A DNA stretch of 64,000 nucleotides from Marinobacter subterrani. GTDB taxonomy: Bacteria; Pseudomonadota; Gammaproteobacteria; Pseudomonadales; Oleiphilaceae. The stretch covers positions 2,232,001 through 2,296,000 of the forward strand of contig NZ_LFBU01000001.1 in NCBI RefSeq assembly GCF_001045555.1, written 5' to 3'. Positions 1 to 64,000 of the stretch are shown here, one piece after another. The notes under the pieces were generated by a model, which was not told the origin of the DNA, did no database searches, and worked only from the letters and a program-made list of their open reading frames with translations. The stretch's first letter is position 1. Each line of letters opens with the position of its first letter. The translations under genes were made by a program, and so were the position numbers.

Positions 1-824
1 GCGACGTTAATCAGCATTGCCGTGTCGGATTCTGAGTAGGGATCCCAGCCGTGTCTCGGCACCTCGGGCGACGTCAGGCCGGATGCCACAAGACTGTCAG
101 TGATGTCCGTCAGGTGCAGCAGATGTGCAGCAGTCTCGGCCCAGTCTTCGTGGGGGTGTGCCGAGGCATAGCTGGTCAGGTAGAACAGCCGCCAGTTGTC
201 CGGCGGGCCCTGATGATAGTGGCGCTCAAGGGCAGCAGGGTAATCGGCGCGCTCATCACCAAACATTTCCCGGAAAGCATCCAGGAAATCCTCGCGCAGA
301 CTCAGGCGCCACCAGAGCATATGGGAGATCTCATGGCGCATGTGGCCCATCATGGTTCGGTAAGGCTCATCCAGCGCCTGACGGCGGGTAGCGCGAATCA
401 CAGGATCAGCCTCCGCCACACTGATTGTCACCACACCGTTTGCGTGCCCCATCGCAACTGGGGTCAGACCCTCGGCCAGCATGTGGAAAACCGGGCGCGT
501 GCCCGGATCCTCCGGGCGAAACCAGTGCCAGCGGCCGAGGTTGTCCAGCACCCAGCGCTTTGCCGCCTCCGTTGTAGCCCAGTTTGGCATGGCATTTGGA
601 ATATTCGGGTCCGGCGCCAGAGCTGTCATGGCGCAGGAACGGCAGAATGCCCCCTGTTCCGGTGCAATCCAGTTACAGCCAATGATCTCCCGGTTCACGC
701 AAAAGGGTGGCATGGGAAGAAATGCCCGGGCCTGTGGATCGTAGGCAACAGGCGTTCCCTGAGCGGTGGTCAGGTTGTCAAACCACAGATTTCCGGAACC
801 AACCGGGTTGGAAAATACCTTCAT
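1..824 (-). CDS. Putative zinc-binding metallopeptidase (zinc-ribbon plus HExxH family), 3' end cut by window edge
   Basis: Translating the minus strand from the ATG at 824 gives an uninterrupted frame to the window edge. An AAGGAG ribosome site lies at 835-840. The N-terminus (MKVFSNPVGSGNLWFDN) and a following Cys-rich stretch (CNW and CRSCAM around residues 47-65) fit the zinc-ribbon domain of the conserved family formerly called DUF2248. About residue 165 there is a clear HEISH zinc-protease motif (HExxH) in the context MRHEISHMLWW. The family is annotated as a putative zinc-binding metallopeptidase of unknown substrate. The family and motif are seen in the sequence; protease activity is inference. 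The C-terminus is outside the window. Confidence 0.8.
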   Translation of the reverse strand, partial: MKVFSNPVGSGNLWFDNLTTAQGTPVAYDPQARAFLPMPPFCVNREIIGCNWIAPEQGAFCRSCAMTALAPDPNIPNAMPNWATTEAAKRWVLDNLGRWHWFRPEDPGTRPVFHMLAEGLTPVAMGHANGVVTISVAEADPVIRATRRQALDEPYRTMMGHMRHEISHMLWWRLSLREDFLDAFREMFGDERADYPAALERHYHQGPPDNWRLFYLTSYASAHPHEDWAETAAHLLHLTDITDSLVASGLTSPEVPRHGWDPYSESDTAMLINV

Positions 825-939
825 AGAGCTGGTGCTCCTTTTGTACGGCAGAGTGCTTGAAAATGGAGTACCGCTCTCCTGAACCTATACCCTACAGCAC
901 AGGAACACCAGCCATGGCGGCAAATCGATATTGGCTGAA

Positions 940-2832
940 TCAGTCTCCAGAAGGTTCGGGCGGTCTCCAGACCGGCACATCCTCCTGCTTCGGCTCGTCC
1001 CAGTCCCGCTGCATGGCGCTGCTCAGCGCCTCTTCCAGTTTCATGAACAACTCACCGTAACGAGGGCTGAAACTGATGCCCTCCTCGATTTCTTTCCAGG
1101 CGTCGAACAACTCGTCCTCATGGGCCTTTTCATTGTCCAGAAACGCCCAGGTCATCTGACGGGCACGCATCGGGTGCACGCCCATTGCAGTCAACGCGTG
1201 GCCGCCGAGTTCAAGCGCCGAGTGATAGGTTTCGCTTACCACGTCATCCGCCCCCGCCTCTCTCAAGCGGTATCCGTGGCCACGGTCAAAGGCGCGGGCA
1301 AGCACCCAGACGCCGGGGAAGAACTGCTTCACGTGTTCCACCATCTGCACCGAGCGGTCGCGATCATCAATGGCGACGACCAGCAGGCGGGCCTGCTCGA
1401 TGCCGGCTGTTTCCAGCAAATCCGACCGGCTGGCATCGCCGAAGAAACTCTTGATATTGATCTGTCGAAGGTTCTCGATCTGTTCTATCTCATGGTCCAG
1501 GGCGACGATTGGAATGCTGTTGGCCCGTAACAGACGGCAGATTATCTGGCCGAAACGACCGACACCGGCGACAATCACCGGCGCCTGCTCATCAATGGTG
1601 TCGGCTTCCCGATCGTCGTTTTTTGAACGTCGGTAACGTGGCAACACGACCCGGTCGTAGGCGATGAACAGCAATGGTGTCAGAAACATGGAGAGCGCCA
1701 CCACCAGCGAAAGAACCTGTGACGTCTCCACCGGGATGACGTTGTTCTGAACGCTGTACGTGAGCAGGACAAAGCCAAACTCGCCGGCCTGTGCCAGGCC
1801 CAGCGTAAACAGCCAGCCGTTACTGCCACGAACCCGGAAGACCAGTGCCAGGACAAGAAGAATGGCCGCTTTCACAACAATAACGGCCACCGCCAGAGAC
1901 ACCACCGTGCCCCACTGCGCTGATAACACATCAAAATTGATGCTGGCGCCCACGGTGATAAAAAACAGGCCCAGCAGCAGCCCCTTGAAGGGCTCGATGT
2001 TCGCTTCCAGCTCGTGGCGGAACTCACTGTTGGCCAAGACTACGCCCGCAAGAAAGGCACCCAGCGCCGGTGAAAGACTGACCAGACTCATGAGAGCGGC
2101 GATCCCGATGATCAGCATCAGGGCGGTGGCGGTGAAGACCTCCCGTAATCCGGACTGCACCACATACCGGAACAGCGGCCGGCTGAGGTAGTGGCCGCCG
2201 ACAACGACCGCTGCGATGGCTGCAACCACCACCAGCCCATGCGCCCAGCCGGGCAGGCTGGCCACCAGACTCAGGCCGCTTTCGTGGTCAGCCGAGGTGC
2301 CCGTTCCATCCATCAGTTCCGGTAGAGCCAGCAGCGGAATCAGCGCAAGCATGGGAATAACGGCGATGTCCTGAAACAGCAACACCGAGAAAGCACTTCG
2401 CCCGCCCTCGGTTCTGCCCAGGCCTTTCTCGTTGAGAGTCTGCAGCACAATCGCGGTGGAGGACAGCGCAAAGATCAGACCGACAGCAAGCGCCGTCTGC
2501 CACTGTAGCCCAAGCCAAATGCCCACGCCCGTACCGGCTGCCGCTGTCAGTACGACCTGAAGCCCACCAAGCCCAACCAGCCGGACCCGCATGGCCCAGA
2601 GCGCCTTGGGATCGAGTTCCATACCCACCAGGAACAGCATCATCACCACGCCAAACTCGGCAAAATGCTGGATGGTATTGGCCTCCTGGCCGACCAGCCC
2701 CATTAGCGGGCCAATCACTACGCCCGCCACCAGGTAGCCGAGTACGGAGCCCAGACCCAGCCGCTTGGCCAGGGGCACCGCGATCACCGCCGCAACGAGG
2801 TAGATAAACGCCTGAACAAAGTAGACTGTCAT
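940..2832 (-). CDS. KefB/KefC-type monovalent cation:proton antiporter (CPA2 family)
   Basis: A 630-residue inner-membrane exchanger. Residues 1 to about 385 are a highly hydrophobic Na+/H+ exchanger domain with about 12 membrane segments and the GYLVAGVVIGP and ALSSTAIVLQTLNEKGLG signatures of KefB/KefC. Residues about 410-530 are a Rossmann TrkA-N (RCK) nucleotide-binding domain (APVIVAGVGRFGQIICRLL) that gates ion flux. Length matches E. coli KefC (about 620). The E. coli proteins export potassium under electrophile stress under glutathione control. No kefF/kefG-type oxidoreductase is adjacent, so glutathione gating is not supported by context. A LysR gene lies 69 bp upstream on the same strand. 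Confidence 0.9.
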   Translation of the reverse strand: MTVYFVQAFIYLVAAVIAVPLAKRLGLGSVLGYLVAGVVIGPLMGLVGQEANTIQHFAEFGVVMMLFLVGMELDPKALWAMRVRLVGLGGLQVVLTAAAGTGVGIWLGLQWQTALAVGLIFALSSTAIVLQTLNEKGLGRTEGGRSAFSVLLFQDIAVIPMLALIPLLALPELMDGTGTSADHESGLSLVASLPGWAHGLVVVAAIAAVVVGGHYLSRPLFRYVVQSGLREVFTATALMLIIGIAALMSLVSLSPALGAFLAGVVLANSEFRHELEANIEPFKGLLLGLFFITVGASINFDVLSAQWGTVVSLAVAVIVVKAAILLVLALVFRVRGSNGWLFTLGLAQAGEFGFVLLTYSVQNNVIPVETSQVLSLVVALSMFLTPLLFIAYDRVVLPRYRRSKNDDREADTIDEQAPVIVAGVGRFGQIICRLLRANSIPIVALDHEIEQIENLRQINIKSFFGDASRSDLLETAGIEQARLLVVAIDDRDRSVQMVEHVKQFFPGVWVLARAFDRGHGYRLREAGADDVVSETYHSALELGGHALTAMGVHPMRARQMTWAFLDNEKAHEDELFDAWKEIEEGISFSPRYGELFMKLEEALSSAMQRDWDEPKQEDVPVWRPPEPSGD

Positions 2833-2901
2833 TGATTGTTCTCTTTATCTGAAACCAGACCGGCTGCAGCCCCGGCGGCCCATCGCCCCCGGCAAATCTG
2901 T

Positions 2902-3762
2902 TCAACGCAGGCTCTGGAAAGCACCTTTTACATGGGAGGCGAGAGCATCGGTCAGCGGGTCCGAACCCCGACGCACCAACGCCAAATGATAAACGCCGAT
3001 CTCCGGCAGGCTGTCGCCGGCAATCTCTTTCAGGGGCGGGCGTACCAGGCTTTTCGGGAACGGTGCCACGGCAAGATCCGCCAGCATGGCAGCCTCCTGC
3101 CCGGAGCAATGCTCACAGGTGTAGGCAATTCTATAGGCTATGCCCGCTGTGTCGAGCGCCCGTAACGTCATACGGCGCCAGGCACAATCTTCATGGGCCA
3201 TGGCAATCGGCAATGGCGAACGCAGGTACGCCGAGGCTCCTTCACGACCCGCCCAGACAAGAGGCTCTTCATGAACCACCTCACCGCGGGTAACAGCGCC
3301 CTCATCCGCCACGGTTACCAGGGTCATATCCAGTTGGCCAGCGTCCAGACGAGCCAGGTTCTGTTTGCTGGAGCCAACAACCACATCAACCAGTACGGCG
3401 GGATAGGATCTGGCGAACTCCGCAAGCACCTCCGGCAGAATGCGGGTGCCGACATCGTCGGAAGTTCCGATACCGACTTTTCCCTCAAGGATTGGTGATA
3501 TGAAATGCTGGACGGCTTCTTCATTAAGGCGCAGCAACCGCCGACCGTAATCGAGCAGAATTTCACCGTCTGCCGTCAACGTGACCCGCCGCGGTTCACG
3601 GATGAACAGCGTTTTGCCCAGGTTCTTTTCAAGCTGCTTGATCTGCATGCTCAGGGCCGAGGGCGTACGATGCACCACTCGTGCTGCACTGGTGAAAGTG
3701 CCGCATTCAGCGATCGCGACAAAGCTCCTCAGAACTTCGTTATCAAGCAGTGGAATCTTCAC
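2902..3762 (-). CDS. LysR-family transcriptional regulator
   Basis: 286 residues with a classical LysR N-terminal winged helix (residues 5-65, LRSFVAIAECGTFTSAARVV then SALSMQIKQLEKNLGKTLF) and a substrate-binding-like effector domain (about 90-280). The start is GTG at 3762, preceded by GAGGG six bases upstream. It is the nearest gene upstream of the KefB/C antiporter on the same strand, so the two may be co-transcribed. Target and effector cannot be read from the sequence. Confidence 0.9.
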   Translation of the reverse strand: MKIPLLDNEVLRSFVAIAECGTFTSAARVVHRTPSALSMQIKQLEKNLGKTLFIREPRRVTLTADGEILLDYGRRLLRLNEEAVQHFISPILEGKVGIGTSDDVGTRILPEVLAEFARSYPAVLVDVVVGSSKQNLARLDAGQLDMTLVTVADEGAVTRGEVVHEEPLVWAGREGASAYLRSPLPIAMAHEDCAWRRMTLRALDTAGIAYRIAYTCEHCSGQEAAMLADLAVAPFPKSLVRPPLKEIAGDSLPEIGVYHLALVRRGSDPLTDALASHVKGAFQSLR

Positions 3763-3953
3763 TGAAAACCCTCGTGAGTCAGATTCTGGCCGGAAACTGA
3801 CTTAAGCATAACTGAACGAGAACTTAAATTCTTTTCGTTTGATTGAAGGTATCGAGAGGACCACACTAGGCTCTGCGAGTATCCGTATGCGAGTTACACG
3901 ATGTCTCCACGCGAGCCGCTGCAAGCCATTCACCAACCGTCGGGGCCGTAGAT

Positions 3954-4229
3954 ATGTTGAAGAGTACAGAGCACCACGCAACCGCGGCAATGCTGCCGGT
4001 CACCTCCTGGCTGGAAGGGTATTCCAGGCGTCAGCAATTCCGCCGTATGGCGCAGTCGCTGCTGAAGGAAAAGGATGACATACTTTCGGATCTCGGCTAC
4101 GACCGACATGATCTGGAAGGCGCCCTGCACCTTCCTATCCGCAACGACGCCATGCAGTACATTGAAGCGTGTCGCTCCAAGCGCGCCATGGAAGCACGGC
4201 GGACAAAAAGTCCCCAACTTGCCGGCTAA
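3954..4229 (+). CDS. Small DUF1127/YjiS-like protein
   Basis: 91 residues. The middle and C-terminal part (RRQQFRRMAQSLLKEKDDILSDLGYDRHDL, written here in pieces: RRQQFRRMAQ, then LLKEKDDILSDLGYDRHDL) has the pattern of DUF1127 proteins, in which an arginine-rich helix precedes L..D..LL.DIG..R.D. Members are small proteins, some of which bind RNA or affect phosphate and carbon metabolism. The ribosome site is weak. The 3' end abuts a remnant of a homocysteine methyltransferase gene on the other strand. Function is unknown. Confidence 0.55.
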   Translation: MLKSTEHHATAAMLPVTSWLEGYSRRQQFRRMAQSLLKEKDDILSDLGYDRHDLEGALHLPIRNDAMQYIEACRSKRAMEARRTKSPQLAG

Positions 4230-4231
4230 GG

Positions 4232-4425
4232 CAGAAAAGCGCACCAATTCATAGTCGTCTGACAGCACATCGGCCAGATGGCGGATGTGCTCAGGTGTAA
4301 TTTCACAGCAGCCACCAACGACGCTGGCACCATCCCCCAACCACTGTTTCACCTGAATTGCATAGGCCCCGGGGGAAACGTCCGGCCAGCTCAGGCATTG
4401 CCTGCAAAATCACCTCCGGATCACA
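4232..4425 (-). pseudogene. Remnant of homocysteine S-methyltransferase (mmuM-like) C-terminus
   Basis: The minus strand encodes SPGAYAIQVKQWLGDGASVV followed by GGCCEITPEHIRHLADVL. This matches the C-terminal zinc-site region of homocysteine S-methyltransferases, where the Gly-Gly-Cys-Cys pair ligates zinc. Just upstream, in another frame, DPEVILQAMPELA resembles an earlier part of the same family, so the piece has an internal deletion or frameshift. The normal protein is about 300 residues; only about 50 remain, with no start. The rest of 4230-4662 shows no other gene. The family match is by eye. Confidence 0.6.
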
Positions 4426-4662
4426 GGGTTTTGAGGGGATCTTCGGACATTGGCTCCGGTTCGTTCTGAGGGTTGTCATCTCTACTCAAGAACAGCCATG
4501 GTAGCCCAATAATCGCTGACGGCGGAACCTAAAGGCCAACTTCCAGGACAAGCCAAACCTCACACGGACTGGATTACCAGAGAATGAGCAATCCTTAAGC
4601 GAAATCATCCGTCCTTACTTGTAGCCTGCGCCTGAATTGATCAACGCTGAGGACTACCCGAC

Positions 4663-5133
4663 ATGATCAACATGCTGGCAGCAATCCCGGTCAGGGCGTT
4701 ATTTGCCCGACTGTTTTCACTCGTATTTTTTCTGTTGGCCTTCACCCTCGTCAGTACCACGGTCATGGAAGTTGTCAGGCACCTTCAGTCCGGGCAACAG
4801 CTCATGGAAGCGCTTATCAAAGGCGTCAACGGTAGTATCATAGCGCTGGCGGTTTATGAGCTGGCAATGGTCATCCGTTCCGAATATAGCGGACGATCAG
4901 AGTCGCACGACGTCATCACCATGATGAGACGAACCCTGCCACGCTTCATCGGAACGGTATGCGTTGCAATGTCGCTTGAAGGGCTGATTATGATCATCAA
5001 GTACAGTCAGCTTGATCTGGCCGGCAACCTTTATTATCCCGTCGCCATCATTAGCAGCACCGCGCTCCTGCTCGCGGCACTCGGGGTGTTTCTGAAGATG
5101 GCGCCCAGCGAGCAGAAAAACTCCTGTGAATGA
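4663..5133 (+). CDS. Four-helix integral membrane protein, unknown function (PsiE-like layout)
   Basis: 156 residues with four predicted membrane segments (about 14-36, 52-68, 92-113 and 125-145) and a charged loop between the second and third. GAGGA lies ten bases before the ATG. Size and spacing of segments recall PsiE-family proteins (about 136 residues, phosphate-starvation-induced in E. coli), but I see no diagnostic motif. It converges on the split-barrel flavoprotein gene downstream. Function unknown. Confidence 0.6.
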   Translation: MINMLAAIPVRALFARLFSLVFFLLAFTLVSTTVMEVVRHLQSGQQLMEALIKGVNGSIIALAVYELAMVIRSEYSGRSESHDVITMMRRTLPRFIGTVCVAMSLEGLIMIIKYSQLDLAGNLYYPVAIISSTALLLAALGVFLKMAPSEQKNSCE

Positions 5134-5182
5134 AGCCTCCGAATCGCCGGCAGGGCCAACGATACGCTCAGAAATCAAGGGG

Positions 5183-5788
5183 TCATCGGCCTCCTGCCGG
5201 CAGGGTTCCACGCCAAACCGGCAGCGCCAGATCCTCCGGATCGTCATTCGGACCGCCGGTGCGACTTTTGAACGCGCCTTCTTCAATCGGTATCCGGAAT
5301 AATGCCGTTGCCTTTCGCTCCTTGTCATTCGGCGCCCTGACCTGCTCCCACCGCCCTGGCTCAATCTGGTTGATGATGGCGCGGAACGCGGCATCAAAGG
5401 CCGCATCGTCGGTTACCGGCACAGCCCGGCCGTACAGCACCAGTGACTCGTAGTTAGCGCTGTGATGGAACGCTGATTTTGTCATAACCCACTCATTCGT
5501 CACCGCAAACGAAATGCAAAGTAATGCGCCAGAGCCGAGACGCCGGGACAACCGTCCGCCGTTGAGTGTGTGAAGGTAAAGATCATTACCAAGCCGCCAT
5601 GCGGTGATCGGAATAATGCGAGGCTCGCCATCTTCAACAAATCCCACATGCGCCGTTTTGAGCCGATCAATCAGCCGGTATGCTGTTTCTCTGTCATAGC
5701 TGGCTCGCTTTACCGCCCTCTGCACCCTGCTGCGTGGACAGGAAGTCAGGGGTGATGCGGTGGCTCCTGTCGCGTCAATCGTTGTCAT
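5183..5788 (-). CDS. Pyridoxamine 5'-phosphate oxidase-like flavin-binding split-barrel protein (NimA-like)
   Basis: About 201 residues from the ATG at 5788, chosen because AGGAG stands at 5795-5799; an in-frame ATG 33 bases further upstream lacks this. The core (AYRLIDRLKTAHVGFVEDGEPRIIPITAW in two runs: AYRLIDRLKTAHVGFV and EPRIIPITAWRLGNDLYLHT) has the beta-barrel pattern of NimA-type proteins, which bind FMN and in some cases reduce nitroimidazoles. SAFHHSANYESLVLYGRA is the typical second half-site. It is divergent from a MocR/PdxR-type regulator, an arrangement often seen for split-barrel genes. The substrate is unknown. Confidence 0.85.
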   Translation of the reverse strand: MTTIDATGATASPLTSCPRSRVQRAVKRASYDRETAYRLIDRLKTAHVGFVEDGEPRIIPITAWRLGNDLYLHTLNGGRLSRRLGSGALLCISFAVTNEWVMTKSAFHHSANYESLVLYGRAVPVTDDAAFDAAFRAIINQIEPGRWEQVRAPNDKERKATALFRIPIEEGAFKSRTGGPNDDPEDLALPVWRGTLPAGGR

Positions 5789-5895
5789 CAAAAGCTCCTG
5801 AATAGTCCCGTACTTCATCAAATATACGTCTATTGAAAGGCAGTTCTGATACCATCAAAAGATCCAGATTGTGAATTTTTATAGGACCAGTTGAT

Positions 5896-7329
5896 GTGAT
5901 TGACGATATCCGGCTGGACGGCGAGCATCCCCTGCAACACCAACTGTATCAACGACTGTCCGAGCGGATACTCGACCAGCGATACCCACCCGGGCGCCAG
6001 CTGCCACCCAGCCGCCAGATGGCTCAGGATCTCGGCATCAGCCGCAATACGGTGAACGCCGTTTATGACCAGCTCAAAGCGGAGGGCTTTCTTCAAAGCC
6101 GAGCGGGCAAGGGTGTCTTTGTCCATGAAGACATTAAATCAGCGGTGAACCCCTCTGGGCCGGGCCTGAACAAATCTGGTGGCGTGTCCATGGAACTGCC
6201 ACCGCTGCCTGCACTGCCACGGGGGAAGTCGAAGCCTGTTGAAGACGCCAATTTGCCATTTCAGCCGGGCCTGCCGGATCTGGACGCGTTTCCCATCCGC
6301 AGCTGGAACCGGATCCTGCACCACCAGGAAAGCCGGCGGACACTGAGGGGATATGACAGCATCCAGGGATATCAGCCCCTGAGACGCGCCATCGCTGCGT
6401 ACGTGAGAACCTCCCGCGGTGTTCGCTGCGAAGAACATCAAGTCATCATCACCAACGGCGCACAACAGGCGCTCTCGCTTATTGCCGACGCTTTTCTGCA
6501 GCGTGGAGACAGTGTCCTGTGTGAGAATCCAGGCTATCGTGGCGCCCGAAACGCGCTGGGCCGTTTGGGCAATCCACTGATTCCAATCCCCCTTAAAAAC
6601 CAGGTCCTGGATGTTGAAGCACTGCAAGGCCTGAAGCCTGCCAGGGCCAGACTCCTGTTCTGCACACCCACGCACCAATACCCCATGGGCGGCATTCTTG
6701 ATCTCTCCCAGCGCATGGCGCTTGTTCAATGGGCCCAGAAAAACGGATGCTGGATTATCGAGGACGACTACGACAGCGAGTTCCACTTCTACAACAAACC
6801 CTTCGCCGCCATTCAGGGCATGTTCGAAAACGGACCCGTGCTCTATATGGGCAGTTTCAGCAAAACTCTGCTGCCCGCATTACGCGTCGGCTATCTGGTG
6901 GTCCCGGAGACGGTGGTCGAACCCTTGCTCTGGGCAAAGCAGATTAGCGGTGGCGAGACGCCACTTCTTACCCAGGCAACCATCGCCGAATTCATTGAGA
7001 GTGGCCAGTTCACACGCCATCTGCGGCGCATGCGCCAGCTATACCGGGACAAGTGGCAACTCTTCCAGCGCGAGGTTACGGAAAAGCTCGGCGGTCTTGC
7101 TCAACCGGTGGCGGAAAGCGCCGGGATGCATCTGGTGCTTGAAGGGGATTTTGACGATTTAGCGCTCAGCCAATGGTTGAAGACCAAGGGGTTTGGAAGT
7201 ACGCCACTGAGCGCACATTTTCTCGGAGAGGAAACAAAAACTGGCCTGGTTATGGGCTTTGCCAGTGCCAATGACCGCGAGATCGTTCATTGCGTGGCGA
7301 CATTGCGATCAGGACTGACGAAACTATGA
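5896..7329 (+). CDS. MocR/PdxR-subfamily GntR regulator with aminotransferase domain
   Basis: 477 residues. A GntR winged helix (about 15-80, LPPSRQMAQDLGISRNTVNAVYDQL) is joined by a linker to a fold-type I aminotransferase domain (about 130-475). PLP-site residues are visible: IIEDDYDSEF gives the Asp that contacts the pyridine nitrogen, and MGSFSKTLLPALRVGY gives the Schiff-base Lys. Such regulators sense PLP or aminated PLP derivatives. The start is GTG at 5896; an ATG two bases earlier runs straight into a stop. The divergent split-barrel gene is the most likely target, with the 107-bp gap as control region. Whether this is a true PdxR is not settled. Confidence 0.9.
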   Translation: MIDDIRLDGEHPLQHQLYQRLSERILDQRYPPGRQLPPSRQMAQDLGISRNTVNAVYDQLKAEGFLQSRAGKGVFVHEDIKSAVNPSGPGLNKSGGVSMELPPLPALPRGKSKPVEDANLPFQPGLPDLDAFPIRSWNRILHHQESRRTLRGYDSIQGYQPLRRAIAAYVRTSRGVRCEEHQVIITNGAQQALSLIADAFLQRGDSVLCENPGYRGARNALGRLGNPLIPIPLKNQVLDVEALQGLKPARARLLFCTPTHQYPMGGILDLSQRMALVQWAQKNGCWIIEDDYDSEFHFYNKPFAAIQGMFENGPVLYMGSFSKTLLPALRVGYLVVPETVVEPLLWAKQISGGETPLLTQATIAEFIESGQFTRHLRRMRQLYRDKWQLFQREVTEKLGGLAQPVAESAGMHLVLEGDFDDLALSQWLKTKGFGSTPLSAHFLGEETKTGLVMGFASANDREIVHCVATLRSGLTKL

Positions 7330-7350
7330 GTTCAAAGTAACTCCACCGTC

Positions 7351-7746
7351 TCAACGACGGGCAGGTCGCACCAGAAACCAGCTGGCCAGGACCAGCGCGC
7401 CGAACACCGTGTAAGCCAGAATAAACACCCAGTCCGGCGCACTGTAATACAGGAGGGACTGCAGCCAATGCTGGATGAACGATCCCTCGTAGCCCGCCTC
7501 CCCGGCCTTTGCCCGAAGCGCCATCTCCCAGGTCGTAAGCGGGCAAAGCACACCCAGCCAGGATTGCAGAACCACGATAGCGATCACAACCAGATGGCTC
7601 AGGCGGAACCAGAAATTACGGACCCACCGCCAGTGCAGGAAATAGCCAGCGAACGTTGCCATCAGGCCCAATATGACGAAGGCCACCAGCATCGTGTGCA
7701 GGATCAGGAGTGCATCAGCAAAGATCAGGAACCAGTGGGCGTCCAT
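7351..7746 (-). CDS. DUF2784 family membrane protein
   Basis: 131 residues with four hydrophobic segments and the sequence features of DUF2784 proteins: an N-terminal DALLILHTMLVAFVILG, a central SWLGVLCPLTTWE, and YEGSFIQHWLQSLLYY before the last helices. The CPLTTWE element is the family hallmark. It is convergent with the MocR gene, with about 20 bp between stops. The role of the family is unknown; location would be the inner membrane. Confidence 0.8.
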   Translation of the reverse strand: MDAHWFLIFADALLILHTMLVAFVILGLMATFAGYFLHWRWVRNFWFRLSHLVVIAIVVLQSWLGVLCPLTTWEMALRAKAGEAGYEGSFIQHWLQSLLYYSAPDWVFILAYTVFGALVLASWFLVRPARR

Positions 7747-7828
7747 CGCGAACCTCCAAAGACTGCGGTATTCCCAGTTTTCGTCTATTGTAGAGGCACG
7801 TCAATCACTGCCAGAGAGGGAGCGATCA

Positions 7829-8566
7829 ATGAACCACGCACCACCTCCAGCCAGGCTCGGATTCCTCTACCCGGGTCACGCGGCCGAAGACGATTATCCC
7901 CTGATGGGTTCCATGGTACAGCCCCCGGCTGAGGTCACCCTCATCCACACCGAATTCCTGGAAGACGCCCATACCGTTGAAGCCCTCAGTGAGATGGGCA
8001 GCGTCGGCCGACTTTCGCAAGGCGCGGAAGCGCTGGCCGGCTCAGAGATCGAATCGGTGATGTGGACCTCCACCAGCGCCAGCTTTGTACTCGGCCTGGA
8101 GGGCATTCGCCAGCAGATCGATGCCCTTGAGAAACTTCTCGGTGTACCCGCGTCCACGACGGCAATGGCGTTTGCCAGAGCGGTTAAAACCATTGACGCA
8201 AAACGGGTGGCCATTGCTGCCACCTATCCGAAAGACGTCGCACAGCGATTCCGGGAATTCCTCCAGCATTTCGATATTGAAGTGGTGCACCTGGCAAGTC
8301 GCGGCATAATCACGGCGGCCGAGGTGGGTACTCTGGGGAAGGACGAGGTGATCAACTTCGCACTGGCAAACACAAGGGAAGACGCCGATGCGCTGCTCAT
8401 TCCCGACACCGCCCTCCACTCTGCCGCCTGGCTGACCGATCTGGAACAGGCCACCGGAAAACCGGTGCTAACCGCCAATCAGGTCAGCTTCTGGGAGGCC
8501 CTGAGACTATGTGGCAAGCTGACACCTCAATCAGGGCTTGGGCATCTGTTTGAAGAAGCCCCCTGA
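7829..8566 (+). CDS. Asp/Glu racemase-fold protein (maleate isomerase/arylmalonate decarboxylase group) lacking both catalytic cysteines
   Basis: 245 residues from the ATG at 7829, with GAGGGAG upstream; the open frame continues upstream but the family begins here (ARLGFLYPGHAAEDDYPL). Gly-rich SAS.F and AAWLTDLEQATGKPVLTANQ segments place it in the group of maleate isomerase, arylmalonate decarboxylase and Asp/Glu racemase. Members use one Cys in each half. Here the first site reads WTSTSASFVLG, with Ser where ACTSGSF has Cys, and the second reads LIPDTALHS, with Asp in place of Cys. The only Cys is near the C-terminus (RLCGKL). Canonical two-cysteine racemization is therefore unlikely; the reaction is unknown. 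The next gene, 156 bp downstream, has its own putative operator. Confidence 0.75.
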   Translation: MNHAPPPARLGFLYPGHAAEDDYPLMGSMVQPPAEVTLIHTEFLEDAHTVEALSEMGSVGRLSQGAEALAGSEIESVMWTSTSASFVLGLEGIRQQIDALEKLLGVPASTTAMAFARAVKTIDAKRVAIAATYPKDVAQRFREFLQHFDIEVVHLASRGIITAAEVGTLGKDEVINFALANTREDADALLIPDTALHSAAWLTDLEQATGKPVLTANQVSFWEALRLCGKLTPQSGLGHLFEEAP

Positions 8567-8611
8567 CACCAACACAAAACCCGCACTCCCGGCCCTGCCG
8601 TTTTTGGACGG

Positions 8612-8627
8612 CTCGGTGTCGTATTGG
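8612..8627 (+). promoter_or_regulatory. Putative operator of the methylamine/one-carbon regulon
   Basis: CTCGGTGTCGTATTGG occurs about 95 bp before the dehydrogenase start and matches, with one difference in 16, the sequence upstream of the folate-methyltransferase operon (18271-18286, minus strand). In both, GCCACATT follows some 20-30 bases later. A related form lies in the regulator/sdaA gap. The match is direct; binding by the GbdR-like protein is inference. Confidence 0.5.
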
Positions 8628-8722
8628 ATTTACCTGCCCTGAGCAATTAGAGCCACATTGACTATAGGCCCTGCCCGGTATGCGGCATGGTGGCGTTCAT
8701 TGCAGGTAAAGGGGATCCAAAC

Positions 8723-11293
8723 ATGGCACAACTACCGAAACGGGCAAAAGTTGTCATCATTGGCCAGGGCGGTATCGTTGGCTCGTCGGTAGCGCACCAC
8801 CTGATCGAGCAGGGCTGGGATGACATCGTGGGTCTGGAAAAATCCGCCATTCCCTCAGATATCAGTTCCACCTCCCACGCTTCGGATTTCTGCTTCACCA
8901 CCTCCCACGACAAGCTGAACATATACACCACCAAATACAGCCAGGCGTTTTATGAAAAACGCGGCAATTACGTGAAATGCGGCGGCATGGAAGTGGCCCG
9001 TTCTGATGACGACGAGCGAATGGACGAGCTTCGTCGCAAGGTGGGTTCCGGAAAAGCGTTCGGCACCAATGTCAGCATGATCTCGCCCAAACAGGCAAAG
9101 GAGCTGTTTCCATTACTGGACGAAAGTCAGATACAGGGCGCGATGTGGGACCCGGATGCCGGGCTGGTGGTGCCCCGCTCCCAGAGTGTTGCCGGCGACC
9201 TGGTGGAAGAAGCCGTGGCCACCGGCAAACTGCAGGCCTTTGCTTACACACCGGCCATCCGCATTGATGTCCAGGACGGCCGGGTGCGCGGCGTTGAGAC
9301 CCACAAGGGCTACATTGAGACCGAGTACGTGGTTCTCTCCATGGGCATCTGGGGGCCCCTGATGGCCAACACCGCCAACGCTCCCCTGCCCCTGATGCCA
9401 TTGGAGCATCCGTTGCTGTTTTTCGGCCCCTACGAAGAGCTCAATGGCACCGGCAAGCAGATCGTTTATCCGTTGTTCCGCGACCAGGGCAACTCCGCCT
9501 ATGTGCGGGACACCGGCGACCCAACCACCACCGAAGGCGGCCGTATCGAATGGGGCTATTACGAAGCGGAGAACCCACGGCTGGTATACCCCGGTGCCAT
9601 TGCGGAGCCCGGTGATGCGCGGATGTCCCCCTCAATGCGGGATCTTTCACTGGACCAGGTCATGGACGCCTATGAAAAGGCCATTGAGATGACTCCGATC
9701 CTCGGCGAGCTGGGGTGGGAGGAGAAACACTCGTTCAATGGTCTGCTCTCGGTCACGCCGGATGGCGGTTCACTGATGGGCGAATCCCCGGAAGTTAGAA
9801 ACCTGTGGTTCTGTGAGGCAGTCTGGGTCAAGGACGGTCCCGGAGCCGGCAAGATACTGGCGGACTGGATGACCCATGGCTCCCCAGAGATGGATCCCCA
9901 CAGTATCGATATCGCCCGCCATTACCCACTGCAGAAAACCCCGGACTTCGTGTACAACCGCTGCTACGAAACGGCGAAAAAGATCTACACCCCTGCGGTT
10001 CACCCGCGGGAGCCCTACCTTACCGGCCGCAAGATGCGAACCAGCCCGTTCTACCTGCGAGAAGTCGAATTGGGCGCCTACTTCATGGAGGCCGCTGGCT
10101 GGGAGCGTGCCCACGGGTATGCGGCCAACGAGTCTACTCTGCTGGCGAAATACCGCGACCGAATACCAGTACGAGAGCACGAATGGGACGCCCGGCATTT
10201 CTGGGAGGTTTCCAACGCCGAGCAGTTGGAGATGAGCGAATCCGTGGGCATGATCAATCTCTCCCATTTCGCCATTTTTGACATCTCTGGCGACGACGCG
10301 GAATCGCTGCTGGAATACCTGTCGGTCGCCAAAGTAGGTGACACCACGCCCCACGGCAAAGGTGTCTACACCCACTTCCTCGACGGCCGCGGGGGCGTGC
10401 GCTCAGACCTGACGATCATTCGGCGGGGCGAGAAAAACTATCGAGTCGTCTGCGGCGGCGATACCGGCCACCGGGACTACTGCTGGATCACCCGCATGGC
10501 CCGGGAGAAGGGGCTAGACAACATCCAGTTGCGGGACCGCACGGATGATCTGGCGACCCTGGGACTCTGGGGCCCCAAAGCCCGGGAGACACTGGCGCAG
10601 TTTGTTACCGACCCGAACCAATTGTCCGCAGACAACTTCCCATTCGCCACTGCACAGGACCTTAACATCCAGGGCGTTCCGGTCTGGGCCTTCCGGATAT
10701 CCTACGTTGGCGAGCAGGGCTGGGAGCTCTATTTCCCGTTCAGCTATGGTTTGAGAATCTGGGACCTGCTCTATGATGCGGGCGTTACGCCGGTGGGCAT
10801 CGAAACCTACGCCAACACCCGGCGCCTGGAGAAAAGCCTGCGGCTACAGAACGTGGACCTGGAAACAGAATACAACCTTTACGAAGCGGGCTTGCAACGG
10901 CCCAAGGTCAAGGAAGCGGATTTCCACGGCAAAACCGCTTACCTGGAACAGCGGGGATTATCCCGGCAACCGGCCTACCTGTGCACCATGACCATGGCAG
11001 AGCACAGCGATGCAAATGGCGTTCTGCGCTATCCGGTCGGCCAGTGGCCGATTCTGGATCCGCAAACCGGTGAAGTGCTGGTGGATAGCCACGGGCGCCG
11101 GTCCTACAACACCAGTGTGGCCTGGGGGCCTTCGGTGGGCAAGATCATCCTGCTGGGCTACATCCCAGCCGAGTACGCCCAGGAAGGCCGTGAACTGACC
11201 CTGGAATACTTTCAGGAACACTACCCGGTCCGCATCGAAGCGGTGGGTTACCGGGCGCTGTTTGATCCGGACAACGAACGGGTCAAATCCTGA
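8723..11293 (+). CDS. Dimethylglycine/sarcosine dehydrogenase-like flavoprotein with GcvT domain
   Basis: 856 residues from the ATG at 8723, preceded by AAAGGGG. The N-terminal half is a DAO-type FAD oxidoreductase (VVIIGQGGIVGSSVAHHL at about 11; SSTSHASDF near 50, where relatives carry the His that links FAD). From about 440 to 750 there is a GcvT-type folate-binding domain (MINLSHFAIFDISGDDA, then YVGEQGWELYFP), followed by a GcvT C-terminal barrel. This order and length match dimethylglycine dehydrogenase and sarcosine dehydrogenase, which oxidize an N-methyl group and pass it to tetrahydrofolate. Context with serine dehydratase, a GbdR-like regulator and fhs supports N-methylglycine breakdown. 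The exact substrate (dimethylglycine, sarcosine or a related onium compound) is open. Confidence 0.85.
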   Translation: MAQLPKRAKVVIIGQGGIVGSSVAHHLIEQGWDDIVGLEKSAIPSDISSTSHASDFCFTTSHDKLNIYTTKYSQAFYEKRGNYVKCGGMEVARSDDDERMDELRRKVGSGKAFGTNVSMISPKQAKELFPLLDESQIQGAMWDPDAGLVVPRSQSVAGDLVEEAVATGKLQAFAYTPAIRIDVQDGRVRGVETHKGYIETEYVVLSMGIWGPLMANTANAPLPLMPLEHPLLFFGPYEELNGTGKQIVYPLFRDQGNSAYVRDTGDPTTTEGGRIEWGYYEAENPRLVYPGAIAEPGDARMSPSMRDLSLDQVMDAYEKAIEMTPILGELGWEEKHSFNGLLSVTPDGGSLMGESPEVRNLWFCEAVWVKDGPGAGKILADWMTHGSPEMDPHSIDIARHYPLQKTPDFVYNRCYETAKKIYTPAVHPREPYLTGRKMRTSPFYLREVELGAYFMEAAGWERAHGYAANESTLLAKYRDRIPVREHEWDARHFWEVSNAEQLEMSESVGMINLSHFAIFDISGDDAESLLEYLSVAKVGDTTPHGKGVYTHFLDGRGGVRSDLTIIRRGEKNYRVVCGGDTGHRDYCWITRMAREKGLDNIQLRDRTDDLATLGLWGPKARETLAQFVTDPNQLSADNFPFATAQDLNIQGVPVWAFRISYVGEQGWELYFPFSYGLRIWDLLYDAGVTPVGIETYANTRRLEKSLRLQNVDLETEYNLYEAGLQRPKVKEADFHGKTAYLEQRGLSRQPAYLCTMTMAEHSDANGVLRYPVGQWPILDPQTGEVLVDSHGRRSYNTSVAWGPSVGKIILLGYIPAEYAQEGRELTLEYFQEHYPVRIEAVGYRALFDPDNERVKS

Positions 11294-11319
11294 CCGGATT
11301 CAGCGAAGAGGCGCGACGG

Positions 11320-12702
11320 TCAGCACTCGATGATGTTGACCGCAAGGCCTCCCCTGGAGGTTTCCTTGTATTTATCCAGCATATCGCGACCGGTTTCCCG
11401 CATGGTGTGCAGCACCTTGTCCAGGGAAACGTAATGCTTGCCGTCTCCCCTCAGGGCCATGATGGCGGCATCGATAGCCTTCACCGAGGCCATGGCATTG
11501 CGCTCGATGCAGGGAATCTGCACCAGCCCACCGATGGGGTCGCACGTCATGCCCAAATGATGCTCCATGCCGATTTCCGCGGCATTTTCTACCTGTTCCG
11601 GTGAGCCGCCCGTCGCCGCTGCGAGTCCGGCTGCGGCCATGGCACAGGCCGACCCCACCTCGCCCTGGCAGCCCACCTCGGCTCCGGATATGGACGCATT
11701 TTCCTTGAACAGCACGCCAATGGCGCCAGCAGTGAGCATAAAACGCACAATGCCGTCTTCGTCCGCCCGGGGGCAGAACCCCCAGTAATAGTGAAGTACC
11801 GCCGGGATAATCCCTGCGGCGCCATTGGTGGGCGCTGTCACAATCCGCCCGCCGGCGGCGTTTTCTTCGTTCACGGCCAGGGCATAAAGATTCACCCAGT
11901 CCAGCGCACTCAGGGAGGGTGAAATCAGATCCACCCGCTGCTTGTCCATCAACGACCGATACAGGGACGCGGCCCTGCGCCGAACCTTGAGGCCACCGGG
12001 CAACTCGCCCTCATGCTGAACGCCCTTCTGCACGCACTCCCGCATGACCTGCCATAGTGCCAGGATGCCACTACGCACCTCATCTTGCGTGCGCCAGGCC
12101 TGTTCGTTGGCATACATGATGTCGGCGATGGCCAGCTCGTGTTCCCGGCACAGCGCCAGCAACGCCCTGGCACTGCTGAAAGGGTATGGCTGCGGGGTGG
12201 CATCCTCGCGAACTTTAAGGGTGCCGTCAGCGGTTGCATCCACCACGAACCCGCCGCCTACAGAATAATAGGTCTTTTCGTACAGACACTGTCCATCCCG
12301 GCCGAACGCCTGACAGGTCATGCCGATGGGATGTTCGGGAAGTGATTTGCGGCGGTAGTAGACCAGATCGGTATTTTCACGGAACCGAACGGCCCGCTGC
12401 CCTTCAATGGAGAGGGTTCCACAGTTGCGGATCTGCTCAATGCGGGCCGGCATTACCTCGGGGTTAATCGTGTCTGGTCGCTCACCTTCCAGCCCCATCA
12501 TTATCGCAGGGCCGGTGCCATGCCCCTTGCCGGTAGCGCCGAGCGACCCGTAAAGGGACACCTTAAGCCGGCCAACGGAAGAAAGCAGACCTTCCTTCAC
12601 AAGAGTCCCGGCAAACCTTCTGGCCGCTTCCATGGGCCCCACCGTGTGCGAACTGGAGGGGCCAATACCAACCTTGAACAGCTCAAACAGACTGACTGCC
12701 AC
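11320..12702 (-). CDS. sdaA: L-serine dehydratase (L-serine ammonia-lyase), single-chain iron-sulfur type
   Basis: 460 residues. SSSHTVGPM near the N-terminus and the C-terminal cluster ligands (SACAMAA, then [18 protein letters not shown]) identify the 4Fe-4S L-serine ammonia-lyase that makes pyruvate and ammonia. Length is normal. The start is GTG at 12702 with AGGAG about eight bases upstream. In Pseudomonas, a serine dehydratase belongs to the glycine betaine regulon, since glycine from demethylation is converted to serine by GlyA. The position between the dehydrogenase and the GbdR-like regulator fits this use. It converges on the dehydrogenase gene. Confidence 0.93.
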
Positions 12703-12770
12703 TGTGAGTCTCCTGTTGAAGAACGTGATTCAACAGTAGCGCTAATCGAGGCCAATCACATGCTTTGTGG

Positions 12771-12847
12771 CGACACGGAAACGATGATTTCCGACAGCGG
12801 GACAGGTCGCGCTGAGTCCATCCTGGCGTGCTCCGTGTCGCATGTGG
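12771..12847. promoter_or_regulatory. Divergent control region of sdaA and the GbdR-like regulator with two GTGTCG motifs
   Basis: The 309-bp gap 12703-13011 has no gene. It holds CTCCGTGTCGCATGTGG at 12831-12847 on the plus strand, facing the regulator, and TTCCGTGTCGCCACA at about 12766-12780 on the minus strand, facing sdaA. Both share CCGTGTCGC with each other and GTGTCG with the 16-bp motifs at 8612 and 18271. One copy facing each of the four transcription starts suggests one regulon. The assignment is inferred. Confidence 0.4.
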
Positions 12848-13011
12848 ACCATCCGCATATCCGCCCCCATCATAGAATGAAAGAAGTATAGAACTGATCA
12901 CTTATTGCACGACCCAGATACAACAGCTAGTGTTCAGGTTGTGGTGGTCGGTACGGACATCCCGGGTATTGGCCGGCGCAACTGGCCCAGGCAGGGCAAA
13001 GGGGGTTGTTT

Positions 13012-14136
13012 ATGACCACTGATACCGGCTCGCAATCGGACAGGCCCAGCCAGCAGCCCTATCGGGTCGGCTTCCTGCTGATTGACAACTTTACCCTGAT
13101 TGCCCTTGCCACTGCGGTTGAACCCCTGCGGGTGGCCAACCAGTTGGCGGGCACCGAACTCTATTCCTGGAAGCTGCTTACCGCCGAGGGCGGCTACGCC
13201 CGCGCCAGTGACGGCATCACCATGGTTCCGGATGCCTCCCTTCAGGAGGAGCACAGCCTCGACCTGGTCATTGTTGTTGCCGGCATTGATGTCACCCGCA
13301 GTTTTTCACGCCATGAAGTCCAATGGCTTAAACAGATGGCGCGGCGGCATGTCCTGATGGGGGCGGTCTGTACCGGGCCTTACGTACTGGCCAGTGCCGG
13401 ATTGCTGGACGGTTATGCCTGCAGTGCCCACTGGGAATGTCTGGAAGCCATGCAGGAAGACTTTCCAAGGGTTCAGACCAACAACCACCTGTTTACCGTC
13501 GAGCGTGAACGCATGACCTGCACCGGTGGCACTGTACCCATGCACATGATGCTCAGCTTCCTGGGCCGGCGGCATGGCCAGGAACTGAGCAATGCTGTCT
13601 CCCACATGTTTGTCTGCGACCGGGTCCGGGAGGAACGGGAACAACAGCCCATGCCCATGCACCCGGGCCTGGCCCGGGCGCAACCCAAGCTGGCGGAAGC
13701 GGCCCAGCTTATGGAAGCCAATATCGAAGAGCCGATTGAACTGCATGAAGTGGCAACCCTGGCCGGAATCTCTCGCCGGCAACTGGAACGACTGTTCCTG
13801 AAGCATATGGGGTGCACGCCCTCGCGCTATTACCTGCGGGTGCGCCTGAACCGGGCGCGCCGGTTGCTCAAGCAGACGTCCTGTTCCATTGTCGAGATTG
13901 CCTCCATGTGCGGCTTTGTCTCCGCCACTCACTTCAGTCGCTGCTACCGAAAGACCATGGGGCGGGCTCCCAAATATGAACGGATGGAAACCTTCGCGCC
14001 GGTCAGCTCTGATGGTCCGCTGACCGACACCATGGCCAGCCTGCCGTCTGCTTCCCTGCAAGCCCTGAAACGGGCCCGGACCGAGCCCACCTACGGAACC
14101 TTTGAGGATTCCCCCGGGCACCCGGTCTCAGGTTAA
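13012..14136 (+). CDS. GbdR-like AraC-family regulator with GATase1-like domain
   Basis: 374 residues from the ATG at 13012, with AAGGGGG seven bases upstream; a TTG two codons earlier is less likely. Residues about 20-190 form a DJ-1/PfpI-like (GATase1) domain (FLLIDNFTLIALATAVEPLR, AVCTGPYVLASAGLLDGY). Residues about 230-330 carry two AraC helix-turn-helix units (LHEVATLAGISRRQLERLF and IVEIASMCGFVSATHFSRCY). Size and order match GbdR, the glycine betaine/dimethylglycine-responsive activator of Pseudomonas (about 367 residues). It lies amid candidate target genes. It overlaps the 3' end of fhs by 9 bp on opposite strands. Confidence 0.85.
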   Translation: MTTDTGSQSDRPSQQPYRVGFLLIDNFTLIALATAVEPLRVANQLAGTELYSWKLLTAEGGYARASDGITMVPDASLQEEHSLDLVIVVAGIDVTRSFSRHEVQWLKQMARRHVLMGAVCTGPYVLASAGLLDGYACSAHWECLEAMQEDFPRVQTNNHLFTVERERMTCTGGTVPMHMMLSFLGRRHGQELSNAVSHMFVCDRVREEREQQPMPMHPGLARAQPKLAEAAQLMEANIEEPIELHEVATLAGISRRQLERLFLKHMGCTPSRYYLRVRLNRARRLLKQTSCSIVEIASMCGFVSATHFSRCYRKTMGRAPKYERMETFAPVSSDGPLTDTMASLPSASLQALKRARTEPTYGTFEDSPGHPVSG

Positions 14137-15864
14137 CCCCACCACGAGGCCGTTGTCGTCCAGGGCAATGTCCAGAGCGGCAGGCCGCCGCGGCAGCCCC
14201 GGCATGGTCATGATATCGCCACAGACCGCCACCACGAATCCGGCTCCGGCCGCCAGCCGCACTTCCCTGACAGGCAGCATATGCCCGGACGGGGCGCCCT
14301 TTACCGACGAGTCCACCGAGAAGCTGTACTGGGTCTTGGCAATGCACACCGGCAGGTGGCCGAACCCCAGGCTCTCGTATTCCTCCAGCTGTCGTTTGGC
14401 GATCGATGTAAACTCAACGCTTCCGGCATGGTAAATACGGGTGGCAATGGTCCGGATCTTGTCCGCCAGGGGCAGGCTGTCCTCATAGAGGAATTTCACC
14501 TCCGGTTTGCCCTCATCCATCTGGTCCAGCACCGCCTGGGCCAGTTCGGTGGCGCCCTCGCCACCGGTTGCCCAGTGGTCGGCCGACACTGCCCGCACGC
14601 CCAACTCCTCGCTGATGGACTGGACCAGTGCCATCTCTTCCTCGGCGTCATCCGGGAAGCGGTTGATGCACACCACCGGAGTCAGACCAAACTGCTGCAG
14701 GTTGCGGATATGCCGCTCCAGATTGGCAGCCCCCCTGCGCAGCGCCGCCAGGTCGGGAATCGCCAGTTGGCTGCGGGCAATGCCGCCCTGCATTTTAAGG
14801 GCCCGAATGGTGCAGACCACCACCGCGGCATCCGGGCGCAAGCCCGTGTGCCGGCACTTGATATCAATGAACTTTTCCGCGCCCAGGTCGGCGCCGAATC
14901 CGGCCTCGGTAACCACCACGTCATTCAGCGCAAGGGCAGCGCGGGTTGCGGTGACGGAATTGCATCCGTGGGCGATGTTGGCAAAGGGGCCGCCATGAAT
15001 AAACACCGGATTATGCTCCAGACTCTGCACCAGGTTCGGGTGTAACGCGTCCTTCAACAGCACGGTCAGCGAACCTTCCACGCCCAGGTCACGGACGGTC
15101 ACCGGCGACATGTCAGGCCGCCGGCCAACGATAATATTTCCCAACCGCTGCTTCAGATCCGCACGTCCGTCCGCCAGGCACAGAATCGCCATGATCTCGG
15201 AAGACACAGTGATATCAAACCCGGTCTCCCGGGGCACGCCATGGGCGGCGCCGCCCAGCCCGGATACCACGTTGCGCAGGGAACGATCGGTCAGGTCCAG
15301 AACCCGTCGCCAGCTCACATGGCGAGGATCCAGGCCGGCTTCGTTTCCCCAGTGCATGTGGTTATCAATCAGCGAAGCCAGGAGATTATGAGCGGTTGAA
15401 ATGGCATGGAAGTCACCATTGAAATGCAGATTGATGTCTTCCATTGGAATCACCTGGGCCCGGCCTCCGCCGGCAGCCCCACCCTTCATGCCAAAGCAGG
15501 GCCCCAGGGACGGCTCCCGCAGACACACGGAGGAGCGGACACCCAGCCGGTTCAGGCCATCGTTCAGCCCGACACTGGTTGTGGTTTTCCCCTCGCCCGC
15601 CGGCGTCGGTGTAATGGCGGTCACGAGCACCAGTTTGCCTCTGGGGGCAGAGTCGGACGTATCCACATACGCCATGTCCAGCTTTGCCTTGTAGTGGCCA
15701 AAGGGCACCAGGCTCTCTGCCGGCAAGCCAAAACGCTGCTGCGCCAGCAGAAGTATCGATTGGGGCTGGACCGAACGGGCAATCTCGATATCCGGAGTAC
15801 CCGGCGGCAGAAACTCCGCCGGCGCTGGCGTGTCGGGTGTCAGTTTATTGTACTGAAGACTCAT
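14128..15864 (-). CDS. fhs: Formate-tetrahydrofolate ligase
   Basis: 578 residues. The ATP loop TPTPAGEGKTTTSVGL and the family segments SLGPCFGMKGGAAGGG and HGGPFANIAHGCNS are diagnostic of 10-formyl-tetrahydrofolate synthetase. It joins formate and tetrahydrofolate at ATP cost, or in reverse yields ATP while removing one-carbon units. GGGAGG precedes the ATG, and the start overlaps the stop of the MetF-like gene by 4 bp, so they are translationally coupled. In Sphingobium SYK-6 the order ligM-metF-ligH handles methyl groups in the same way. It is the last gene of the operon. Confidence 0.95.
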   Translation of the reverse strand: MSLQYNKLTPDTPAPAEFLPPGTPDIEIARSVQPQSILLLAQQRFGLPAESLVPFGHYKAKLDMAYVDTSDSAPRGKLVLVTAITPTPAGEGKTTTSVGLNDGLNRLGVRSSVCLREPSLGPCFGMKGGAAGGGRAQVIPMEDINLHFNGDFHAISTAHNLLASLIDNHMHWGNEAGLDPRHVSWRRVLDLTDRSLRNVVSGLGGAAHGVPRETGFDITVSSEIMAILCLADGRADLKQRLGNIIVGRRPDMSPVTVRDLGVEGSLTVLLKDALHPNLVQSLEHNPVFIHGGPFANIAHGCNSVTATRAALALNDVVVTEAGFGADLGAEKFIDIKCRHTGLRPDAAVVVCTIRALKMQGGIARSQLAIPDLAALRRGAANLERHIRNLQQFGLTPVVCINRFPDDAEEEMALVQSISEELGVRAVSADHWATGGEGATELAQAVLDQMDEGKPEVKFLYEDSLPLADKIRTIATRIYHAGSVEFTSIAKRQLEEYESLGFGHLPVCIAKTQYSFSVDSSVKGAPSGHMLPVREVRLAAGAGFVVAVCGDIMTMPGLPRRPAALDIALDDNGLVVGLT

Positions 15865-16775
15865 GGCACTGCCTCCCTCTTGTCCTCAAAGGACCCACTG
15901 TGATCCCGAATCCATTGCGCTGACTGGCGCAGGCCTCCGAACGGAAACAGATGAATGCCGCGCAGTAGAGTCTCCGGATTTTCCAGGCAATACCGCACCA
16001 GTGCCCGGACCAAATCGTCGGGTTTCCAGGCACCCAGCATCCGGGCACTGCCAGGGCGACGAAGCAGCATACGTGCGGATGCGCCTACCCCACACATGGC
16101 TGCATAAGCGATAAGCGTTTTAACCCGCGTTGGGCCCGCCATGCCGATATAGACAGGCACCTCTTCGAGCACGTTGCCCAGGCCCTGCAGCCAGTCAATC
16201 ACCACCTCGGCATCGAAGGTGAACTGAGTAACCACCCAGAGTCTCGTGGCGGTCGTACGGGCGTAGTCACGCTTGATGCTCAATGCCTGTGTCAGGGTTG
16301 CCCGATCTGCCATGGGATGCCCGTCCGGATGAGCCGCAACCCCGATACCGTGGAACCGGAACTGGGCCAGCAACCCCGATTCGAGCACGGCCAGGGTGTC
16401 GGGGAAAGGCCCGGCCACCGCATCGCTGTCGCCCGCAATCAGCAGCAAACGGTCCACCCCGCTTTCATTCAGTTGGGCCAACCAGTCCCGCAGCTGCTCT
16501 CGGCTCTGGGCCATTCGGGCAGGCACATGCGGCACTGGTTGCATACCCAGAGCCAGCAGACGACGGGAGGCTTCCAGCGTGTCCCTGAACTGCCCCCTGG
16601 GCAGGAAGGGTACGTAAACGCAGGTGCGCGCCGGCAGAAGGTCCGGCAGATGCTCTGTCGTCAAGATCTGGCGGGGTGTCGCCTCGATGGACGCCGAGCG
16701 CACCAGATCACGAAACCGTTCTGCTGCCTCCTCATCGGGCCGATTGAATGCCTGCCTTTCGCTCACCAGTGTCAT
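15861..16775 (-). CDS. MetF-like methylenetetrahydrofolate reductase family protein
   Basis: 304 residues, close to the size of bacterial MetF. It shows an alpha/beta-barrel pattern consistent with the family: VDRLLLIAGDSDAVAGPF resembles the NILALRGD region, and TRLWVVTQFTFDAEVVIDWL matches the FxxTQxxF element. The conserved Gln-Phe pair and the following VYIGMAGPTRV are present. It probably interconverts methyl- and methylene-tetrahydrofolate, linking the upstream methyltransferase to the fhs branch. The sequence is fairly divergent from biosynthetic MetF. It lies 66 bp after the GcvT-like gene and overlaps fhs by 4 bp. Confidence 0.75.
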   Translation of the reverse strand: MTLVSERQAFNRPDEEAAERFRDLVRSASIEATPRQILTTEHLPDLLPARTCVYVPFLPRGQFRDTLEASRRLLALGMQPVPHVPARMAQSREQLRDWLAQLNESGVDRLLLIAGDSDAVAGPFPDTLAVLESGLLAQFRFHGIGVAAHPDGHPMADRATLTQALSIKRDYARTTATRLWVVTQFTFDAEVVIDWLQGLGNVLEEVPVYIGMAGPTRVKTLIAYAAMCGVGASARMLLRRPGSARMLGAWKPDDLVRALVRYCLENPETLLRGIHLFPFGGLRQSAQWIRDHSGSFEDKREAVP

Positions 16776-16841
16776 AAACCGCGCACCCCATTGCCAACGG
16801 TGTTTACCCGACAGCTGCTATCGCCGGCTCTTCCCGTTCTG

Positions 16842-18203
16842 TTAATCGGCGAAGTCGATTCCCTTGGCCCGGGCTCTTTCGCGGGCGTTGGGATTCACCG
16901 AGGGCCGGAAGGGTACTTCCACCACCTCCGCCTCCACAGCGGTTGAGCCGTCCGCGGCGGCGTATTCCACCGGAAGATGCACGGTCAGCCGCGTGCCGAC
17001 AGCTCGAAGGTCAAACGGCACGTAAGCCAGCGCGATGTTGGTCTCAAGTTCCGGCGAGTACCAGGGGGAGGTAACATAGCCTTCCGGTTCGCCGCCATCC
17101 GGGCCGCTGATCAGCCAGAAATCATTGGAGTAATCGGTCACCTTGCTACCGCCAAAGCGGATGCCCACCATGATGTGGCTGAAAGGCGGACGACCGGCAT
17201 CCAGCTGCTCACGGACCTTCTCAAGCTTTTGCTTGCCGATGTAATCGGCCTCCTTGTTGCGCGGCACCTGGTAGGCCAGGTTGCACTGGAACGGCAGGGT
17301 TTCCTGATCCACATCCTGCCCCCAGGACAGAATGCCCGCGGCAATCCGGCGATGGTGGGCAGGCGCTATAACCCGCAGGTTGTGGGGTTCGCCGGCGGCA
17401 AGCACGGTGTACCACAGATCCTCGGCGTATTTGGTCGCCTCCTTGAGGTAGATCTCGTAGCCTTTCTCTCCGGTAAAGCCGGTCTGGGAAACAATCACGT
17501 CGTGGCCGGCCACCTGGCCTTCCATCAAGCCGTAGTAGGGAATGCCCCGAACCGCTTCGCCAAACAGATCGGCCATGAGCGCTTCGGACTTGGGGCCCTG
17601 AATCTGCACCGGTGCCACATCAATTTCCGCGATGGTGACATTGAAGCCCATGCCGATGTTTACGCCCCGCATCCAGAGCTCCAGATCGCTGTCAGAAAGC
17701 GAGAACCAGAACTCATCTTCGGCGATCCGCAGTAGAACAGGGTCATTGATGATGCCGCCCTCTTCATTGCACAGAATGACGTACTTGCCACGCATGGGCT
17801 TGATTTTGGTCGCATCCCGGGTGATCACGTAATTCACGAAGCGTTCTGCATCCGGGCCTTTGACCTGGATCTGACGCTCAACCGCCACGTTCCACATGGT
17901 GACGTCGTGGATCAGCGACTCGTACTCCAGCATGGCACCACCGTCTTCGGGTCGAACATAGCCCCGGGGATGGTACATACGGTTGTAGACCGTCGCCCGC
18001 CAACAACCGGCCTCATAGGCCAGATGCCAATACGGCGACTTGCGGACCCGCGTGGAAATCAGCATCTCCACCGGAGTGGGGCCAGATTGGCGCAGGTTGA
18101 TGGGAACACGTCGATCAGACTGGTCGACGCTGTCAGGGTGGCGTGCAGCACCGGCCCGTTGTTGTGGATAATCCAGAAGTGCTTGCTCGAATTTAACAGC
18201 CAT
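16842..18203 (-). CDS. Tetrahydrofolate-dependent methyltransferase of the GcvT/DmdA/LigM group
   Basis: 453 residues from ATG 18203 with AAGGGGGAG upstream. It has a GcvT folate-binding domain (MLEYESLIHDVTMWNV near 90-105, NEEGGIINDPVLLRI, SQTGFTGEKGYEIYL) and a C-terminal barrel. It is longer than glycine-cleavage T protein (about 365) and is not beside gcvH or gcvP. Instead it heads an operon with a MetF-like gene and fhs, the order seen for the O-demethylase LigM (471 residues) and related to the DMSP demethylase DmdA. I infer a demethylase that passes methyl groups to folate. Given the dimethylglycine-type neighbours, betaine-like or DMSP-like donors are candidates; the substrate is not determined. 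Confidence 0.75.
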   Translation of the reverse strand: MAVKFEQALLDYPQQRAGAARHPDSVDQSDRRVPINLRQSGPTPVEMLISTRVRKSPYWHLAYEAGCWRATVYNRMYHPRGYVRPEDGGAMLEYESLIHDVTMWNVAVERQIQVKGPDAERFVNYVITRDATKIKPMRGKYVILCNEEGGIINDPVLLRIAEDEFWFSLSDSDLELWMRGVNIGMGFNVTIAEIDVAPVQIQGPKSEALMADLFGEAVRGIPYYGLMEGQVAGHDVIVSQTGFTGEKGYEIYLKEATKYAEDLWYTVLAAGEPHNLRVIAPAHHRRIAAGILSWGQDVDQETLPFQCNLAYQVPRNKEADYIGKQKLEKVREQLDAGRPPFSHIMVGIRFGGSKVTDYSNDFWLISGPDGGEPEGYVTSPWYSPELETNIALAYVPFDLRAVGTRLTVHLPVEYAAADGSTAVEAEVVEVPFRPSVNPNARERARAKGIDFAD

Positions 18204-18270
18204 TGCTATCTCCCCCTTGCCGGGTTGTTGATAGCCCTAATGTGGCCGTCTTTGAGTTTTAAGGAAGGAA

Positions 18271-18286
18271 CCAATACGACACTGAG
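18271..18286 (-). promoter_or_regulatory. Putative operator of the folate methyltransferase operon
   Basis: On the minus strand this reads CTCAGTGTCGTATTGG, differing at one base from the motif before the dehydrogenase gene at 8612-8627. It lies about 68 bp upstream of the methyltransferase start. A GCCACATT element follows in both places. Confidence 0.5.
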
Positions 18287-18319
18287 TCGACTAAAAGCGT
18301 CAGAGGAATCCCGGCCGCT

Positions 18320-18775
18320 CTATAGAACCAGCGCCAGCCCACCCGTAACAACAGCGAACAGAATCGATAGCCAGATTACGGTCATCCAGGGGAAAGGCGG
18401 TGGGGGTGGCTCAATCGCCAATTCCTTTTCCAGGTAGTTTCTCAGCAAGCGGGTGTTACGGGTGTTGGCTTTGTACACGGCATCAAAGGCATCGCCCACC
18501 ACCGGCAACAGGCCACCGACAAAGTCGATGCCCATATTGCGCAGCATCTGTAGCTTCACCGCCTTACTGGCGCCGGCCCGCTGCGCCTCAAGCAGCACAT
18601 AGCCGGACAGGATCAGACCGGCCGCATCACCCACCACCGGCAACAAGCCGATAACCGCGTCCGCACCAACCCTAATCCTGGTAAAGGGGATACCGATGCT
18701 GCTCTCCGTCAGCCGGCTGAACTTGTCGAGCCGCGCCAGTCTGGCCCGCTGTTGGACTTCGGAAGGTTTCGGCAT
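18320..18775 (-). CDS. DUF4112 family membrane protein
   Basis: 151 residues. The DUF4112 pattern is clear: LDKFSRLTESSIGIPFTRIR leads into two internal repeats, IGLLPVVGDAAG (about 43-54) and GGLLPVVGDAFD (about 88-99), each ahead of a hydrophobic stretch. A last membrane helix ends the protein (WLSILFAVVTGGLALVL). TGGAGA precedes the ATG. Function is unknown in all members. It is 12 bp downstream of the DsbA-like gene and probably in the same operon. Confidence 0.85.
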   Translation of the reverse strand: MPKPSEVQQRARLARLDKFSRLTESSIGIPFTRIRVGADAVIGLLPVVGDAAGLILSGYVLLEAQRAGASKAVKLQMLRNMGIDFVGGLLPVVGDAFDAVYKANTRNTRLLRNYLEKELAIEPPPPPFPWMTVIWLSILFAVVTGGLALVL

Positions 18776-18787
18776 GACGTCTCCAGT

Positions 18788-19435
18788 TCACTCGGACTTT
18801 GTACCAATTTCCTCAAACGCCTGCACCAGTGTATCCGGTTCCTGGGCTCCGGAGATGAGATACTTGCCGTTAATGATAAATGCCGGCACCGCCGAAACAC
18901 CCGCCTGCTGGTATGTGAGTTCGTCTTCCCGCACCATTTTGGCGTAGTCATCCGACTTCAGCACTTCCCGGGCTTTTGCCGAATCCAGCCCCAGGCCGTC
19001 GACGCATCGAATCAGGTTCTGGTGGTCTGAGACGTCCTCGGCACGGCCGAAATAGGCGTCAAACAGTGCCTGTTTCATCTCCGTTTGGCGGCCTTGTTCG
19101 CCGGCCCATTTCACCAATCGATGGGCGTCAAAGGTGTTGCAGGTGAAGCGCTCCTGCATTCTTTCAAAGTTAAGACCGAGATCTTTCGCAATGGTCATCA
19201 TCTGGCTCTGGGTCGCGCGCATCTCCTCCTCACTTCGCCCGTATTTTCGGGCCAAAGCGGGAAGGATCGGCCCTCCTTCTCCACTGTGATCCGGGTTCAG
19301 TTCAAACGCATGCCACTGAACACTAAACTCATATTCAGAGGCCAGCTGCTCCATGGCTCGCTCCAGGCGGGCATAGCCAATGGCACACCAGGGGCAGGCA
19401 ATGTCGGAAACAATGTCGATGTGGATCTTCTTCAT
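18788..19435 (-). CDS. DsbA-family oxidoreductase (FrnE-like)
   Basis: 215 residues without a signal peptide, so cytoplasmic. The thioredoxin-like active site is SDIACPWCAIG (CPWC) at residues 11-21, as in FrnE and 2-hydroxychromene-2-carboxylate isomerase relatives. The helical insert (QWHAFELNPDHSGEGG) and C-terminal VSAVPAFIINGKYLISGAQ, with the conserved cis-proline, complete the fold. FrnE-like proteins act as disulfide isomerases or polyketide-modifying enzymes. The stop of the broken DUF2252 gene lies a few bases before its ATG region. Confidence 0.9.
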   Translation of the reverse strand: MKKIHIDIVSDIACPWCAIGYARLERAMEQLASEYEFSVQWHAFELNPDHSGEGGPILPALARKYGRSEEEMRATQSQMMTIAKDLGLNFERMQERFTCNTFDAHRLVKWAGEQGRQTEMKQALFDAYFGRAEDVSDHQNLIRCVDGLGLDSAKAREVLKSDDYAKMVREDELTYQQAGVSAVPAFIINGKYLISGAQEPDTLVQAFEEIGTKSE

Positions 19436-19446
19436 GTCGAATCCTG

Positions 19447-20095
19447 TCAGTTGGTGGACGGGGCAAAGGCGTCAAGAAATGTCTGGAAATCCTGCGCTAC
19501 ACATTCCGAATAGTGGGTGGCAATCGCCGACACCAGGGTAACGAATTCGCTTTCCCGGTCTTTTGTCAGCTGTTTCAGGGTCTGGTCAAACAAAAAGGGC
19601 TCATCCGGATTAACTGAGCGGCTGGCGCGCTTGTGCTCGGTGGCCAGAACCTCGCCCCAGGTGCCTGCCATTTTCAAAAAGTGCTTCTTCTTGTCAAATT
19701 TGTCGGTCGGAAAGTCATCTTTGAACGGCGACCGTTCCCTGACCGAGAAGACTGCACCGTCAAGTTCCAGCCAGCCCATAAATCACCTCGCCGTCGTGAT
19801 TGGCGAAGGCGCCGAAGTTACAGACATGGGCATCACCCTGTATCCAGGTCTGGGTGCCGGCCACCCCGCCAAACAGAGCAAACCGCCAATCGTTATACAT
19901 GTCCTGCCAGAACAGATGGCTGGTACCACGGAAAAACCGGTAGGGCGCTTCAGCCATTGCCGCAAACTTTTTCTTGCGGGCCGGTGCATCAAGCTCGGCG
20001 TTGTTCTCGTTGATCGCTTGAATGACCTGTTGATCGCGATTATGAAGCGTCAGCTCCTTGATCATATTCAGCTCTCTTGGGAAGTTTTCGCACAT
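19447..20095 (-). pseudogene. Broken DUF2252 gene with large internal deletion and frameshift
   Basis: The 5' frame (20095-19760) gives a normal DUF2252 N-terminus: APYRFFRGTSHLFWQDMY, then WIQGDAHVCNFGAF, then a stop at EVIYGLAGT. The 3' frame (ending 19447) gives the C-terminal part (WGEVLATEHKRASRS). Frames switch in about 20 bases near 19770-19785 (GGGCTGGCTGGAACTTGAC). The family is about 400 residues and the parts here total about 210, so the middle, including the NDFDE-type catalytic-like region, is lost. It is most likely non-functional. Confidence 0.8.
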
Positions 20096-20121
20096 TAAAT
20101 CCAGCCTAACACGGAGGCCGG

Positions 20122-20985
20122 TCAGGCATCTCCCGCAAGATGTTCCCGAATCAGCTCCGCCATCTGCCGGGCAGGTTCAGTGGGGCGGCCCGATGGCCGG
20201 TGCAGGGCCATCTCGATGGATTGCAGGGCCGGCATACCGCTTCTCTCGTCCAGGACACGTAACTGGGGGGTGAGCATGTCGCGGGTTACCGGTACTACCG
20301 CCAATCCGGCCACAACAACAGGCATCAGCCCGGTCATGGACTGGCTGGAATAAGCCAGACGCCATTGCCGGCCCGCAGCAAGCAGGGCCTGCTCGGCCAC
20401 CTCCCGGAAAACATCGGCACCCGGGGAGTAAAGCGCGAGAGGAATCGGATCGGTCAGGGATGGCTGTTTCTCTGCACCCACGGCCCAAACCAGTGGTTCC
20501 CGCCGGATAACCTCGCCACCGGGAGAGCGGGTCTGACGGGTCACAACCGCCAGATCCAGCTCACCGGCCTGCACCTGCTCCAGCAGCCTGACACTGGAGC
20601 CACAGATAACCTGCAGCTGAACCGCCGGAAATAGCTGGCTGAAGTGGGAAAGAACGGAGGTCAGTAAAAACGCATAGTCTTCCGGAATGCCCAGACTCAG
20701 TTGCCCCGAAACCCGGCGCTGCCGCAGAGAATCCAGTGCCTCGTTGTTCAGGGCCAGCATCTTCCGGGCGTAGCCGATCAGCTGCTCACCCTCTGAGGTG
20801 AACCGTATACGCCGGCCCTCTCGCTCGTGGAGGGGCACCTCCAACAAGGCTTCCAGGCGATGCAACTGCATGCTTACGGTTGACTGGGTATAAGCAAGCC
20901 GGTCAGCCGCCGCGGTAACCGTTCCGGTATCGGCAATGGCCACCAGCGTTTGCAGCACGTTCAGATCGAGAATCCGGGGACGCAA
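20122..20985 (-). CDS. LysR-family transcriptional regulator
   Basis: About 287 residues. The helix-turn-helix lies at the start (LNVLQTLVAIADTGTVTAAA, then TQSTVSMQLHRLEALLEVPL), followed by a substrate-binding effector domain. I place the start at TTG 20985 because AGGAGG (20993-20998) stands seven bases before it; the frame opens ten codons earlier without such a site. It is divergent from a DMT-type exporter gene with a perfect 16-bp palindrome in between, so it probably controls that exporter and itself. Confidence 0.88.
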   Translation of the reverse strand: MRPRILDLNVLQTLVAIADTGTVTAAADRLAYTQSTVSMQLHRLEALLEVPLHEREGRRIRFTSEGEQLIGYARKMLALNNEALDSLRQRRVSGQLSLGIPEDYAFLLTSVLSHFSQLFPAVQLQVICGSSVRLLEQVQAGELDLAVVTRQTRSPGGEVIRREPLVWAVGAEKQPSLTDPIPLALYSPGADVFREVAEQALLAAGRQWRLAYSSQSMTGLMPVVVAGLAVVPVTRDMLTPQLRVLDERSGMPALQSIEMALHRPSGRPTEPARQMAELIREHLAGDA

Positions 20986-21003
20986 ATCATCACCTCCTGT
21001 GAT

Positions 21004-21019
21004 GTTTTTGATCAAAAAC
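21004..21019. promoter_or_regulatory. Perfect 16-bp palindrome between LysR and exporter genes
   Basis: GTTTTTGATCAAAAAC reads the same on both strands and is followed by a partial repeat (GTTTTTGTGATG). It lies just upstream of the LysR ribosome site and 78 bp before the divergent exporter start, a usual position for an autoregulatory LysR operator. Binding is inferred. Confidence 0.45.
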
Positions 21020-21096
21020 TGTTGTTTTTGTGATGCTTAAACCGAGTATATCCTCCCACTGTCAGATCGCAACACACCAGCAAAAGAGGACTGCCC

Positions 21097-21999
21097 ATGA
21101 GGATTCTTGACGCGACCATCCGTCTGCCCAACATCCTGAGCATCATCGCGGCTCTGGTTGCCGTTGTGCTTTGGGCGATGGCCCCCTTGCTGGTCGATGC
21201 AGCCCAGTCCATCCCGCCCTTCCAGCTTACGACCATCGCCCTGATCAGTGGCGCACTGGCCGTGCTGCCCATGAGTTTCCGGGGCCGCGAAGCGCACAGA
21301 TCCGTGAAAGTGTCCTGGCAATGGAAACTGGTGATTTTCGGGCTTGTGCCGTTGCTGGTACTGGGGGCAGTCGGCGCCTATCTGGTAGGTTTGAGCATTG
21401 CGCCTACTGCAGAGGCATCACTGATCACCTATACCTGGCCGGTCATGTTCATCCTGATCAGCCAGTGGGCTTTCCATCGGCGGATTGCCCTGCCGGTAAT
21501 CGCGGGAGCGTTGATCGCCTTTTCCGGTGCGGCCTTATTGCTGGGTCCGGAAGTTCTGAGCAATGGTTCCTCAGGCAACCTGACCGGCTACGGGCTGGCT
21601 CTTCTGGCCGGGGCCTGCTGGGCCCTGTATTCGTGGATCTGCCAGGCAACACCCGTGGCGATCGCGCCGGTAATGCCGGGCCTGTTCCTTCTGGCAGCCG
21701 CCGGAGCGGCAGCCGCAGATACCGTTTCCGGCTCTGCCCATGCGCTGCCTTCAGGAACCGCGCTCGCCGCTGGTGTCGCCCTGGGCCTGGGGCCATACGG
21801 CCTCGCCATGGTGGCCTGGGATCTGGCGTTGAGGAAAGGCCCTACGGCCCTGGTGGGCAGCCTCGCTTACGCGGTGCCAGTGCTGGCCGCTCTGTTCCTG
21901 GTATTGGCCGGCATTGCCGCGCCAGACTGGCGGCTTCCGCTGGCGGCGATGCTGGTGGTTCTGGGTTCGCTGGTGGCATCCAGCCGCCGGCGGGCCTGA
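21097..21999 (+). CDS. EamA/DMT-family transporter (putative metabolite exporter)
   Basis: 300 residues with ten hydrophobic segments in two EamA repeats (about 12-145 and 155-295), typical of drug/metabolite exporters. VVLWAMAPLLVDAA in helix 1 and SIAPTAEASLITYTWPVMFI in helices 3-4 resemble aromatic amino acid exporters of the YddG type, though this is only suggestive. The divergent LysR gene is the likely regulator. The substrate is unknown. Confidence 0.85.
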   Translation: MRILDATIRLPNILSIIAALVAVVLWAMAPLLVDAAQSIPPFQLTTIALISGALAVLPMSFRGREAHRSVKVSWQWKLVIFGLVPLLVLGAVGAYLVGLSIAPTAEASLITYTWPVMFILISQWAFHRRIALPVIAGALIAFSGAALLLGPEVLSNGSSGNLTGYGLALLAGACWALYSWICQATPVAIAPVMPGLFLLAAAGAAAADTVSGSAHALPSGTALAAGVALGLGPYGLAMVAWDLALRKGPTALVGSLAYAVPVLAALFLVLAGIAAPDWRLPLAAMLVVLGSLVASSRRRA

Positions 22000-22018
22000 A
22001 CCGGACACGGACAAGACC

Positions 22019-22711
22019 CTAAAGATCCCGCAGATACCCCGCCCCCAGCTGCGCCATCTGCTGCCGAATCCAGCCTGTACGCTCCAGTACATAGGAAGAA
22101 GGCGAGGCCACGCTCAAAACCTTGGGATTCGGGAGCACAGCCGCCAGCAGGGCGGCCTGATACTCAGAAAGATAGCGGGCGGGCTTGCCGAAATAAGTCT
22201 GGCTGGCTGCCTCAACCCCGTAGATGCCGGGCCCGAACTCAGCGATATTCAGGTACACCTCCAGCACCCTCTGTTTTGGCCACAGAAAATCCAGCCCCAG
22301 AGCCATCGCCGCTTCTATGGCCTTGCGGATAAAACTGCGGTCATTCCAGAGAAAGAGGTTCTTGGCGGTCTGCTGGGTAATGGTGCTGGCCCCTCGAAGC
22401 CCCTCGCCAGCCCGATACTCCGACAGCGCCTGTCGAATCGCAGCAAAATCCACGCCCACATGATGCGGAAACCGTTGATCCTCGCTGGCGACCACCGCCA
22501 GAGGCATCCAGAGCGAAATGCCGGACATGGGCACCCACTCATGGGCCACAGAACTCTGGGAATGCGACAACTGGTAGCCCAGGATAAATGCCGAAGTAGG
22601 CGGATTCACAAACCGGAACAGCAGCATCACCAACAGAATCAGCGCTATCGCGCCACCGAAGATCAGCAAGAGGTAGTGCAATAGTTTTCGAAAACCCGAA
22701 GCCTTGGCCAC
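22019..22711 (-). CDS. mtgA: Monofunctional peptidoglycan glycosyltransferase
   Basis: 230 residues with one N-terminal membrane helix (about 10-32) and a single GT51 domain. The catalytic motif ASEDQRFPHHVGVDFAAIR contains the EDxxFxxH-type Glu. GASTITQQTAKNLFLW and RVLEVYLNIAEFGPGIYG are the other GT51 signatures, including the second Glu. Without a transpeptidase domain this is MtgA, which polymerizes lipid II in the periplasm. Length is normal. Confidence 0.95.
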   Translation of the reverse strand: MAKASGFRKLLHYLLLIFGGAIALILLVMLLFRFVNPPTSAFILGYQLSHSQSSVAHEWVPMSGISLWMPLAVVASEDQRFPHHVGVDFAAIRQALSEYRAGEGLRGASTITQQTAKNLFLWNDRSFIRKAIEAAMALGLDFLWPKQRVLEVYLNIAEFGPGIYGVEAASQTYFGKPARYLSEYQAALLAAVLPNPKVLSVASPSSYVLERTGWIRQQMAQLGAGYLRDL

Positions 22712-22739
22712 TGTTCAGAATCCGCTCTCTATCAAAAAC

Positions 22740-23609
22740 CTAATGCAGCTTTTCCAGGTATTCGAACACCGCTGCAAAATCATCGCGGCCACGCCCCGCG
22801 TTGTTGGCCTGACCATAGACTGACTTGGCCAGACTGGCCAGGAATAGCGGCTGTTTGTGTTCGTAAGCCGTTACATCCAGCAACTGTAAATCCTTGAGCA
22901 TCAGTTCCAGAGGAAACTGCGGGTCATAATCACCCTCTTTGATGAGTTCGGCCTTACCCTTGAGAAAAGGCGCAGTCACCGGCAGGTTCGGCAGCGTATC
23001 CATCAGGAAATCCCGACTGAATCCAAGTTTCTCACCCAGCAGTGCGGTTTCGGAATACACGAGCATGCTCTGGGCAAGCAGCGCATTCACCAGCATTTTG
23101 AAAGCACTGCCCTGGCCAACTGGCCCCACATGAAGAATTTTCTGGCCCATATGATCAAGCAGCGGCCGAACCTCCTCCACATCAGCCGATTCCCCACCGA
23201 GCAGAAATGTCAATTCACCGGTTTCGGCCGGCATTTTTGTTCCTGCCACAGGCGCATCCAGGAAACGCAGCCCCCGGTCGTCGGCGCGCTCCGCACACTC
23301 CCGGGTGTAGGAAGGATTTACCGTAGAACAGTTAATCCAGAGTGCGCCTTCACCCATCGCATTAATGAATCCACCATCACCAAAGGCAACTTTTTCAACC
23401 ACTTCCGGTGCGCTGAGCATGGTGAATACCATGTCTGCATCAGCCACCGCCTGCCGGGCAGAATCCGCAGCCTGTGCGCCCGCTTTCCTGAGTGGCACCA
23501 TGGCTTCCGAAGACCGGTTGAAGACTGTCAGCGTGATCCCTTCATGCTTGAGCAGATTGGTGGCCATGCGGCTACCCATAATGCCAAGGCCGATAAACGC
23601 GACGTTCAT
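22740..23609 (-). CDS. NAD(P)-dependent beta-hydroxyacid dehydrogenase (HIBADH/GLYR1 family)
   Basis: 289 residues from ATG 23609 with AGGAGAA just upstream; a longer open frame lacks a site. The N-terminus MNVAFIGLGIMGSRMATNLL is the dinucleotide loop. FLDAPVAGTKMPAETGELTF is the substrate-site motif, and GSAFKMLVNALLAQSM carries the catalytic Lys. The family covers 3-hydroxyisobutyrate dehydrogenase, tartronate semialdehyde reductase and succinic semialdehyde reductase; which applies is not clear. Neighbours do not help. Confidence 0.88.
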   Translation of the reverse strand: MNVAFIGLGIMGSRMATNLLKHEGITLTVFNRSSEAMVPLRKAGAQAADSARQAVADADMVFTMLSAPEVVEKVAFGDGGFINAMGEGALWINCSTVNPSYTRECAERADDRGLRFLDAPVAGTKMPAETGELTFLLGGESADVEEVRPLLDHMGQKILHVGPVGQGSAFKMLVNALLAQSMLVYSETALLGEKLGFSRDFLMDTLPNLPVTAPFLKGKAELIKEGDYDPQFPLELMLKDLQLLDVTAYEHKQPLFLASLAKSVYGQANNAGRGRDDFAAVFEYLEKLH

Positions 23610-23748
23610 TCGATTCTCCTTTTTGGTCCCGAACAAAGAGTGTAGTTCAGCCAGATTTGCGGAAAAACCCGTTTGGAGCAAGATTGACCGCTGCACAACA
23701 AACCACGCAGACTGTCAGTCAAGTCCTTGAGGAGCAACCACGCCAACA

Positions 23749-24054
23749 ATGCCAGCGAACGTGAAAACCCGGGTCCTGTTTCACTCCAGGCGCCTGAACA
23801 TCTACCTGGTGCGATACCCTGAGGGGCACAAGGTTGGGCCGCACCTGGATATGATTTCCGAGGGCCGCCTATACAAGCTCAATTGTGTGCTGGTGAAACC
23901 CAAAGCCGGTGGCGAATTCATCTGCGACAAGAACATTTTCAACCTGTTCGGGCGGGTTTACCTGTTTCGCCCGGATCTGCATCAGCATCGGGTCTCAAAA
24001 ATCGAGCGCGGAAATCGGTGGCTCTTGAGTTTTGCGTTAATCTCCGGCCCTTGA
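23749..24054 (+). CDS. Small 2OG-Fe(II) oxygenase-like double-stranded beta-helix protein
   Basis: 101 residues. YPEGHKVGPHLDM provides an HxD pair (about residues 32-34), and LFRPDLHQHRVSKIERGNRW supplies a later His followed by Arg, matching the HxD...H...R layout of 2-oxoglutarate/Fe(II) oxygenases. It is much shorter than most members and covers only the core barrel. GAGGAGC is upstream but rather far from the ATG. It precedes phaZ by about 45 bp. Substrate unknown; activity is inference. Confidence 0.6.
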   Translation: MPANVKTRVLFHSRRLNIYLVRYPEGHKVGPHLDMISEGRLYKLNCVLVKPKAGGEFICDKNIFNLFGRVYLFRPDLHQHRVSKIERGNRWLLSFALISGP

Positions 24055-24098
24055 AGTGAAGTGTGCTAATGTGGACGGAACTCAAGCAGGACAGTGCC

Positions 24099-25316
24099 AT
24101 GATGTATTTTGCCCACGAAATGAGCCGCGCTGCGTTGATGCCCTTGCGTATGGCGACAGACGCACAGAGTAAACTGCTCAGACATCCACTGAGCCCCCTG
24201 TCCCATCTGCCAGGTGCTCGCAGCATTGCTTCCGCCTATGGCGTATTCGGCGACTTGACCCGGCGCTACCCGAAACCAGCTTTCAATCTGCACTCAACAG
24301 TGTGCGACGGAGAGCAGGTCGACGTCAGCGAAGTCATCATCCAGCGCAAACCCTTTGCCCAGCTCAAGCATTTCCAGCGCAGCGTATCGCGGCCCGATGA
24401 CCCGAAACTCCTGATCGTTGCGCCGCTGTCCGGGCATTTTGCCTCACTGCTTCGCGGCACCGTCAAGGAAATGCTGCCAGACCACGACGTCTACATCACC
24501 GATTGGCGCGATGCCAGTCGGGTGCCCTTGTCCGCTGGCGACTTCGGGCTGGACGACTATATCGATTATGTTATCGATTTTATTGAACAGCTCGGGCCTG
24601 ACACCCATGTATTGGCGGTTTGCCAACCTGTCGTGCCGGTGCTCGCAGCTACCGCCCTCATGGCCGAAGATAAAAATCCGGCGACGCCTCGCTCACTGGC
24701 TCTCATGAGCGGCCCCATAGACGGACGTATCGATCCCACCGCACCCTGCGAACTGGCCACCAAACACAATCTGGCCTGGTTCCGGCGCAACCTTGTTCAC
24801 CCGGTACCGGCGCCCTACCCGGGGGCCATGCGGAAAGTGTATCCAGGATTCCTGCAACTGACCGGATTCGTGAACATGAACTTCGACCGCCACGTTGACG
24901 CCTACCGGGGCCTGTTCAAATCCATGCGTGACAAGGAAGTCGACAAGATCAGGCGTCATCGTGAGTTCTACGACGAGTACCTTGCGGTCATGGACCTGCC
25001 GGCCACCTATTACCTGGACACTATCCAGCGTGTCTTCCAGGAGTTTCACCTTGCCCGGGGCTGCTTCATGCACCGTGGCCGAAAGGTGAATCCCGCCGCT
25101 ATCGAAAAGACAGCACTGATGACGATTGAGGGTGAAAAGGACGACATTTCCAGCCCCGGGCAAACCCGGGCAGCCCATGACCTGTGCGTGAATATCCCCG
25201 ACGCCAGACGCCTGCACCATCTGCAACAGGGTGTTGGCCATTACGGTGTCTTCAATGGCAGCCAATGGCGCGAATCCATTGCGCCCCGGCTCAAGACATT
25301 CATCCGCGAAGCGTGA
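24099..25316 (+). CDS. phaZ: Intracellular polyhydroxyalkanoate depolymerase
   Basis: About 405 residues from ATG 24099. The sequence matches intracellular PHB depolymerases of the Ralstonia PhaZ type: NLHSTVCDGEQVDVSEVIIQ, then LLIVAPLSGHFASLLRGTV, then VYITDWRDASRVPLSAGDFG. VLAVCQPVVPVLAATALM carries the nucleophile Cys seen in place of the usual lipase Ser. A late GVGHYGVFNGSQWR gives the His. It releases 3-hydroxyacyl units from storage granules. Synthase (phaC) and a broken reductase gene follow on the same strand. Confidence 0.92.
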   Translation: MMYFAHEMSRAALMPLRMATDAQSKLLRHPLSPLSHLPGARSIASAYGVFGDLTRRYPKPAFNLHSTVCDGEQVDVSEVIIQRKPFAQLKHFQRSVSRPDDPKLLIVAPLSGHFASLLRGTVKEMLPDHDVYITDWRDASRVPLSAGDFGLDDYIDYVIDFIEQLGPDTHVLAVCQPVVPVLAATALMAEDKNPATPRSLALMSGPIDGRIDPTAPCELATKHNLAWFRRNLVHPVPAPYPGAMRKVYPGFLQLTGFVNMNFDRHVDAYRGLFKSMRDKEVDKIRRHREFYDEYLAVMDLPATYYLDTIQRVFQEFHLARGCFMHRGRKVNPAAIEKTALMTIEGEKDDISSPGQTRAAHDLCVNIPDARRLHHLQQGVGHYGVFNGSQWRESIAPRLKTFIREA

Positions 25317-25390
25317 CAGGCTTCACATTTTCTTGTCGCAACTCAGGTGCTCTGCTAGCTTGAATGAGGTGATCAATAATAAGGAATAAC

Positions 25391-25880
25391 GAATAGAGCG
25401 GGCTACCGCTCCCGTCAGCCTGAGGGCGACGAAGTTGCCAGGGAAATCGAGGCGACCGGCGTCCGGGCACTTGCCTTCAAAGCAGACCTGTCAAAAATGC
25501 CGGAGGCACCGAGCCTGGTGCGTCAGGTTCAGGAACAGTGGGGCCGCATCATCAACATCACTTCTTTCGTCGGGCAGGCCGGCAACTTCGGGCAAGCCAA
25601 CTTTGCGGCCAGTAAGGGCGGCATTATCGCGTTTACCAAGACCGTGGCACTGGAGATGGCAAAGCACAACATTACGGTCAATGCCATTGCCCCGGGCTTC
25701 ACCGAAACCGAAATGCTGGCACAGGTCCCGGAGAATATTCGAGAACAGATCATTGCCCGGGTTCCAATGGGTCGTTTTGGCAAACCGGAGGAAATTGCCC
25801 GCGCCGTTGTTTTTCTGGCCGCAGAAGGAGATTACATCACCGGCCAGCAGATCAACGTTAACGGCGGCGTTTACATGTAA
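25391..25880 (+). pseudogene. Broken acetoacetyl-CoA reductase/FabG-type SDR gene (phaB-like), two deletions
   Basis: One frame reads GYRSRQPEGDEVAREIEATG, then ADLSKMPEAPSLVRQVQEQW, then directly GRIINITSFVGQAGNFGQAN and on through ASKGG to the normal end GQQINVNGGVYM. The N-terminal TGG..GIG cofactor loop is missing, and EQWGR is fused to GRIINITS, deleting the whole NNAG segment (about 55-60 residues). Intact proteins have about 245 residues. YxxxK is altered to FAASK in the remaining part. The fusion point lies at a repeated GGCCGCATC-like stretch. Without the cofactor loop it cannot be an active reductase. It sits exactly between phaZ and phaC. Confidence 0.85.
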
Positions 25881-25905
25881 CACGTGAAAGGCAGAGGGTG
25901 AAAAC

Positions 25906-27813
25906 ATGGCTGATAAACCAATAACAAAGCAATCACCGCCTGAATTCGAACCCGACGTGGTAAGCCGCTCACTGGCACGAGCGAGCGTGCATGGTGGTCA
26001 CCTGATCAAGCGCTCTATCATGCGCCGTTTACGCGGCGGCTCGCCAAACCCCACCAGCATTCAAAGCATGGCAAAACCGTTTGTCACCATGACCGGCAAG
26101 CTTGCCACCCAGCCGGACACGCTTCTTTTCGCGCAGATGCGTCTGGCCCGAGACGCCACGCGGTTCTGGTCTGGCTTGCTGACCAGCAGTATCGGCAAGA
26201 AACCACTGGCCGTGGCCGAGCCGGAACCCGGCGACCCCCGCTTCCGGGACCAGGCATGGAACGACGTCATAGCCTTCAATGCCGTCAAACAGGCCTATTT
26301 GCTGTCAACTCGCTGGGTGATGGACACCATTGACGATGTCAGGGATCTGGACGATCACAATAAGCGGAAAGTCCGCTTTTTTACCAGCCAGATGACCGAT
26401 GCCCTCGCCCCGAGTAACTTCATCCTGAGCAATCCGGAAGTATTGCGCACAACCGTCAAGACACGGGGCAAAAACCTGCTGCGAGGCCTGGCGAACCTGC
26501 TTCGTGATCTGGACGAAGGCAAGGGCCCGATGCCCTTCCGCATGTCTGACCCGGACGCCTTTGAGGTGGGCGACAATCTGGCCAACACCCCTGGCGACGT
26601 CGTGTTCCAGAACGATCTGATGCAACTCATCCAGTACCGGCCGACGACCGACAGCGTCCATCGCCGACCTTTGCTGGTGATCCCCCCCTGGATCAACAAA
26701 TACTACATTCTTGATCTTGGTGAGAAAAAGTCGTTCATCCGCTATTGGGTGGAACAGGGGCATACCGTGTTTGTGGTTTCCTGGGTAAATCCCGGGCCGG
26801 AGCTGGCGCATAAGAGCTTTGAAGATTACATGCTCGAAGGTCCGGTCGCCGCCATGGATGCGATCGAGCAGGCTACGGGCGAGAGAGAAATCAATACCGT
26901 CGGATACTGCATCGGCGGAACCCTGTTGGGTTGCACCCTCGCCTGGCTGGCCGCTCGCGGCGATGCCCGCGTAAAAAGCGCGACTTTTCTCAACAGCTTG
27001 ATGGATTTCTCGGAAGTCGGCGACCTGGAGGTCTTTATTGACGAGGACTCTATTGCCAAAATCGAGAAGGCCATGAACAAACAGGGCTATCTTGAGGGTG
27101 CCTCCATGGCAACGGCCTTCAACATGCTGCGGGCCAACAGCCTGATATGGTCGTTTTTCGTCAACAATTACCTTCTCGGGCGCGACACGGCACCCTTTGA
27201 CCTGTTGTACTGGAACTCGGACGCCACTCGCATGCCAGCGACCATGCACAGTTTTTACCTGCGCAATATGTATCTGAACAACCGGCTGCGCGAACCCGGT
27301 GGTATTACCCTCGCAGGCACGCCGATCAATCTGGGAAAGGTCAAAATTCCAAGCTACTTCGCATCCGCTATCGAGGATCACATCGCGCCCTGGATTTCCT
27401 GCTACAAGGGAGCCCGTAATCTGGGTGGACCACTGCGTTTTGTCCTCGGCGGTTCGGGACACATAGCCGGCATCATCAATCCACCGGAGAAGAAGAAGTA
27501 CGGTTATCGTCTGAACAAGGCAAACCCACCGGATCCCGACGACTGGCTGAAAGACGCCAAACAGTTTGAAGGTTCCTGGTGGCCCGACTGGGTGGCATGG
27601 GCTGAACAGTTCGGTGGCGGCGAGGTGGCGGCCCGCAATCCGGGAGAGGGAAATCTGCCCGTGATAGAGCCCGCGCCCGGAGCCTACCTGCGCAACGAGC
27701 CGGCACCTCCAACCCCGGCAATCCGGAGGCGACGGCAACCGCCACGAAGGAAATCGGCTTCCGGTAAGCAGGGCAAGCAGAAAGCCCCGGCACCCGAGAA
27801 AGTCCCCCAGTGA
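25906..27813 (+). CDS. phaC: Poly(3-hydroxyalkanoate) synthase, class I
   Basis: 635 residues. The lipase-like box is TVGYCIGGTLLGCTLAW, with the catalytic Cys (GxCxGG). PWINKYYILDLGEKKSFIRY and VFVVSWVNPGPELAHKSFED are standard class I segments, and GSGHIAGIINPP contains the catalytic His. The last 60 residues form a basic, proline- and lysine-rich tail (RRRRQPPRRKSASGKQGK in part), longer than usual. GAGGGTG precedes the ATG. It polymerizes 3-hydroxyacyl-CoA on granules. With phaB broken locally, monomers must come from another reductase. Confidence 0.95.
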   Translation: MADKPITKQSPPEFEPDVVSRSLARASVHGGHLIKRSIMRRLRGGSPNPTSIQSMAKPFVTMTGKLATQPDTLLFAQMRLARDATRFWSGLLTSSIGKKPLAVAEPEPGDPRFRDQAWNDVIAFNAVKQAYLLSTRWVMDTIDDVRDLDDHNKRKVRFFTSQMTDALAPSNFILSNPEVLRTTVKTRGKNLLRGLANLLRDLDEGKGPMPFRMSDPDAFEVGDNLANTPGDVVFQNDLMQLIQYRPTTDSVHRRPLLVIPPWINKYYILDLGEKKSFIRYWVEQGHTVFVVSWVNPGPELAHKSFEDYMLEGPVAAMDAIEQATGEREINTVGYCIGGTLLGCTLAWLAARGDARVKSATFLNSLMDFSEVGDLEVFIDEDSIAKIEKAMNKQGYLEGASMATAFNMLRANSLIWSFFVNNYLLGRDTAPFDLLYWNSDATRMPATMHSFYLRNMYLNNRLREPGGITLAGTPINLGKVKIPSYFASAIEDHIAPWISCYKGARNLGGPLRFVLGGSGHIAGIINPPEKKKYGYRLNKANPPDPDDWLKDAKQFEGSWWPDWVAWAEQFGGGEVAARNPGEGNLPVIEPAPGAYLRNEPAPPTPAIRRRRQPPRRKSASGKQGKQKAPAPEKVPQ

Positions 27814-27820
27814 GCCACCT

Positions 27821-27858
27821 GCGGAGTGCGAGTGCAGTTCTGGAACTGTCTCCTCCGC
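27821..27858. other. Nested inverted repeat between phaC and the aminopeptidase gene
   Basis: GCGGAG (27821-27826) pairs with CTCCGC (27853-27858), and inside lies CAGTTC-TG-GAACTG. There is no T-run after it, so a rho-independent terminator is doubtful; it may only be a mRNA hairpin. Confidence 0.3.
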
Positions 27859-27892
27859 CCATTTGTACGAAAACTTCGCAAGGAAACCACCT

Positions 27893-29383
27893 ATGACGCC
27901 TGAACTCCCGGAATTACATAAGATACGGATACAAAGCGAGGAAGCCACCCCCGCCTCCTGGGAATTCGAGCCGACAACGGGCATTGTCATTCTGCTACCG
28001 AATGCTGATCGCAGTGCAATCGCATCGACACCCTGGCGTGATTTTCTGACCCGGATGCTCTCAAGGTATCCGGAAACCGAGAACCCGGTACATTTCTCCA
28101 CCCCTCACGGGGGGCGTGCCGCGGCTGTCTCTGTCTCAGAGAGTGTATCGACTTTCAAAGCTCTGACGCTGGCCCGCAAAGCGATCGGACCGTTGCTGGC
28201 TGAGCGCCCGTCAGAGCTGACCGTTATCTCCCTTTTGGATGATGAACATGCTGCTGGCGTTATGGGAGAGGCACTGTTGGCGGCAATTCACGCCGGCCTG
28301 TTCCAGCTGCCTCGCATTTCGGGCACCTCCCCGACGCCAAAGACGCTTGAGGCCATCCACTTTTACGGCACCGGTTTTAAACACGCAGACTTCAAGCACG
28401 TTGAAGCAACCGCAGAAGGCAACAACCTGGCCCGATGGCTGACCCATTTGCCAGGCAACTACCTGACGCCAGGCATTTATCGGGATTTGGCCGAATCCCT
28501 GGCACAAAAGGAAGGCTGGGAGACCCATTTTTACGACCTGGATGAACTGGAAAAGCTTGGTGCCGGGGCATTCCTCTCCGTTGTACAAGCCAGCCCGGTC
28601 AGGGACGCGGGCATACTGCACCTGAAGTACCGCCCCGACGGCGCTCAGGGCAAACCACTCGCCCTGGTAGGCAAAGGGATCTGTTTCGACACCGGTGGCA
28701 GCAACCTGAAGGTAAGCGGCAGCATGCTCGGCATGCACGGCGATATGCAGGGCAGCGCCGTTGCGCTTGGCGCCTTTCTGGCCATAACCCGCCTGAAGTT
28801 GTCCCAACCGGTGGATTGCTGGCTCGCGCTTGCCGAAAACCACATCGGGTCCCGGGCCGTTAAATGCAACGATGTCGTTACTGCCCTGGATGGCACCACC
28901 ATTGAACTGATCAACACCGATGCCGAGGGAAGAATGGTTCTCTCCGATACGCTGGCACTGGTGTCCCGAGGCAAACCTCGGGCAATCATTGACTATGCAA
29001 CGCTTACGGGTGCGGTCGTAGCCGCGCTGGGGCAGCGGATGGCCGGCGCCATAACCAATCGCCGTGACTGGGTGGAGCCCATAATCCAGGCCGGGGAGCG
29101 TTGCGGAGAGCGAGTCTGGCCGTTTCCGTATGAAGACGATTACGACGAAGACCTGGAATCAAAAGTTGCCGATACCCTGCAATGCCGAACAACAGGCCCC
29201 GGCGATCACATCTATGCAGCGCGCCTGCTAGGGCGTTTTGTGGATAAAGACATCGGTTGGATACACGTCGATATGGCGTCCTCCGGCACGCATAAGGGCG
29301 GGTTGGCCCACATCCCGACAGACTTGCAAGGTTTTGGTGTACGCTTCGGAGTGGAATGGTTCAAAAGGCTGATCGAAGAATAA
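27893..29383 (+). CDS. Leucyl aminopeptidase family M17 metallopeptidase
   Basis: 496 residues from ATG 27893, with AAGGAAA eight bases upstream. The M17 motifs are intact: LVGKGICFDTGGSNLKVSG (metal and Lys ligands), GMHGDMQGSAVALGAFLA, and the family signature NTDAEGRMVLSDTLAL. RWLTHLPGNYLTPGIYRDL marks the start of the catalytic domain. It removes N-terminal residues with two metal ions in the cytoplasm. It is a PepA/PepB relative, more divergent than the housekeeping PepA, so I do not give a gene name. Confidence 0.93.
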   Translation: MTPELPELHKIRIQSEEATPASWEFEPTTGIVILLPNADRSAIASTPWRDFLTRMLSRYPETENPVHFSTPHGGRAAAVSVSESVSTFKALTLARKAIGPLLAERPSELTVISLLDDEHAAGVMGEALLAAIHAGLFQLPRISGTSPTPKTLEAIHFYGTGFKHADFKHVEATAEGNNLARWLTHLPGNYLTPGIYRDLAESLAQKEGWETHFYDLDELEKLGAGAFLSVVQASPVRDAGILHLKYRPDGAQGKPLALVGKGICFDTGGSNLKVSGSMLGMHGDMQGSAVALGAFLAITRLKLSQPVDCWLALAENHIGSRAVKCNDVVTALDGTTIELINTDAEGRMVLSDTLALVSRGKPRAIIDYATLTGAVVAALGQRMAGAITNRRDWVEPIIQAGERCGERVWPFPYEDDYDEDLESKVADTLQCRTTGPGDHIYAARLLGRFVDKDIGWIHVDMASSGTHKGGLAHIPTDLQGFGVRFGVEWFKRLIEE

Positions 29384-29409
29384 CAGTGCTGAATTCGATG
29401 TAACCAACC

Positions 29410-30366
29410 ATGCCCGAAACGCAGGAACAAACCGCTTCCGAAGCCGAGGTAGAACAGGCACTCCGGTCAGCCGTCGAGCGCTACTTTGACGATTGCCGGG
29501 CCCGGATACCAGCGTTCATCGACCGACATTTCCATTATCCGGGTGCTATTGCAACCAATCGGAAGGCGCTGGGATGGGACATGCTTCGGGCGCCAATCAA
29601 TCTGCTGTGGGCGCCGGTATACGCTCTCGCCTGCGTGCTGAAAATGCTGCTCCCAAAGAGTTCAGGCTTGAGCTGGTTCCATAGACTGGTCAACCGCGTG
29701 CCCGCCGGTCTTACCACCCGGGTACAGCAGCATATCTCCCACCTGATCCTGGTAGAGCTTTTGAACAATGGACACGAAAAAGCTTTGCTGGAGAGCTACC
29801 TGATCGAAGAGCTGGAAGCTGTCTATCAGCGCTCTGACTGCGACCCTATCAATCACACGCAATTCAAAAAGCTGATTGGACCGCTGGTAGCTGACACGCT
29901 CAGTCAGTATCGCGTAACCCGCACGGCTTCCGCCGATATTTCCAACAGCATTACCTGTACGGTGTTGGGCGCATTTGCCTTTCAGAAGTTTACCCCGGGA
30001 GGCATTGGCCTGGGCGTAGTGCTCGCATCCATGCTGGCAAAAACCCTGGCCGCCAGGGACTTCATCCTGGGCGAAACCATCGGCGGCTGGTACTACAGCC
30101 TATTTCCACCGGAGCCTTCATTGGCAACAACCGCTGGCGTTATGCTTGCCGTCATGGCCGCATTGGCTGCGTTTGCAGCTTTATCCGGCGTGATTTTCGA
30201 TCCCGTTCAGGCTGCGGTGGGGTTGCACCGAAGGCGACTGCACAAACTGCTTGATCATCTACAAAAAGACATTACGCTCAGCACCCAAAGCAGCTTCCGA
30301 CCAAAGGACCAGTTTGTCGCGCGAATTCTGGACACGTTCGACATGATCAGATCGAGTCTGCTCTAG
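29410..30366 (+). CDS. Conserved membrane-associated protein (DUF6635-like)
   Basis: 318 residues. The N-terminal region is soluble (YFDDCRARIPAFIDRHFHYP), followed by a hydrophobic stretch near 55-85, a central Gly-rich hydrophobic stretch (FTPGGIGLGVVLASMLAKTL) and a helix pair near 240-265 (GVMLAVMAALAAFAALSGVIF). The C-terminus is charged. The N-terminal wording resembles DUF6635 proteins, which have no known function. It follows the aminopeptidase by 26 bp and may be co-transcribed. Confidence 0.65.
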   Translation: MPETQEQTASEAEVEQALRSAVERYFDDCRARIPAFIDRHFHYPGAIATNRKALGWDMLRAPINLLWAPVYALACVLKMLLPKSSGLSWFHRLVNRVPAGLTTRVQQHISHLILVELLNNGHEKALLESYLIEELEAVYQRSDCDPINHTQFKKLIGPLVADTLSQYRVTRTASADISNSITCTVLGAFAFQKFTPGGIGLGVVLASMLAKTLAARDFILGETIGGWYYSLFPPEPSLATTAGVMLAVMAALAAFAALSGVIFDPVQAAVGLHRRRLHKLLDHLQKDITLSTQSSFRPKDQFVARILDTFDMIRSSLL

Positions 30367-30406
30367 CGGTCCGAATTCCAGACTGGCTATTGCTGATAGG
30401 TGGAAG

Positions 30407-31045
30407 TTACAGTTTTGCCATAGCCTCGGGTACCGGCGTATCGCCCGACACCACGTCAAATACCCGGTTTGCGGTATTATCTGAATCCAGCACTGCCAGC
30501 AGTACCCGTGCAACATCCTGGCGTGGAATCTGGCCGAAGTTCTCCAATCCCGCACTCACCGCAACCTTGCCAGTGCCTTCATCATCTGTCAGCCGGCCCG
30601 GCCGAACAATCGTGTAAGTCAGACCACTGTTCTTCAGGTGCTCATCAGCATTGTGCTTGGCCTGAAGGTAATGACGAAGTTTCTCCGGCCCCTTCTCCGG
30701 CGCTCCAGCCCCCATGCTGCTCACCATGATAAAGCGCCTGATCCCCATGGCGCAGGCCGTATCCACCATCCGGATGGCACCGTCCTGATCGACATCGATG
30801 GTCTTATCAGGCCCGGTATGAGGGCCTGAGCCCGCGGTGAAGATCACCGCATCGCAACCTCTCATGGCCTCACTGCAGTCCTGTTCCAGATCGCCCAGTA
30901 CCGTTTCCGTAGCGCCCAGTTGCTGCAACTCAGGGCCCTGATCCGGATGACGTACCAGAGCCCGGGCCTCATGACCACTCTCTGCCAATTCCCGCAACAG
31001 ATATTGCCCGATTTGCCCGTTGGCGCCGGCGATGAACACATGCAT
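30407..31045 (-). CDS. Atypical SDR NAD(P)-binding oxidoreductase
   Basis: 212 residues. MHVFIAGANGQIGQYLLREL is the TGANGxxG-type Rossmann loop of atypical short-chain dehydrogenases (SDR5/YwnB-like). VSSMGAGAPEKGPEKLRHY and LTYTIVRPGRLTDD match NAD(P)H-binding proteins of this group, which often lack the catalytic Tyr-Lys pair. AGGAGAACC precedes the ATG. The role is unknown. Confidence 0.85.
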   Translation of the reverse strand: MHVFIAGANGQIGQYLLRELAESGHEARALVRHPDQGPELQQLGATETVLGDLEQDCSEAMRGCDAVIFTAGSGPHTGPDKTIDVDQDGAIRMVDTACAMGIRRFIMVSSMGAGAPEKGPEKLRHYLQAKHNADEHLKNSGLTYTIVRPGRLTDDEGTGKVAVSAGLENFGQIPRQDVARVLLAVLDSDNTANRVFDVVSGDTPVPEAMAKL

Positions 31046-31112
31046 GGTGGTTCTCCTGGTTAGCTGATTGGCGTTTACTTCCTGTTACAGCTGAAGGTAC
31101 CGCGCGTGAATT

Positions 31113-31568
31113 TCAACCCGCCAGCGCTTCCCGCACCTTCTTGCTAAGATGGCCCATATCAACCCGGCCAAGTACCTGGGGCTTCAGTTCGTTCATCACT
31201 TTACCCATATCCTGCATACCCTGGGCGTCGGTTGAGCTGATCGCCATGCGGATAAGGCCATCCAGGTCATCCTCGTTCAGGGCGGCGGGCATGAACTCTT
31301 CGATGATCACCATTTCCGCCCGTTCCTTGTCACCCAACTCCTCACGACCGGCATCGTCGTACTGACTGGCGGCATCGCGGCGTTGCTTCAGCATTTTGTC
31401 CAGCACCTTCAGAACGTCCTCGTCATTCAGCTCGCGGCGTTCATCAATCTCGATCTGCTTTACGGCAGACTGGGCCATGCGCAAGGTTACAAGCCGGGTT
31501 TTATCCTTGTTCCGCATTGCCTCTTTCACTGCGTTGTTCAATTGTTCCTTGAGTGTTGGTGCCGTCAT
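31113..31568 (-). CDS. GatB/YqeY domain protein
   Basis: 151 residues. The whole protein is the YqeY domain: MTAPTLKEQLNNAVKEAMRN, then LRMAQSAVKQIEIDERRELN, and a C-terminal LGRVDMGHLSKKVREALAG. The same helical domain forms the tail of GatB and binds tRNA there; stand-alone YqeY has an uncertain role. A strong AGGAGGT stands before the ATG. Confidence 0.93.
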   Translation of the reverse strand: MTAPTLKEQLNNAVKEAMRNKDKTRLVTLRMAQSAVKQIEIDERRELNDEDVLKVLDKMLKQRRDAASQYDDAGREELGDKERAEMVIIEEFMPAALNEDDLDGLIRMAISSTDAQGMQDMGKVMNELKPQVLGRVDMGHLSKKVREALAG

Positions 31569-31700
31569 TGTCGACCTCCTGTTTTGTGGTTTATATCTGA
31601 TTCATGGGGACGAAATGCGAATATTACAAAGGCCAGGCATTCCATGCTGCATGCCGAACGGTAGAATGGAGTAAATCAGTCGATTCATCAGGGCCCACGC

Positions 31701-32594
31701 ATGAAGCTCAACCCGTTTAACACCCGTATCGGCCTGGCTCTGGGAGGCGGTGCGGCCAAGGGCATTGCCCACATTGGCGTACTGAAGGCCTTCGAAGAAG
31801 AGCAGATCAGGATTCATTGCATTTCCGGCACCAGCGCGGGCGCACTTATCGCCTGCTATTACGCCTTCGGCCGACCGGCAGAGTCCATACTTTCCATTTG
31901 CTCGACGCTGAACCTGTCGAAAATTATCAATTTCACGCTTGAGCGTGGAGGCCTGTTCAGCACCAATGCCATCCGGGAGATGATCCATCGCGATCTTGGG
32001 GATGTCCGGATCGAAGACGCTGAAATCCCGCTGGCCATCTGCGCAACGGATATCGAAACCGGCGAGCAGCTCATTTTCAGAGAAGGGAACCTGGCGGATG
32101 TCGTCTGCGCCTCCATGGCAGTACCCGGCCTGTTTGTGCCAGTGGAGATTGATGGCCGGATTCTGGTAGATGGCGGGCTGGTTGAGAACGTCCCGATTTC
32201 ACCCCTGGCGAAAATGGGCGCAGGGATTACCGTCGCCATCGACCTGAGCCATGTCAGCCGGTACCCGAAACCGGAGAGTACCTTTGATGTAATCACCAAC
32301 GCCATCAACATCGGGATCGACTTCAATACCCGCAAGCAGCTCAAAAACGCTGACATAGCCGTGCCTCTGGATTTAAGCCATTACAGCCTCACCAACAACG
32401 CCGATCGCGTGGAAGAGCTTTATCTGGAGGGCTATCACCCCATGAAGAAGAAGATACGCACGGTGCTCTGGTACAAGCGAATGAATGCCATTATCAGCCT
32501 GCTGAAAGCAGTCAGGACGCTGCTGCCCTTCAAAGTACCCGAGATTCTCCAAAGCCTTAAACACCATACTTTTACCGCGCGCAATCGAAGTTAG
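31701..32594 (+). CDS. Patatin-like phospholipase (RssA/YlbK type)
   Basis: 297 residues. The oxyanion loop GLALGGGAAKGIAHIGVL, nucleophile motif SGTSAGALIAC (GxSxG) and catalytic Asp in LVDGGLVENVPISPL are all intact, as in bacterial RssA-type patatins. No signal peptide is seen, so it is cytoplasmic or membrane-peripheral. It probably hydrolyses acyl esters of lipids. There is no clear ribosome site. It is followed by the first PEP-CTERM block. Confidence 0.9.
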   Translation: MKLNPFNTRIGLALGGGAAKGIAHIGVLKAFEEEQIRIHCISGTSAGALIACYYAFGRPAESILSICSTLNLSKIINFTLERGGLFSTNAIREMIHRDLGDVRIEDAEIPLAICATDIETGEQLIFREGNLADVVCASMAVPGLFVPVEIDGRILVDGGLVENVPISPLAKMGAGITVAIDLSHVSRYPKPESTFDVITNAINIGIDFNTRKQLKNADIAVPLDLSHYSLTNNADRVEELYLEGYHPMKKKIRTVLWYKRMNAIISLLKAVRTLLPFKVPEILQSLKHHTFTARNRS

Positions 32595-32681
32595 CGACTC
32601 CCCCTTCAAACCGCCGGATATCTTTACACCTGTGCATTTGCCCAAAATCCAGGTCATTGATTGCGCAGGTTTCAGCATCCC

Positions 32682-32697
32682 TGGCCTGAAAAATGGC
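32682..32697 (+). promoter_or_regulatory. Sigma-54-like promoter of PEP-CTERM gene, copy 1
   Basis: TGGCCTG-AAAA-ATGGC resembles the sigma-54 consensus TGGCACG-N4-TTGCW, with a G for C in the -12 element, so it is weaker than copy 2. It lies 53 bp before the start codon, as in copy 2 (52 bp). A conserved upstream element (AAAATCCAGGTCATTGATT at about 32644) is shared. PEP-CTERM genes in other bacteria are known to use sigma-54 promoters under PrsK/PrsR. Confidence 0.45.
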
Positions 32698-32734
32698 ATG
32701 CCCATTGTGAGCCCACAAAAATCGAAGGTTCACT

Positions 32735-32893
32735 ATGAAATACATTATCACTGGACTGATTCTCTCAACCCTCTCTGCGACTGCGCTGGCAGGTATAACA
32801 GGCCCAGTCACCCCGGTTCCCGAGCCCGGCATGCTGGGTTTATTTGCAGCCAGCGTGGCGGCGCTGTTTGTCGTCAGGAAATTCCGGAAATAA
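32735..32893 (+). CDS. PEP-CTERM microprotein, copy 1 (52 residues)
   Basis: The ORF is too short for usual gene finders: a signal peptide (MKYIITGLILSTLSATALAG), about nine linker residues (ITGPVTPV), then a complete PEP-CTERM tail: VPEPG, a hydrophobic helix (MLGLFAASVAALFVV) and basic RKFRK. Exosortase would cut at the PEP motif, so almost nothing is left as mature protein. It is 85% or so alike to copy 2 at 37232 by eye, including the stop position, which argues that it is a real gene. AAGGTTCACT gives a modest ribosome site. No exosortase gene is in this window. Confidence 0.75.
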   Translation: MKYIITGLILSTLSATALAGITGPVTPVPEPGMLGLFAASVAALFVVRKFRK

Positions 32894-32983
32894 TAGTAGG
32901 TTGCAGTAAAGCAAACCTTTACGGACATACAGGGACGAGGAAGCAGTGACGCTGCAGTTCCATAAACGCCCGAACAAAGTTCT

Positions 32984-33303
32984 ATGGCAACCTATCAGAT
33001 ACTTTACCTGCTCAGCATTCCGCTTATTTTGGCAGCCCAGTACCGCTTCGCCCGGAACGAACTTCTCCGGGATCGGTATGACCGCTGGTTCAATAACCTG
33101 AGCCTGGGCTTTATCAACGAAGCCCTTCTTCTGGCTCTGGATTTGTCCGGCTACTGGCTCACGCGAATATCCGCCTGAACTCCCGTACAGAGTCCCTGAT
33201 CAATCTGCTTTTTGTGACACCGGGCACGCATCAGCAGCTTGGCGCGCTATTGGCACTGCCACTTCGAACCTTCAGGAAAGAAAAAGTCAGCCGGTCTGAA
33301 TAG
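32984..33303 (+). pseudogene. Collapsed sterol desaturase-family gene, copy 1
   Basis: The first 50 residues (MATYQILYLLSIPLILAAQY, RDRYDRWFNNLSLGFINEAL) match the intact paralogue at 37478. Then three stretches are missing relative to it: from LLLA to DLVSYWL, from the first His motif to SNIRLN, and from THQ to QQLGALL. The second deletion shifts the frame and makes a stop at 33178. All His-box motifs are lost, so it is inactive. Confidence 0.88.
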
Positions 33304-33507
33304 GCTGCTTGTACGTCCCCGCCTACTCCCTCTGAATGTGGCCGAATCGATATGATCAAGCCCACCGAAGCATTAAGGTAGGCGCCTCGCTGATGCTAAC
33401 TTCCCGGTTCACCGAAACCTGATCAAACCTTCCGGCGGTGAACCAAAAACCCCGTTTGAAGACTATTCTTCACACCCGACCATTTTCAATGCGAACGGAG
33501 CTTGCGC

Positions 33508-33567
33508 ATGATTACAGTTCACAAGCCAGTGGCCAAAGGCATTTCCGGCGACTACGATTTTGCCTGA
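33508..33567 (+). pseudogene. Collapsed glutathione S-transferase gene, copy 1 (19 codons left)
   Basis: ATG at 33508 opens MITVHKPVAKGISGDYDFA and stop. Against the intact gene at 38462 this is MITVH from the start, KPVAKGIS from residue about 140 and YDFA from the end, joined in frame. The upstream 50 bp, including GCGAACGGAGCTTGC, are almost identical. Two internal deletions removed about 200 codons. Nothing else is seen in 33568-33980 apart from a hairpin. Confidence 0.88.
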
Positions 33568-33660
33568 AGAAGCAAAATCGCTTTGCTCAGTTGTATCCGC
33601 TGCTTTCGCTGTCAACCTTGAAACCGGATCGCCTTACCGGTAGCCATCCATACTGGTGAA

Positions 33661-33680
33661 GAGGGGGTCTTCTCCCCCTT
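33661..33680 (+). terminator. GC-rich hairpin, possible terminator
   Basis: GAGGGGG-TCTTCT-CCCCCTT forms a compact hairpin of six to seven pairs after the transferase remnant. Only two T residues follow, so termination is uncertain. The rest of 33568-33980 has no gene that I can support. Confidence 0.35.
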
Positions 33681-33980
33681 AGTACGGTAGCGAACAGACA
33701 GAACCTCACTGACACGCTAGCCTGAAAACGTTACAAGCCGCTAATCGGTAGTATGGCTATGAACCCACACAGAACCTTTCCTCAAGGCGGTTTCGCCCCA
33801 CGCGACGGCCGATCTTTCTTAAGAAGCCAACGATCTGTCCGGCCTCTGCACGGTTTCCGGATGTCCAACCCCCATCAGCGTTGTGCGCGAGAGCAATGCT
33901 CTCCCTCAAGTAATGGTGATAGCTGTCCCCTGAAAACGGTAAAAGCAGATTTCCCAAAAGATGTTTAGAGGGAGTGCATT

Positions 33981-34793
33981 ATGTTTAAAAGGACTTTTAA
34001 TTCAGGTCTTGCTGCAACAGTACTATGCGCCAGTGTATTACTGAGTGCCTGTGGCGGAGGCGGAGGCTCTGGTAGCTCCGGTGGCTCTGCCAGTCCTGCC
34101 AGCTCGGATGGAGATGCCACCACGCTGAAAGCCGGACTCTACAAGGCAAAAGTACTGTACCTTAATGGAAATCCTCAACAAACCGCTACCATTTACCTCA
34201 GCCCGACAGGCAAGTTTGCAGCTGTCTTCGGAGGGAATTCGGGACTTACGCTTGGAAATCTCGACTTTGCTAACACGAGAATCACCGGGACCAGTAGTGA
34301 CTACCGCCAACCGGATCCTAAAGGTTTTTTTGAAGATAAGGGCGTTGAGGACGGAACGATAACCGGGACTATTACCTCACAAGGGTCTGCAACGTTTTCT
34401 ACCTCTGACGCAAAGGGTCAGGTTGATACGAACGTCACGCTGCAGCGGCAAAATGCTCTCAGCGATTTGGGGATCTCGCTGGGGAGAGCTTCTGGTACTT
34501 ATGTAGCTTCACCTGATGTATTTCTGAACATCTCTAGCGACGGATCACTCTATGCTGAGCACTATACGCTGGAGACGGGCTGCCGATTTGAAGGAACCGA
34601 CAGCGTCTCCGTGCCTGATGCTTCAATCAACGTCTTTAATATCACCTACACAATGTCCAACTGCAACGACGACAATCACAATGGCGAATACTCCGGCGTC
34701 GGCTTTTTCGGCCCGGCACCAGATGGGCGAATGCAAATGATATTCGCAGCCCACAACGGCATCGTGGCGATGAAATTCGAAGGCATCAAATAA
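33981..34793 (+). CDS. Lipoprotein, paralogue A
   Basis: 270 residues. A lipoprotein signal peptide ends in the lipobox VLLSACGG, so the protein is anchored at Cys 24 in the outer or inner membrane. A Gly/Ser-rich linker follows, then a beta-rich domain of about 220 residues (LKAGLYKAKVLYLNGN, TIYLSPTGKFAAVFGG, GTITGTITSQGSATFST). Two cysteines in the C-terminal part (ETGCRF and MSNCND) could form a disulfide. It has a clear paralogue at 41167. GAGGGAG precedes the ATG. I do not recognise the family; the fold looks like a beta-barrel or sandwich. Confidence 0.85.
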   Translation: MFKRTFNSGLAATVLCASVLLSACGGGGGSGSSGGSASPASSDGDATTLKAGLYKAKVLYLNGNPQQTATIYLSPTGKFAAVFGGNSGLTLGNLDFANTRITGTSSDYRQPDPKGFFEDKGVEDGTITGTITSQGSATFSTSDAKGQVDTNVTLQRQNALSDLGISLGRASGTYVASPDVFLNISSDGSLYAEHYTLETGCRFEGTDSVSVPDASINVFNITYTMSNCNDDNHNGEYSGVGFFGPAPDGRMQMIFAAHNGIVAMKFEGIK

Positions 34794-35083
34794 GAGGCCC
34801 GCATTGAGCGCCATCAAGGCGAAGCGCGTTCACTCCACGGCAGGACCGCAGGAGCTACCCCTTTGGCATCTGGTTCCTGAAGTATCTCTGGCTGGCAATC
34901 TGTCATCCGTGGAAACGGCCAATGCCCCATCCCCTGGTCGGTAACGCCGAAATGGATTGTCGCCCTGTTGACGAGGTTTAGATCCCATGTTTAAGTCAGA
35001 TAGGGTTTATTGTGCGCAGCCTTTTTAGCCGCGCCAATAAATCCGGAAGCTCATACAGCAATCTGAAATGGCAAGGAGACACC

Positions 35084-35509
35084 ATGAAACGCAATGCAAG
35101 CGCACACTGGGAAGGCAGCCTGAAGGATGGCAAGGGTACAGTTTCCACAGAAAGTGGCGTACTTTCAGAGCAGCAGTATTCCTTCAAAACCCGTTTTGAG
35201 AATGGCAAGGGAACCAACCCGGAGGAGCTGCTCGGCGCTGCCCATGCAGGCTGCTTTTCCATGGCATTGTCCATGATCCTGGGTGAGTCCGAGCATGTAC
35301 CTGACAGCATTGACACCAAGGCCAGTGTGACTCTGAGCCAAGGGAGCGACGGCTTCGAAATATCAGCCATCCATTTTGACGTTACTGCAAAAGTACCCGG
35401 AATTGGGCAGTCAGAATTCCTGGAGGCGGCCAACACCGCCAAGATGAACTGCCCGGTATCAAAAGCTCTGAAATCTGACATCACCATGGACATTCATCTG
35501 ACCGAGTAG
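35084..35509 (+). CDS. osmC: OsmC-family peroxiredoxin
   Basis: 141 residues from ATG 35084, with AAGGAGA upstream. HAGCFSMALSMILGE and MNCPVSKAL hold the two catalytic cysteines of OsmC, and KGTNPEELLGAAHAG is the family signature. It reduces organic hydroperoxides in the cytoplasm. It lies tail-to-tail with ohr, so two related peroxide enzymes are neighbours. The 290 bases before it (34794-35083) hold no gene that I can see. Confidence 0.93.
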   Translation: MKRNASAHWEGSLKDGKGTVSTESGVLSEQQYSFKTRFENGKGTNPEELLGAAHAGCFSMALSMILGESEHVPDSIDTKASVTLSQGSDGFEISAIHFDVTAKVPGIGQSEFLEAANTAKMNCPVSKALKSDITMDIHLTE

Positions 35510-35544
35510 CCCTGTCCGGTCCTTTAATCCATGGAAACCCGGTG

Positions 35545-35973
35545 TCAGTCGACCCGGTTGAGAGTTACATAGATGTTGCCACGGGTAGCGTTGGAATAGG
35601 GGCACACCTTATGGGCTTCATCAATCAGCTGCTTGGCCTGGGCATCGTCCATGCCCGGCAGGCTGATACGCAGCTCCACTTCAATACCGAACCCGCCGGG
35701 AATCTGACCAATACCGACAACGCCTTCAATAGAGGCATCTTCCGGTATTTTCAGCTTGTCACGGCCCGCCACAAACTTCATTGCCCCGATGAAGCACGCG
35801 GAGTAACCGGCCGCAAACAGCTGCTCCGGGTTCGTGCCTTTGCCGCCGGCACCGCCCAGTTCTTTGGGCGTCGACAGCTCAACGTCCAGAACGCCGTCGG
35901 AAGAAATGGCCCGGCCATCACGGCCGCCGGTTGCTTCTGCGTAGGCACGATATGCAACTTGTTCGATAGACAT
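35545..35973 (-). CDS. ohr: Organic hydroperoxide resistance protein Ohr
   Basis: 142 residues. [13 protein letters not shown] and [12 protein letters not shown] give the reactive and resolving cysteines of Ohr; [18 protein letters not shown] is the typical N-terminus. Ohr reduces organic and fatty-acid hydroperoxides with lipoylated partners. GAGGAGAGC precedes the ATG. It lies 40 bp after the OhrR-type gene on the same strand, the classical ohrR-ohr arrangement. Confidence 0.95.
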
Positions 35974-36013
35974 AATGCTCTCCTCTTTGCTTGGTTCAGG
36001 CGAGAGCGCCCGG

Positions 36014-36508
36014 TCAGGCGATCTCTTCCAGATGATTGTCCAGATGACTGTGCAAGCGGTTCCTCAGGGCACAGAGCTGGGTTTTCAGGTCTTCAAGTTC
36101 GGTCAGTGAGCAACCAGAGGCGCTCGCTATCCGCTCAGGAATCCGCCCTGCCACTTCCTGCAGGCTCCGTCCTTTCTCGCTAAGTCGAATGATCACCTGC
36201 CTCTCGTCCTCAGGTGACCGATGCCGCTCCAACAACTTCTGTTTCTCCAGGCGTTTCACAAGCGGCGTCAGGGTGCCGTAATCCAGGAACAGACGCTCCT
36301 TGAGACCAGAGACCCGGATGCCGTCCTGTTCCCACAACACCAGCATCACCAGATACTGGGGATACGTCAGCCCCAGCTCCGACAACAACGGCTTATACAG
36401 CTTGGTCATGGCCAGCGACGCGGAATAGAGGGCGAAACACATCTGCCGGTCCAGCGTCAGCAGGTCGGCTCCGCGCTCCAATAGTTCTGAGGATTCAGGC
36501 TCTGGCAT
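36014..36508 (-). CDS. ohrR: MarR-family organic peroxide sensor OhrR
   Basis: 164 residues. The reactive Cys is at the N-terminal motif [13 protein letters not shown], as in OhrR. The winged helix spans about 60-115 ([20 protein letters not shown], then [16 protein letters not shown]). OhrR represses ohr until its Cys is oxidized by organic peroxide. A C-terminal His-rich tail ([13 protein letters not shown]) is slightly unusual. Its adjacency to ohr supports the call. Confidence 0.93.
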
Positions 36509-36687
36509 ATAACTCGCTCACGATTACCTTGTGCACGATTTAAATTAGCGCAGTAAACTGCCGGATGCAACCCCAGTGCGATGAAACCAACGAGGGCGGA
36601 GCATGAATAGTACAAAAGGTATAAAGTTCATGATGAACCCGAATCCGGGCGACATCCGGGTCGCCTTTAGCCGGAGATAATCACGCT

Positions 36688-36891
36688 ATGGAAACCGCCA
36701 ACCTGTTTTGGGGACTGCTGTTCAGCTCCATCGGAATCGGTTATTTCATTTACGGGCGAAGGCAGTCAAACCTGGTCGCCCGTTACTGCGGGATAGCCCT
36801 GATGCTGTACCCTTACCTGGTAACCAATACCCTTGCCCTGGTGGCTGTTGGCATTGTGCTGATGCTAGCGCCCCGGTTTATTGATATCTGA
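36688..36891 (+). CDS. Small two-helix membrane protein
   Basis: 67 residues with two or three hydrophobic segments (LFWGLLFSSIGIGYFIYG; YCGIALMLYPYLVTNTLALV, AVGIVLMLAPRF). The ATG follows CCGGAGATAATCACGCT, where GGAG is a plausible ribosome site. Similar short proteins are common in marine gammaproteobacteria without known role. The following pseudogene starts 25 bases later. Confidence 0.65.
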   Translation: METANLFWGLLFSSIGIGYFIYGRRQSNLVARYCGIALMLYPYLVTNTLALVAVGIVLMLAPRFIDI

Positions 36892-36916
36892 TGATCACAC
36901 TTTTGGAGGCCACAGC

Positions 36917-37071
36917 ATGATTGTCGTCACTCTGTCGCAACCAGGCGGATTGGATAATCTTGAGATCATTGACCGGTCATTGACCACTCATTCGCATTGA
37001 AAGATATTGCGGATGCATTCCGCTACGAGGAGTCTGGCAAGCATTTCGGCAAGATCTGTCTGGAGTTTTAG
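36917..37071 (+). pseudogene. Ends-only remnant of a zinc-type alcohol dehydrogenase/quinone oxidoreductase (MDR) gene
   Basis: The first frame gives MIVVTLSQPGGLDNLEIID, the usual MDR N-terminus, and stops after 27 codons. In another frame, right after it, LKDIADAFRYEESGKHFGKI followed by CLEF and stop is a typical MDR C-terminus. About 270 codons between are missing. GGAGG stands before the ATG. The rest of the gap to the next gene is the PEP-CTERM promoter region. Confidence 0.75.
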
Positions 37072-37179
37072 GGCGGGAACTCGCCGATGCCTGCCATCCG
37101 ACGTCGACCCGTCGAATATTTTTACAGCTGAAAATTTGCAAAAAATCCAGGTTATTGATTCCCGTAGCTTCGGTGCCAT

Positions 37180-37195
37180 TGGCCTGGAAAATGCT
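37180..37195 (+). promoter_or_regulatory. Sigma-54-like promoter of PEP-CTERM gene, copy 2
   Basis: TGGCCTG-GAAA-ATGCT keeps the GG and GC pairs 10 bases apart, as sigma-54 requires, and matches TGGC and TGCW. The start codon is 52 bp after its first base, leaving a leader of about 25 bases. An AAAATCCAGGTTATTGATT element about 35 bp upstream is shared with copy 1 and could be an activator site. Confidence 0.55.
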
Positions 37196-37231
37196 TCATT
37201 CATAATGAGCCCACAACATGGAAGGTTCATT

Positions 37232-37390
37232 ATGAAATACCTCATCACTGGATTGATCGTCTCAATGCTCTCTGCAACTGCTCTCGCCGGTATCGTACCA
37301 CCTCCGGTTTCGGTTCCGGAACCCGGCATTCTGGGATTATTTGCAGCGAGTGTGGCAGCACTCTATGTCGTCAGGAAGTTTCGTAAGTAG
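37232..37390 (+). CDS. PEP-CTERM microprotein, copy 2 (52 residues)
   Basis: Start at ATG 37232, preceded by GGAAGGTTC. A 19-20 residue signal peptide (MKYLITGLIVSMLSATALAG) leads to a short linker (IVPPPVSV), PEPG, a single hydrophobic helix and RKFRK. It is a complete PEP-CTERM protein with virtually no passenger region. Differences from copy 1 are mostly conservative, which suggests selection at protein level. The sorting signal implies an exosortase elsewhere in the genome. Confidence 0.8.
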   Translation: MKYLITGLIVSMLSATALAGIVPPPVSVPEPGILGLFAASVAALYVVRKFRK

Positions 37391-37477
37391 TGCTTTTCCA
37401 CAACAAAACCTTTTACAGGTAGCAGGGACAAGGAAAGCAGGGACGCTGCAGTTCCAGAAGGGCCCTAATAAAATGCC

Positions 37478-38257
37478 ATGGCCGCTTATCAGATTCTGTA
37501 CCTGATCAGTATTCCGCTGGTTGTTGCAGCGGAATATCGCTTCACCCGAAACGAGCTTGTCCGCGATCGTTACGATCGCTGGTTTAACAACCTGAGCCTG
37601 GGCTTTATCAACGAGGCCCTTCTTCTTGCCTCTCCGGTATGGATTTCCCTGTTTCTGCTACCAGCGTCACCTTCTCCCCGCCTAAACCCATTGCTGGCGG
37701 CCCTGATTGCTTTCCTGGTTCTGGATTTGGTCAGCTACTGGCTCCACCGCGCATACCACCACTTCAGCGCGCTCTGGCGACTGCATCGCGTGCACCACTG
37801 TGACCTTGAACTGGATTATTCAACGACCTTTCGTCACCACCCAGGGGAAGTCCTTGTCAGTTTGCTCGTTATCTATCTGCTGATGGCAACACTGGCCCTG
37901 GCACCCAGTCAGGTCATCCCCTATGTGATTGCAGTCAAGGCCGCTCAGCTTCTGGCCCACTCGAATATCCGCCTGAACACCCGTGCAGAGTCCCTGATCA
38001 ACCTCTTTTTCGTGACACCGGGCACGCATCAGTATCACCACTCAAGACAACAACCCGAGACCGATTCCAACTTCGGGGAGGTTTTGACTGTCTGGGACCG
38101 GCTGTTTGGCACCTATACCTGCCCTCTTTGCTCCCCGACGCCTTCAGGTTTTGGCCTGAACGAGTTTTCAGAGGCCAGCGACCAGCAACTTGGCGCGCTA
38201 CTGGCAATGCCCGTAAGGCCCTTCAGGAAAAAAGGAACCGGTAGCAGGCATGGGTAG
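37478..38257 (+). CDS. Sterol desaturase/fatty acid hydroxylase-superfamily membrane protein
   Basis: 259 residues with four or five membrane helices and the di-iron histidine boxes: YWLHRAYHH (about 88-96), LHRVHHCDLELDYST (about 104) and THQYHHSRQQPETDSNFGE (about 188). This is the superfamily of sterol desaturases and fatty-acid hydroxylases, acting on membrane lipids. ARN/TRNEL..DRYDRWFNNL near residue 25-45 is shared with the collapsed copy. It follows the PEP-CTERM gene by 87 bp. The substrate is unknown. Confidence 0.9.
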   Translation: MAAYQILYLISIPLVVAAEYRFTRNELVRDRYDRWFNNLSLGFINEALLLASPVWISLFLLPASPSPRLNPLLAALIAFLVLDLVSYWLHRAYHHFSALWRLHRVHHCDLELDYSTTFRHHPGEVLVSLLVIYLLMATLALAPSQVIPYVIAVKAAQLLAHSNIRLNTRAESLINLFFVTPGTHQYHHSRQQPETDSNFGEVLTVWDRLFGTYTCPLCSPTPSGFGLNEFSEASDQQLGALLAMPVRPFRKKGTGSRHG

Positions 38258-38461
38258 GTTGCTTATAGGCCCCGCTCTTTCCGCTCCGAATGTGGCGGAA
38301 TCGATATGATGAAGCTCCCTGAAACATTAAGGTAGACCCTGAGCCTGTGACTAATTTCCGGTTCACCGAACTCTGACCAGACCTTCCGGCAGTGAACCAA
38401 AAACCCATTTCCAGACTACTCTTCCTACCTGGCCATTTTTCAATGCGAACGGAGCTTGCAC

Positions 38462-39130
38462 ATGATTACAGTTCACCACCTCAACAATTCCCGCTCACAA
38501 CGCATTCTCTGGATGCTGGAAGAGCTCGGCGTGCCCTATGAGATCAAACGCTACGAGCGTGACCCGAAAACCATGCTGGCACCGGAGAGCCTGAAGAAGG
38601 TTCACCCGCTGGGCAAATCCCCGGTGATTACCGACGGTGATCTGGTGGTCGCGGAATCCGGTGCCATTATCGAATACCTTGCCCACACCTACGGCAAAGA
38701 CACCATGCTGCCGGAGGATGGCGGCCAGGCGTGGCTCGATTACACCTACTGGTTGCATTACGCCGAAGGGTCCCTGATGCCGCCGCTGGTGATGCGCCTG
38801 GTGTTCGAGAAAATAAAAACCAGCCCCATGCCGTTCTTCATCAAGCCAGTGGCCAAAGGCATTTCCGACAAAACCAATGAGACCTTCATCGGACCGATGA
38901 TCAAGACCCACCTCGATTTTGTCGAAGACCATCTGGCAAAAAACACCTGGTTTCTGGGAGACAACCTAAGCGCGGCGGACATCCAGATGAGCTTCCCGCT
39001 GGAAGCCTCCGTAGCCCGCGGCATCGTCGGCAGGAACCGGCCCCATATCACCGCCTGGGTGGAACGGGTGCATGCGAGGCCGGCCTACCGGCAGGCACTG
39101 GAAAAGGGCGGAAAATACGATTTTGCCTGA
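38462..39130 (+). CDS. Glutathione S-transferase family protein
   Basis: 222 residues from ATG 38462, with CGGAG seven bases upstream. The thioredoxin-like N-domain (residues 1-80) has HHLNNSRSQRILWMLEELGV and the glutathione-contact element VVAESGAIIEYLA. The helical C-domain ends in DNLSAADIQMSFPLEA, the usual N-capping box. It resembles GST proteins found widely in proteobacteria. Role unknown. An almost fully deleted twin lies at 33508. Confidence 0.92.
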   Translation: MITVHHLNNSRSQRILWMLEELGVPYEIKRYERDPKTMLAPESLKKVHPLGKSPVITDGDLVVAESGAIIEYLAHTYGKDTMLPEDGGQAWLDYTYWLHYAEGSLMPPLVMRLVFEKIKTSPMPFFIKPVAKGISDKTNETFIGPMIKTHLDFVEDHLAKNTWFLGDNLSAADIQMSFPLEASVARGIVGRNRPHITAWVERVHARPAYRQALEKGGKYDFA

Positions 39131-39181
39131 ACCAGCGAGCCGATGATACCGACCGCAAAGTACCGAAACTGATGAGGGCAG

Positions 39182-40873
39182 CTACCTGTTACCCGTCAGT
39201 AGAAGATCCGGATTAAAGCCCATGACCACCGCGCCCCAGTGCTTGCCGTTCACATACACGGGAATCGAGAGATCATTCAGAATTTCTCCCGTATCGCGGA
39301 TATAGGTCTGCAGCAGGAACCGTTCGGTGTGGCTGGCTCGCCGTTGTTCCGTTTCGTTGCTGTTATAGAGCCGCTGATCACGGCTGAAGAGAAGGTCTTT
39401 TTCACGATCACCGGTGATTGGCTGCGACGTTGCTTTGTGGTGAACCGGAATGTAACCATTGGCGTCCAACAACAGGCTGTAAATCGTACCGTCAAAGCGC
39501 TCTTTACTGCGGTCGGTCAAATCCTGGAGCGCCTGTTTGAAACGATCGACGAATCGGGTCCGGTACTTTTGTGGCCAGGTATTCGGCACCGGTTCATAAC
39601 GGCGGTCAAAGATGTCAACGCCTTGCTGGGCCAGCTCATTGAGCCTGTTCTCGAATTCTGCCGCCAGCGCCTGACGCTCTTCCAGAATTTCCTCGAACGC
39701 GCCTCGCCCGATTCGGTAGCGGGCCAACAACGCCATTGAGGCCTCGGTAGCCTTGCGCAGTTGCTCGGAGTAGGCGTCCGATTCGGCGATTTCCCTCGCC
39801 AGTTCACGGCCAAGTTGATGAATCTGGTTGCCGTGCTCGTGCACCTGACGATTGGTAATACTGACCTCCTCCACTGAGGAGGTAATCGAGAGCAGCTCTT
39901 CGTGCGCCTGCTCGATGTACTGCAGCATGTCGCCAAACTGGGATGCTGTCGAGGTGACGTCCTTGCGGGCCTGATCGGTGTGCTCCAGCAACTGTGCGGT
40001 GTCCTTTTCGGTGCGAACAACCCGGGAATCCATATCGCTGATGATCTGATTCACGTCACCCGTGGCCGACGCAATCTTCTGGGCGAGTTGGCGCACTTCA
40101 TCGGCCACCACAGCAAAGCCACGACCGGCCTCGCCCGCGCGGGCCGCCTCGATGGCGGCATTCAACGCCAACAGATTGGTCTGGTCTGAGAACCCCTGCA
40201 CCATCTCCAGAATCTTGCCGATTTTACCCGCGCTCTCGCTGAGGCCTGCCACCGTCTCGCGGAAGGTCAGCAACTGGTCATTAACCTGCCGGATTTGTTC
40301 CGCCACCTGAGAAAGCGCCTGATTGGACTGCCGCACGCCGTCAAGATTCCGGGAATTGAGCTCCGAAACCGATCCGGTTCGCTGGGTAATGTCCTCCAGG
40401 GCGGTGGCACCCTCGCCACTGGACTGGGCAATCAGCTCCGAGACTTCTTCCTGCTTGCTGGCGCTCTGCTGTGCCTCGCCGGTGAGCTTGCGCAGCCGCG
40501 CGGACTGCACCGCCACCTGCACCGCATGATGGCGCAGATCTGACAGCGCGCTCCGCATGCTGACCAACAGCTCATTGTGCTCTCTGGCAATCCGCCCTGC
40601 CTGGCCGGAGCCGACTGGCTGGTCCCTGGATATATCGAGCACCCCCTGGCCCGCGCCGGAGTCCGTCTGCGTTTCGGCACTGGCCGACCGATCACGGCCC
40701 AGCCACCAGGCCAATCCCGTTATCAGAAAAGCCAGCCCAAACCCGATCAGGGCAAAAGCCGGCACCACCACAACCAGTGCAAACAGGGCCAGAACCAAAA
40801 CGCTGCTGACGCGGCATGCCCAGGGTTGCCATAGACGACCTTCTGAAGCGACTGCATTCATTGTTGTTTTCAC
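39182..40873 (-). CDS. Methyl-accepting chemotaxis protein with C-terminal sensor region
   Basis: 563 residues. A double membrane segment (about 20-60) is followed directly by a coiled coil and the signalling domain, whose hairpin tip is [20 protein letters not shown], then [17 protein letters not shown]. There is no periplasmic sensor. Instead about 150 residues follow the signalling domain ([40 protein letters not shown]), resembling the ligand-binding half of a PAS/Cache-type domain in the cytoplasm. It likely senses an internal signal. It is monocistronic and separates the transferase and lipoprotein B. Confidence 0.92.
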
Positions 40874-41166
40874 TCTCTGCAGGAAACAGTATTTTTTGGT
40901 TATCGGCAGGGCTCACCAGAACTTCAGCGCATTTTCGGCTCCACCACAACTGCAAGCCGAGTAGCTTCTGGTGGAATGGCCCGGAGGAAATCAATCAGTC
41001 CCGGTTGGCCCTGGTGTCGATATGCTTCACACACCCTCGACCTCAACCTGTAAACAAAAATTCCAAGCCGCTGAATCAAAACAAAAAATTAATCTTGGCT
41101 CTGATATTGCGGCATTACAGAAGACCGACAAACTACCTTACGGTTGTCGCGTCACGGAGGTGTGCA

Positions 41167-41991
41167 ATGCTAAGAAGGACGCTGTACCCCGGTTTTGCAG
41201 CAATAACCCTATGCACCAGTCTAATTTTGAGCGCCTGCGGGGGCAGTTCGAGCAGCACCACTACCACCTCAGGTGGTGCCCCTACCACACTGAAAGCCGG
41301 TCTGTATGAGGCGAAAATACTGTACGTAAATGGCGCCCCTCCGAAAGCCGCGACCACTTATCTGAGCCCTACGGGAAATTTTGCCGCTGTTTTTGGAGGC
41401 AGCGCCGGGCTTACTCTTGGCAATCTCGCCTTTGCTAACATGAGGATCAGCGGGACTAGCCATGATTACCGCCAACTAGATCCTGGCCAGCCAGATCCTA
41501 AAGGCTTTTTTGAAGATAAGGGCGCCGAGCAAGGAGTCATAACCGGGACGATCACCTCTCAGGGGTCGGCTACCTTTTCGACCGCCGACGCTTCGGGCCA
41601 GGTGAATACCAACGTCACCTTGCAGCGAATAAACTCGCTCAGCGATCTGGGCATCTCTCTGGGCACAGCCTCCGGCACTTATGTCTCTAGAGAGGAGGGG
41701 CAGCCGGATGTATCCCTGACTGTGGATGGAAACGGCTCTTTGTACTCTGAGTACTACAAGCAGGCTACGGGTTGCGTCCTTCAAGGAACCGAAACCGTTT
41801 CAATCCCCGATACTTCGATTAATGTCTTCAACATCACCTACACGATGTCCAACTGCAACAACGATAACGTTAATCGCAATGGCGAGTACTCCGGCGTCGG
41901 ATTTTTTGGCCCGACGCAAGATCAAAGAATGCAAATGGTTTTCGCAGCTGATAACGGAACGGTGGCCATGCGGTTCGATGGCGTCAAATAG
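41167..41991 (+). CDS. Lipoprotein, paralogue B
   Basis: 274 residues from ATG 41167 with GGAGGTG upstream. The signal peptide ends in lipobox LILSACGG. After a Ser/Thr linker the domain aligns along its length with lipoprotein A at 33981 (LKAGLYEAKILYVNGA, TYLSPTGNFAAVFGGSAGLT, FNITYTMSNCN, EYSGVGFFGP), with short insertions (LDPGQ and REEG). Both keep the two C-terminal cysteines. The long open frame upstream of this ATG is not part of the gene. Family not recognised. Confidence 0.88.
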   Translation: MLRRTLYPGFAAITLCTSLILSACGGSSSSTTTTSGGAPTTLKAGLYEAKILYVNGAPPKAATTYLSPTGNFAAVFGGSAGLTLGNLAFANMRISGTSHDYRQLDPGQPDPKGFFEDKGAEQGVITGTITSQGSATFSTADASGQVNTNVTLQRINSLSDLGISLGTASGTYVSREEGQPDVSLTVDGNGSLYSEYYKQATGCVLQGTETVSIPDTSINVFNITYTMSNCNNDNVNRNGEYSGVGFFGPTQDQRMQMVFAADNGTVAMRFDGVK

Positions 41992-42025
41992 ATCCAGGCT
42001 GCACCAGCCTTTCAATCGAGTTTGA

Positions 42026-43168
42026 TCAAAGCGACTGTCGCATGATGCTTTCTATGGCTTCGGTTGATAACTCAACCGGATTGGCCTTCACGGAGGAGGA
42101 GCTGGCTGCCGCCTGCGAGGCAGACATAATGTGATCTTCGGTCACACCAATCGACGCAAGCCCGGGCAAACCGTTCCGGGCAATCCACTCGCGAAAGCGT
42201 GGCAACGCCTGGTCCGGGGACGCCTCAAATACCTCAGCAATCCAGCCAATCACCTGCTCAATACGGGCCTTCTGGCCAGCGTCAACCACGCTATCCCGGT
42301 TTGCCGCAATTCCGGCCGGCAACAGGGCGCCGCAAATGGCGCCATGGGGCGCGCCACATAAACCGCCCAGCGGCCCGGCGATGCCATGCACGACACCCAG
42401 CCCCGAGTTGGCCAGCGCAAGCCCGCCAAACAGGCTTACCTGGGCCAGGGCGTCACGTGCCTGCCTGCTTTCACTCTCCATCAACTGCTTCAGGGCCAGA
42501 AGCCCCTTGGGAATCGCCTCTTTACATAACATGTCCGTGAACAGGTTTGCGCGCGACGAAAGGTAGGGCTCGATGACCTGGGTGATCGCATCCAGCCCGG
42601 AATGCAGGCTGACGTGCCTGGGGCAGTTGTCAGTAAGTGACGGGTCCACCAGAGCAAGGTCAGGCAGTAACTGGTTATCCCTCAGGCTTACCTTGCGACG
42701 GGCTTCCGGAATATCGATCACAGCGTTCCGGGTAACTTCGGCCCCGGTTCCCGACGTGGTGGGAACCAGGATCAGAGGCAGTCGCCTGGCGGCTAATGGC
42801 AGGCCGTCGCCGACCACCTCCAGATGCGCCATCAACTCGGTCTGCCCTGGCAGCATGGCCGCAAGTACCTTGGCTGAATCCATCACAGAGCCGCCGCCAA
42901 TGCCAAGGACCAGGTCGACACCCAGTGATTTGCCCTGAGCAATAGCGGCAATCAATGTCTCCAGGTCCGGCTCCTTTCCAACCGACAGTGTCTGCACGAT
43001 ATCGACTGCCGTAAGCGACTCGAATACCCCAGCGAGCCTTGCGGGATTGCTGCCGTGCACAACCAGAACCCGGCCACCAAGGTTTGCGGCCCGTCTGTTA
43101 AGTTGGGCTATCTGACCCCGCCCGAATACAATCTCGGTGGGGGTGACCAAATTGAAAGCACCTGACAT
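42026..43168 (-). CDS. Iron-containing alcohol dehydrogenase
   Basis: About 380 residues from the ATG at 43168; a GTG 12 codons upstream has no ribosome site. Nucleotide-binding VLGIGGGSVMDSAKVLAAML and the metal site SLHSGLDAITQVIEPYLS, with GLGVVHGIAGPLGGLCGAPH carrying the further His ligands, identify a group III iron-dependent dehydrogenase. The family oxidizes or reduces small alcohols and aldehydes. Substrate unknown. Confidence 0.92.
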   Translation of the reverse strand: MSGAFNLVTPTEIVFGRGQIAQLNRRAANLGGRVLVVHGSNPARLAGVFESLTAVDIVQTLSVGKEPDLETLIAAIAQGKSLGVDLVLGIGGGSVMDSAKVLAAMLPGQTELMAHLEVVGDGLPLAARRLPLILVPTTSGTGAEVTRNAVIDIPEARRKVSLRDNQLLPDLALVDPSLTDNCPRHVSLHSGLDAITQVIEPYLSSRANLFTDMLCKEAIPKGLLALKQLMESESRQARDALAQVSLFGGLALANSGLGVVHGIAGPLGGLCGAPHGAICGALLPAGIAANRDSVVDAGQKARIEQVIGWIAEVFEASPDQALPRFREWIARNGLPGLASIGVTEDHIMSASQAAASSSSVKANPVELSTEAIESIMRQSL

Positions 43169-43306
43169 AGAACAATTACCCAGCGGATAGGAACAGATGC
43201 CCACTTTATTTCAAGCAGACACTCAAATCGAATTACGGTCAAAATCCGGCATGTCTACCCTGGTCGTGCAGCGATTCCGGCTCTACCCCGCTAGCGAGCC
43301 CCATTC

Positions 43307-44299
43307 ATGACCATAGACCGTGAACGCCTTGCCGCCCTTGCGGCAGAACCTCATTTTTACCAGGGCAAGTATCGCAATCTGGAGCCGGTGCCCCGCCATG
43401 GCCTGGGGGATTTCCTTCGCTGGCAACTGGCTCCCCGCCGGCGTTTTCCGCCGGGTAAACGCTACACACTTCTGCGCCCGGATGGCCACTTGCTGGCGCA
43501 CCCGCCATTAGTGCCGCAACTGGTCTGGCTCGGGCATGCGTCGTTCCTGTTCCAGTACCGCGGCCTGAACGTACTGACTGACCCGGTGTTGTCGGACCGA
43601 GCCAGCCCCTTCCGGTTGGTCGGGCCGAAGCGGTTTACGCCACCAGCCCTGACGGTCGAGGAAATGCCGCCTATCCACCTCGTACTGATATCCCACAATC
43701 ACTACGACCATCTCGACGAAGCAACGGTGCGCCGGTTGCACCAACGTTTCGGGGACAACCTGCGCTTCTGTATTCCCATGGGCATGCGACGCTGGTTCGA
43801 AAAGCGCGGTATCCATAACCTGGTGGAACTGGACTGGTGGCAATCCGCGCCCCTGGCGGGCGATACCGAAGTGTTCTGCCTGCCAGCGCAGCACTTCAGC
43901 GGACGAACCCCTACCGACACCAACACCGCGCTCTGGTGCAGTTGGCTGCTGGAGATAGAGGGATTTCGGTTCTATTTCGGTGGGGACACAGGTTATGGGC
44001 AGGTTTTTCAAACGATTGGCGAGCTGTTCGCGCCTATTGATCTGGCGCTGCTACCCATCGGCGCCTACGACCCGCGCTGGTTCATGTCGCCGGTACACGT
44101 AGCACCGGAAGAGGCCGCCAGGATTCACCAGGATATTGGCGCCCGCCAGTCAGTCGCCATGCACTGGGGCACCTTCGTGCTCACCGATGAGCCCATGGAC
44201 GAGCCTCCCCGGCGCCTGCGGCTGGCGCTGGAGAAACAGGGCATCAGTGAGTCGGATTTCCGGGTGATGCAACACGGGGAGGTGTGGTCGCCGCAATAA
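43307..44299 (+). CDS. MBL-fold metallo-hydrolase (NAPE-PLD-like)
   Basis: 330 residues. The zinc-binding motif is LVLISHNHYDHLD (HxHxDH), with further ligands in GGDTGYG and AMHWGTF. WLGHASFLFQYRGLNVLTDP, then GPKRFTPPALTVEEMP, matches the N-acyl-phosphatidylethanolamine phospholipase D-like group. No signal peptide. It probably cleaves a phosphoester or amide of a lipid-type substrate; activity not established. Confidence 0.92.
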   Translation: MTIDRERLAALAAEPHFYQGKYRNLEPVPRHGLGDFLRWQLAPRRRFPPGKRYTLLRPDGHLLAHPPLVPQLVWLGHASFLFQYRGLNVLTDPVLSDRASPFRLVGPKRFTPPALTVEEMPPIHLVLISHNHYDHLDEATVRRLHQRFGDNLRFCIPMGMRRWFEKRGIHNLVELDWWQSAPLAGDTEVFCLPAQHFSGRTPTDTNTALWCSWLLEIEGFRFYFGGDTGYGQVFQTIGELFAPIDLALLPIGAYDPRWFMSPVHVAPEEAARIHQDIGARQSVAMHWGTFVLTDEPMDEPPRRLRLALEKQGISESDFRVMQHGEVWSPQ

Positions 44300-44378
44300 T
44301 GAAGAGCAGTGACAGGCAGAATACTTAGCCCCTTTTATTCCCCTTAACCTTCCCCAGGGGCTCAGTTACAGAATCTAC

Positions 44379-45140
44379 CTAAGACCCCAGCAGACATTCT
44401 TTGGCCTCATTGATACGCGCCGCCAGGTAGTTGCTGCCACCACGATCAGGATGAAGTTTCTGCATCATCCGTCGGTGGGCCTGGATAATATCTTCCCGGC
44501 TGGCACCGGGCGCCAATCCGAGGATATCCAGGGCTTCGCTTTCGGTCAGAGGGCCGCCGGCGCCCGCAGAACTGCCACGGTCGCCGGCGTTTCCAGTGTC
44601 CGTGTCAGCCTGGTCATCAGCACGCCAGGAATCCCCGAAACGACGATCAAGGTAAGTTTCCAGCAGCCTGGCAGAGTCCTCATCCTGCTCCCGACAATAC
44701 CGCAGCAGCTCGATAAATTCGCTCTCGCTCAGATCTGCCAGTGCCCGGCCGGCCATGGGGCCCTTCAGGATCTCACCACTCATGGTTCCGGAGTCATGGT
44801 CCAGGCTCATCTTGAGAATGTCGCTGGAGACGTGGGACTGGTTGCCCGATGAGGCTGTCGCGTCGCCTTTGCCCAGCCCCGACGCGCCGCCCATCAGCAG
44901 AGCCGGCAATACCCGGCGCAGCAGTGGGAACAGCAGCACTAACAAGGCGAACACAAAGTGCAGACGGCCGGTAACGGCCAGCAGGGCCACCATTGTCACG
45001 CCAGCGCTCAATACCAGTTTGAGTATGGCGGCCTTGCGCTGGCTGGCCGGCTGGTTACGCACCCAGACCCACGCGACAACCGACAGGAAGATAACCAAAA
45101 GCGTTAATGGCACTGAGATACCCCGGGCTGGTTGGCCCAT
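44379..45140 (-). CDS. Membrane-anchored J-domain protein
   Basis: 253 residues. Two or three membrane helices at the N-terminus (ISVPLTLLVIFLSVVAWVWV and a second pair near 38-75) precede a linker and a C-terminal J domain of about 55 residues (EALDILGLAPGASREDIIQA, then QKLHPDRGGSN with the HPD motif). The layout is like Pam18/Tim14-type co-chaperones that stimulate DnaK at the membrane. The VWA gene lies 19 bp upstream on the same strand, so they were probably one operon. Confidence 0.88.
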   Translation of the reverse strand: MGQPARGISVPLTLLVIFLSVVAWVWVRNQPASQRKAAILKLVLSAGVTMVALLAVTGRLHFVFALLVLLFPLLRRVLPALLMGGASGLGKGDATASSGNQSHVSSDILKMSLDHDSGTMSGEILKGPMAGRALADLSESEFIELLRYCREQDEDSARLLETYLDRRFGDSWRADDQADTDTGNAGDRGSSAGAGGPLTESEALDILGLAPGASREDIIQAHRRMMQKLHPDRGGSNYLAARINEAKECLLGS

Positions 45141-45159
45141 CAGTGGATTGTTACAAGCG

Positions 45160-45856
45160 CTAGCGGATCTGCCGGGTCAGGCGCTTGACCTCCGGGGAGT
45201 TGCGGCGGGAAAAATCCCGTAACGCCCGTGCGCCCCCGGAAGCATAGACCGCGACCGCGGCCATAAGATCCTTGAGAACCTGCGGGCTGTTGCGATCAAA
45301 GGGCGCGTAAGCGCCACCGGAGAGTTTGCTGACCTGCTGGAACACCGCTCTGGCATGGGCGTCTTCGCCCTCATGGAACATGAACACGGGGGTTCTCAAC
45401 ATGCCCAGTTCTCCGGCGGTATGACAAAGCTCATCCACCGGCTCTTCGCAGCAGTCTCCGATAAACACCACTGCCTTGACGGGTTTTGCGCGGGTTTCTC
45501 TCACCGCGTGGGCCAGCACCCGGCTGATCTGGGTGCGACCACCGAGGCAGGAAACGCCGTTCATCAGCTTCAGCAGTTGGCCGGTCCCGGTGACAAACCC
45601 CGTGGCTTTGAACTCGCCGAAACCGCGATAGTAACAAAGCTGAATGGCCAGCCCGCCCATATCCCGGGTCGCCACAAACAGCTCACTCTGCAAGTGGCAG
45701 GCCTGATCCCAGGTCGCCTCGCGGCTTGCGGTCGCCCTCCAGCGCGAAAATCAGCCGCCCCTGCCCGCCGCCATGTTTGGGCAGGGTGCGAACCTCGTTA
45801 ATAAACTGATCGATCGCCTGTTTGTCGGATCGGTTGCGTAGCTCTTTGTCGGACAT
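45160..45856 (-). pseudogene. VWA-domain protein gene with single-base frameshift
   Basis: The natural start is ATG 45856: MSDKELRNRSDKQAIDQFIN, then RTLPKHGGGQGRLIFALEG. The protein then goes out of frame and stops. One frame over, the reading continues as ATASREATWDQACHLQSELF and ends at 45160 with a complete VWA domain. Dropping one G from the GAGGG run near 45740 restores FALEATASREATWD, where the MIDAS-like motif sits (usually DATAS). It is therefore an intact 230-residue gene apart from one inserted base, either a recent mutation or a base-call error. Confidence 0.85.
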
Positions 45857-45971
45857 GGCCCCCTGAAACCGCCTGAATTCGCCAGTGATTCAGTAAAAGC
45901 TTAGGGCAAAGCCAACGTAATTCACAGGAGCCGGCCAGAGCAACATATCCCGACTTGAGCCTGACCACACA

Positions 45972-46961
45972 TTACCGAGTCGGAGGCGCCATAAACTCGG
46001 GCCCGACGGGATCGTCAATGTACCTGTCCAGGATGTCATCAATGGCGGCCATTGCCTCCTTATCGAGCGACCAGCCTTCGATGTCATCCACTGGATCCAG
46101 CTGTTCCGGCCTTCTCGCACCCCAGAGCGCGGTGGTAACACCGGGCTGATCCACCAGCCAACGAAGCGCCAGCGCCAGTACATTTTTCTGATAGCGCTCT
46201 TTGGCAAATGCATCCAGCTCAGCCACCGCATTCAGGTATTGGCGATAACGATCACCCTGGAACTTCGGATCGTTCTTGCGCAGATCGTCACCGGTGAACT
46301 GCGTATCTTCCCGCATCTTGCCGGTCAGCAGGCCGCGGCAAAGCCCACCATAGGTAATGGTGGCAATGCCGTTTTCCCGGCAGTACGGAAGGATTTCCTG
46401 CTCGATATCCCGTTCGAACAGGTTATACGGGGGCTGCAAGCTGTGCAGCGGCACACTCTTCTGCAACTCGTCCATTTGTGAGGGTGTAAAGTTGCTCACA
46501 CCAATGGCCCGGATTTTCCCGGCCTGATAGAGCTTTTCCAGCGCCCGGGCAGTTTCTTCCATGGGCGTCTTCGGATCCGGCCAATGAACCTGGTAAATGT
46601 CGATCCTGTCCGTCTGAAGGCGTTTCAGGGAATCCTCGATCTCACGCTCTATGCGCGAGGCAGTGGAATCCCGCCAGACTTTGTCGTGATCGTCGCTCCA
46701 GTTAAGAGCCACCTTGGTGGCCAGGGCAACCTTATCCCGCCGGCCATTGGCAAGGGCTTTGCCCACAATCTCCTCGGAGCGCCCGAAGCCATACACCGGC
46801 GCCGTATCGATCAGACCAATGCCTTTGTCGATAGCCCTGTGGATGGTATCGATGGACCGGGCTTCGTCCGTTCCGCCCCACATCCAGCCACCAATGGCCC
46901 AGGTGCCGAGCCCGACAGGGGTTACCTGAATGTCCGTGTTTCCGAATGTTCGCTTATCCAT
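45972..46961 (-). CDS. Aldo/keto reductase
   Basis: 329 residues of TIM-barrel type. The catalytic set is visible: DTAPVYGFGRSEEIVGKAL (Asp and Tyr), ALATKVALNW (Lys) and IYQVHWPDP (His). GLGTWAIGGWMWGG at the start and WALRWL-like LALALRWLVDQPGVTTALWG near the C-terminus match the Tas/YajO-like group, NADPH-dependent. Substrate unknown. Both neighbours are unrelated. Confidence 0.92.
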   Translation of the reverse strand: MDKRTFGNTDIQVTPVGLGTWAIGGWMWGGTDEARSIDTIHRAIDKGIGLIDTAPVYGFGRSEEIVGKALANGRRDKVALATKVALNWSDDHDKVWRDSTASRIEREIEDSLKRLQTDRIDIYQVHWPDPKTPMEETARALEKLYQAGKIRAIGVSNFTPSQMDELQKSVPLHSLQPPYNLFERDIEQEILPYCRENGIATITYGGLCRGLLTGKMREDTQFTGDDLRKNDPKFQGDRYRQYLNAVAELDAFAKERYQKNVLALALRWLVDQPGVTTALWGARRPEQLDPVDDIEGWSLDKEAMAAIDDILDRYIDDPVGPEFMAPPTR

Positions 46962-47228
46962 GCTTTCTCCCGTTGCCTTGAAAATTATCTGGAAAATTCA
47001 GCTCAGTGAATGTTTCGTACTAATAGACATGCGAGGGTGGGCGCGAGATTTCAACCCCAGGAGTCTCATGCGCTGCGTTCAACGCGTTCGGCATTGGATA
47101 ACCAAAAAGGCGTTCGCACTTTCGTTCTGTTACAGACATTTATTTTCCGGCTCGATATTCTGAAGCAGCATGGGCACAGGCCGTTACGATACGATGGCTG
47201 GCGGGTTTCCGGGATAAAGGGTTTGCGA

Positions 47229-48038
47229 ATGGTTTGGAACTACCGTTTCAGTGGAACGATTCTCGCGGGAATGCTGCTAATCAGCGGGCTTTCCAGCGCC
47301 CATGCCTGGGGCGAACCGATCACTGTCGTGACCGAGCACTCGCCTCCCGGTGAATACTTCGATGAAAATGGCCGTGTAACCGGCCCTACCGCCGAACTTG
47401 TCCGTGAATTGATGCACCGTGCCGGCGTGCCGGGTGACATTACTCTGCTTCCATGGGCCCGGGGCTTTATGCTGGCCCGGAGAGGACCCAATATTGCATT
47501 GTTTGAAACCACGCGATCAGAAATACGGGAACACCAGTTCAAGTGGGTTGGTCCAATCAAACGCATCACTGGCGGTCTTTTTGTCCGTCGCCAGGATGAT
47601 ATTTCAATAGAGACATTGGACGACGCGCGCGCCCTTGATGGCATCTGCGCTTATCGCGGCAGTTCCGGCGGACAATCACTGGAAGCTCGGGGCTTTACTA
47701 ATCTGGAGCAACCCACCCTGTCGGAGCAGTGTCTGGAAATGCTGATGCACGGTCGTGTCGATGCCTGGATGACCAGCGACATTGCCCGTTTGCCGATATT
47801 TGCCGAAACGGGTTATTCAGAGGACGAAGTCAGACTGGCCTATGCCACCTCGACGAAATATCTGTACATTGCGATGTCCCTGGATACGCCGGATGCGACT
47901 GTCAATCTTTGGCAAGCAACCCTTGACCAGATGAAACTGGATGGCACGCTTGCACAGTATTACCGGGGCATCTACCCCGATGAAATGATCGAAGCACTCA
48001 GCCAGCCGGGACATCCCGATATTCCCTGGCTGGACTAG
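47229..48038 (+). CDS. Periplasmic solute-binding protein, family 3-like
   Basis: 269 residues from ATG 47229 with AAAGGG upstream. A signal peptide (ILAGMLLISGLSSAHAWG) precedes a bacterial SBP family 3 domain (ITVVTEHSPPGEYFDENGRV, LLPWARGFMLARRGPNIALF). There are no transporter permease genes nearby. Such orphan proteins in marine gammaproteobacteria often feed sensor systems; whether it interacts with the kinase at 52565 is unknown. Two cysteines (GICAYRGSSGG and LSEQCLEML) could be paired. Confidence 0.88.
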   Translation: MVWNYRFSGTILAGMLLISGLSSAHAWGEPITVVTEHSPPGEYFDENGRVTGPTAELVRELMHRAGVPGDITLLPWARGFMLARRGPNIALFETTRSEIREHQFKWVGPIKRITGGLFVRRQDDISIETLDDARALDGICAYRGSSGGQSLEARGFTNLEQPTLSEQCLEMLMHGRVDAWMTSDIARLPIFAETGYSEDEVRLAYATSTKYLYIAMSLDTPDATVNLWQATLDQMKLDGTLAQYYRGIYPDEMIEALSQPGHPDIPWLD

Positions 48039-48107
48039 GGCAAAGCCCGCCTCGTGCGATGCCAGCCGAGAAAACTATCCAGAAAATAAACCAGTCCCGG
48101 TTGTTCA

Positions 48108-48380
48108 TCAAACCTTCTTCACAAACTCCGACGTCAGCTTCATGGCGCCTATGCTGTCGATCTTACAATCGATGTCATGGTCGCCACCTACCGGGCGAAT
48201 GTTTTTCACCTTGGTGCCAACCTTGACCACCGAACTGGAACCCTTGATTTTCAGATCTTTGATCACGGAAACGGTGTCGCCATCCTGCAGCTCGTTGCCG
48301 TTAGCATCACGAATCACGCTCGCCGCTTCTGCGGCGGCCGCCTCAGCTTCGATCCACTCATGCGCACGCTGAGGATACAG
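48108..48380 (-). pseudogene. Truncated yjdM/phnA-like gene lacking its zinc ribbon
   Basis: From [20 protein letters not shown] to the end ([40 protein letters not shown]) this is the C-terminal domain of YjdM. Normal proteins begin with about 25 residues carrying two CxxC motifs and ending CPECAYEW. Here the first pair is absent and the last Cys has become Arg (PQRAHEW). The 5' border lies inside the end of the glutaminase gene, so a deletion has joined the two. It has no start codon of its own with a site. Confidence 0.75.
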
Positions 48381-49347
48381 CGAGGCTTTCCGACAGCAGC
48401 TCCAATGCATACTGGGCCACCACCGAATTGCCGTTATCGTCGAGCGCTGGCGACCAGGCGCAGACGGAGAACTGGCCCGGCACTATCGCCACAATGCCAC
48501 CACCGACACCACTCTTGGCCGGCAGGCCAACACGGTAGGCAAACTCGCCGGCAGCGTCATACATGCCGGAGGTGAACAGCAGCGAGTTGATCCTGCGTGC
48601 CAACTCCGCTTCCACGAACTGCTCGCCCGCCTGGCGGGAATAGCCATCTGCTGCCAGGTAATTCAGTGCCACCGCCAGATCGACACAGTTCATGCTTAAC
48701 GAGCAGCAAGCGAAATAGGTGTGGAGCACATCGTCAACTTCGTTATTAATGTTGCCGAATGCCTTCGTTAAATAAGCCATCGCGGCGTTCCGCGAACGGT
48801 GTTTCCATTCCGAGGCCAAGACGTCACGGTCGATCAGTATGGACGAATTGCCAGACAGACGCCTCGCTGTGTCCTGGATGACCTGTACCGGCGTCGCGAA
48901 AGCGCTGACCAAAGAGTCGGCGACAACAATAGCTCCAGCATTGATGAATGGGTTGCGCGGTTTGCCGCATTCCGCCTCAAGCTGTATCAGGGAGTTGAAC
49001 GGCATGCCGGAAGGGTTGAGCCCGACCCTCTCCCAAAGTGTGTTACCGAAGACTCGCAGCGACAGGGTCAGCAGGAATACCTTCGATATACTCTGCACCG
49101 AGAACGGCTCCCGGGCATCGCCAGCGGCGTAAACGCGACCGTCGTTGGTACAGATCGCGATACCAAACCGGTTCGCGTCCTGTTTTGACAGCGCCGGAAT
49201 ATAGCTTGCAACCTTCCCCTGGCCGAGCCGTGTACTTGCCTGGTGGCGGATTCCTTCCAGCCACTCCTGCACACCTTCGACAGTCGTCGATGAAACACCC
49301 GGGCGCGAAGACCCCTTCACGCCCGGGTAATGCGCCAGCAGATTCAT
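48358..49347 (-). CDS. glsA: Glutaminase
   Basis: 329 residues. The serine-type glutaminase motifs are intact: [20 protein letters not shown] (SxxK with the nucleophile Ser), [16 protein letters not shown], and [25 protein letters not shown] (written here in parts: [20 protein letters not shown]). It hydrolyses glutamine to glutamate and ammonia in the cytoplasm. Its ATG overlaps the symporter stop by 4 bp (ATGA), so uptake and hydrolysis are coupled. The extreme C-terminus ([10 protein letters not shown]) is joined to the yjdM remnant and may not be the ancestral end. Confidence 0.93.
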
Positions 49348-50813
49348 CGTGTCGCTGCGGCACTTTCAGCAACGAACCGGCCGGTCCCTTGACGATCTTC
49401 AGGTTCGATCTCCCAGGCGGTCGCATCGATGTTGAGATCCACAAAGTTGGCGGCATCGAACACTGGCCGCGGGATACCGGCCTCAACCTGATCGTCAAAG
49501 TCGCGCAGGATCCTCAGCCCAGGCCGCATCAACATAATCAATGCAAGCAGGTTCGCCAGTGCCAGCAATCCCATCGTCACGTCTGCAAATCCGAATACAG
49601 TACTGAGATCCGTCGTCGCACCCCAGCCACACAGGACAATAACTGCAACGCGGAAGGCGTTGAACAGCATATGATTTCCTTCACTAAAGAAGTTGAGGCT
49701 GTTCTCGCCCAGGTAGTAGTTGTAAATAATGGTGCTGAAACCGAAAAGCATTAATGCAATGCTGACGAATTCGCGCCCCCATTCACCGACATGAGTGGCC
49801 AGTGATGCCTGGGTAAGGGCCACCCCGCCGACATCGGTACCCAGAGTCGGGTCATAGGCGGTACCCAGCAGGATAATCAGTGCGGTGCAGGTACACAGCA
49901 CAAGGGTATCGATAAACACCGAGAGCGCCTGCACGCCACCCTGGTTTACCGGGTGCGGCACATAGGCTACGGCGGCGACATTTGGCGCGCTGCCAAGCCC
50001 TGCTTCGTTCGAGAACAGGCCCCGCTTCACCCCCATCAGTATGGCGGCGCCAATACCACCGCCAACTGCAGGCTCAAGGCCGAACGCACTCTTGACGATC
50101 AGCGCCAGCATGGTCGGCACTTGCTCGAGATTCATCGCCAGCACCACCACCGCGATCGCCAGATAGCCAAATGCCATAACGGGCACCAGTACCTCAGCCG
50201 TTCGGGCGATGCGTTTGACACCGCCAAATATGATGACCCCGACAGCAATCGCCATCGCGATTCCGGTGTAGATCACGGGAACCCCGAAAGCATCCTCAAA
50301 CGACGTCGCAACGGAGTAGGACTGCAGTGCGGTGAAACCGAATCCGAAGGTCACCAGCAGCAGAAATGAATAGACAACCGCCAGCCACTTCCAGTTCCGC
50401 CCCAGCCCGCGTGAGATGTAGTACGCAGGACCGCCGCGATAAGTACCATCCGGCTCGGCCGTCTTGTAGGCCTGGGCAAGCGTACACTCCAGGAAACTGG
50501 TGGCCATACCCATCAGGCCCACGACCCACATCCAGAATATGGCACCGGGCCCACCGAGGGTGATGGCGACTGCCACACCCGCGATATTGCCGCCACCGAC
50601 CCGGCCGGCAACGGACAGCAGCAACGCCTGGAACGAGCTCAGGTGGCCGTGCTTGTCACGGCTGAACGCCTGGCCCGCACCAAAAATACGGAACATTCGG
50701 CCGAAGTAACGGAACTGTACAAAGCGTGATGCGACGGTAAAACCAATACCGACCGCGATCAGCATTGCGATCAGGAGCTTGCCCCAAAGAAAGTCGTTGA
50801 GTAGTTCCAGCAT
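49344..50813 (-). CDS. AGCS-family sodium:amino acid symporter (alanine/glycine/glutamine type)
   Basis: 489 residues from ATG 50813, with GGAGG eight bases upstream. It has about ten membrane helices and the AGCS signatures VAGRVGGGNIAGVAVAITLGG-like (VGGGNIAGVAVAITLGGPGA) and KRGLFSNEAGLGSAPNVAA. Members import alanine, glycine or glutamine with sodium. Coupling to glutaminase makes glutamine the likely substrate here. A sigma-54-like promoter lies 68-83 bp upstream of the start and the neighbouring gene is a sigma-54 activator. Confidence 0.92.
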   Translation of the reverse strand: MLELLNDFLWGKLLIAMLIAVGIGFTVASRFVQFRYFGRMFRIFGAGQAFSRDKHGHLSSFQALLLSVAGRVGGGNIAGVAVAITLGGPGAIFWMWVVGLMGMATSFLECTLAQAYKTAEPDGTYRGGPAYYISRGLGRNWKWLAVVYSFLLLVTFGFGFTALQSYSVATSFEDAFGVPVIYTGIAMAIAVGVIIFGGVKRIARTAEVLVPVMAFGYLAIAVVVLAMNLEQVPTMLALIVKSAFGLEPAVGGGIGAAILMGVKRGLFSNEAGLGSAPNVAAVAYVPHPVNQGGVQALSVFIDTLVLCTCTALIILLGTAYDPTLGTDVGGVALTQASLATHVGEWGREFVSIALMLFGFSTIIYNYYLGENSLNFFSEGNHMLFNAFRVAVIVLCGWGATTDLSTVFGFADVTMGLLALANLLALIMLMRPGLRILRDFDDQVEAGIPRPVFDAANFVDLNIDATAWEIEPEDRQGTGRFVAESAAATR

Positions 50814-50880
50814 CGGGAACCTCCACGTTTGTTGTTGTGAGTGTGTGGCGCCCATCCAACGACAGCGCCGCCACGACTAG

Positions 50881-50896
50881 AGCAAGCACTGCGCCA
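50881..50896 (-). promoter_or_regulatory. Sigma-54-like promoter of the symporter-glutaminase operon
   Basis: On the minus strand the sequence is TGGCGCA-GTGC-TTGCT, a near-consensus sigma-54 element (TGGCACG-N4-TTGCW) with GG and GC correctly spaced by 10 bases. It leaves a leader of about 55 bases before the ATG with GGAGG. It is the best promoter match in the window. Confidence 0.65.
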
Positions 50897-50975
50897 ATCC
50901 TTCGGAATTCTCCTAACCACTTGTTGCAAAAGGATAAATAAGGGATTTAATGCGGAAGCCGTGTAGGCGGAAGGG

Positions 50976-51078
50976 ATATAACCTGAAGCGCAAGGGGGCA
51001 GGTAATATCAGGATTAATCTTTAAATATCCGTTAGATACAAGATAAAAACGAGGTTATAGCTGTCCAAAAGGTTATAG
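50976..51078 (-). promoter_or_regulatory. Repeated GGTTATA elements, putative enhancer sites
   Basis: GGTTATAG occurs at 51053-51060 and 51071-51078 in the same orientation, 18 bp apart, and its inverse ATATAACC at 50976-50983. They lie about 80-180 bp upstream of the -24 element, the usual distance for binding sites of NtrC-type activators. The adjacent response regulator is the natural candidate. Confidence 0.45.
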
Positions 51079-51101
51079 GGGTTCAAACGGCCCTATGACA
51101 C

Positions 51102-52511
51102 TCAGGACTGCAGTTTTTTCATTCGCTTGCTCAACGCAGGCTGGGAAATGTCCAGCAGTCGAGATGCAATGGACTGATTGCCGTCGGCACGCCTCATTGC
51201 CTCCTGCACCAGCAAATCCGCCACATCACGCAGCGCCGGCAATGGTTCATCGGCGATGAAAACAGAGCGGTGCTCGACAGGCGCGCGGGTGGTTTCCGAA
51301 CCACTGAAATCGATGGCCCGCTTGAACACAGACATCGACAGCATGCGGGAGCGATGGACGCCCACGGCGTCATACACCATGGCACGCAACTCCCGCACGT
51401 TCCCGGGGAAGTCGTAGTTGGACAAAAGTACCGGCAGCTCCGCAGGTACGACCGGTCTGGTTTTCCCCATCTCCTCGGCAGCCTTGGCGAGAAAGTGCTC
51501 CAGCAACAACGGTATATCCTGCTTGCGGTGCCTTAACGGCGGTATCCGTACATGGTGGGTGCGCAGGCGGTAGTATAGGTCCTTGCGGAATTCCCCTGCT
51601 GCCTGCTTCGTTGCCAGGTCCTGATGGGTGGCAACCAGCACCCTGGCCCGTAGCTGTTTTGGCCGGTCGCTACCCAGGGGATAGTATTCCCCCTCCTGCA
51701 GTAGCCGCAGAAGCTTCACCTGGGACGCCATACTAAGATCACCAATCTCGTCGAGGAACAGGGTTCCCTCAGCGGCCTGCTCGATCATGCCGGCGCGCGC
51801 CGTCTCGGCCCCGGTAAAGGCACCACGCTGGTGGCCAAACAGCGTATCGGCGAACATGTTGTCATCAAGCCCGGCGACATTGACACAAACCAATGATCCC
51901 GGGCGTTTGCTCAGGGTATGTGTAGCGCGAGCGATCAGCTCCTTGCCAGTCCCGCTTTCGCCGCAGACCAGGATCGGCTCGCGGCTCACCGCGACCGATT
52001 CCAGATACTGGAACACCGACCGCATGCCCTTATCCCCCGTGACAATAGGCGCAAACACCTCGGGATGATCCAGAGTGTCGTTGAGGACATGCCGGCGTAG
52101 CGCCTGGTTTTCCTGCCGCAACTCCTGCAGCCGGATAGCCCGCTTGATACCTTCGATCAACCGGTCCTGCTCGTCAGTTTTGACGAAATAATCGAAAGCG
52201 CCGAGCTTGATGCAGTTGACGGCTGTTTCTACCTGATTCAGTCCGCTGATGACGATCACCCCAACCTCCGGGTGTTCCTCAACAATCTGATGCAGCAGTT
52301 CCTCACCACCAACGTGCGGCATGGTCAGATCAAGTGTGACAAGACCGATATTCTCCCGCGCCAGTATCCCCATCACGTCACGGCTATCCTGACAGCGGTG
52401 AAGATGGGTGATACCACCGCTGCGTTCCAGCGCAATCCCGAGACTTCGCAGGAACGAGGGCTCGTCGTCCACCAGCAACACACCAAACGTGGGGTACAGG
52501 CTCTTCGTCAT
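51102..52511 (-). CDS. Sigma-54-dependent response regulator (NtrC family)
   Basis: 469 residues from ATG 52511, with GGAG nine bases upstream; in-frame starts at 52562 and 52568 would overlap or abut the kinase stop and cannot be excluded. Receiver domain first (VLLVDDEPSF; phospho-acceptor in LVTLDLTMPHVGG; VKTDEQD). Then an AAA+ domain with Walker A GESGTGKE, the sigma-54 loop GAFTGAETARAG and Walker B LFLDEIGDL. A Fis-type helix-turn-helix ends it (NQSIASRLLDISQPALSKRM). It likely activates the sigma-54 promoter of the symporter operon downstream. Confidence 0.93.
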   Translation of the reverse strand: MTKSLYPTFGVLLVDDEPSFLRSLGIALERSGGITHLHRCQDSRDVMGILARENIGLVTLDLTMPHVGGEELLHQIVEEHPEVGVIVISGLNQVETAVNCIKLGAFDYFVKTDEQDRLIEGIKRAIRLQELRQENQALRRHVLNDTLDHPEVFAPIVTGDKGMRSVFQYLESVAVSREPILVCGESGTGKELIARATHTLSKRPGSLVCVNVAGLDDNMFADTLFGHQRGAFTGAETARAGMIEQAAEGTLFLDEIGDLSMASQVKLLRLLQEGEYYPLGSDRPKQLRARVLVATHQDLATKQAAGEFRKDLYYRLRTHHVRIPPLRHRKQDIPLLLEHFLAKAAEEMGKTRPVVPAELPVLLSNYDFPGNVRELRAMVYDAVGVHRSRMLSMSVFKRAIDFSGSETTRAPVEHRSVFIADEPLPALRDVADLLVQEAMRRADGNQSIASRLLDISQPALSKRMKKLQS

Positions 52512-52564
52512 CGAACGTGGCTCCGGTCTCGTCTGCGAATATTCACGGGGTTTTGTTGGCATTC

Positions 52565-54298
52565 TCAATCAGTCTGTCGTGCGGGCTGCAGTGCTGGCAG
52601 GGCCAGCCGAACGGTGGTTCCCTCGCCCACTTTGGAATCGAAGGTCAGCCGCCCCCGGTGTTCATTCACGATACCGGCCGACACCGACAGCCCGAGCCCC
52701 GTACCGCCACTCTCGCGTTTGGTGGTAAAAAACGGATCGGTCAGACGGCCGATGACGTCGGGGTCCATACCACAGCCCTGATCCCTGACCTCCAGCAATA
52801 CCTGGGGCCGCCCCATTTTATCAGTGTCAGTATAGGTTCTTAGAAATATACCCTGCTGCGGGTTTTCCAGCGCCTGGCAGGCATTCACGATAAGGTTGAT
52901 CACTACCTGCTCGATCCGCTGGACGTTGCCCCTGACAGCCGGAAGATCGGCACCGTATTCAACCTCGAAATGCCAGGTTGCTTTGCGGATTGAGGTGTCC
53001 ACCAAGCGGATTGCCGTCACAACGACTGCGTTGAAATCCGGGATCTCGCTCAGGTCCTTACTGCCATGGCGAGAGAAGTCCTTGAGGTCGCCAACAATGC
53101 GTTTGATACGGCGGCTGCCTTCCAGCATTTCCTCGAGCATAAGGGGAATCTCATCCCGCATACGCGAGTACTCGAGACCTCCAAGCATGAAGTCTCCATG
53201 CTCGCGATAGTGAGCATCCAGTATGTCCAGGCAATCCGCGTAGGCCTCCTGCAACACCGGCAGGTTAAGCAGCAGGAGGCTGCTTGGATTGTTGATCTCA
53301 TGGGCCACACCGGAAACCAGGACACCCAGCGACGCCATCTTGTCGGCCTGGATCAGTTGCTGCTGATGCTCACGTAAAGACCTGGAACGGCTGTCCACTT
53401 CCCGCTGTAATGTCCGGTTCCAGATCACAATACTGCCCAGAACCAACAGCAGTGTACCAGACACCGCCGCGCCGACCTGGCCGATCAGCTTCCATGGAAT
53501 ACTGCCAGCCTCTTTAAGCGGCCCCAGCCACTTGTCGTAAATCTCCTGATAACGGCCGGTATTCTTGAGAATCGCCAGCCCCTCGGAAAACTGGGCCAGC
53601 AGGTCGGACTGGCCGTTCCGGACAGCGTAGCCGTATGACAACGAGAAGGGTCTCGCCACTGGCACAATGTTAGTCAATCCCAGTTGCCGAGTCAGGTAGA
53701 GCGCCGGCAGGTTGGCAACCAGCGCATAGTCTCCCTTTCCGGAAGACAGCAAGCGCAGCGCATCGGCATGGGTATCGACGGGAATCAGCTTGGCGCCGAC
53801 CTGATGCTCAATCAGGTAATCCTCCATGATGTCACCGCGCTGCACCACGACCTCCTTGTCCTTCAGGCCGCTCACATCAACAACCGGATCGCCACGTCGG
53901 GCAAAGATTGATTGATGCACAATCGCATGGGGTGGGGAGAAGTCGAAGACCTTGGCGCGCTCATCGGAATACGACATCCCCTGAAGCACATCAATCTCGC
54001 CGTCGACAAGCTTTTTACGCATCTCGGACCACTCGCCAAGTTCGATCTTGACGTTAATCCCCATGACCTCGGCAATCGCCCGGGTCAGCTCAACATTGTA
54101 GCCAGCGGGCTCGCCGTTCTCGTCGATATACTCATAGGGAGGATGATAGTGGTCTCCGCCCACAATGACCTGCAACTTGCTGCGCTCAGGCGGGGCTGCC
54201 TCAATCGACAATGGGGTCACCACACACAACAGTATTGCCAGCAATTGCGGCCACCGTATGGCGGCCCGATCTGTCAAGAATAGCTGTACTGATTTCAT
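52565..54298 (-). CDS. Sensor histidine kinase with periplasmic SBP family 3 domain
   Basis: 577 residues. A signal sequence (about 15-35) is followed by an SBP_bac_3 sensor (about 42-255: YEYIDENGEPAGYNVELTRA, LQGMSYSDERAKVFDFSPPH), a membrane helix near 268-290, a short coiled coil, the HisKA box SGVAHEINNPSSLLLLNLP with the phospho-acceptor His, and an HATPase domain (VVINLIVNACQALENP; DQGCGMDPDVIGRL; GGTGLGLSVSAGIV). Such kinases bind an amino acid outside and signal inward. It pairs with the response regulator downstream. Neighbouring genes point to glutamine or glutamate as ligand; this is inference. Confidence 0.93.
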   Translation of the reverse strand: MKSVQLFLTDRAAIRWPQLLAILLCVVTPLSIEAAPPERSKLQVIVGGDHYHPPYEYIDENGEPAGYNVELTRAIAEVMGINVKIELGEWSEMRKKLVDGEIDVLQGMSYSDERAKVFDFSPPHAIVHQSIFARRGDPVVDVSGLKDKEVVVQRGDIMEDYLIEHQVGAKLIPVDTHADALRLLSSGKGDYALVANLPALYLTRQLGLTNIVPVARPFSLSYGYAVRNGQSDLLAQFSEGLAILKNTGRYQEIYDKWLGPLKEAGSIPWKLIGQVGAAVSGTLLLVLGSIVIWNRTLQREVDSRSRSLREHQQQLIQADKMASLGVLVSGVAHEINNPSSLLLLNLPVLQEAYADCLDILDAHYREHGDFMLGGLEYSRMRDEIPLMLEEMLEGSRRIKRIVGDLKDFSRHGSKDLSEIPDFNAVVVTAIRLVDTSIRKATWHFEVEYGADLPAVRGNVQRIEQVVINLIVNACQALENPQQGIFLRTYTDTDKMGRPQVLLEVRDQGCGMDPDVIGRLTDPFFTTKRESGGTGLGLSVSAGIVNEHRGRLTFDSKVGEGTTVRLALPALQPARQTD

Positions 54299-54406
54299 TG
54301 CCGGTGTCAGCCCCGTGGATGAAAAGGCGCCGGGTGGGCTCAGGGAACGTTACTTTACGCAATGGAAATCGGTAAATGCAATTTCCGGGTTCTGAGTTTG
54401 CCGGGA

Positions 54407-54481
54407 TGGTGGGGTTATTTCCCTTGGGAAAAGAACTCGCTGCGCTCAGACACCTTTTCCTGGCGGGAAATAACCCCACCA
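54407..54481. repeat. Hairpin element 1: 17-bp perfect arms around a shared 36-bp core
   Basis: Arms TGGTGGGGTTATTTCCC (54407-54423) and GGGAAATAACCCCACCA (54465-54481) are perfectly complementary. The 41-base loop contains a core (54427-54462) that is nearly the reverse complement of the core of element 2 (35 of 36 bases). The core starts GGAAAAGAACTCGCTGCGCT. There is no T-run after either arm. The arms of the two elements are unrelated apart from being G-rich at the outer end. Confidence 0.8.
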
Positions 54482-54632
54482 CCCCACTCTTAGGGGCCAA
54501 ACAGGTTTCTCTTGAGTGTTGCAGGGTCTGGCTTCGCTTTGTCTGAAAAGCCGGATGTACAAACAAGCTTGCAGGCAACCCCAGGTAAAACCAGGGAAAA
54601 TAGTTGCGACAACTGGAGGTTCATAAGGGTAT

Positions 54633-54712
54633 GGGGGTGGTTTAGATTTTGGACAGGTAAAGGTGTCTGAGCGCAGCGAGTTCTTTTCCAGCCCAAAATC
54701 TAAACCACCCCC
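54633..54712. repeat. Hairpin element 2: 20-bp perfect arms around the same 36-bp core, inverted
   Basis: Arms GGGGGTGGTTTAGATTTTGG (54633-54652) and CCAAAATCTAAACCACCCCC (54693-54712) pair perfectly. The 40-base loop holds the core at 54654-54689, ending AGCGCAGCGAGTTCTTTTCC, which is in the opposite orientation to element 1 and differs at one base. The elements are 151 bp apart in the gap between the kinase and glmS. 54299-54406 and 54482-54632 hold no gene that I can support. Confidence 0.8.
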
Positions 54713-54913
54713 GTGCCCCTCCACCGAACCAACCAGTCCTACCCAATACCCGCCACCCGCACCAAAAGAGTACTCCCACAAAATTCAGGGAATGCCGGGC
54801 ATTAGACGAATTGATGAGTTGACCCAACTTCCGTTTATCCCCTCGACTTTCTGCCAACAAAATCAGTGCATTGCATCAGACTGGGCTGATCTGCCTCATT
54901 ACCAGTAAGAAAT

Positions 54914-54931
54914 AATTACCTTTTGATAATT
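54914..54931. promoter_or_regulatory. AT-rich upstream region of the glm operon with an inverted repeat
   Basis: 54713-55030 has no gene. About 100 bp before glmS the DNA turns AT-rich and contains AATTACCTTTTGATAATT, an inverted repeat (AATTA/TAATT, 8-base spacer) of the size of a LysR box. The LysR gene at the other end of the operon is a possible binder. I see no convincing sigma-54 element here. This is a weak call. Confidence 0.3.
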
Positions 54932-55030
54932 GCAAATAAATCTTTCTTACCTATTATTGTTTCCCAACGTTACTCCACCGCAGCCCGAGTGGCTGCCTCT
55001 ATCACTTAAGCAGGGAGAATGGGAGCTAAG

Positions 55031-55489
55031 ATGAACGCCGCAGCAAAGCACTACAAGGTCGTCCTGGGTGTGATTGGGTCTGATTGTCACGCCGTTGGGA
55101 ACAAGATCATCACCAGCGTGTTGGAACAGGAAGGCATCGCCGTCGTCAATCTCGGGGTAATGGTCAGCCAGGACGAGTTCATCGACACCGCCATTGAGAC
55201 AGGGGCCGATGCCATCCTGGTCTCTTCCATCTATGGCCACGGTGAGATTGACTGCGCGGGTTTTCGTGGCCGCTGCATCGAGCGTGGTGTGGGCGACATC
55301 CTGCTTTACGTAGGGGGCAACCTGGTCATCGGAAAACGCCCTTTCAGCGAGGTCGAGGCCCTGTTTCGCGATATGGGATTCGATCGCGTCTGTTCACCCC
55401 GCTCTGATTTGGTCGACATTGCCGCAACCCTGAAGGACGACATCCTCGAGCGGCGGTATGCCGGGGAGCCAATGCGGATAACGGCATGA
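55031..55489 (+). CDS. glmS: Glutamate mutase small (sigma) subunit, cobalamin-binding
   Basis: 152 residues from ATG 55031 with GGGAG five bases before; an ATG 12 bases upstream is too close to its site. [20 protein letters not shown] contains the DxHxxG motif whose His ligates cobalt in base-off cobalamin; [15 protein letters not shown] and [12 protein letters not shown] are further B12-fold segments. Known GlmS/MutS are about 137 residues, so there is a short C-terminal extension. With GlmE it rearranges L-glutamate to (2S,3S)-3-methylaspartate. It overlaps glmL by 4 bp. Confidence 0.95.
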
Positions 55490-56871
55490 TTATCACCGCT
55501 ATCGATATCGGTTCAACCTGGACCAAGGGCGCTGCGTTCCAGTTGGATGCCAACGAAACGCTGCGGTTGCTTGCCCGTGAAGCGCGGCCCACCACGGTCC
55601 ATAACCTGGCGGAAGGTTTTTTCCAGGTGCGCGATGCGCTGGACCAGCAAGCCGGCTCCGGCACCCTGGTGTATTCCTCCTCCGCCAAGGGCGGGCTGGC
55701 GGTGGCCGCCCTTGGCCTGGTGCCCGACATCACTTCCGAGATGGCCAAGATTGCGGCCTATTCGGCGGGCGCCCGGTTGAGCCAGGTCTATTCCTATCGC
55801 CTGACCCGTGCCGACATCCTGGCACTGGAGCAAAACCCACCGGATATCCTGTTATTCGCCGGGGGCACCGATGGCGGCAATGCCGACTACCTGTTGGCGA
55901 ACGCCGACGCCCTGGCCAGGTCCAGCCTGGACTGCCCCATTGTCTATGCCGGTAACCGCTCGGTGCGCGACGAGCTGGCGGAACGGTTGCAGGGCCGGGA
56001 CGTGCGTTTCGTCGACAACCTGCTGCCCGAGATCGGCCGCCCCAATCCGGAACCGGCACGGGCCGCGCTGCGAGACCTGTTCCTGGACCGGATCGTTACC
56101 GGCAAAGGCCTGGATCGCATCGTTGCCGCTACCGGCGTCGAGCCTGTACCAACCCCTTACGCGGTCTATGAATTCGCCCGGCTGTTAAAGGCCCATCAGC
56201 CCGATTGGGACGAGTTCATGCTGATCGACCTGGGTGGCGCGACCACGGACGTCTACTCCTGCCACGCTGAGCAACCCGTTGCCGGCACCGTGCACCGTGG
56301 CCTGCCGGAACCGCCCCTGAAGCGCACCGTCGAGGGCGACCTGGGCATGCGGGTTTCCGCCGGGGCAGCGGCCGTGTCGGGCCGGGCGTTAATTGACGAA
56401 GGGCTGGGACGTGCGCCGGAGCGGCTGGACGCCTTTGCCGGGCACGTGGAAAGGATCTCCGCCAATCCGGGGATGCTGCCGGATGACGCCACCAGCCAGC
56501 AATTCGACGCCGTACTTGCCGGCGCCTGCCTGGCCGAGGCCTGCAGCCGCCATGCCGGCCGCATGCATGAAGTCAGCACCGTCGATGGATTGGTCAACGT
56601 GCAGACCGGCCGGGACCTGAGAGGTGTCAAGCGCATCATCGGTTCGGGCGGTTACTTGGCCAGCGAGCCGCAGTTCGACCCCAACCCCTGGCTGCAACGG
56701 GTACGGTTGGACGAGCGCAGCCACCAGATACTGGCGCCCCAGTCCGTCCAGTACTACCGCGACGAGCACTACCTGGTTCCGTTGCTGGCCAACGCCGCCC
56801 GCCATTGTCCAGAGGCGGCGGCCCATGCTGCCGGCGTTCTCCTGCAACCTGTCACTCACCAAGCCTCCTGA
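55486..56871 (+). CDS. glmL: GlmL/MutL protein, glutamate mutase-associated ATPase
   Basis: 461 residues. [20 protein letters not shown] is the phosphate-1 loop of the ASKHA (actin/Hsp70-like) fold, and [16 protein letters not shown] the second phosphate loop; [12 protein letters not shown] is the adenosine motif. GlmL is conserved between the mutase subunits in clostridial clusters and is thought to reactivate or chaperone the B12 enzyme. Length is normal. Start ATG overlaps the glmS stop. Confidence 0.93.
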
Positions 56872-56887
56872 ACCGAGACCGACGCCC

Positions 56888-58351
56888 ATGCCCTTTGATG
56901 CCACGTTACCACTGGAAAACAAAGCCTTGTCCCGCGACGCCTTCGAGCAGGAACGGGAACAGACCCTGGGTGGCTGGCCCACCGGCGCGGACGTCAACTT
57001 TGAGGAGGGGGTGCGCTATCAGCTCGACCTGCCTCCCGAGAAGCGCTTCTCGGAGGCGATGCGCAAGGCGGACGAGACAGGCGCGACCCTGCTGCAGCCA
57101 CGGGCCGGGGTGGCGCTGCTGCAGGAACAGATCGAACTGCTCACCGGCTTGCAGGATGTGTGCGATGTATTGCCGACCACCATTGATGCGTACACCCGCC
57201 ACAACCGGTATCAGGAGGCCGATGTCGGTATCGCCCGCTCCAGGGAGGCCGGGCGTTCCCTGATGAACGGCTTCCCCGCGGTCAACCACGGCCTCCGGGG
57301 CTGCCGCGAACTGGTCGAGGCCCTGAGCAAACCGGTGCAGGTACGCCACGGCACGCCGGATGCCCGCCTGTTGGCGGAGATCACCCTGGCGGCCGGCTTC
57401 ACCAGCTACGAAGGTGGTGGTATCTGCTACAACATCCCCTACGCCAAGAGCGTGCCGCTGGCACGAAGCATTCGCCACTGGCAATACTGCGATCGCCTGG
57501 TCGGTCTCTACGAAGAGGCCGGGGTGCGCATCAACCGCGAACCCTTCGGGCCGCTGACAGGCACCCTGGTGCCACCGTTCGTGTCCCACTGCGTGATGAT
57601 CCTGGAAGGCCTGCTGGCGCTGGAACAGGGGGTGCGCTGCATCACCCTCGGTTACGGCCAGGCCGGCAACCTGGTACAGGACATCGCCGCGATCCGTTCC
57701 CTGCGGGAACTGGGGGAGGAATTTTTCAGTGCCGCCGGCTATGAGGGCTACCAGCTGTCGACGGTGTTTCACCAGTGGATGGGGGGGTTCCCGGAAGAGG
57801 AATCCAAGGCCTATGGGGTGATCTGCCTGGGTGCGGCGGCGGCTTCACTGGCCGGCGCTACCAAGGTCATTGTAAAGACCCCACACGAGGCGGAGGGAGT
57901 GCCGACCCTGGCCGCCAACCGGGACGGCCTGAAAGCCACCCGCCAGATGATCAACATGTTGAGCGAGCAGGTCAAACCCACCAGCGCCGAGATCGAACTG
58001 GAAACCGATATGATCAAGCGGGAAGTTCGCGCCGTGTTGTCCAAGGTGTTCGAGCTGGGTGAAGGCAATATTGCCGTTGGCACGGTGCGGGCGTTCGAGT
58101 CCGGGGTCATGGACATTCCCTTCGCCCCGGCGCAGGCCAACGCCGGCGTGCTGATGCCGGTGCGGGACGACCATGGCGCCCTGCGCGTGCTGGAGAAGGG
58201 CAATTCACCGCTGCCGGACGACGTGCTCGCCTTCCACCGCGACAAGATCGACGAACGCGCCCGCTCCGAAGGGCGCGAAGCCAGCTTCAAGATGGTGGTT
58301 GACGATGTGAACGCCATCTCCGACGGTCGCCTGGTCGGCCGGCCCAAATAA
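56888..58351 (+). CDS. glmE: Glutamate mutase large (epsilon) subunit
   Basis: 487 residues from ATG 56888, close to the 483-485 of known GlmE. TLGGWPTGADVNFEEGVRYQ, VRHGTPDARLLAEITLAAGF, TSYEGGGICYNIPYAKSVPL and TVFHQWMGGFPEEESKAYGV are characteristic; the Arg residues that hold the glutamate carboxylates fall in these blocks (for example VRHGTPD). It forms the TIM barrel that binds glutamate, together with GlmS. The open frame extends upstream inside glmL but has no family support there. The ribosome site is weak, so coupling to glmL is likely. Confidence 0.95.
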   Translation: MPFDATLPLENKALSRDAFEQEREQTLGGWPTGADVNFEEGVRYQLDLPPEKRFSEAMRKADETGATLLQPRAGVALLQEQIELLTGLQDVCDVLPTTIDAYTRHNRYQEADVGIARSREAGRSLMNGFPAVNHGLRGCRELVEALSKPVQVRHGTPDARLLAEITLAAGFTSYEGGGICYNIPYAKSVPLARSIRHWQYCDRLVGLYEEAGVRINREPFGPLTGTLVPPFVSHCVMILEGLLALEQGVRCITLGYGQAGNLVQDIAAIRSLRELGEEFFSAAGYEGYQLSTVFHQWMGGFPEEESKAYGVICLGAAAASLAGATKVIVKTPHEAEGVPTLAANRDGLKATRQMINMLSEQVKPTSAEIELETDMIKREVRAVLSKVFELGEGNIAVGTVRAFESGVMDIPFAPAQANAGVLMPVRDDHGALRVLEKGNSPLPDDVLAFHRDKIDERARSEGREASFKMVVDDVNAISDGRLVGRPK

Positions 58352-58384
58352 TTCGATAACCGTACGACGGGAACGCTTAGCGAT

Positions 58385-59641
58385 ATGAAAATCAAGAATG
58401 CCTATTTCGTCGGGGGCCTGTCCTCTTTCTATTTCGACGACCAGCAGGCCATCAAGGACGGCGCCGGCCTGGACGGTTTCACTTACCAGGGGGCGGCGGT
58501 GACTTCCGGCTTCCAGGCCATCCGCCAGGCCGGCGAGTGCGTGTCCGTCATGCTGGAGCTGGATGACGGCAGCATCGCCCTTGGCGACTGTGCGGCGGTG
58601 CAGTATTCCGGCGCCGCCGGGCGTGATCCCCTGTTCCGGGCGGACGCCTTCGTGCCGTTTATGGAAACCCACCTGCGCCCTCTCCTGACAGGAATGGACG
58701 TCCGCCGTTTCGATGTCAACGCCCGCTATATAGACGGCCTGGTTATTGATGGCAAACCGCTTCACACCGCCATTCGTTACGGTGTTTCCCAGGCGTTGCT
58801 GGATGCCGCGGCCCTCGCAAGGCGTTGCCTGAAAACCGAAGTGATCTGTCGTGAATACGAACTCCCGGTGGTGGCGGAGGCGGTGCCGCTGTTCGGCCAA
58901 AGCGGCGACGACCGCTATGGTGCGGTCGACAAGATGGTGCTGAAAAAAGCCGACGTCCTGCCCCACGGCCTGATCAATAACATTCCGGACAAGCTGGGTG
59001 ACCAGGGCGGCCGCCTGATCGAATACGTTGACTGGCTGGTGCACCGCATACGGCACCTGAGCCAGGGCAATGATTACCGGCCGGATCTGCACATCGACGT
59101 CTACGGTACCGTGGGGATGATCTTCAACCAGGACCCGACGCTGATCGCGGATTACCTGGCCCGGCTCGGTGACGTGGCCGGGGAGCTTCCCCTCTGTATC
59201 GAAGGGCCGGTGGACGCGGGTGGCAAGGGCGCCCAGATTGAAGCCCTGGGTGGCATCCGCCAGCGGCTTGATGCCCTTGGCGCCAACATCCGTATCGTCG
59301 CGGACGAATGGTGCAACACCTACCAGGACGTGGTCGATTTCGCCGATGCCCAATGCTGCCACATGGTGCAGATCAAAACGCCCGACCTGGGCAGCGTCCA
59401 CAACGTGGTCGACGCCGTGCTCCACTGCAACCGCAGGGGCGTCCAGGCCTACCAGGGCGGAACCTGCAACGAGACTGACATTTCCGCCCGCACCTGCGTA
59501 CACCTGGCCCTTGCCGCCCGCCCGATGCGCATGCTGGTCAAGCCCGGCATGGGTTTCGACGAAGGCATGACCGTGGTGGGCAATGAGATGCATCGCAGTG
59601 TTGCCCTGCTGAAAACCCGGCAACACCCGGAAAGAGGATAA
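58385..59641 (+). CDS. mal: Methylaspartate ammonia-lyase
   Basis: 418 residues, family length about 413. An enolase-superfamily enzyme: the catalytic Lys is in CCHMVQIKTPDLGSVHNVVD, and metal ligands come from HIDVYGTVG, CIEGPVDAG and RIVADEWCNTYQD. SAVQYSG-like GDCAAVQYSGAAGRDPLF is typical. It removes ammonia from 3-methylaspartate to give mesaconate. It follows glmE by 33 bp, as in clostridial clusters. Gene symbol follows common use. Confidence 0.96.
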   Translation: MKIKNAYFVGGLSSFYFDDQQAIKDGAGLDGFTYQGAAVTSGFQAIRQAGECVSVMLELDDGSIALGDCAAVQYSGAAGRDPLFRADAFVPFMETHLRPLLTGMDVRRFDVNARYIDGLVIDGKPLHTAIRYGVSQALLDAAALARRCLKTEVICREYELPVVAEAVPLFGQSGDDRYGAVDKMVLKKADVLPHGLINNIPDKLGDQGGRLIEYVDWLVHRIRHLSQGNDYRPDLHIDVYGTVGMIFNQDPTLIADYLARLGDVAGELPLCIEGPVDAGGKGAQIEALGGIRQRLDALGANIRIVADEWCNTYQDVVDFADAQCCHMVQIKTPDLGSVHNVVDAVLHCNRRGVQAYQGGTCNETDISARTCVHLALAARPMRMLVKPGMGFDEGMTVVGNEMHRSVALLKTRQHPERG

Positions 59642-59644
59642 GAC

Positions 59645-60835
59645 ATGATTAACGAACACCCTGACAACAACCGTTCGCCCCAGCCCTACGAGGGCCTGTT
59701 GGTGGTCACCATCGAGCAGGCCGTGGCGGCACCGCTGTGTTCCTGCCATTTTGCCGAAGGCGGGGCGCGGGTGATCAAGATCGAACGCAGCGGTGGCGAT
59801 TTCGCACGCAAGTACGACAGTGTGGTGAAGGGGGAATCCTCCTATTTCGTGTGGGCGAACCACGGCAAGGAATCCCTGCAACTGGACATCAAGGACCCGA
59901 ACGACGCCAGCCTGTTGCACAACATCCTGGCCAGGGCCGACGTCTTTATCCAGAACCTGGCTCCCGGCGCCATCGGCCGTGCCGGTTTCGACACCGACGA
60001 ACTGCGCGCCCGCTATCCCCGACTGATCACCTGCGACATCAGTGGCTATGGTGAGAGCGGCGACTACCGCGACATGAAAGCCTACGACTTCCTGGTGCAG
60101 TGTGAGAGTGGCCTGGTGGCCATCAACGGCTCCCCCAAGGGCCATGGCCGCATTGGCGTATCCATCTGTGACATCGGCGCCGGTATGAACGCGATCATCG
60201 GCATCCAGCGGGCGCTGTTTCAGCGCGAGCGCAGCGGCCTGGGCTCGGGAGTGAAGGTTTCGCTGTTCGACACCGCGGCGGACTGGATGACAGTACCGCT
60301 GATGCATACGGTCTATGGTGGTAAGGCGCCGCAACGGGTGGGCCTGCACCATCCGTCCATCGCCCCCTATGGCGGCTATGAGACCCGGGATGGGGAGATA
60401 TTGGCGATTTCCATCCAGAACGAACGGGAGTGGCTGCGCTTCTGCAGCGAGGTGCTGCAACAGCCAGAGGTAGCGACCGACGAACGCTTCAACCAGGCCG
60501 AGGCGCGGGTACGCAACCGCGCCGAACTGGACACCTACATCGAGGCGGTGTTCTCAGCCCGCACGCGCCAGGAACTGGAGCAGACCCTGAAGAGCGCCGA
60601 CATCGCCTACGGCGCGGTCAACTCGGTGGAAACCTTCGCGCAGCACCCCCAGCTGCGCTACCGTTCGGTCACCTTGCCGGACGGCGCCGAGGCTGAACTG
60701 GTCGCACCGCCGATCCGTACCTCGGATGACGCCGGGACTAACAGCTACCGCCCGGTACCAGCGTTCGGCCAGCACAGTCATATCATCCGTGAGGAGTTCG
60801 CGGAGCAGCCATCATTCCGGAGAGCCACGTCATGA
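59645..60835 (+). CDS. Class III (CaiB/BaiF) CoA-transferase, probably for mesaconate or citramalate
   Basis: 396 residues. The family signature is clear: LLVVTIEQAVAAPLCSCHFA, GGARVIKIERSGGDFAR, LDIKDPNDASLLHNILARAD and YDFLVQCESGLVAINGSP, where the catalytic Asp lies in the YDF(L/I)VQ.E region. It moves CoA from a donor acyl-CoA to a dicarboxylate. Position between the ammonia-lyase and the CitE-like lyase makes mesaconate or citramalate the likely acceptor. AGAGGA inside the mal end serves as ribosome site, and it overlaps the lyase gene by 4 bp. Confidence 0.9.
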   Translation: MINEHPDNNRSPQPYEGLLVVTIEQAVAAPLCSCHFAEGGARVIKIERSGGDFARKYDSVVKGESSYFVWANHGKESLQLDIKDPNDASLLHNILARADVFIQNLAPGAIGRAGFDTDELRARYPRLITCDISGYGESGDYRDMKAYDFLVQCESGLVAINGSPKGHGRIGVSICDIGAGMNAIIGIQRALFQRERSGLGSGVKVSLFDTAADWMTVPLMHTVYGGKAPQRVGLHHPSIAPYGGYETRDGEILAISIQNEREWLRFCSEVLQQPEVATDERFNQAEARVRNRAELDTYIEAVFSARTRQELEQTLKSADIAYGAVNSVETFAQHPQLRYRSVTLPDGAEAELVAPPIRTSDDAGTNSYRPVPAFGQHSHIIREEFAEQPSFRRATS

Positions 60836-61704
60836 TGAGCCCGTTACCGGAAAAACTGCCACGGTGGCGTTCCGTGCTGTTCGTGCCGGCCCAGGTCAAA
60901 CGCTACGTTGACGCCGCCCACACCCGGGGTGCGGACGCCGTCCAACTGGACCTGGAAGACAGCGTTCCACCGGATGGCAAGGAAGCCGCTCGGGCCGGGC
61001 TCGGTGCGGCCATCGCGCAGATTGGTGAACACCCGGTGGACGTTCTGGTCCGTATCAACCGCGACCTGCGCAACACAGTCCGGGACCTGGAGTGCGCCGT
61101 TGTCGCCGGGGTGTCGGCCATTTCCCTGCCCAAAGTGCAGGGCGCCGACCACCTGAGGCTGATCGACGAGCTGATGACCGAACTGGAGCGGGAGCGCAGC
61201 CTGCCGGTTGGCGGTATCCGGCTGATCGCCATGGTGGAAACGCTGGACGCGCTGGCTGGCATGGTGGACATCGCCCGTGCCTGCCCTCGCCTGGCTGGCC
61301 TGACCCTGGGCAGCGAAGACCTCAGTGCCGACGGCGGTTTCGAACCCACCCCGGACAACCTGTTCCACCCTTGCCAGCGGCTGGTATTCGCTGCTAAGGC
61401 GGCAGGTCTACAGGCCTATGGCTTTCCGGGCAGCATTGCGGAGTTTGGGGACTTGGACGCTTATCGCCAGCAGGTACAGCAGGGCCGGTCGATGGGCTTT
61501 GAAGGTTCCTACTGCATCCACCCCAAGCAGGTCGACATACTCAACCAGGTGTTCCAGCCTACCGCAGAGGAAGTCGCCCAGGCCCAGCGGGTGCTGGCGG
61601 CCTATGAGGTGGCAATGGCCGAGAACCGGGGCGCGGCCACCCTGGATGGCAAGATGATTGACCTGCCAGTGGTGCAGCGGGCACGGATGGTACTGGGCCG
61701 TTAG
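60832..61704 (+). CDS. HpcH/HpaI-CitE family acyl-CoA lyase (citramalyl-CoA or beta-methylmalyl-CoA lyase)
   Basis: 290 residues, TIM-barrel CitE-like. RSVLFVPAQVKRYVDAAHTR, GADAVQLDLEDSVPPDGK (Asp-Leu-Glu-Asp metal/substrate region), VDVLVRINRDLRNT (Arg), LIAMVETLDALAG (metal Glu) and LTLGSEDLSAD (metal Asp) are all present. Relatives cleave citramalyl-CoA to acetyl-CoA and pyruvate, or beta-methylmalyl-CoA to propionyl-CoA and glyoxylate. Which reaction applies cannot be read by eye. Last gene of the operon, only 6 bp from the stop of the convergent LysR gene. Confidence 0.9.
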   Translation: MMSPLPEKLPRWRSVLFVPAQVKRYVDAAHTRGADAVQLDLEDSVPPDGKEAARAGLGAAIAQIGEHPVDVLVRINRDLRNTVRDLECAVVAGVSAISLPKVQGADHLRLIDELMTELERERSLPVGGIRLIAMVETLDALAGMVDIARACPRLAGLTLGSEDLSADGGFEPTPDNLFHPCQRLVFAAKAAGLQAYGFPGSIAEFGDLDAYRQQVQQGRSMGFEGSYCIHPKQVDILNQVFQPTAEEVAQAQRVLAAYEVAMAENRGAATLDGKMIDLPVVQRARMVLGR

Positions 61705-61710
61705 CAGTCC

Positions 61711-62646
61711 TCAATAACCGCTGCCAAAGAACTCGGCCATAAACGCCGGCCCTTCGCTTTCCACGAACTGCTTGAACTGGGCAGCGGCCGAACTCAGTTC
61801 CTTGTCCTTCAAGTGGACCACGTACCAGGTGCGCAGCTCCGGCATGCCCTGGACGTCCAGCTCGACCAGGCGGCCAGTGAGCAGTTCCAGGTGGAAGGTG
61901 TGCTTGGAAATGACCGCCAGGCCCATGTTGGCCATGACCGCCTGCTTGATGTTCTCGTTGCTGGACATTTCCTGGATGCGGGGCATGTCCAGGCCCCTGT
62001 CCTCGAAGAAATGCTCCAGCACCATGCGGGTGCCAGACCCGGACTCCCGTGCCAGGAAGGTTTCTCCGGTCAGTTGCCCGGGCTCAATCCCCCGGCTCTC
62101 CGCCAGCGGGTGGTTGGGGCTGGCAATAATGACATAGGGGTGCTTGGCAAAGGGCGCCACGTCTACTTCGATCCGGTGGGGCGTTCGGCCCATCAAGGCC
62201 AGGTCGACCTGTTCATTTTCCAGCAGGTCAATCACATTGCGCCGGTTGGCGATACTGATGTCCAGCTTCGCCTCCGGGTGATCGGCCTGGAACTTGGCCA
62301 CCAGGTGAGGCCCGAAATTGCGCGACGTGGTCACCATGGCCACCTTCACCGTGCGGCGCTCCACCCCTTGCAGTTCCTGTATGGCTTCGCTGGCTTCTTT
62401 CAGTGTCTGAGTGATACGCCGGGCATAGGGCACCAGTTTTTCGCCGGCCACAGTGAGCACTATATGGCGGCCCTTCTTCTCGAACAGGGCGGCGCCCAAC
62501 TCCTCCCCCAGGCTACCCATCTGCATCGATACCGCCGGCGGTGTCAGTTCGAGGATCTCAGCCGCACGCAGGAAGCTGAGTGTCTCCGCCGCCACCAGGA
62601 AGATCTGGAGTTGGCGCAGGGTAACCTTGTGGAGTTTGTCTTGCAT
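61711..62646 (-). CDS. LysR-family regulator, likely of the methylaspartate operon
   Basis: 311 residues. Helix-turn-helix at about 10-60 (LRQLQIFLVAAETLSFLRAA, LTPPAVSMQMGSLGEELGAA) and a CysB/CbbR-like effector domain (VAMVTTSRNFGPHLVAKFQA, ESGSGTRMVLEHFFEDRGLD). The GSGT motif is common in CbbR-like members. It converges on the lyase gene with a 6-bp gap, and base use resembles the glm genes, so it may have travelled with them. Control of the operon is inferred from position. Confidence 0.88.
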   Translation of the reverse strand: MQDKLHKVTLRQLQIFLVAAETLSFLRAAEILELTPPAVSMQMGSLGEELGAALFEKKGRHIVLTVAGEKLVPYARRITQTLKEASEAIQELQGVERRTVKVAMVTTSRNFGPHLVAKFQADHPEAKLDISIANRRNVIDLLENEQVDLALMGRTPHRIEVDVAPFAKHPYVIIASPNHPLAESRGIEPGQLTGETFLARESGSGTRMVLEHFFEDRGLDMPRIQEMSSNENIKQAVMANMGLAVISKHTFHLELLTGRLVELDVQGMPELRTWYVVHLKDKELSSAAAQFKQFVESEGPAFMAEFFGSGY

Positions 62647-62711
62647 TTGCTCTATCCGTATTCGTGCGCCTACAGCGGTGCGGGAATGTTACCACTTTCG
62701 GGGAAAACCCG

Positions 62712-62761
62712 GGAAGGCGTCTGCAACGGCGCCTTCCCCTAAAAATTGTTATGATATAACA
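62712..62761. promoter_or_regulatory. Hairpin and palindrome upstream of the LysR gene
   Basis: GGGAAGGCG (62712-62720) pairs with CGCCTTCCC (about 62731-62739), and eight bases on there is TGTTAT-GAT-ATAACA at 62747-62761, a perfect 15-bp inverted repeat. The palindrome is of LysR-operator size and sits about 100 bp before the LysR start and 40 bp before the collapsed binding-protein gene. Role inferred. Confidence 0.4.
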
Positions 62762-62799
62762 TTTCACTCACCTGTTATTCAGCGTGAATCCATTTCAAC

Positions 62800-63660
62800 A
62801 TGATCAAACGATTTACACTGTATTTGCTGACCGCACTACTCATCACCCCGATCATCACTCCGGCGGCATTCGCCCAGCCCACGCCGGCCAACACCCTTTC
62901 AATCCAGGCGGCGTTCGAATTCTTAAGCCTGGATCCTTCACGAAGTGGTTATGTGTTCACCCGCATGCAGGTGCTGGAAACCCTGTTGAATGTCGATGCC
63001 TCGGGGCGGCTCACTGACGGGCTGGCGAGTGAATGGCGGATACGTGAACAAGGCAGGGCCTGGGAACTGACCCTGCGGCCGGGGGTTAAATTTCACAATG
63101 GCAGCGGCCAAACCCGGCCCACTCCAGAAGGTGCCACTCAACAACATCTCAGCCACCGGCGACAACACCATCCTGATAAAACTGGATAGCCCTTACCGGC
63201 CACTCTGGGCAATTCTCGCGCATTATTCCACCGCCATACTGGCGGCCAGCGCGTTCGACGACAACAAGCAGGTGGTGGAACTGGTGGGCACCGGGCGGAA
63301 GCCCGGGTGCTGCAGGCCCGCAGCGGCCAGGCGGATATCGTCTTTGGCCTTGATCCCGCGGCCGTTCCCATGCTCAAGCGTTTGCCGAACTTGGAGATTA
63401 TCAGTAGCGACCTGCCCCGCTCGCTGGTCCTCAAACTCAACCTCGGTCATCCGTTCCTCAAGGACAAGGCAACCCGCCAGGCCCTGAGCCTGGGTATCAA
63501 CCGCAAAGGCATTGCCACTGCCATCCTCCACAGCCCGGACTCGGCCAGTGGGCAGCTCCTTCCGCCGTACATGAGTGACTGGTACCTGGAGGACGTTTCT
63601 GCCCAACAGGATACAGAGGAAGCCGCACGCCTGCTGGAAGCAGAGGGCTGGAAGTCGCAA
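62800..63660 (+). pseudogene. Collapsed family 5 solute-binding protein gene (peptide/nickel type)
   Basis: Three pieces in shifting frames belong to one gene. Frame 1 from ATG 62800: signal peptide (LLTALLITPIITPAAFAQ), then RMQVLETLLNVDASGRLTDG and LTLRPGVKFHNG, as in NikA/OppA-type proteins. From about 63120: LNNISATGDNTILIKLDSPY and VVELVGTG. From about 63295: ARVLQARSGQADIVFGLDPA to EAARLLEAEGW. Expected length is about 500 residues; about 285 codons remain with at least two deletions and a lost 3' end. It breaks off where the beta-lactamase gene ends. Confidence 0.85.
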
Positions 63661-63661
63661 C

Positions 63662-64000
63662 TCAGACTTTCGAAGCCATTGCCCCTATCATGGCAATCAC
63701 ATCGTCCCGCTGCTCTTTTGATGCCTTGGGTCCGAAGGTATAGGCAACCGCAACTACGGCGCCACGATCAGCAGGCCAGGCGATGCCAATGTCGTTGGCA
63801 TTGCCTACTCCGTTAGTCCCCGTTTTTTCCCCAATCAACCACGAAGAGGGCATGCCTGCACGCAGCCGGGCATCCCCCGTCTTACCCTCTATCATCCATG
63901 CGGCGAGCTGATGCCGTGAGGAAGGCGAAAGTGCCTCTCCAAGCAGTAGCCGCTGCAACGTTTTCATCATCGCCAGCGGCGTCGTGGTGTCTCTTTTATC
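63662..64000 (-). CDS. Class A beta-lactamase, C-terminal part (5' end beyond window)
   Basis: The minus frame is open from the edge to the stop at 63662. It starts with DTTTPLAMMKTLQRLLLGE, which is typical after the omega loop of class A enzymes. SSRHQLAAWMIEGKTGDARL follows, then SWLIGEKTGTNGVGNANDIG with the KTG motif of the active site, and VVAVAYTFGPKASKEQRDDV of the last strand and helix. It hydrolyses beta-lactams in the periplasm. The SxxK and SDN motifs lie outside the window, so integrity and subgroup cannot be judged. The DNA is visibly less GC-rich than the glm cluster. Confidence 0.85.
   Translation of the reverse strand, partial: DKRDTTTPLAMMKTLQRLLLGEALSPSSRHQLAAWMIEGKTGDARLRAGMPSSWLIGEKTGTNGVGNANDIGIAWPADRGAVVAVAYTFGPKASKEQRDDVIAMIGAMASKV

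Follow-up and report, generated by a model that had tools for sequence, protein, structure and literature searches.

Paired hairpins with a constant tip and variable complementary arms form a dispersed repeat family in Marinobacter and other bacteria

In the consulted part of PMC3733652, REP families are described as having stems of 5-13 bp and loops of 2-20 nt, and three groups covered there come closest to the element reported here. GTAG-tagged REPs and REPINs are likewise small intergenic palindromes that lie downstream of genes, often as inverted pairs, and a GTAG-type tag stands beside part of the Marinobacter copies of our element; however, the stems of these REPs, 5-13 bp long, are conserved, whereas here arms of 17-21 bp vary freely around a conserved tip, the units measure 345-700 bp, and no RAYT is consistently present (PMC3733652). 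CGTC-tagged REPs are also palindromic, occur in inverted pairs and are without a known dedicated transposase, but the same part of that source gives them sequence-conserved stems of 8-9 bp (PMC3733652). The TIRtrons of S. maltophilia and others are long, partly self-complementary repeats found in pairs, as our units are, but are defined by an adjoining Y1 transposase (PMC3733652, same part); they are set apart here on that definition, and the core of our element was absent from all Y1 loci fetched from Stenotrophomonas records. In placement and pairing the element is REP- or MITE-like, with the conserved part inverted relative to the REP families as presented in that part of PMC3733652. In the portion of the literature on REP/REPIN and stem-loop catalogues that was consulted, no described family combines a constant tip with arms that vary freely. 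Structure is kept while arm sequence varies in integron attC sites, fungal mitochondrial double-hairpin elements and the flip/flop terminal palindromes of parvoviruses, systems that involve a folded strand or flipping termini; any likeness of our hairpins to these would be one of analogy.

The window, that is, the whole stretch of 64,000 nucleotides of Marinobacter subterrani DNA that was analysed, contains one pair of such hairpins, with the following features.

54402..54746, unstranded: whole paired-hairpin unit of about 345 bp, which, unlike its flanks, has matches of 70-85% along its whole extent at other Marinobacter sites
54403..54485, plus strand: hairpin 1, core in + form (direct reading, repeat search, folding)
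54434..54452, plus strand: conserved 19-nt core of hairpin 1, AACTCGCTGCGCTCAGACA (genome pattern search, contig C1 2286434-2286452; shuffles)
54486..54626, unstranded: spacer between the hairpins, conserved within the unit elsewhere by alignment and grouped with 10 other spacers
54627..54718, minus strand: hairpin 2, core reversed (direct reading, repeat search, folding)
54664..54682, minus strand: conserved 19-nt core of hairpin 2 (genome pattern search, contig C1 2286664-2286682; shuffles)
54734..54742, minus strand: GTAGGACTG tag outside hairpin 2 (direct reading, alignment, tag statistics)

The initial annotation had described two hairpins with unrelated arms and near-identical cores in opposite orientation, and direct reading, a repeat search, shuffles and folding all bear this out. 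By direct reading and repeat search, hairpin 1 has perfect 17-bp arms (54407-54423 / 54465-54481) around a loop of 41 nt, its arms being 95% complementary when extended to 21 nt (54403-54423 / 54465-54485), and hairpin 2 has perfect 20-bp arms (54633-54652 / 54693-54712) around a loop of 40 nt. The arms of the two hairpins are unrelated to each other, and both loops contain a 36-nt core, GGAAAAGAACTCGCTGCGCTCAGACACCTTT[T/A]CCTG, in opposite orientations and with one base differing. A 24-nt piece of this core occurs twice in the window and in none of 100 shuffles, and single-strand DNA folds of the four strands of the hairpins have z-scores of -7.0 to -8.1. A matching GTAGGACTG tag is absent from the left of hairpin 1 in the window copy. 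To the left of the pair a minus-strand ORF (52565-54298) encodes a histidine kinase, and to its right, from 55019, plus-strand ORFs encode methylaspartate (glutamate) mutase subunit S and GlmL, so that the gap holding the pair is divergent, in agreement with its earlier placement between a sensor kinase and a glutamate mutase operon. The region 51102-59641 brings together the kinase, an AtoC/NtrC-like regulator, methylaspartate mutase S, GlmL and methylaspartate ammonia-lyase, and is a regulated methylaspartate-type catabolic cluster.

The pattern AACTCGCT[G/T]CGCTCAGACA finds 22 cores in the 4.45-Mb, two-contig genome of the organism (nine exact, 12 with T for G and one with one further change), whereas its reversed control finds none. 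Each of the 22 is placed apically in a long stem, and what was observed in the window holds generally. One extra match with three mismatches was spurious, and an open three-mismatch search of the same genome gave no more diverged true copy. Further copies exist, conservation lies in the core and not in the arms, and each of these cores is flanked by arms, where the initial annotation had allowed for missing copies, conserved arms or cores standing bare. With at most one mismatch, the core is found in 34 of 37 genomes of the genus, own genome included, and in none of 21 genomes of other genera in the order; 20 of 398 genomes drawn from the phylum hold it, of which three are congeners and the other 17 belong to the rest of the class. 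A scan of a species-genome collection gave at least 119 stretches with the core, mostly Marinobacter. Other holders among the matches listed, which include further Gammaproteobacteria and Bacillota, were Stenotrophomonas, Pseudoxanthomonas, Silvimonas, Undibacterium, Halopseudomonas, Wenzhouxiangella, Burkholderiales, Oceanospirillaceae, Desulfuromonadales, Blautia, Lachnospiraceae, Acidaminococcaceae, Phascolarctobacterium, Mogibacterium, Bacteroidales, Parabacteroides and a Stahlbacteria bin; the non-proteobacterial records are in many cases metagenome bins. Twenty genomes chosen for holding a core had 2-47 cores in 19 cases and a single one in the remaining case (control 0); their cores have any of the four bases at the ninth position and A or G at the R position. 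Viral contigs gave three core matches, all from one metagenome. Read on the other strand the tip is GCGNAGC, and sequences of this type form unusually stable DNA mini-hairpins. Cores are often found no more than about 120 bases from the end of a contig (G001:C4, G334:C6/C7/C15/C17, G519:C5/C6, G520:C97), as if assemblies broke at the hairpins.

Arm complementarity was compared with a control in which each left arm was paired with the right arm of another copy, leaving out copies less than 70 nt from a locus end and exact duplicates. A looser set had counted L134-L172 as Marinobacter, of which nine of the 39 belong to Stenotrophomonas, Pseudoxanthomonas, Mogibacterium, Bacteroidaceae and Parabacteroides; this set underlies the stop-distance, tag, spacer-group, stem-score (229), conserved-mismatch, arm-identity, gene-context and T-tract counts, and the key tests were repeated on a strict set from which L134-L172 were removed. 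A stem score of at least 30 was reached by 174/174 copies of the strict set and by 26/174 after swapping (219/229 against 34/229 in the looser set; 50/61 against 6 for L134-L172 apart). In other taxa the figures were 17/59 and 0/59, with median scores of 24 and 2, so that outside Marinobacter the arms are genuinely complementary, in stems of lesser length or with more bulges. At L065, L101 and L112 the fold does not place the core at the tip. Mean identity between copies is 44% for the arms and 96% for the tip, a value in which tip variation is limited by the search pattern, and the longest perfect stem run has a median of 17. Among the 22 own copies, 15 of 21 predicted pairs are changed on both sides, in a covariation fold whose underlying alignment gaps the arms and whose consensus energy is only -4.3 kcal/mol. 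These copies support the earlier proposal of a small element, dispersed in the genome, whose core is constant while its arms change.

Part of the cores are organised in pairs. Neighbouring cores of the strict Marinobacter set are oriented +/- in 49 cases, 41 of them at 150-320 bp, compared with 6 -/+, 4 -/- and 3 +/+; judged by their listed positions, +/- pairs about 200-305 bp apart are also present in two Undibacterium, a Burkholderiales bin and an Acidaminococcaceae bin, and the pairs of Pseudoxanthomonas GM95 and G449 are mostly -/+ and about 300-510 bp apart. The window pair matches as one block at an unrelated site in L204, at 85% over 347 bp. The unit also matches at 78-81% at one pepA/holC-valS site in six genomes (L205, L207-L211), where holC and valS flanking the L205 copy were identified by Pfam and pepA is our assignment from its sequence, and at 70% in L214; in L203 the kinase region matches at 89% with no unit match there. 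The window hairpins, first taken for two separate elements, instead form the termini of a single unit of about 345 bp. The amplified units of G449 measure about 700 bp, many of the matches listed align at 90-97%, and two arm types are shared among them; unit ends, from alignments of the window unit and of the G449 units, are approximate. The presence of the same arms at unrelated sites implies that units move and that arms travel with the copy. This contradicts the earlier suggestion that arms are made from the target by inverted duplication at insertion, which would suit the finding that most copies have arms of their own, as do even L008 and L354 at a shared site, but which the sharing of arms by copies at unrelated sites leaves scarcely credible. 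Alike non-coding units at unrelated sites, such as those of G449 and the one common to the window and L204, are a mark of MITE-like elements; an autonomous, transposase-encoding relative was absent from the wide core pairs read, which hold ordinary genes, one RAYT and one IS3-type insertion, and the loci read had no gene for a moving enzyme between paired cores. Some G449 units (L366, L395-L397) are about 1.7 kb, compared with 0.3-0.5 kb between cores, the extra sequence in L366 encoding an IS3-family transposase, and large units of this genome (L399-L409) are bordered on both sides by degenerate hexanucleotide-like repeats of the GCAACA / GGCTTT type.

Arms that can be aligned change together. 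Hairpin 2 of the window differs from L204 by three substitutions in the arm stretch GGTGGTTTAGATTT, each of them matched in the opposite arm. Comparison of 14 shared-site hairpins with G009, excluding L008, whose arms are not alignable with those of G009, gave 455 complementary pairs, 414 unchanged and 41 changed; ten of the latter were changed on both sides and still complementary, two on both sides and no longer so, and 29 on one side only, and arm matching is therefore incomplete. Of the ten matched changes, five are double transversions, for which a wobble pair offers no intermediate step, and L005 alone has four matched changes and none unmatched. The ratio of ten matched to two unmatched double changes, together with the covariation among the 22 own copies, sustains the initial annotation's alternative, in which the arms are structural and their changes compensatory. 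L006 has retained arms, and everything between them is inverted in G009 and M. vinifirmus (inverted against direct scores of 123 and 64.5, and of 103 and 44.5), and L009 compared with L160 likely represents the same inversion (115 and 50); three of the ten comparisons examined, covering two sites, keep the arms well enough for such calls. Both orientations occur at 13 of 44 shared sites, the largest of which may join left and right pair members. As judged from these alignments, units recur together with their arms, and the segment between arms has been inverted at one clear and one likely site. Template switching has been reported to homogenise inverted-repeat arms and invert spacers (PMC8604942) and to produce multibase compensatory changes (PMC8794818), and the arm matching and spacer inversion seen here are signatures of replication template switching as published in the consulted parts of these two papers.

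Template switching requires no selection, and the hairpins could be neutral palindromes, old copies without present recognition whose arms are perfect only through this process. Behind the HDOD gene, where an ORF rule was used to pick the neighbour, which is not always ung, the 30 genomes compared have six family A hairpins with differing arms, five hairpins of a second family, two apparent tipless remnants and 17 cases of other or almost no sequence. Tipless remnants at some sites (G023, G029) would fit this reading; however, the tip is kept across phyla while all else changes, single tip mismatches in relatives are of few recurrent types, and the open search of the own genome gave no true copy of greater divergence, making neutrality improbable in our judgement.

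Isolated mismatches in the outer arms indicate which strand folds. On the core strand of the strict set, A.C/C.A mismatches outnumber G.T/T.G by 34 to 4 (p=6e-7), a count inflated by a conserved C.A mismatch below the G-rich stem and amounting to 12 A.C against 2 G.T without C.A and T.G. The same bias appears in other taxa (39 to 10, p=4e-5; 15 to 4 with a stricter flank), and in L134-L172 apart the mismatches number 21 to 3. Because Watson-Crick composition is equal on either strand, composition alone is no cause of this bias, and A.C/C.A mismatches on the core strand are wobble pairs on the other. The bias points to that other strand, with tip TGTCTGAGCGNAGCGAGTT, as the probable folding strand; a strand-biased mutation process is a possible alternative source. 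In the window hairpins, predicted RNA folds of the folding strand reach -52.4 against -50.3 and -55.5 against -50.2 kcal/mol, the folding strand also folds somewhat better as DNA, and among the 22 own copies it has G-U wobble in 9/22 at columns 39/61 and in 8/22 at columns 33/66.

These folding data would also suit the main rival, a structured RNA at gene ends whose tip binds a protein or small RNA and whose arm pairing is kept by ordinary selection. The stronger RNA folds, the G-U wobble and the repetition of the mismatch bias in other taxa are consistent with it, selection on RNA could also yield matched changes, and across all taxa the stop of a same-strand upstream ORF lies 55-98 bp before the tip centre in 73 of 118 copies that have such an ORF, the upstream ORF being on the opposite strand in 45 copies. 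Against it, whole units move, five of the ten matched changes are unbridgeable by wobble, and tandem-gene singles more often place the other strand in the message. With gene context assigned by simple longest-ORF calling, Marinobacter-labelled singles comprise 41 convergent, 27 tandem sense, 10 tandem antisense and 3 divergent copies, with 60 set aside, and Marinobacter-labelled pairs 12 convergent, 15 tandem and 2 divergent, with 28 set aside; the window pair belongs to the rare divergent class. Nor is any Rfam family present at gathering scores: Rfam 15 gave no gathering-score match in 16 loci, a further search gave none up to E=1, and sub-threshold matches were to eukaryotic miRNA and lncRNA families only. 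We therefore consider an RNA role rather unlikely, although it is the strongest competitor to a mobile DNA unit. The 41 of 81 classified singles in convergent gaps would also be expected of bidirectional intrinsic terminators, but the window region has no terminator-like site and at least eight T in the 15 bases after the stem were found in 5/219 copies on one strand and 0/219 on the other, so that with no T tract after the stem intrinsic termination was ruled out as a highly improbable explanation.

Copies seen adjoin core genes such as HDOD, ung, holC and valS. With genome lengths rounded and the origin placed opposite dif, 11 one-contig genomes had 113 copies in 59 clusters, with 69% in the origin half (KS p=6e-4, the genomes being related and not independent), and fork orientation (38/61, p=0.07) gave no clear lagging-strand bias. 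A dif-like 24-mer was present once per genome in 13 of 13 genus genomes searched, at 601793 of contig C1 in the own genome.

An atypical REP/REPIN that depends on a RAYT (Y1 tyrosine transposase) for its movement would account for the intergenic position, for the inverted pairs and for the GTAG-type tag outside the hairpin in some Marinobacter copies; a tag within one mismatch of GTAGCCTG at -70 to -41 is present in 57/229 copies against four after shuffling, and in 45/174 of the strict set. In L200 about 160 bp separate a RAYT (NF047646) from a core, and in G003 another core has a Y1 match at a distance of about 700 bp. However, a search of 23 genus genomes gave no Y1_Tnp match in nine that hold 6-29 cores, G006 and G020 lack the core in spite of their Y1 matches, and the core is absent from all 60 Y1 loci inspected with 1.5-kb flanks, some of which came from core-less genomes. 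In the part of PMC3733652 consulted, known REP stems are moreover short and conserved within a family, which the perfect runs and arm identities given above are not. With two Y1 genes near cores and no consistent association, this candidate was dropped; the known REP transposase fits poorly as the mover, and we give the RAYT reading a small probability. The REP-associated tyrosine transposase (NF047646) of L200 (1664-2185; G017) is enclosed by two convergent cores that are 1302 bp apart. Classical REP-like repeats of the GTAGGTCGGATTAGCGAAGCGTAATCCGAC type are found beside or between the hairpins in L002, L020, L021 and L200, and the tip of these repeats also has GCGAAGC.

At the level of sequence comparison, the family comprises many copies with a fixed tip, variable complementary arms, paired units and matched changes. 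A fixed tip with free but matched arms poses two requirements, a process that matches the arms and recognition of the tip by some factor, and the movement of whole units favours a DNA-level moving factor over an RNA role. We thus favour a MITE/REP-like non-coding mobile unit that is recognised by its tip and whose arms are kept complementary by template switching, to which we assign a probability of a little under one half. Replication template switching would copy one arm from the other, keeping complementarity while sequence drifts, and would occasionally flip the segment between the arms. A putative protein would read the folded single strand at its tip and bulge and move the unit, which would explain both the constant tip and the free arms. 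More tentatively, the hairpins may belong to a mobile class found across bacterial phyla, in which the sole conserved signal is the folded-strand tip TGTYTGAGCGNAGCGAGTT, the arms are disposable through template switching, and the tip is read by a putative single-strand recombinase. If so, some bacterial palindromic repeats are defined by their tip, not by their stem, and stem-based repeat searches would miss or split such families. The family would also be a natural record of template switching, as matched changes and inverted spacers can be counted per site across species, and it raises the question of what preserves one 19-nt tip in both Marinobacter and Blautia.

A further hairpin family of Marinobacter, whose tip is different and whose arms are equally free, suggests a general design. 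Its hairpins have the apical domain ACGCTGTGAATAC ... CATCCATG ..., and four of its loci (L263, L281, L060, L062) had no Rfam gathering match. They lie behind HDOD at L263, L270, L281, L286 and L290 and are also present at L060, L062, L073, L081, L122, L144, L218 and L269. Their arms are again variable and complementary, 12 of 14 anchors having a matching arm with at most one mismatch over 8 nt.
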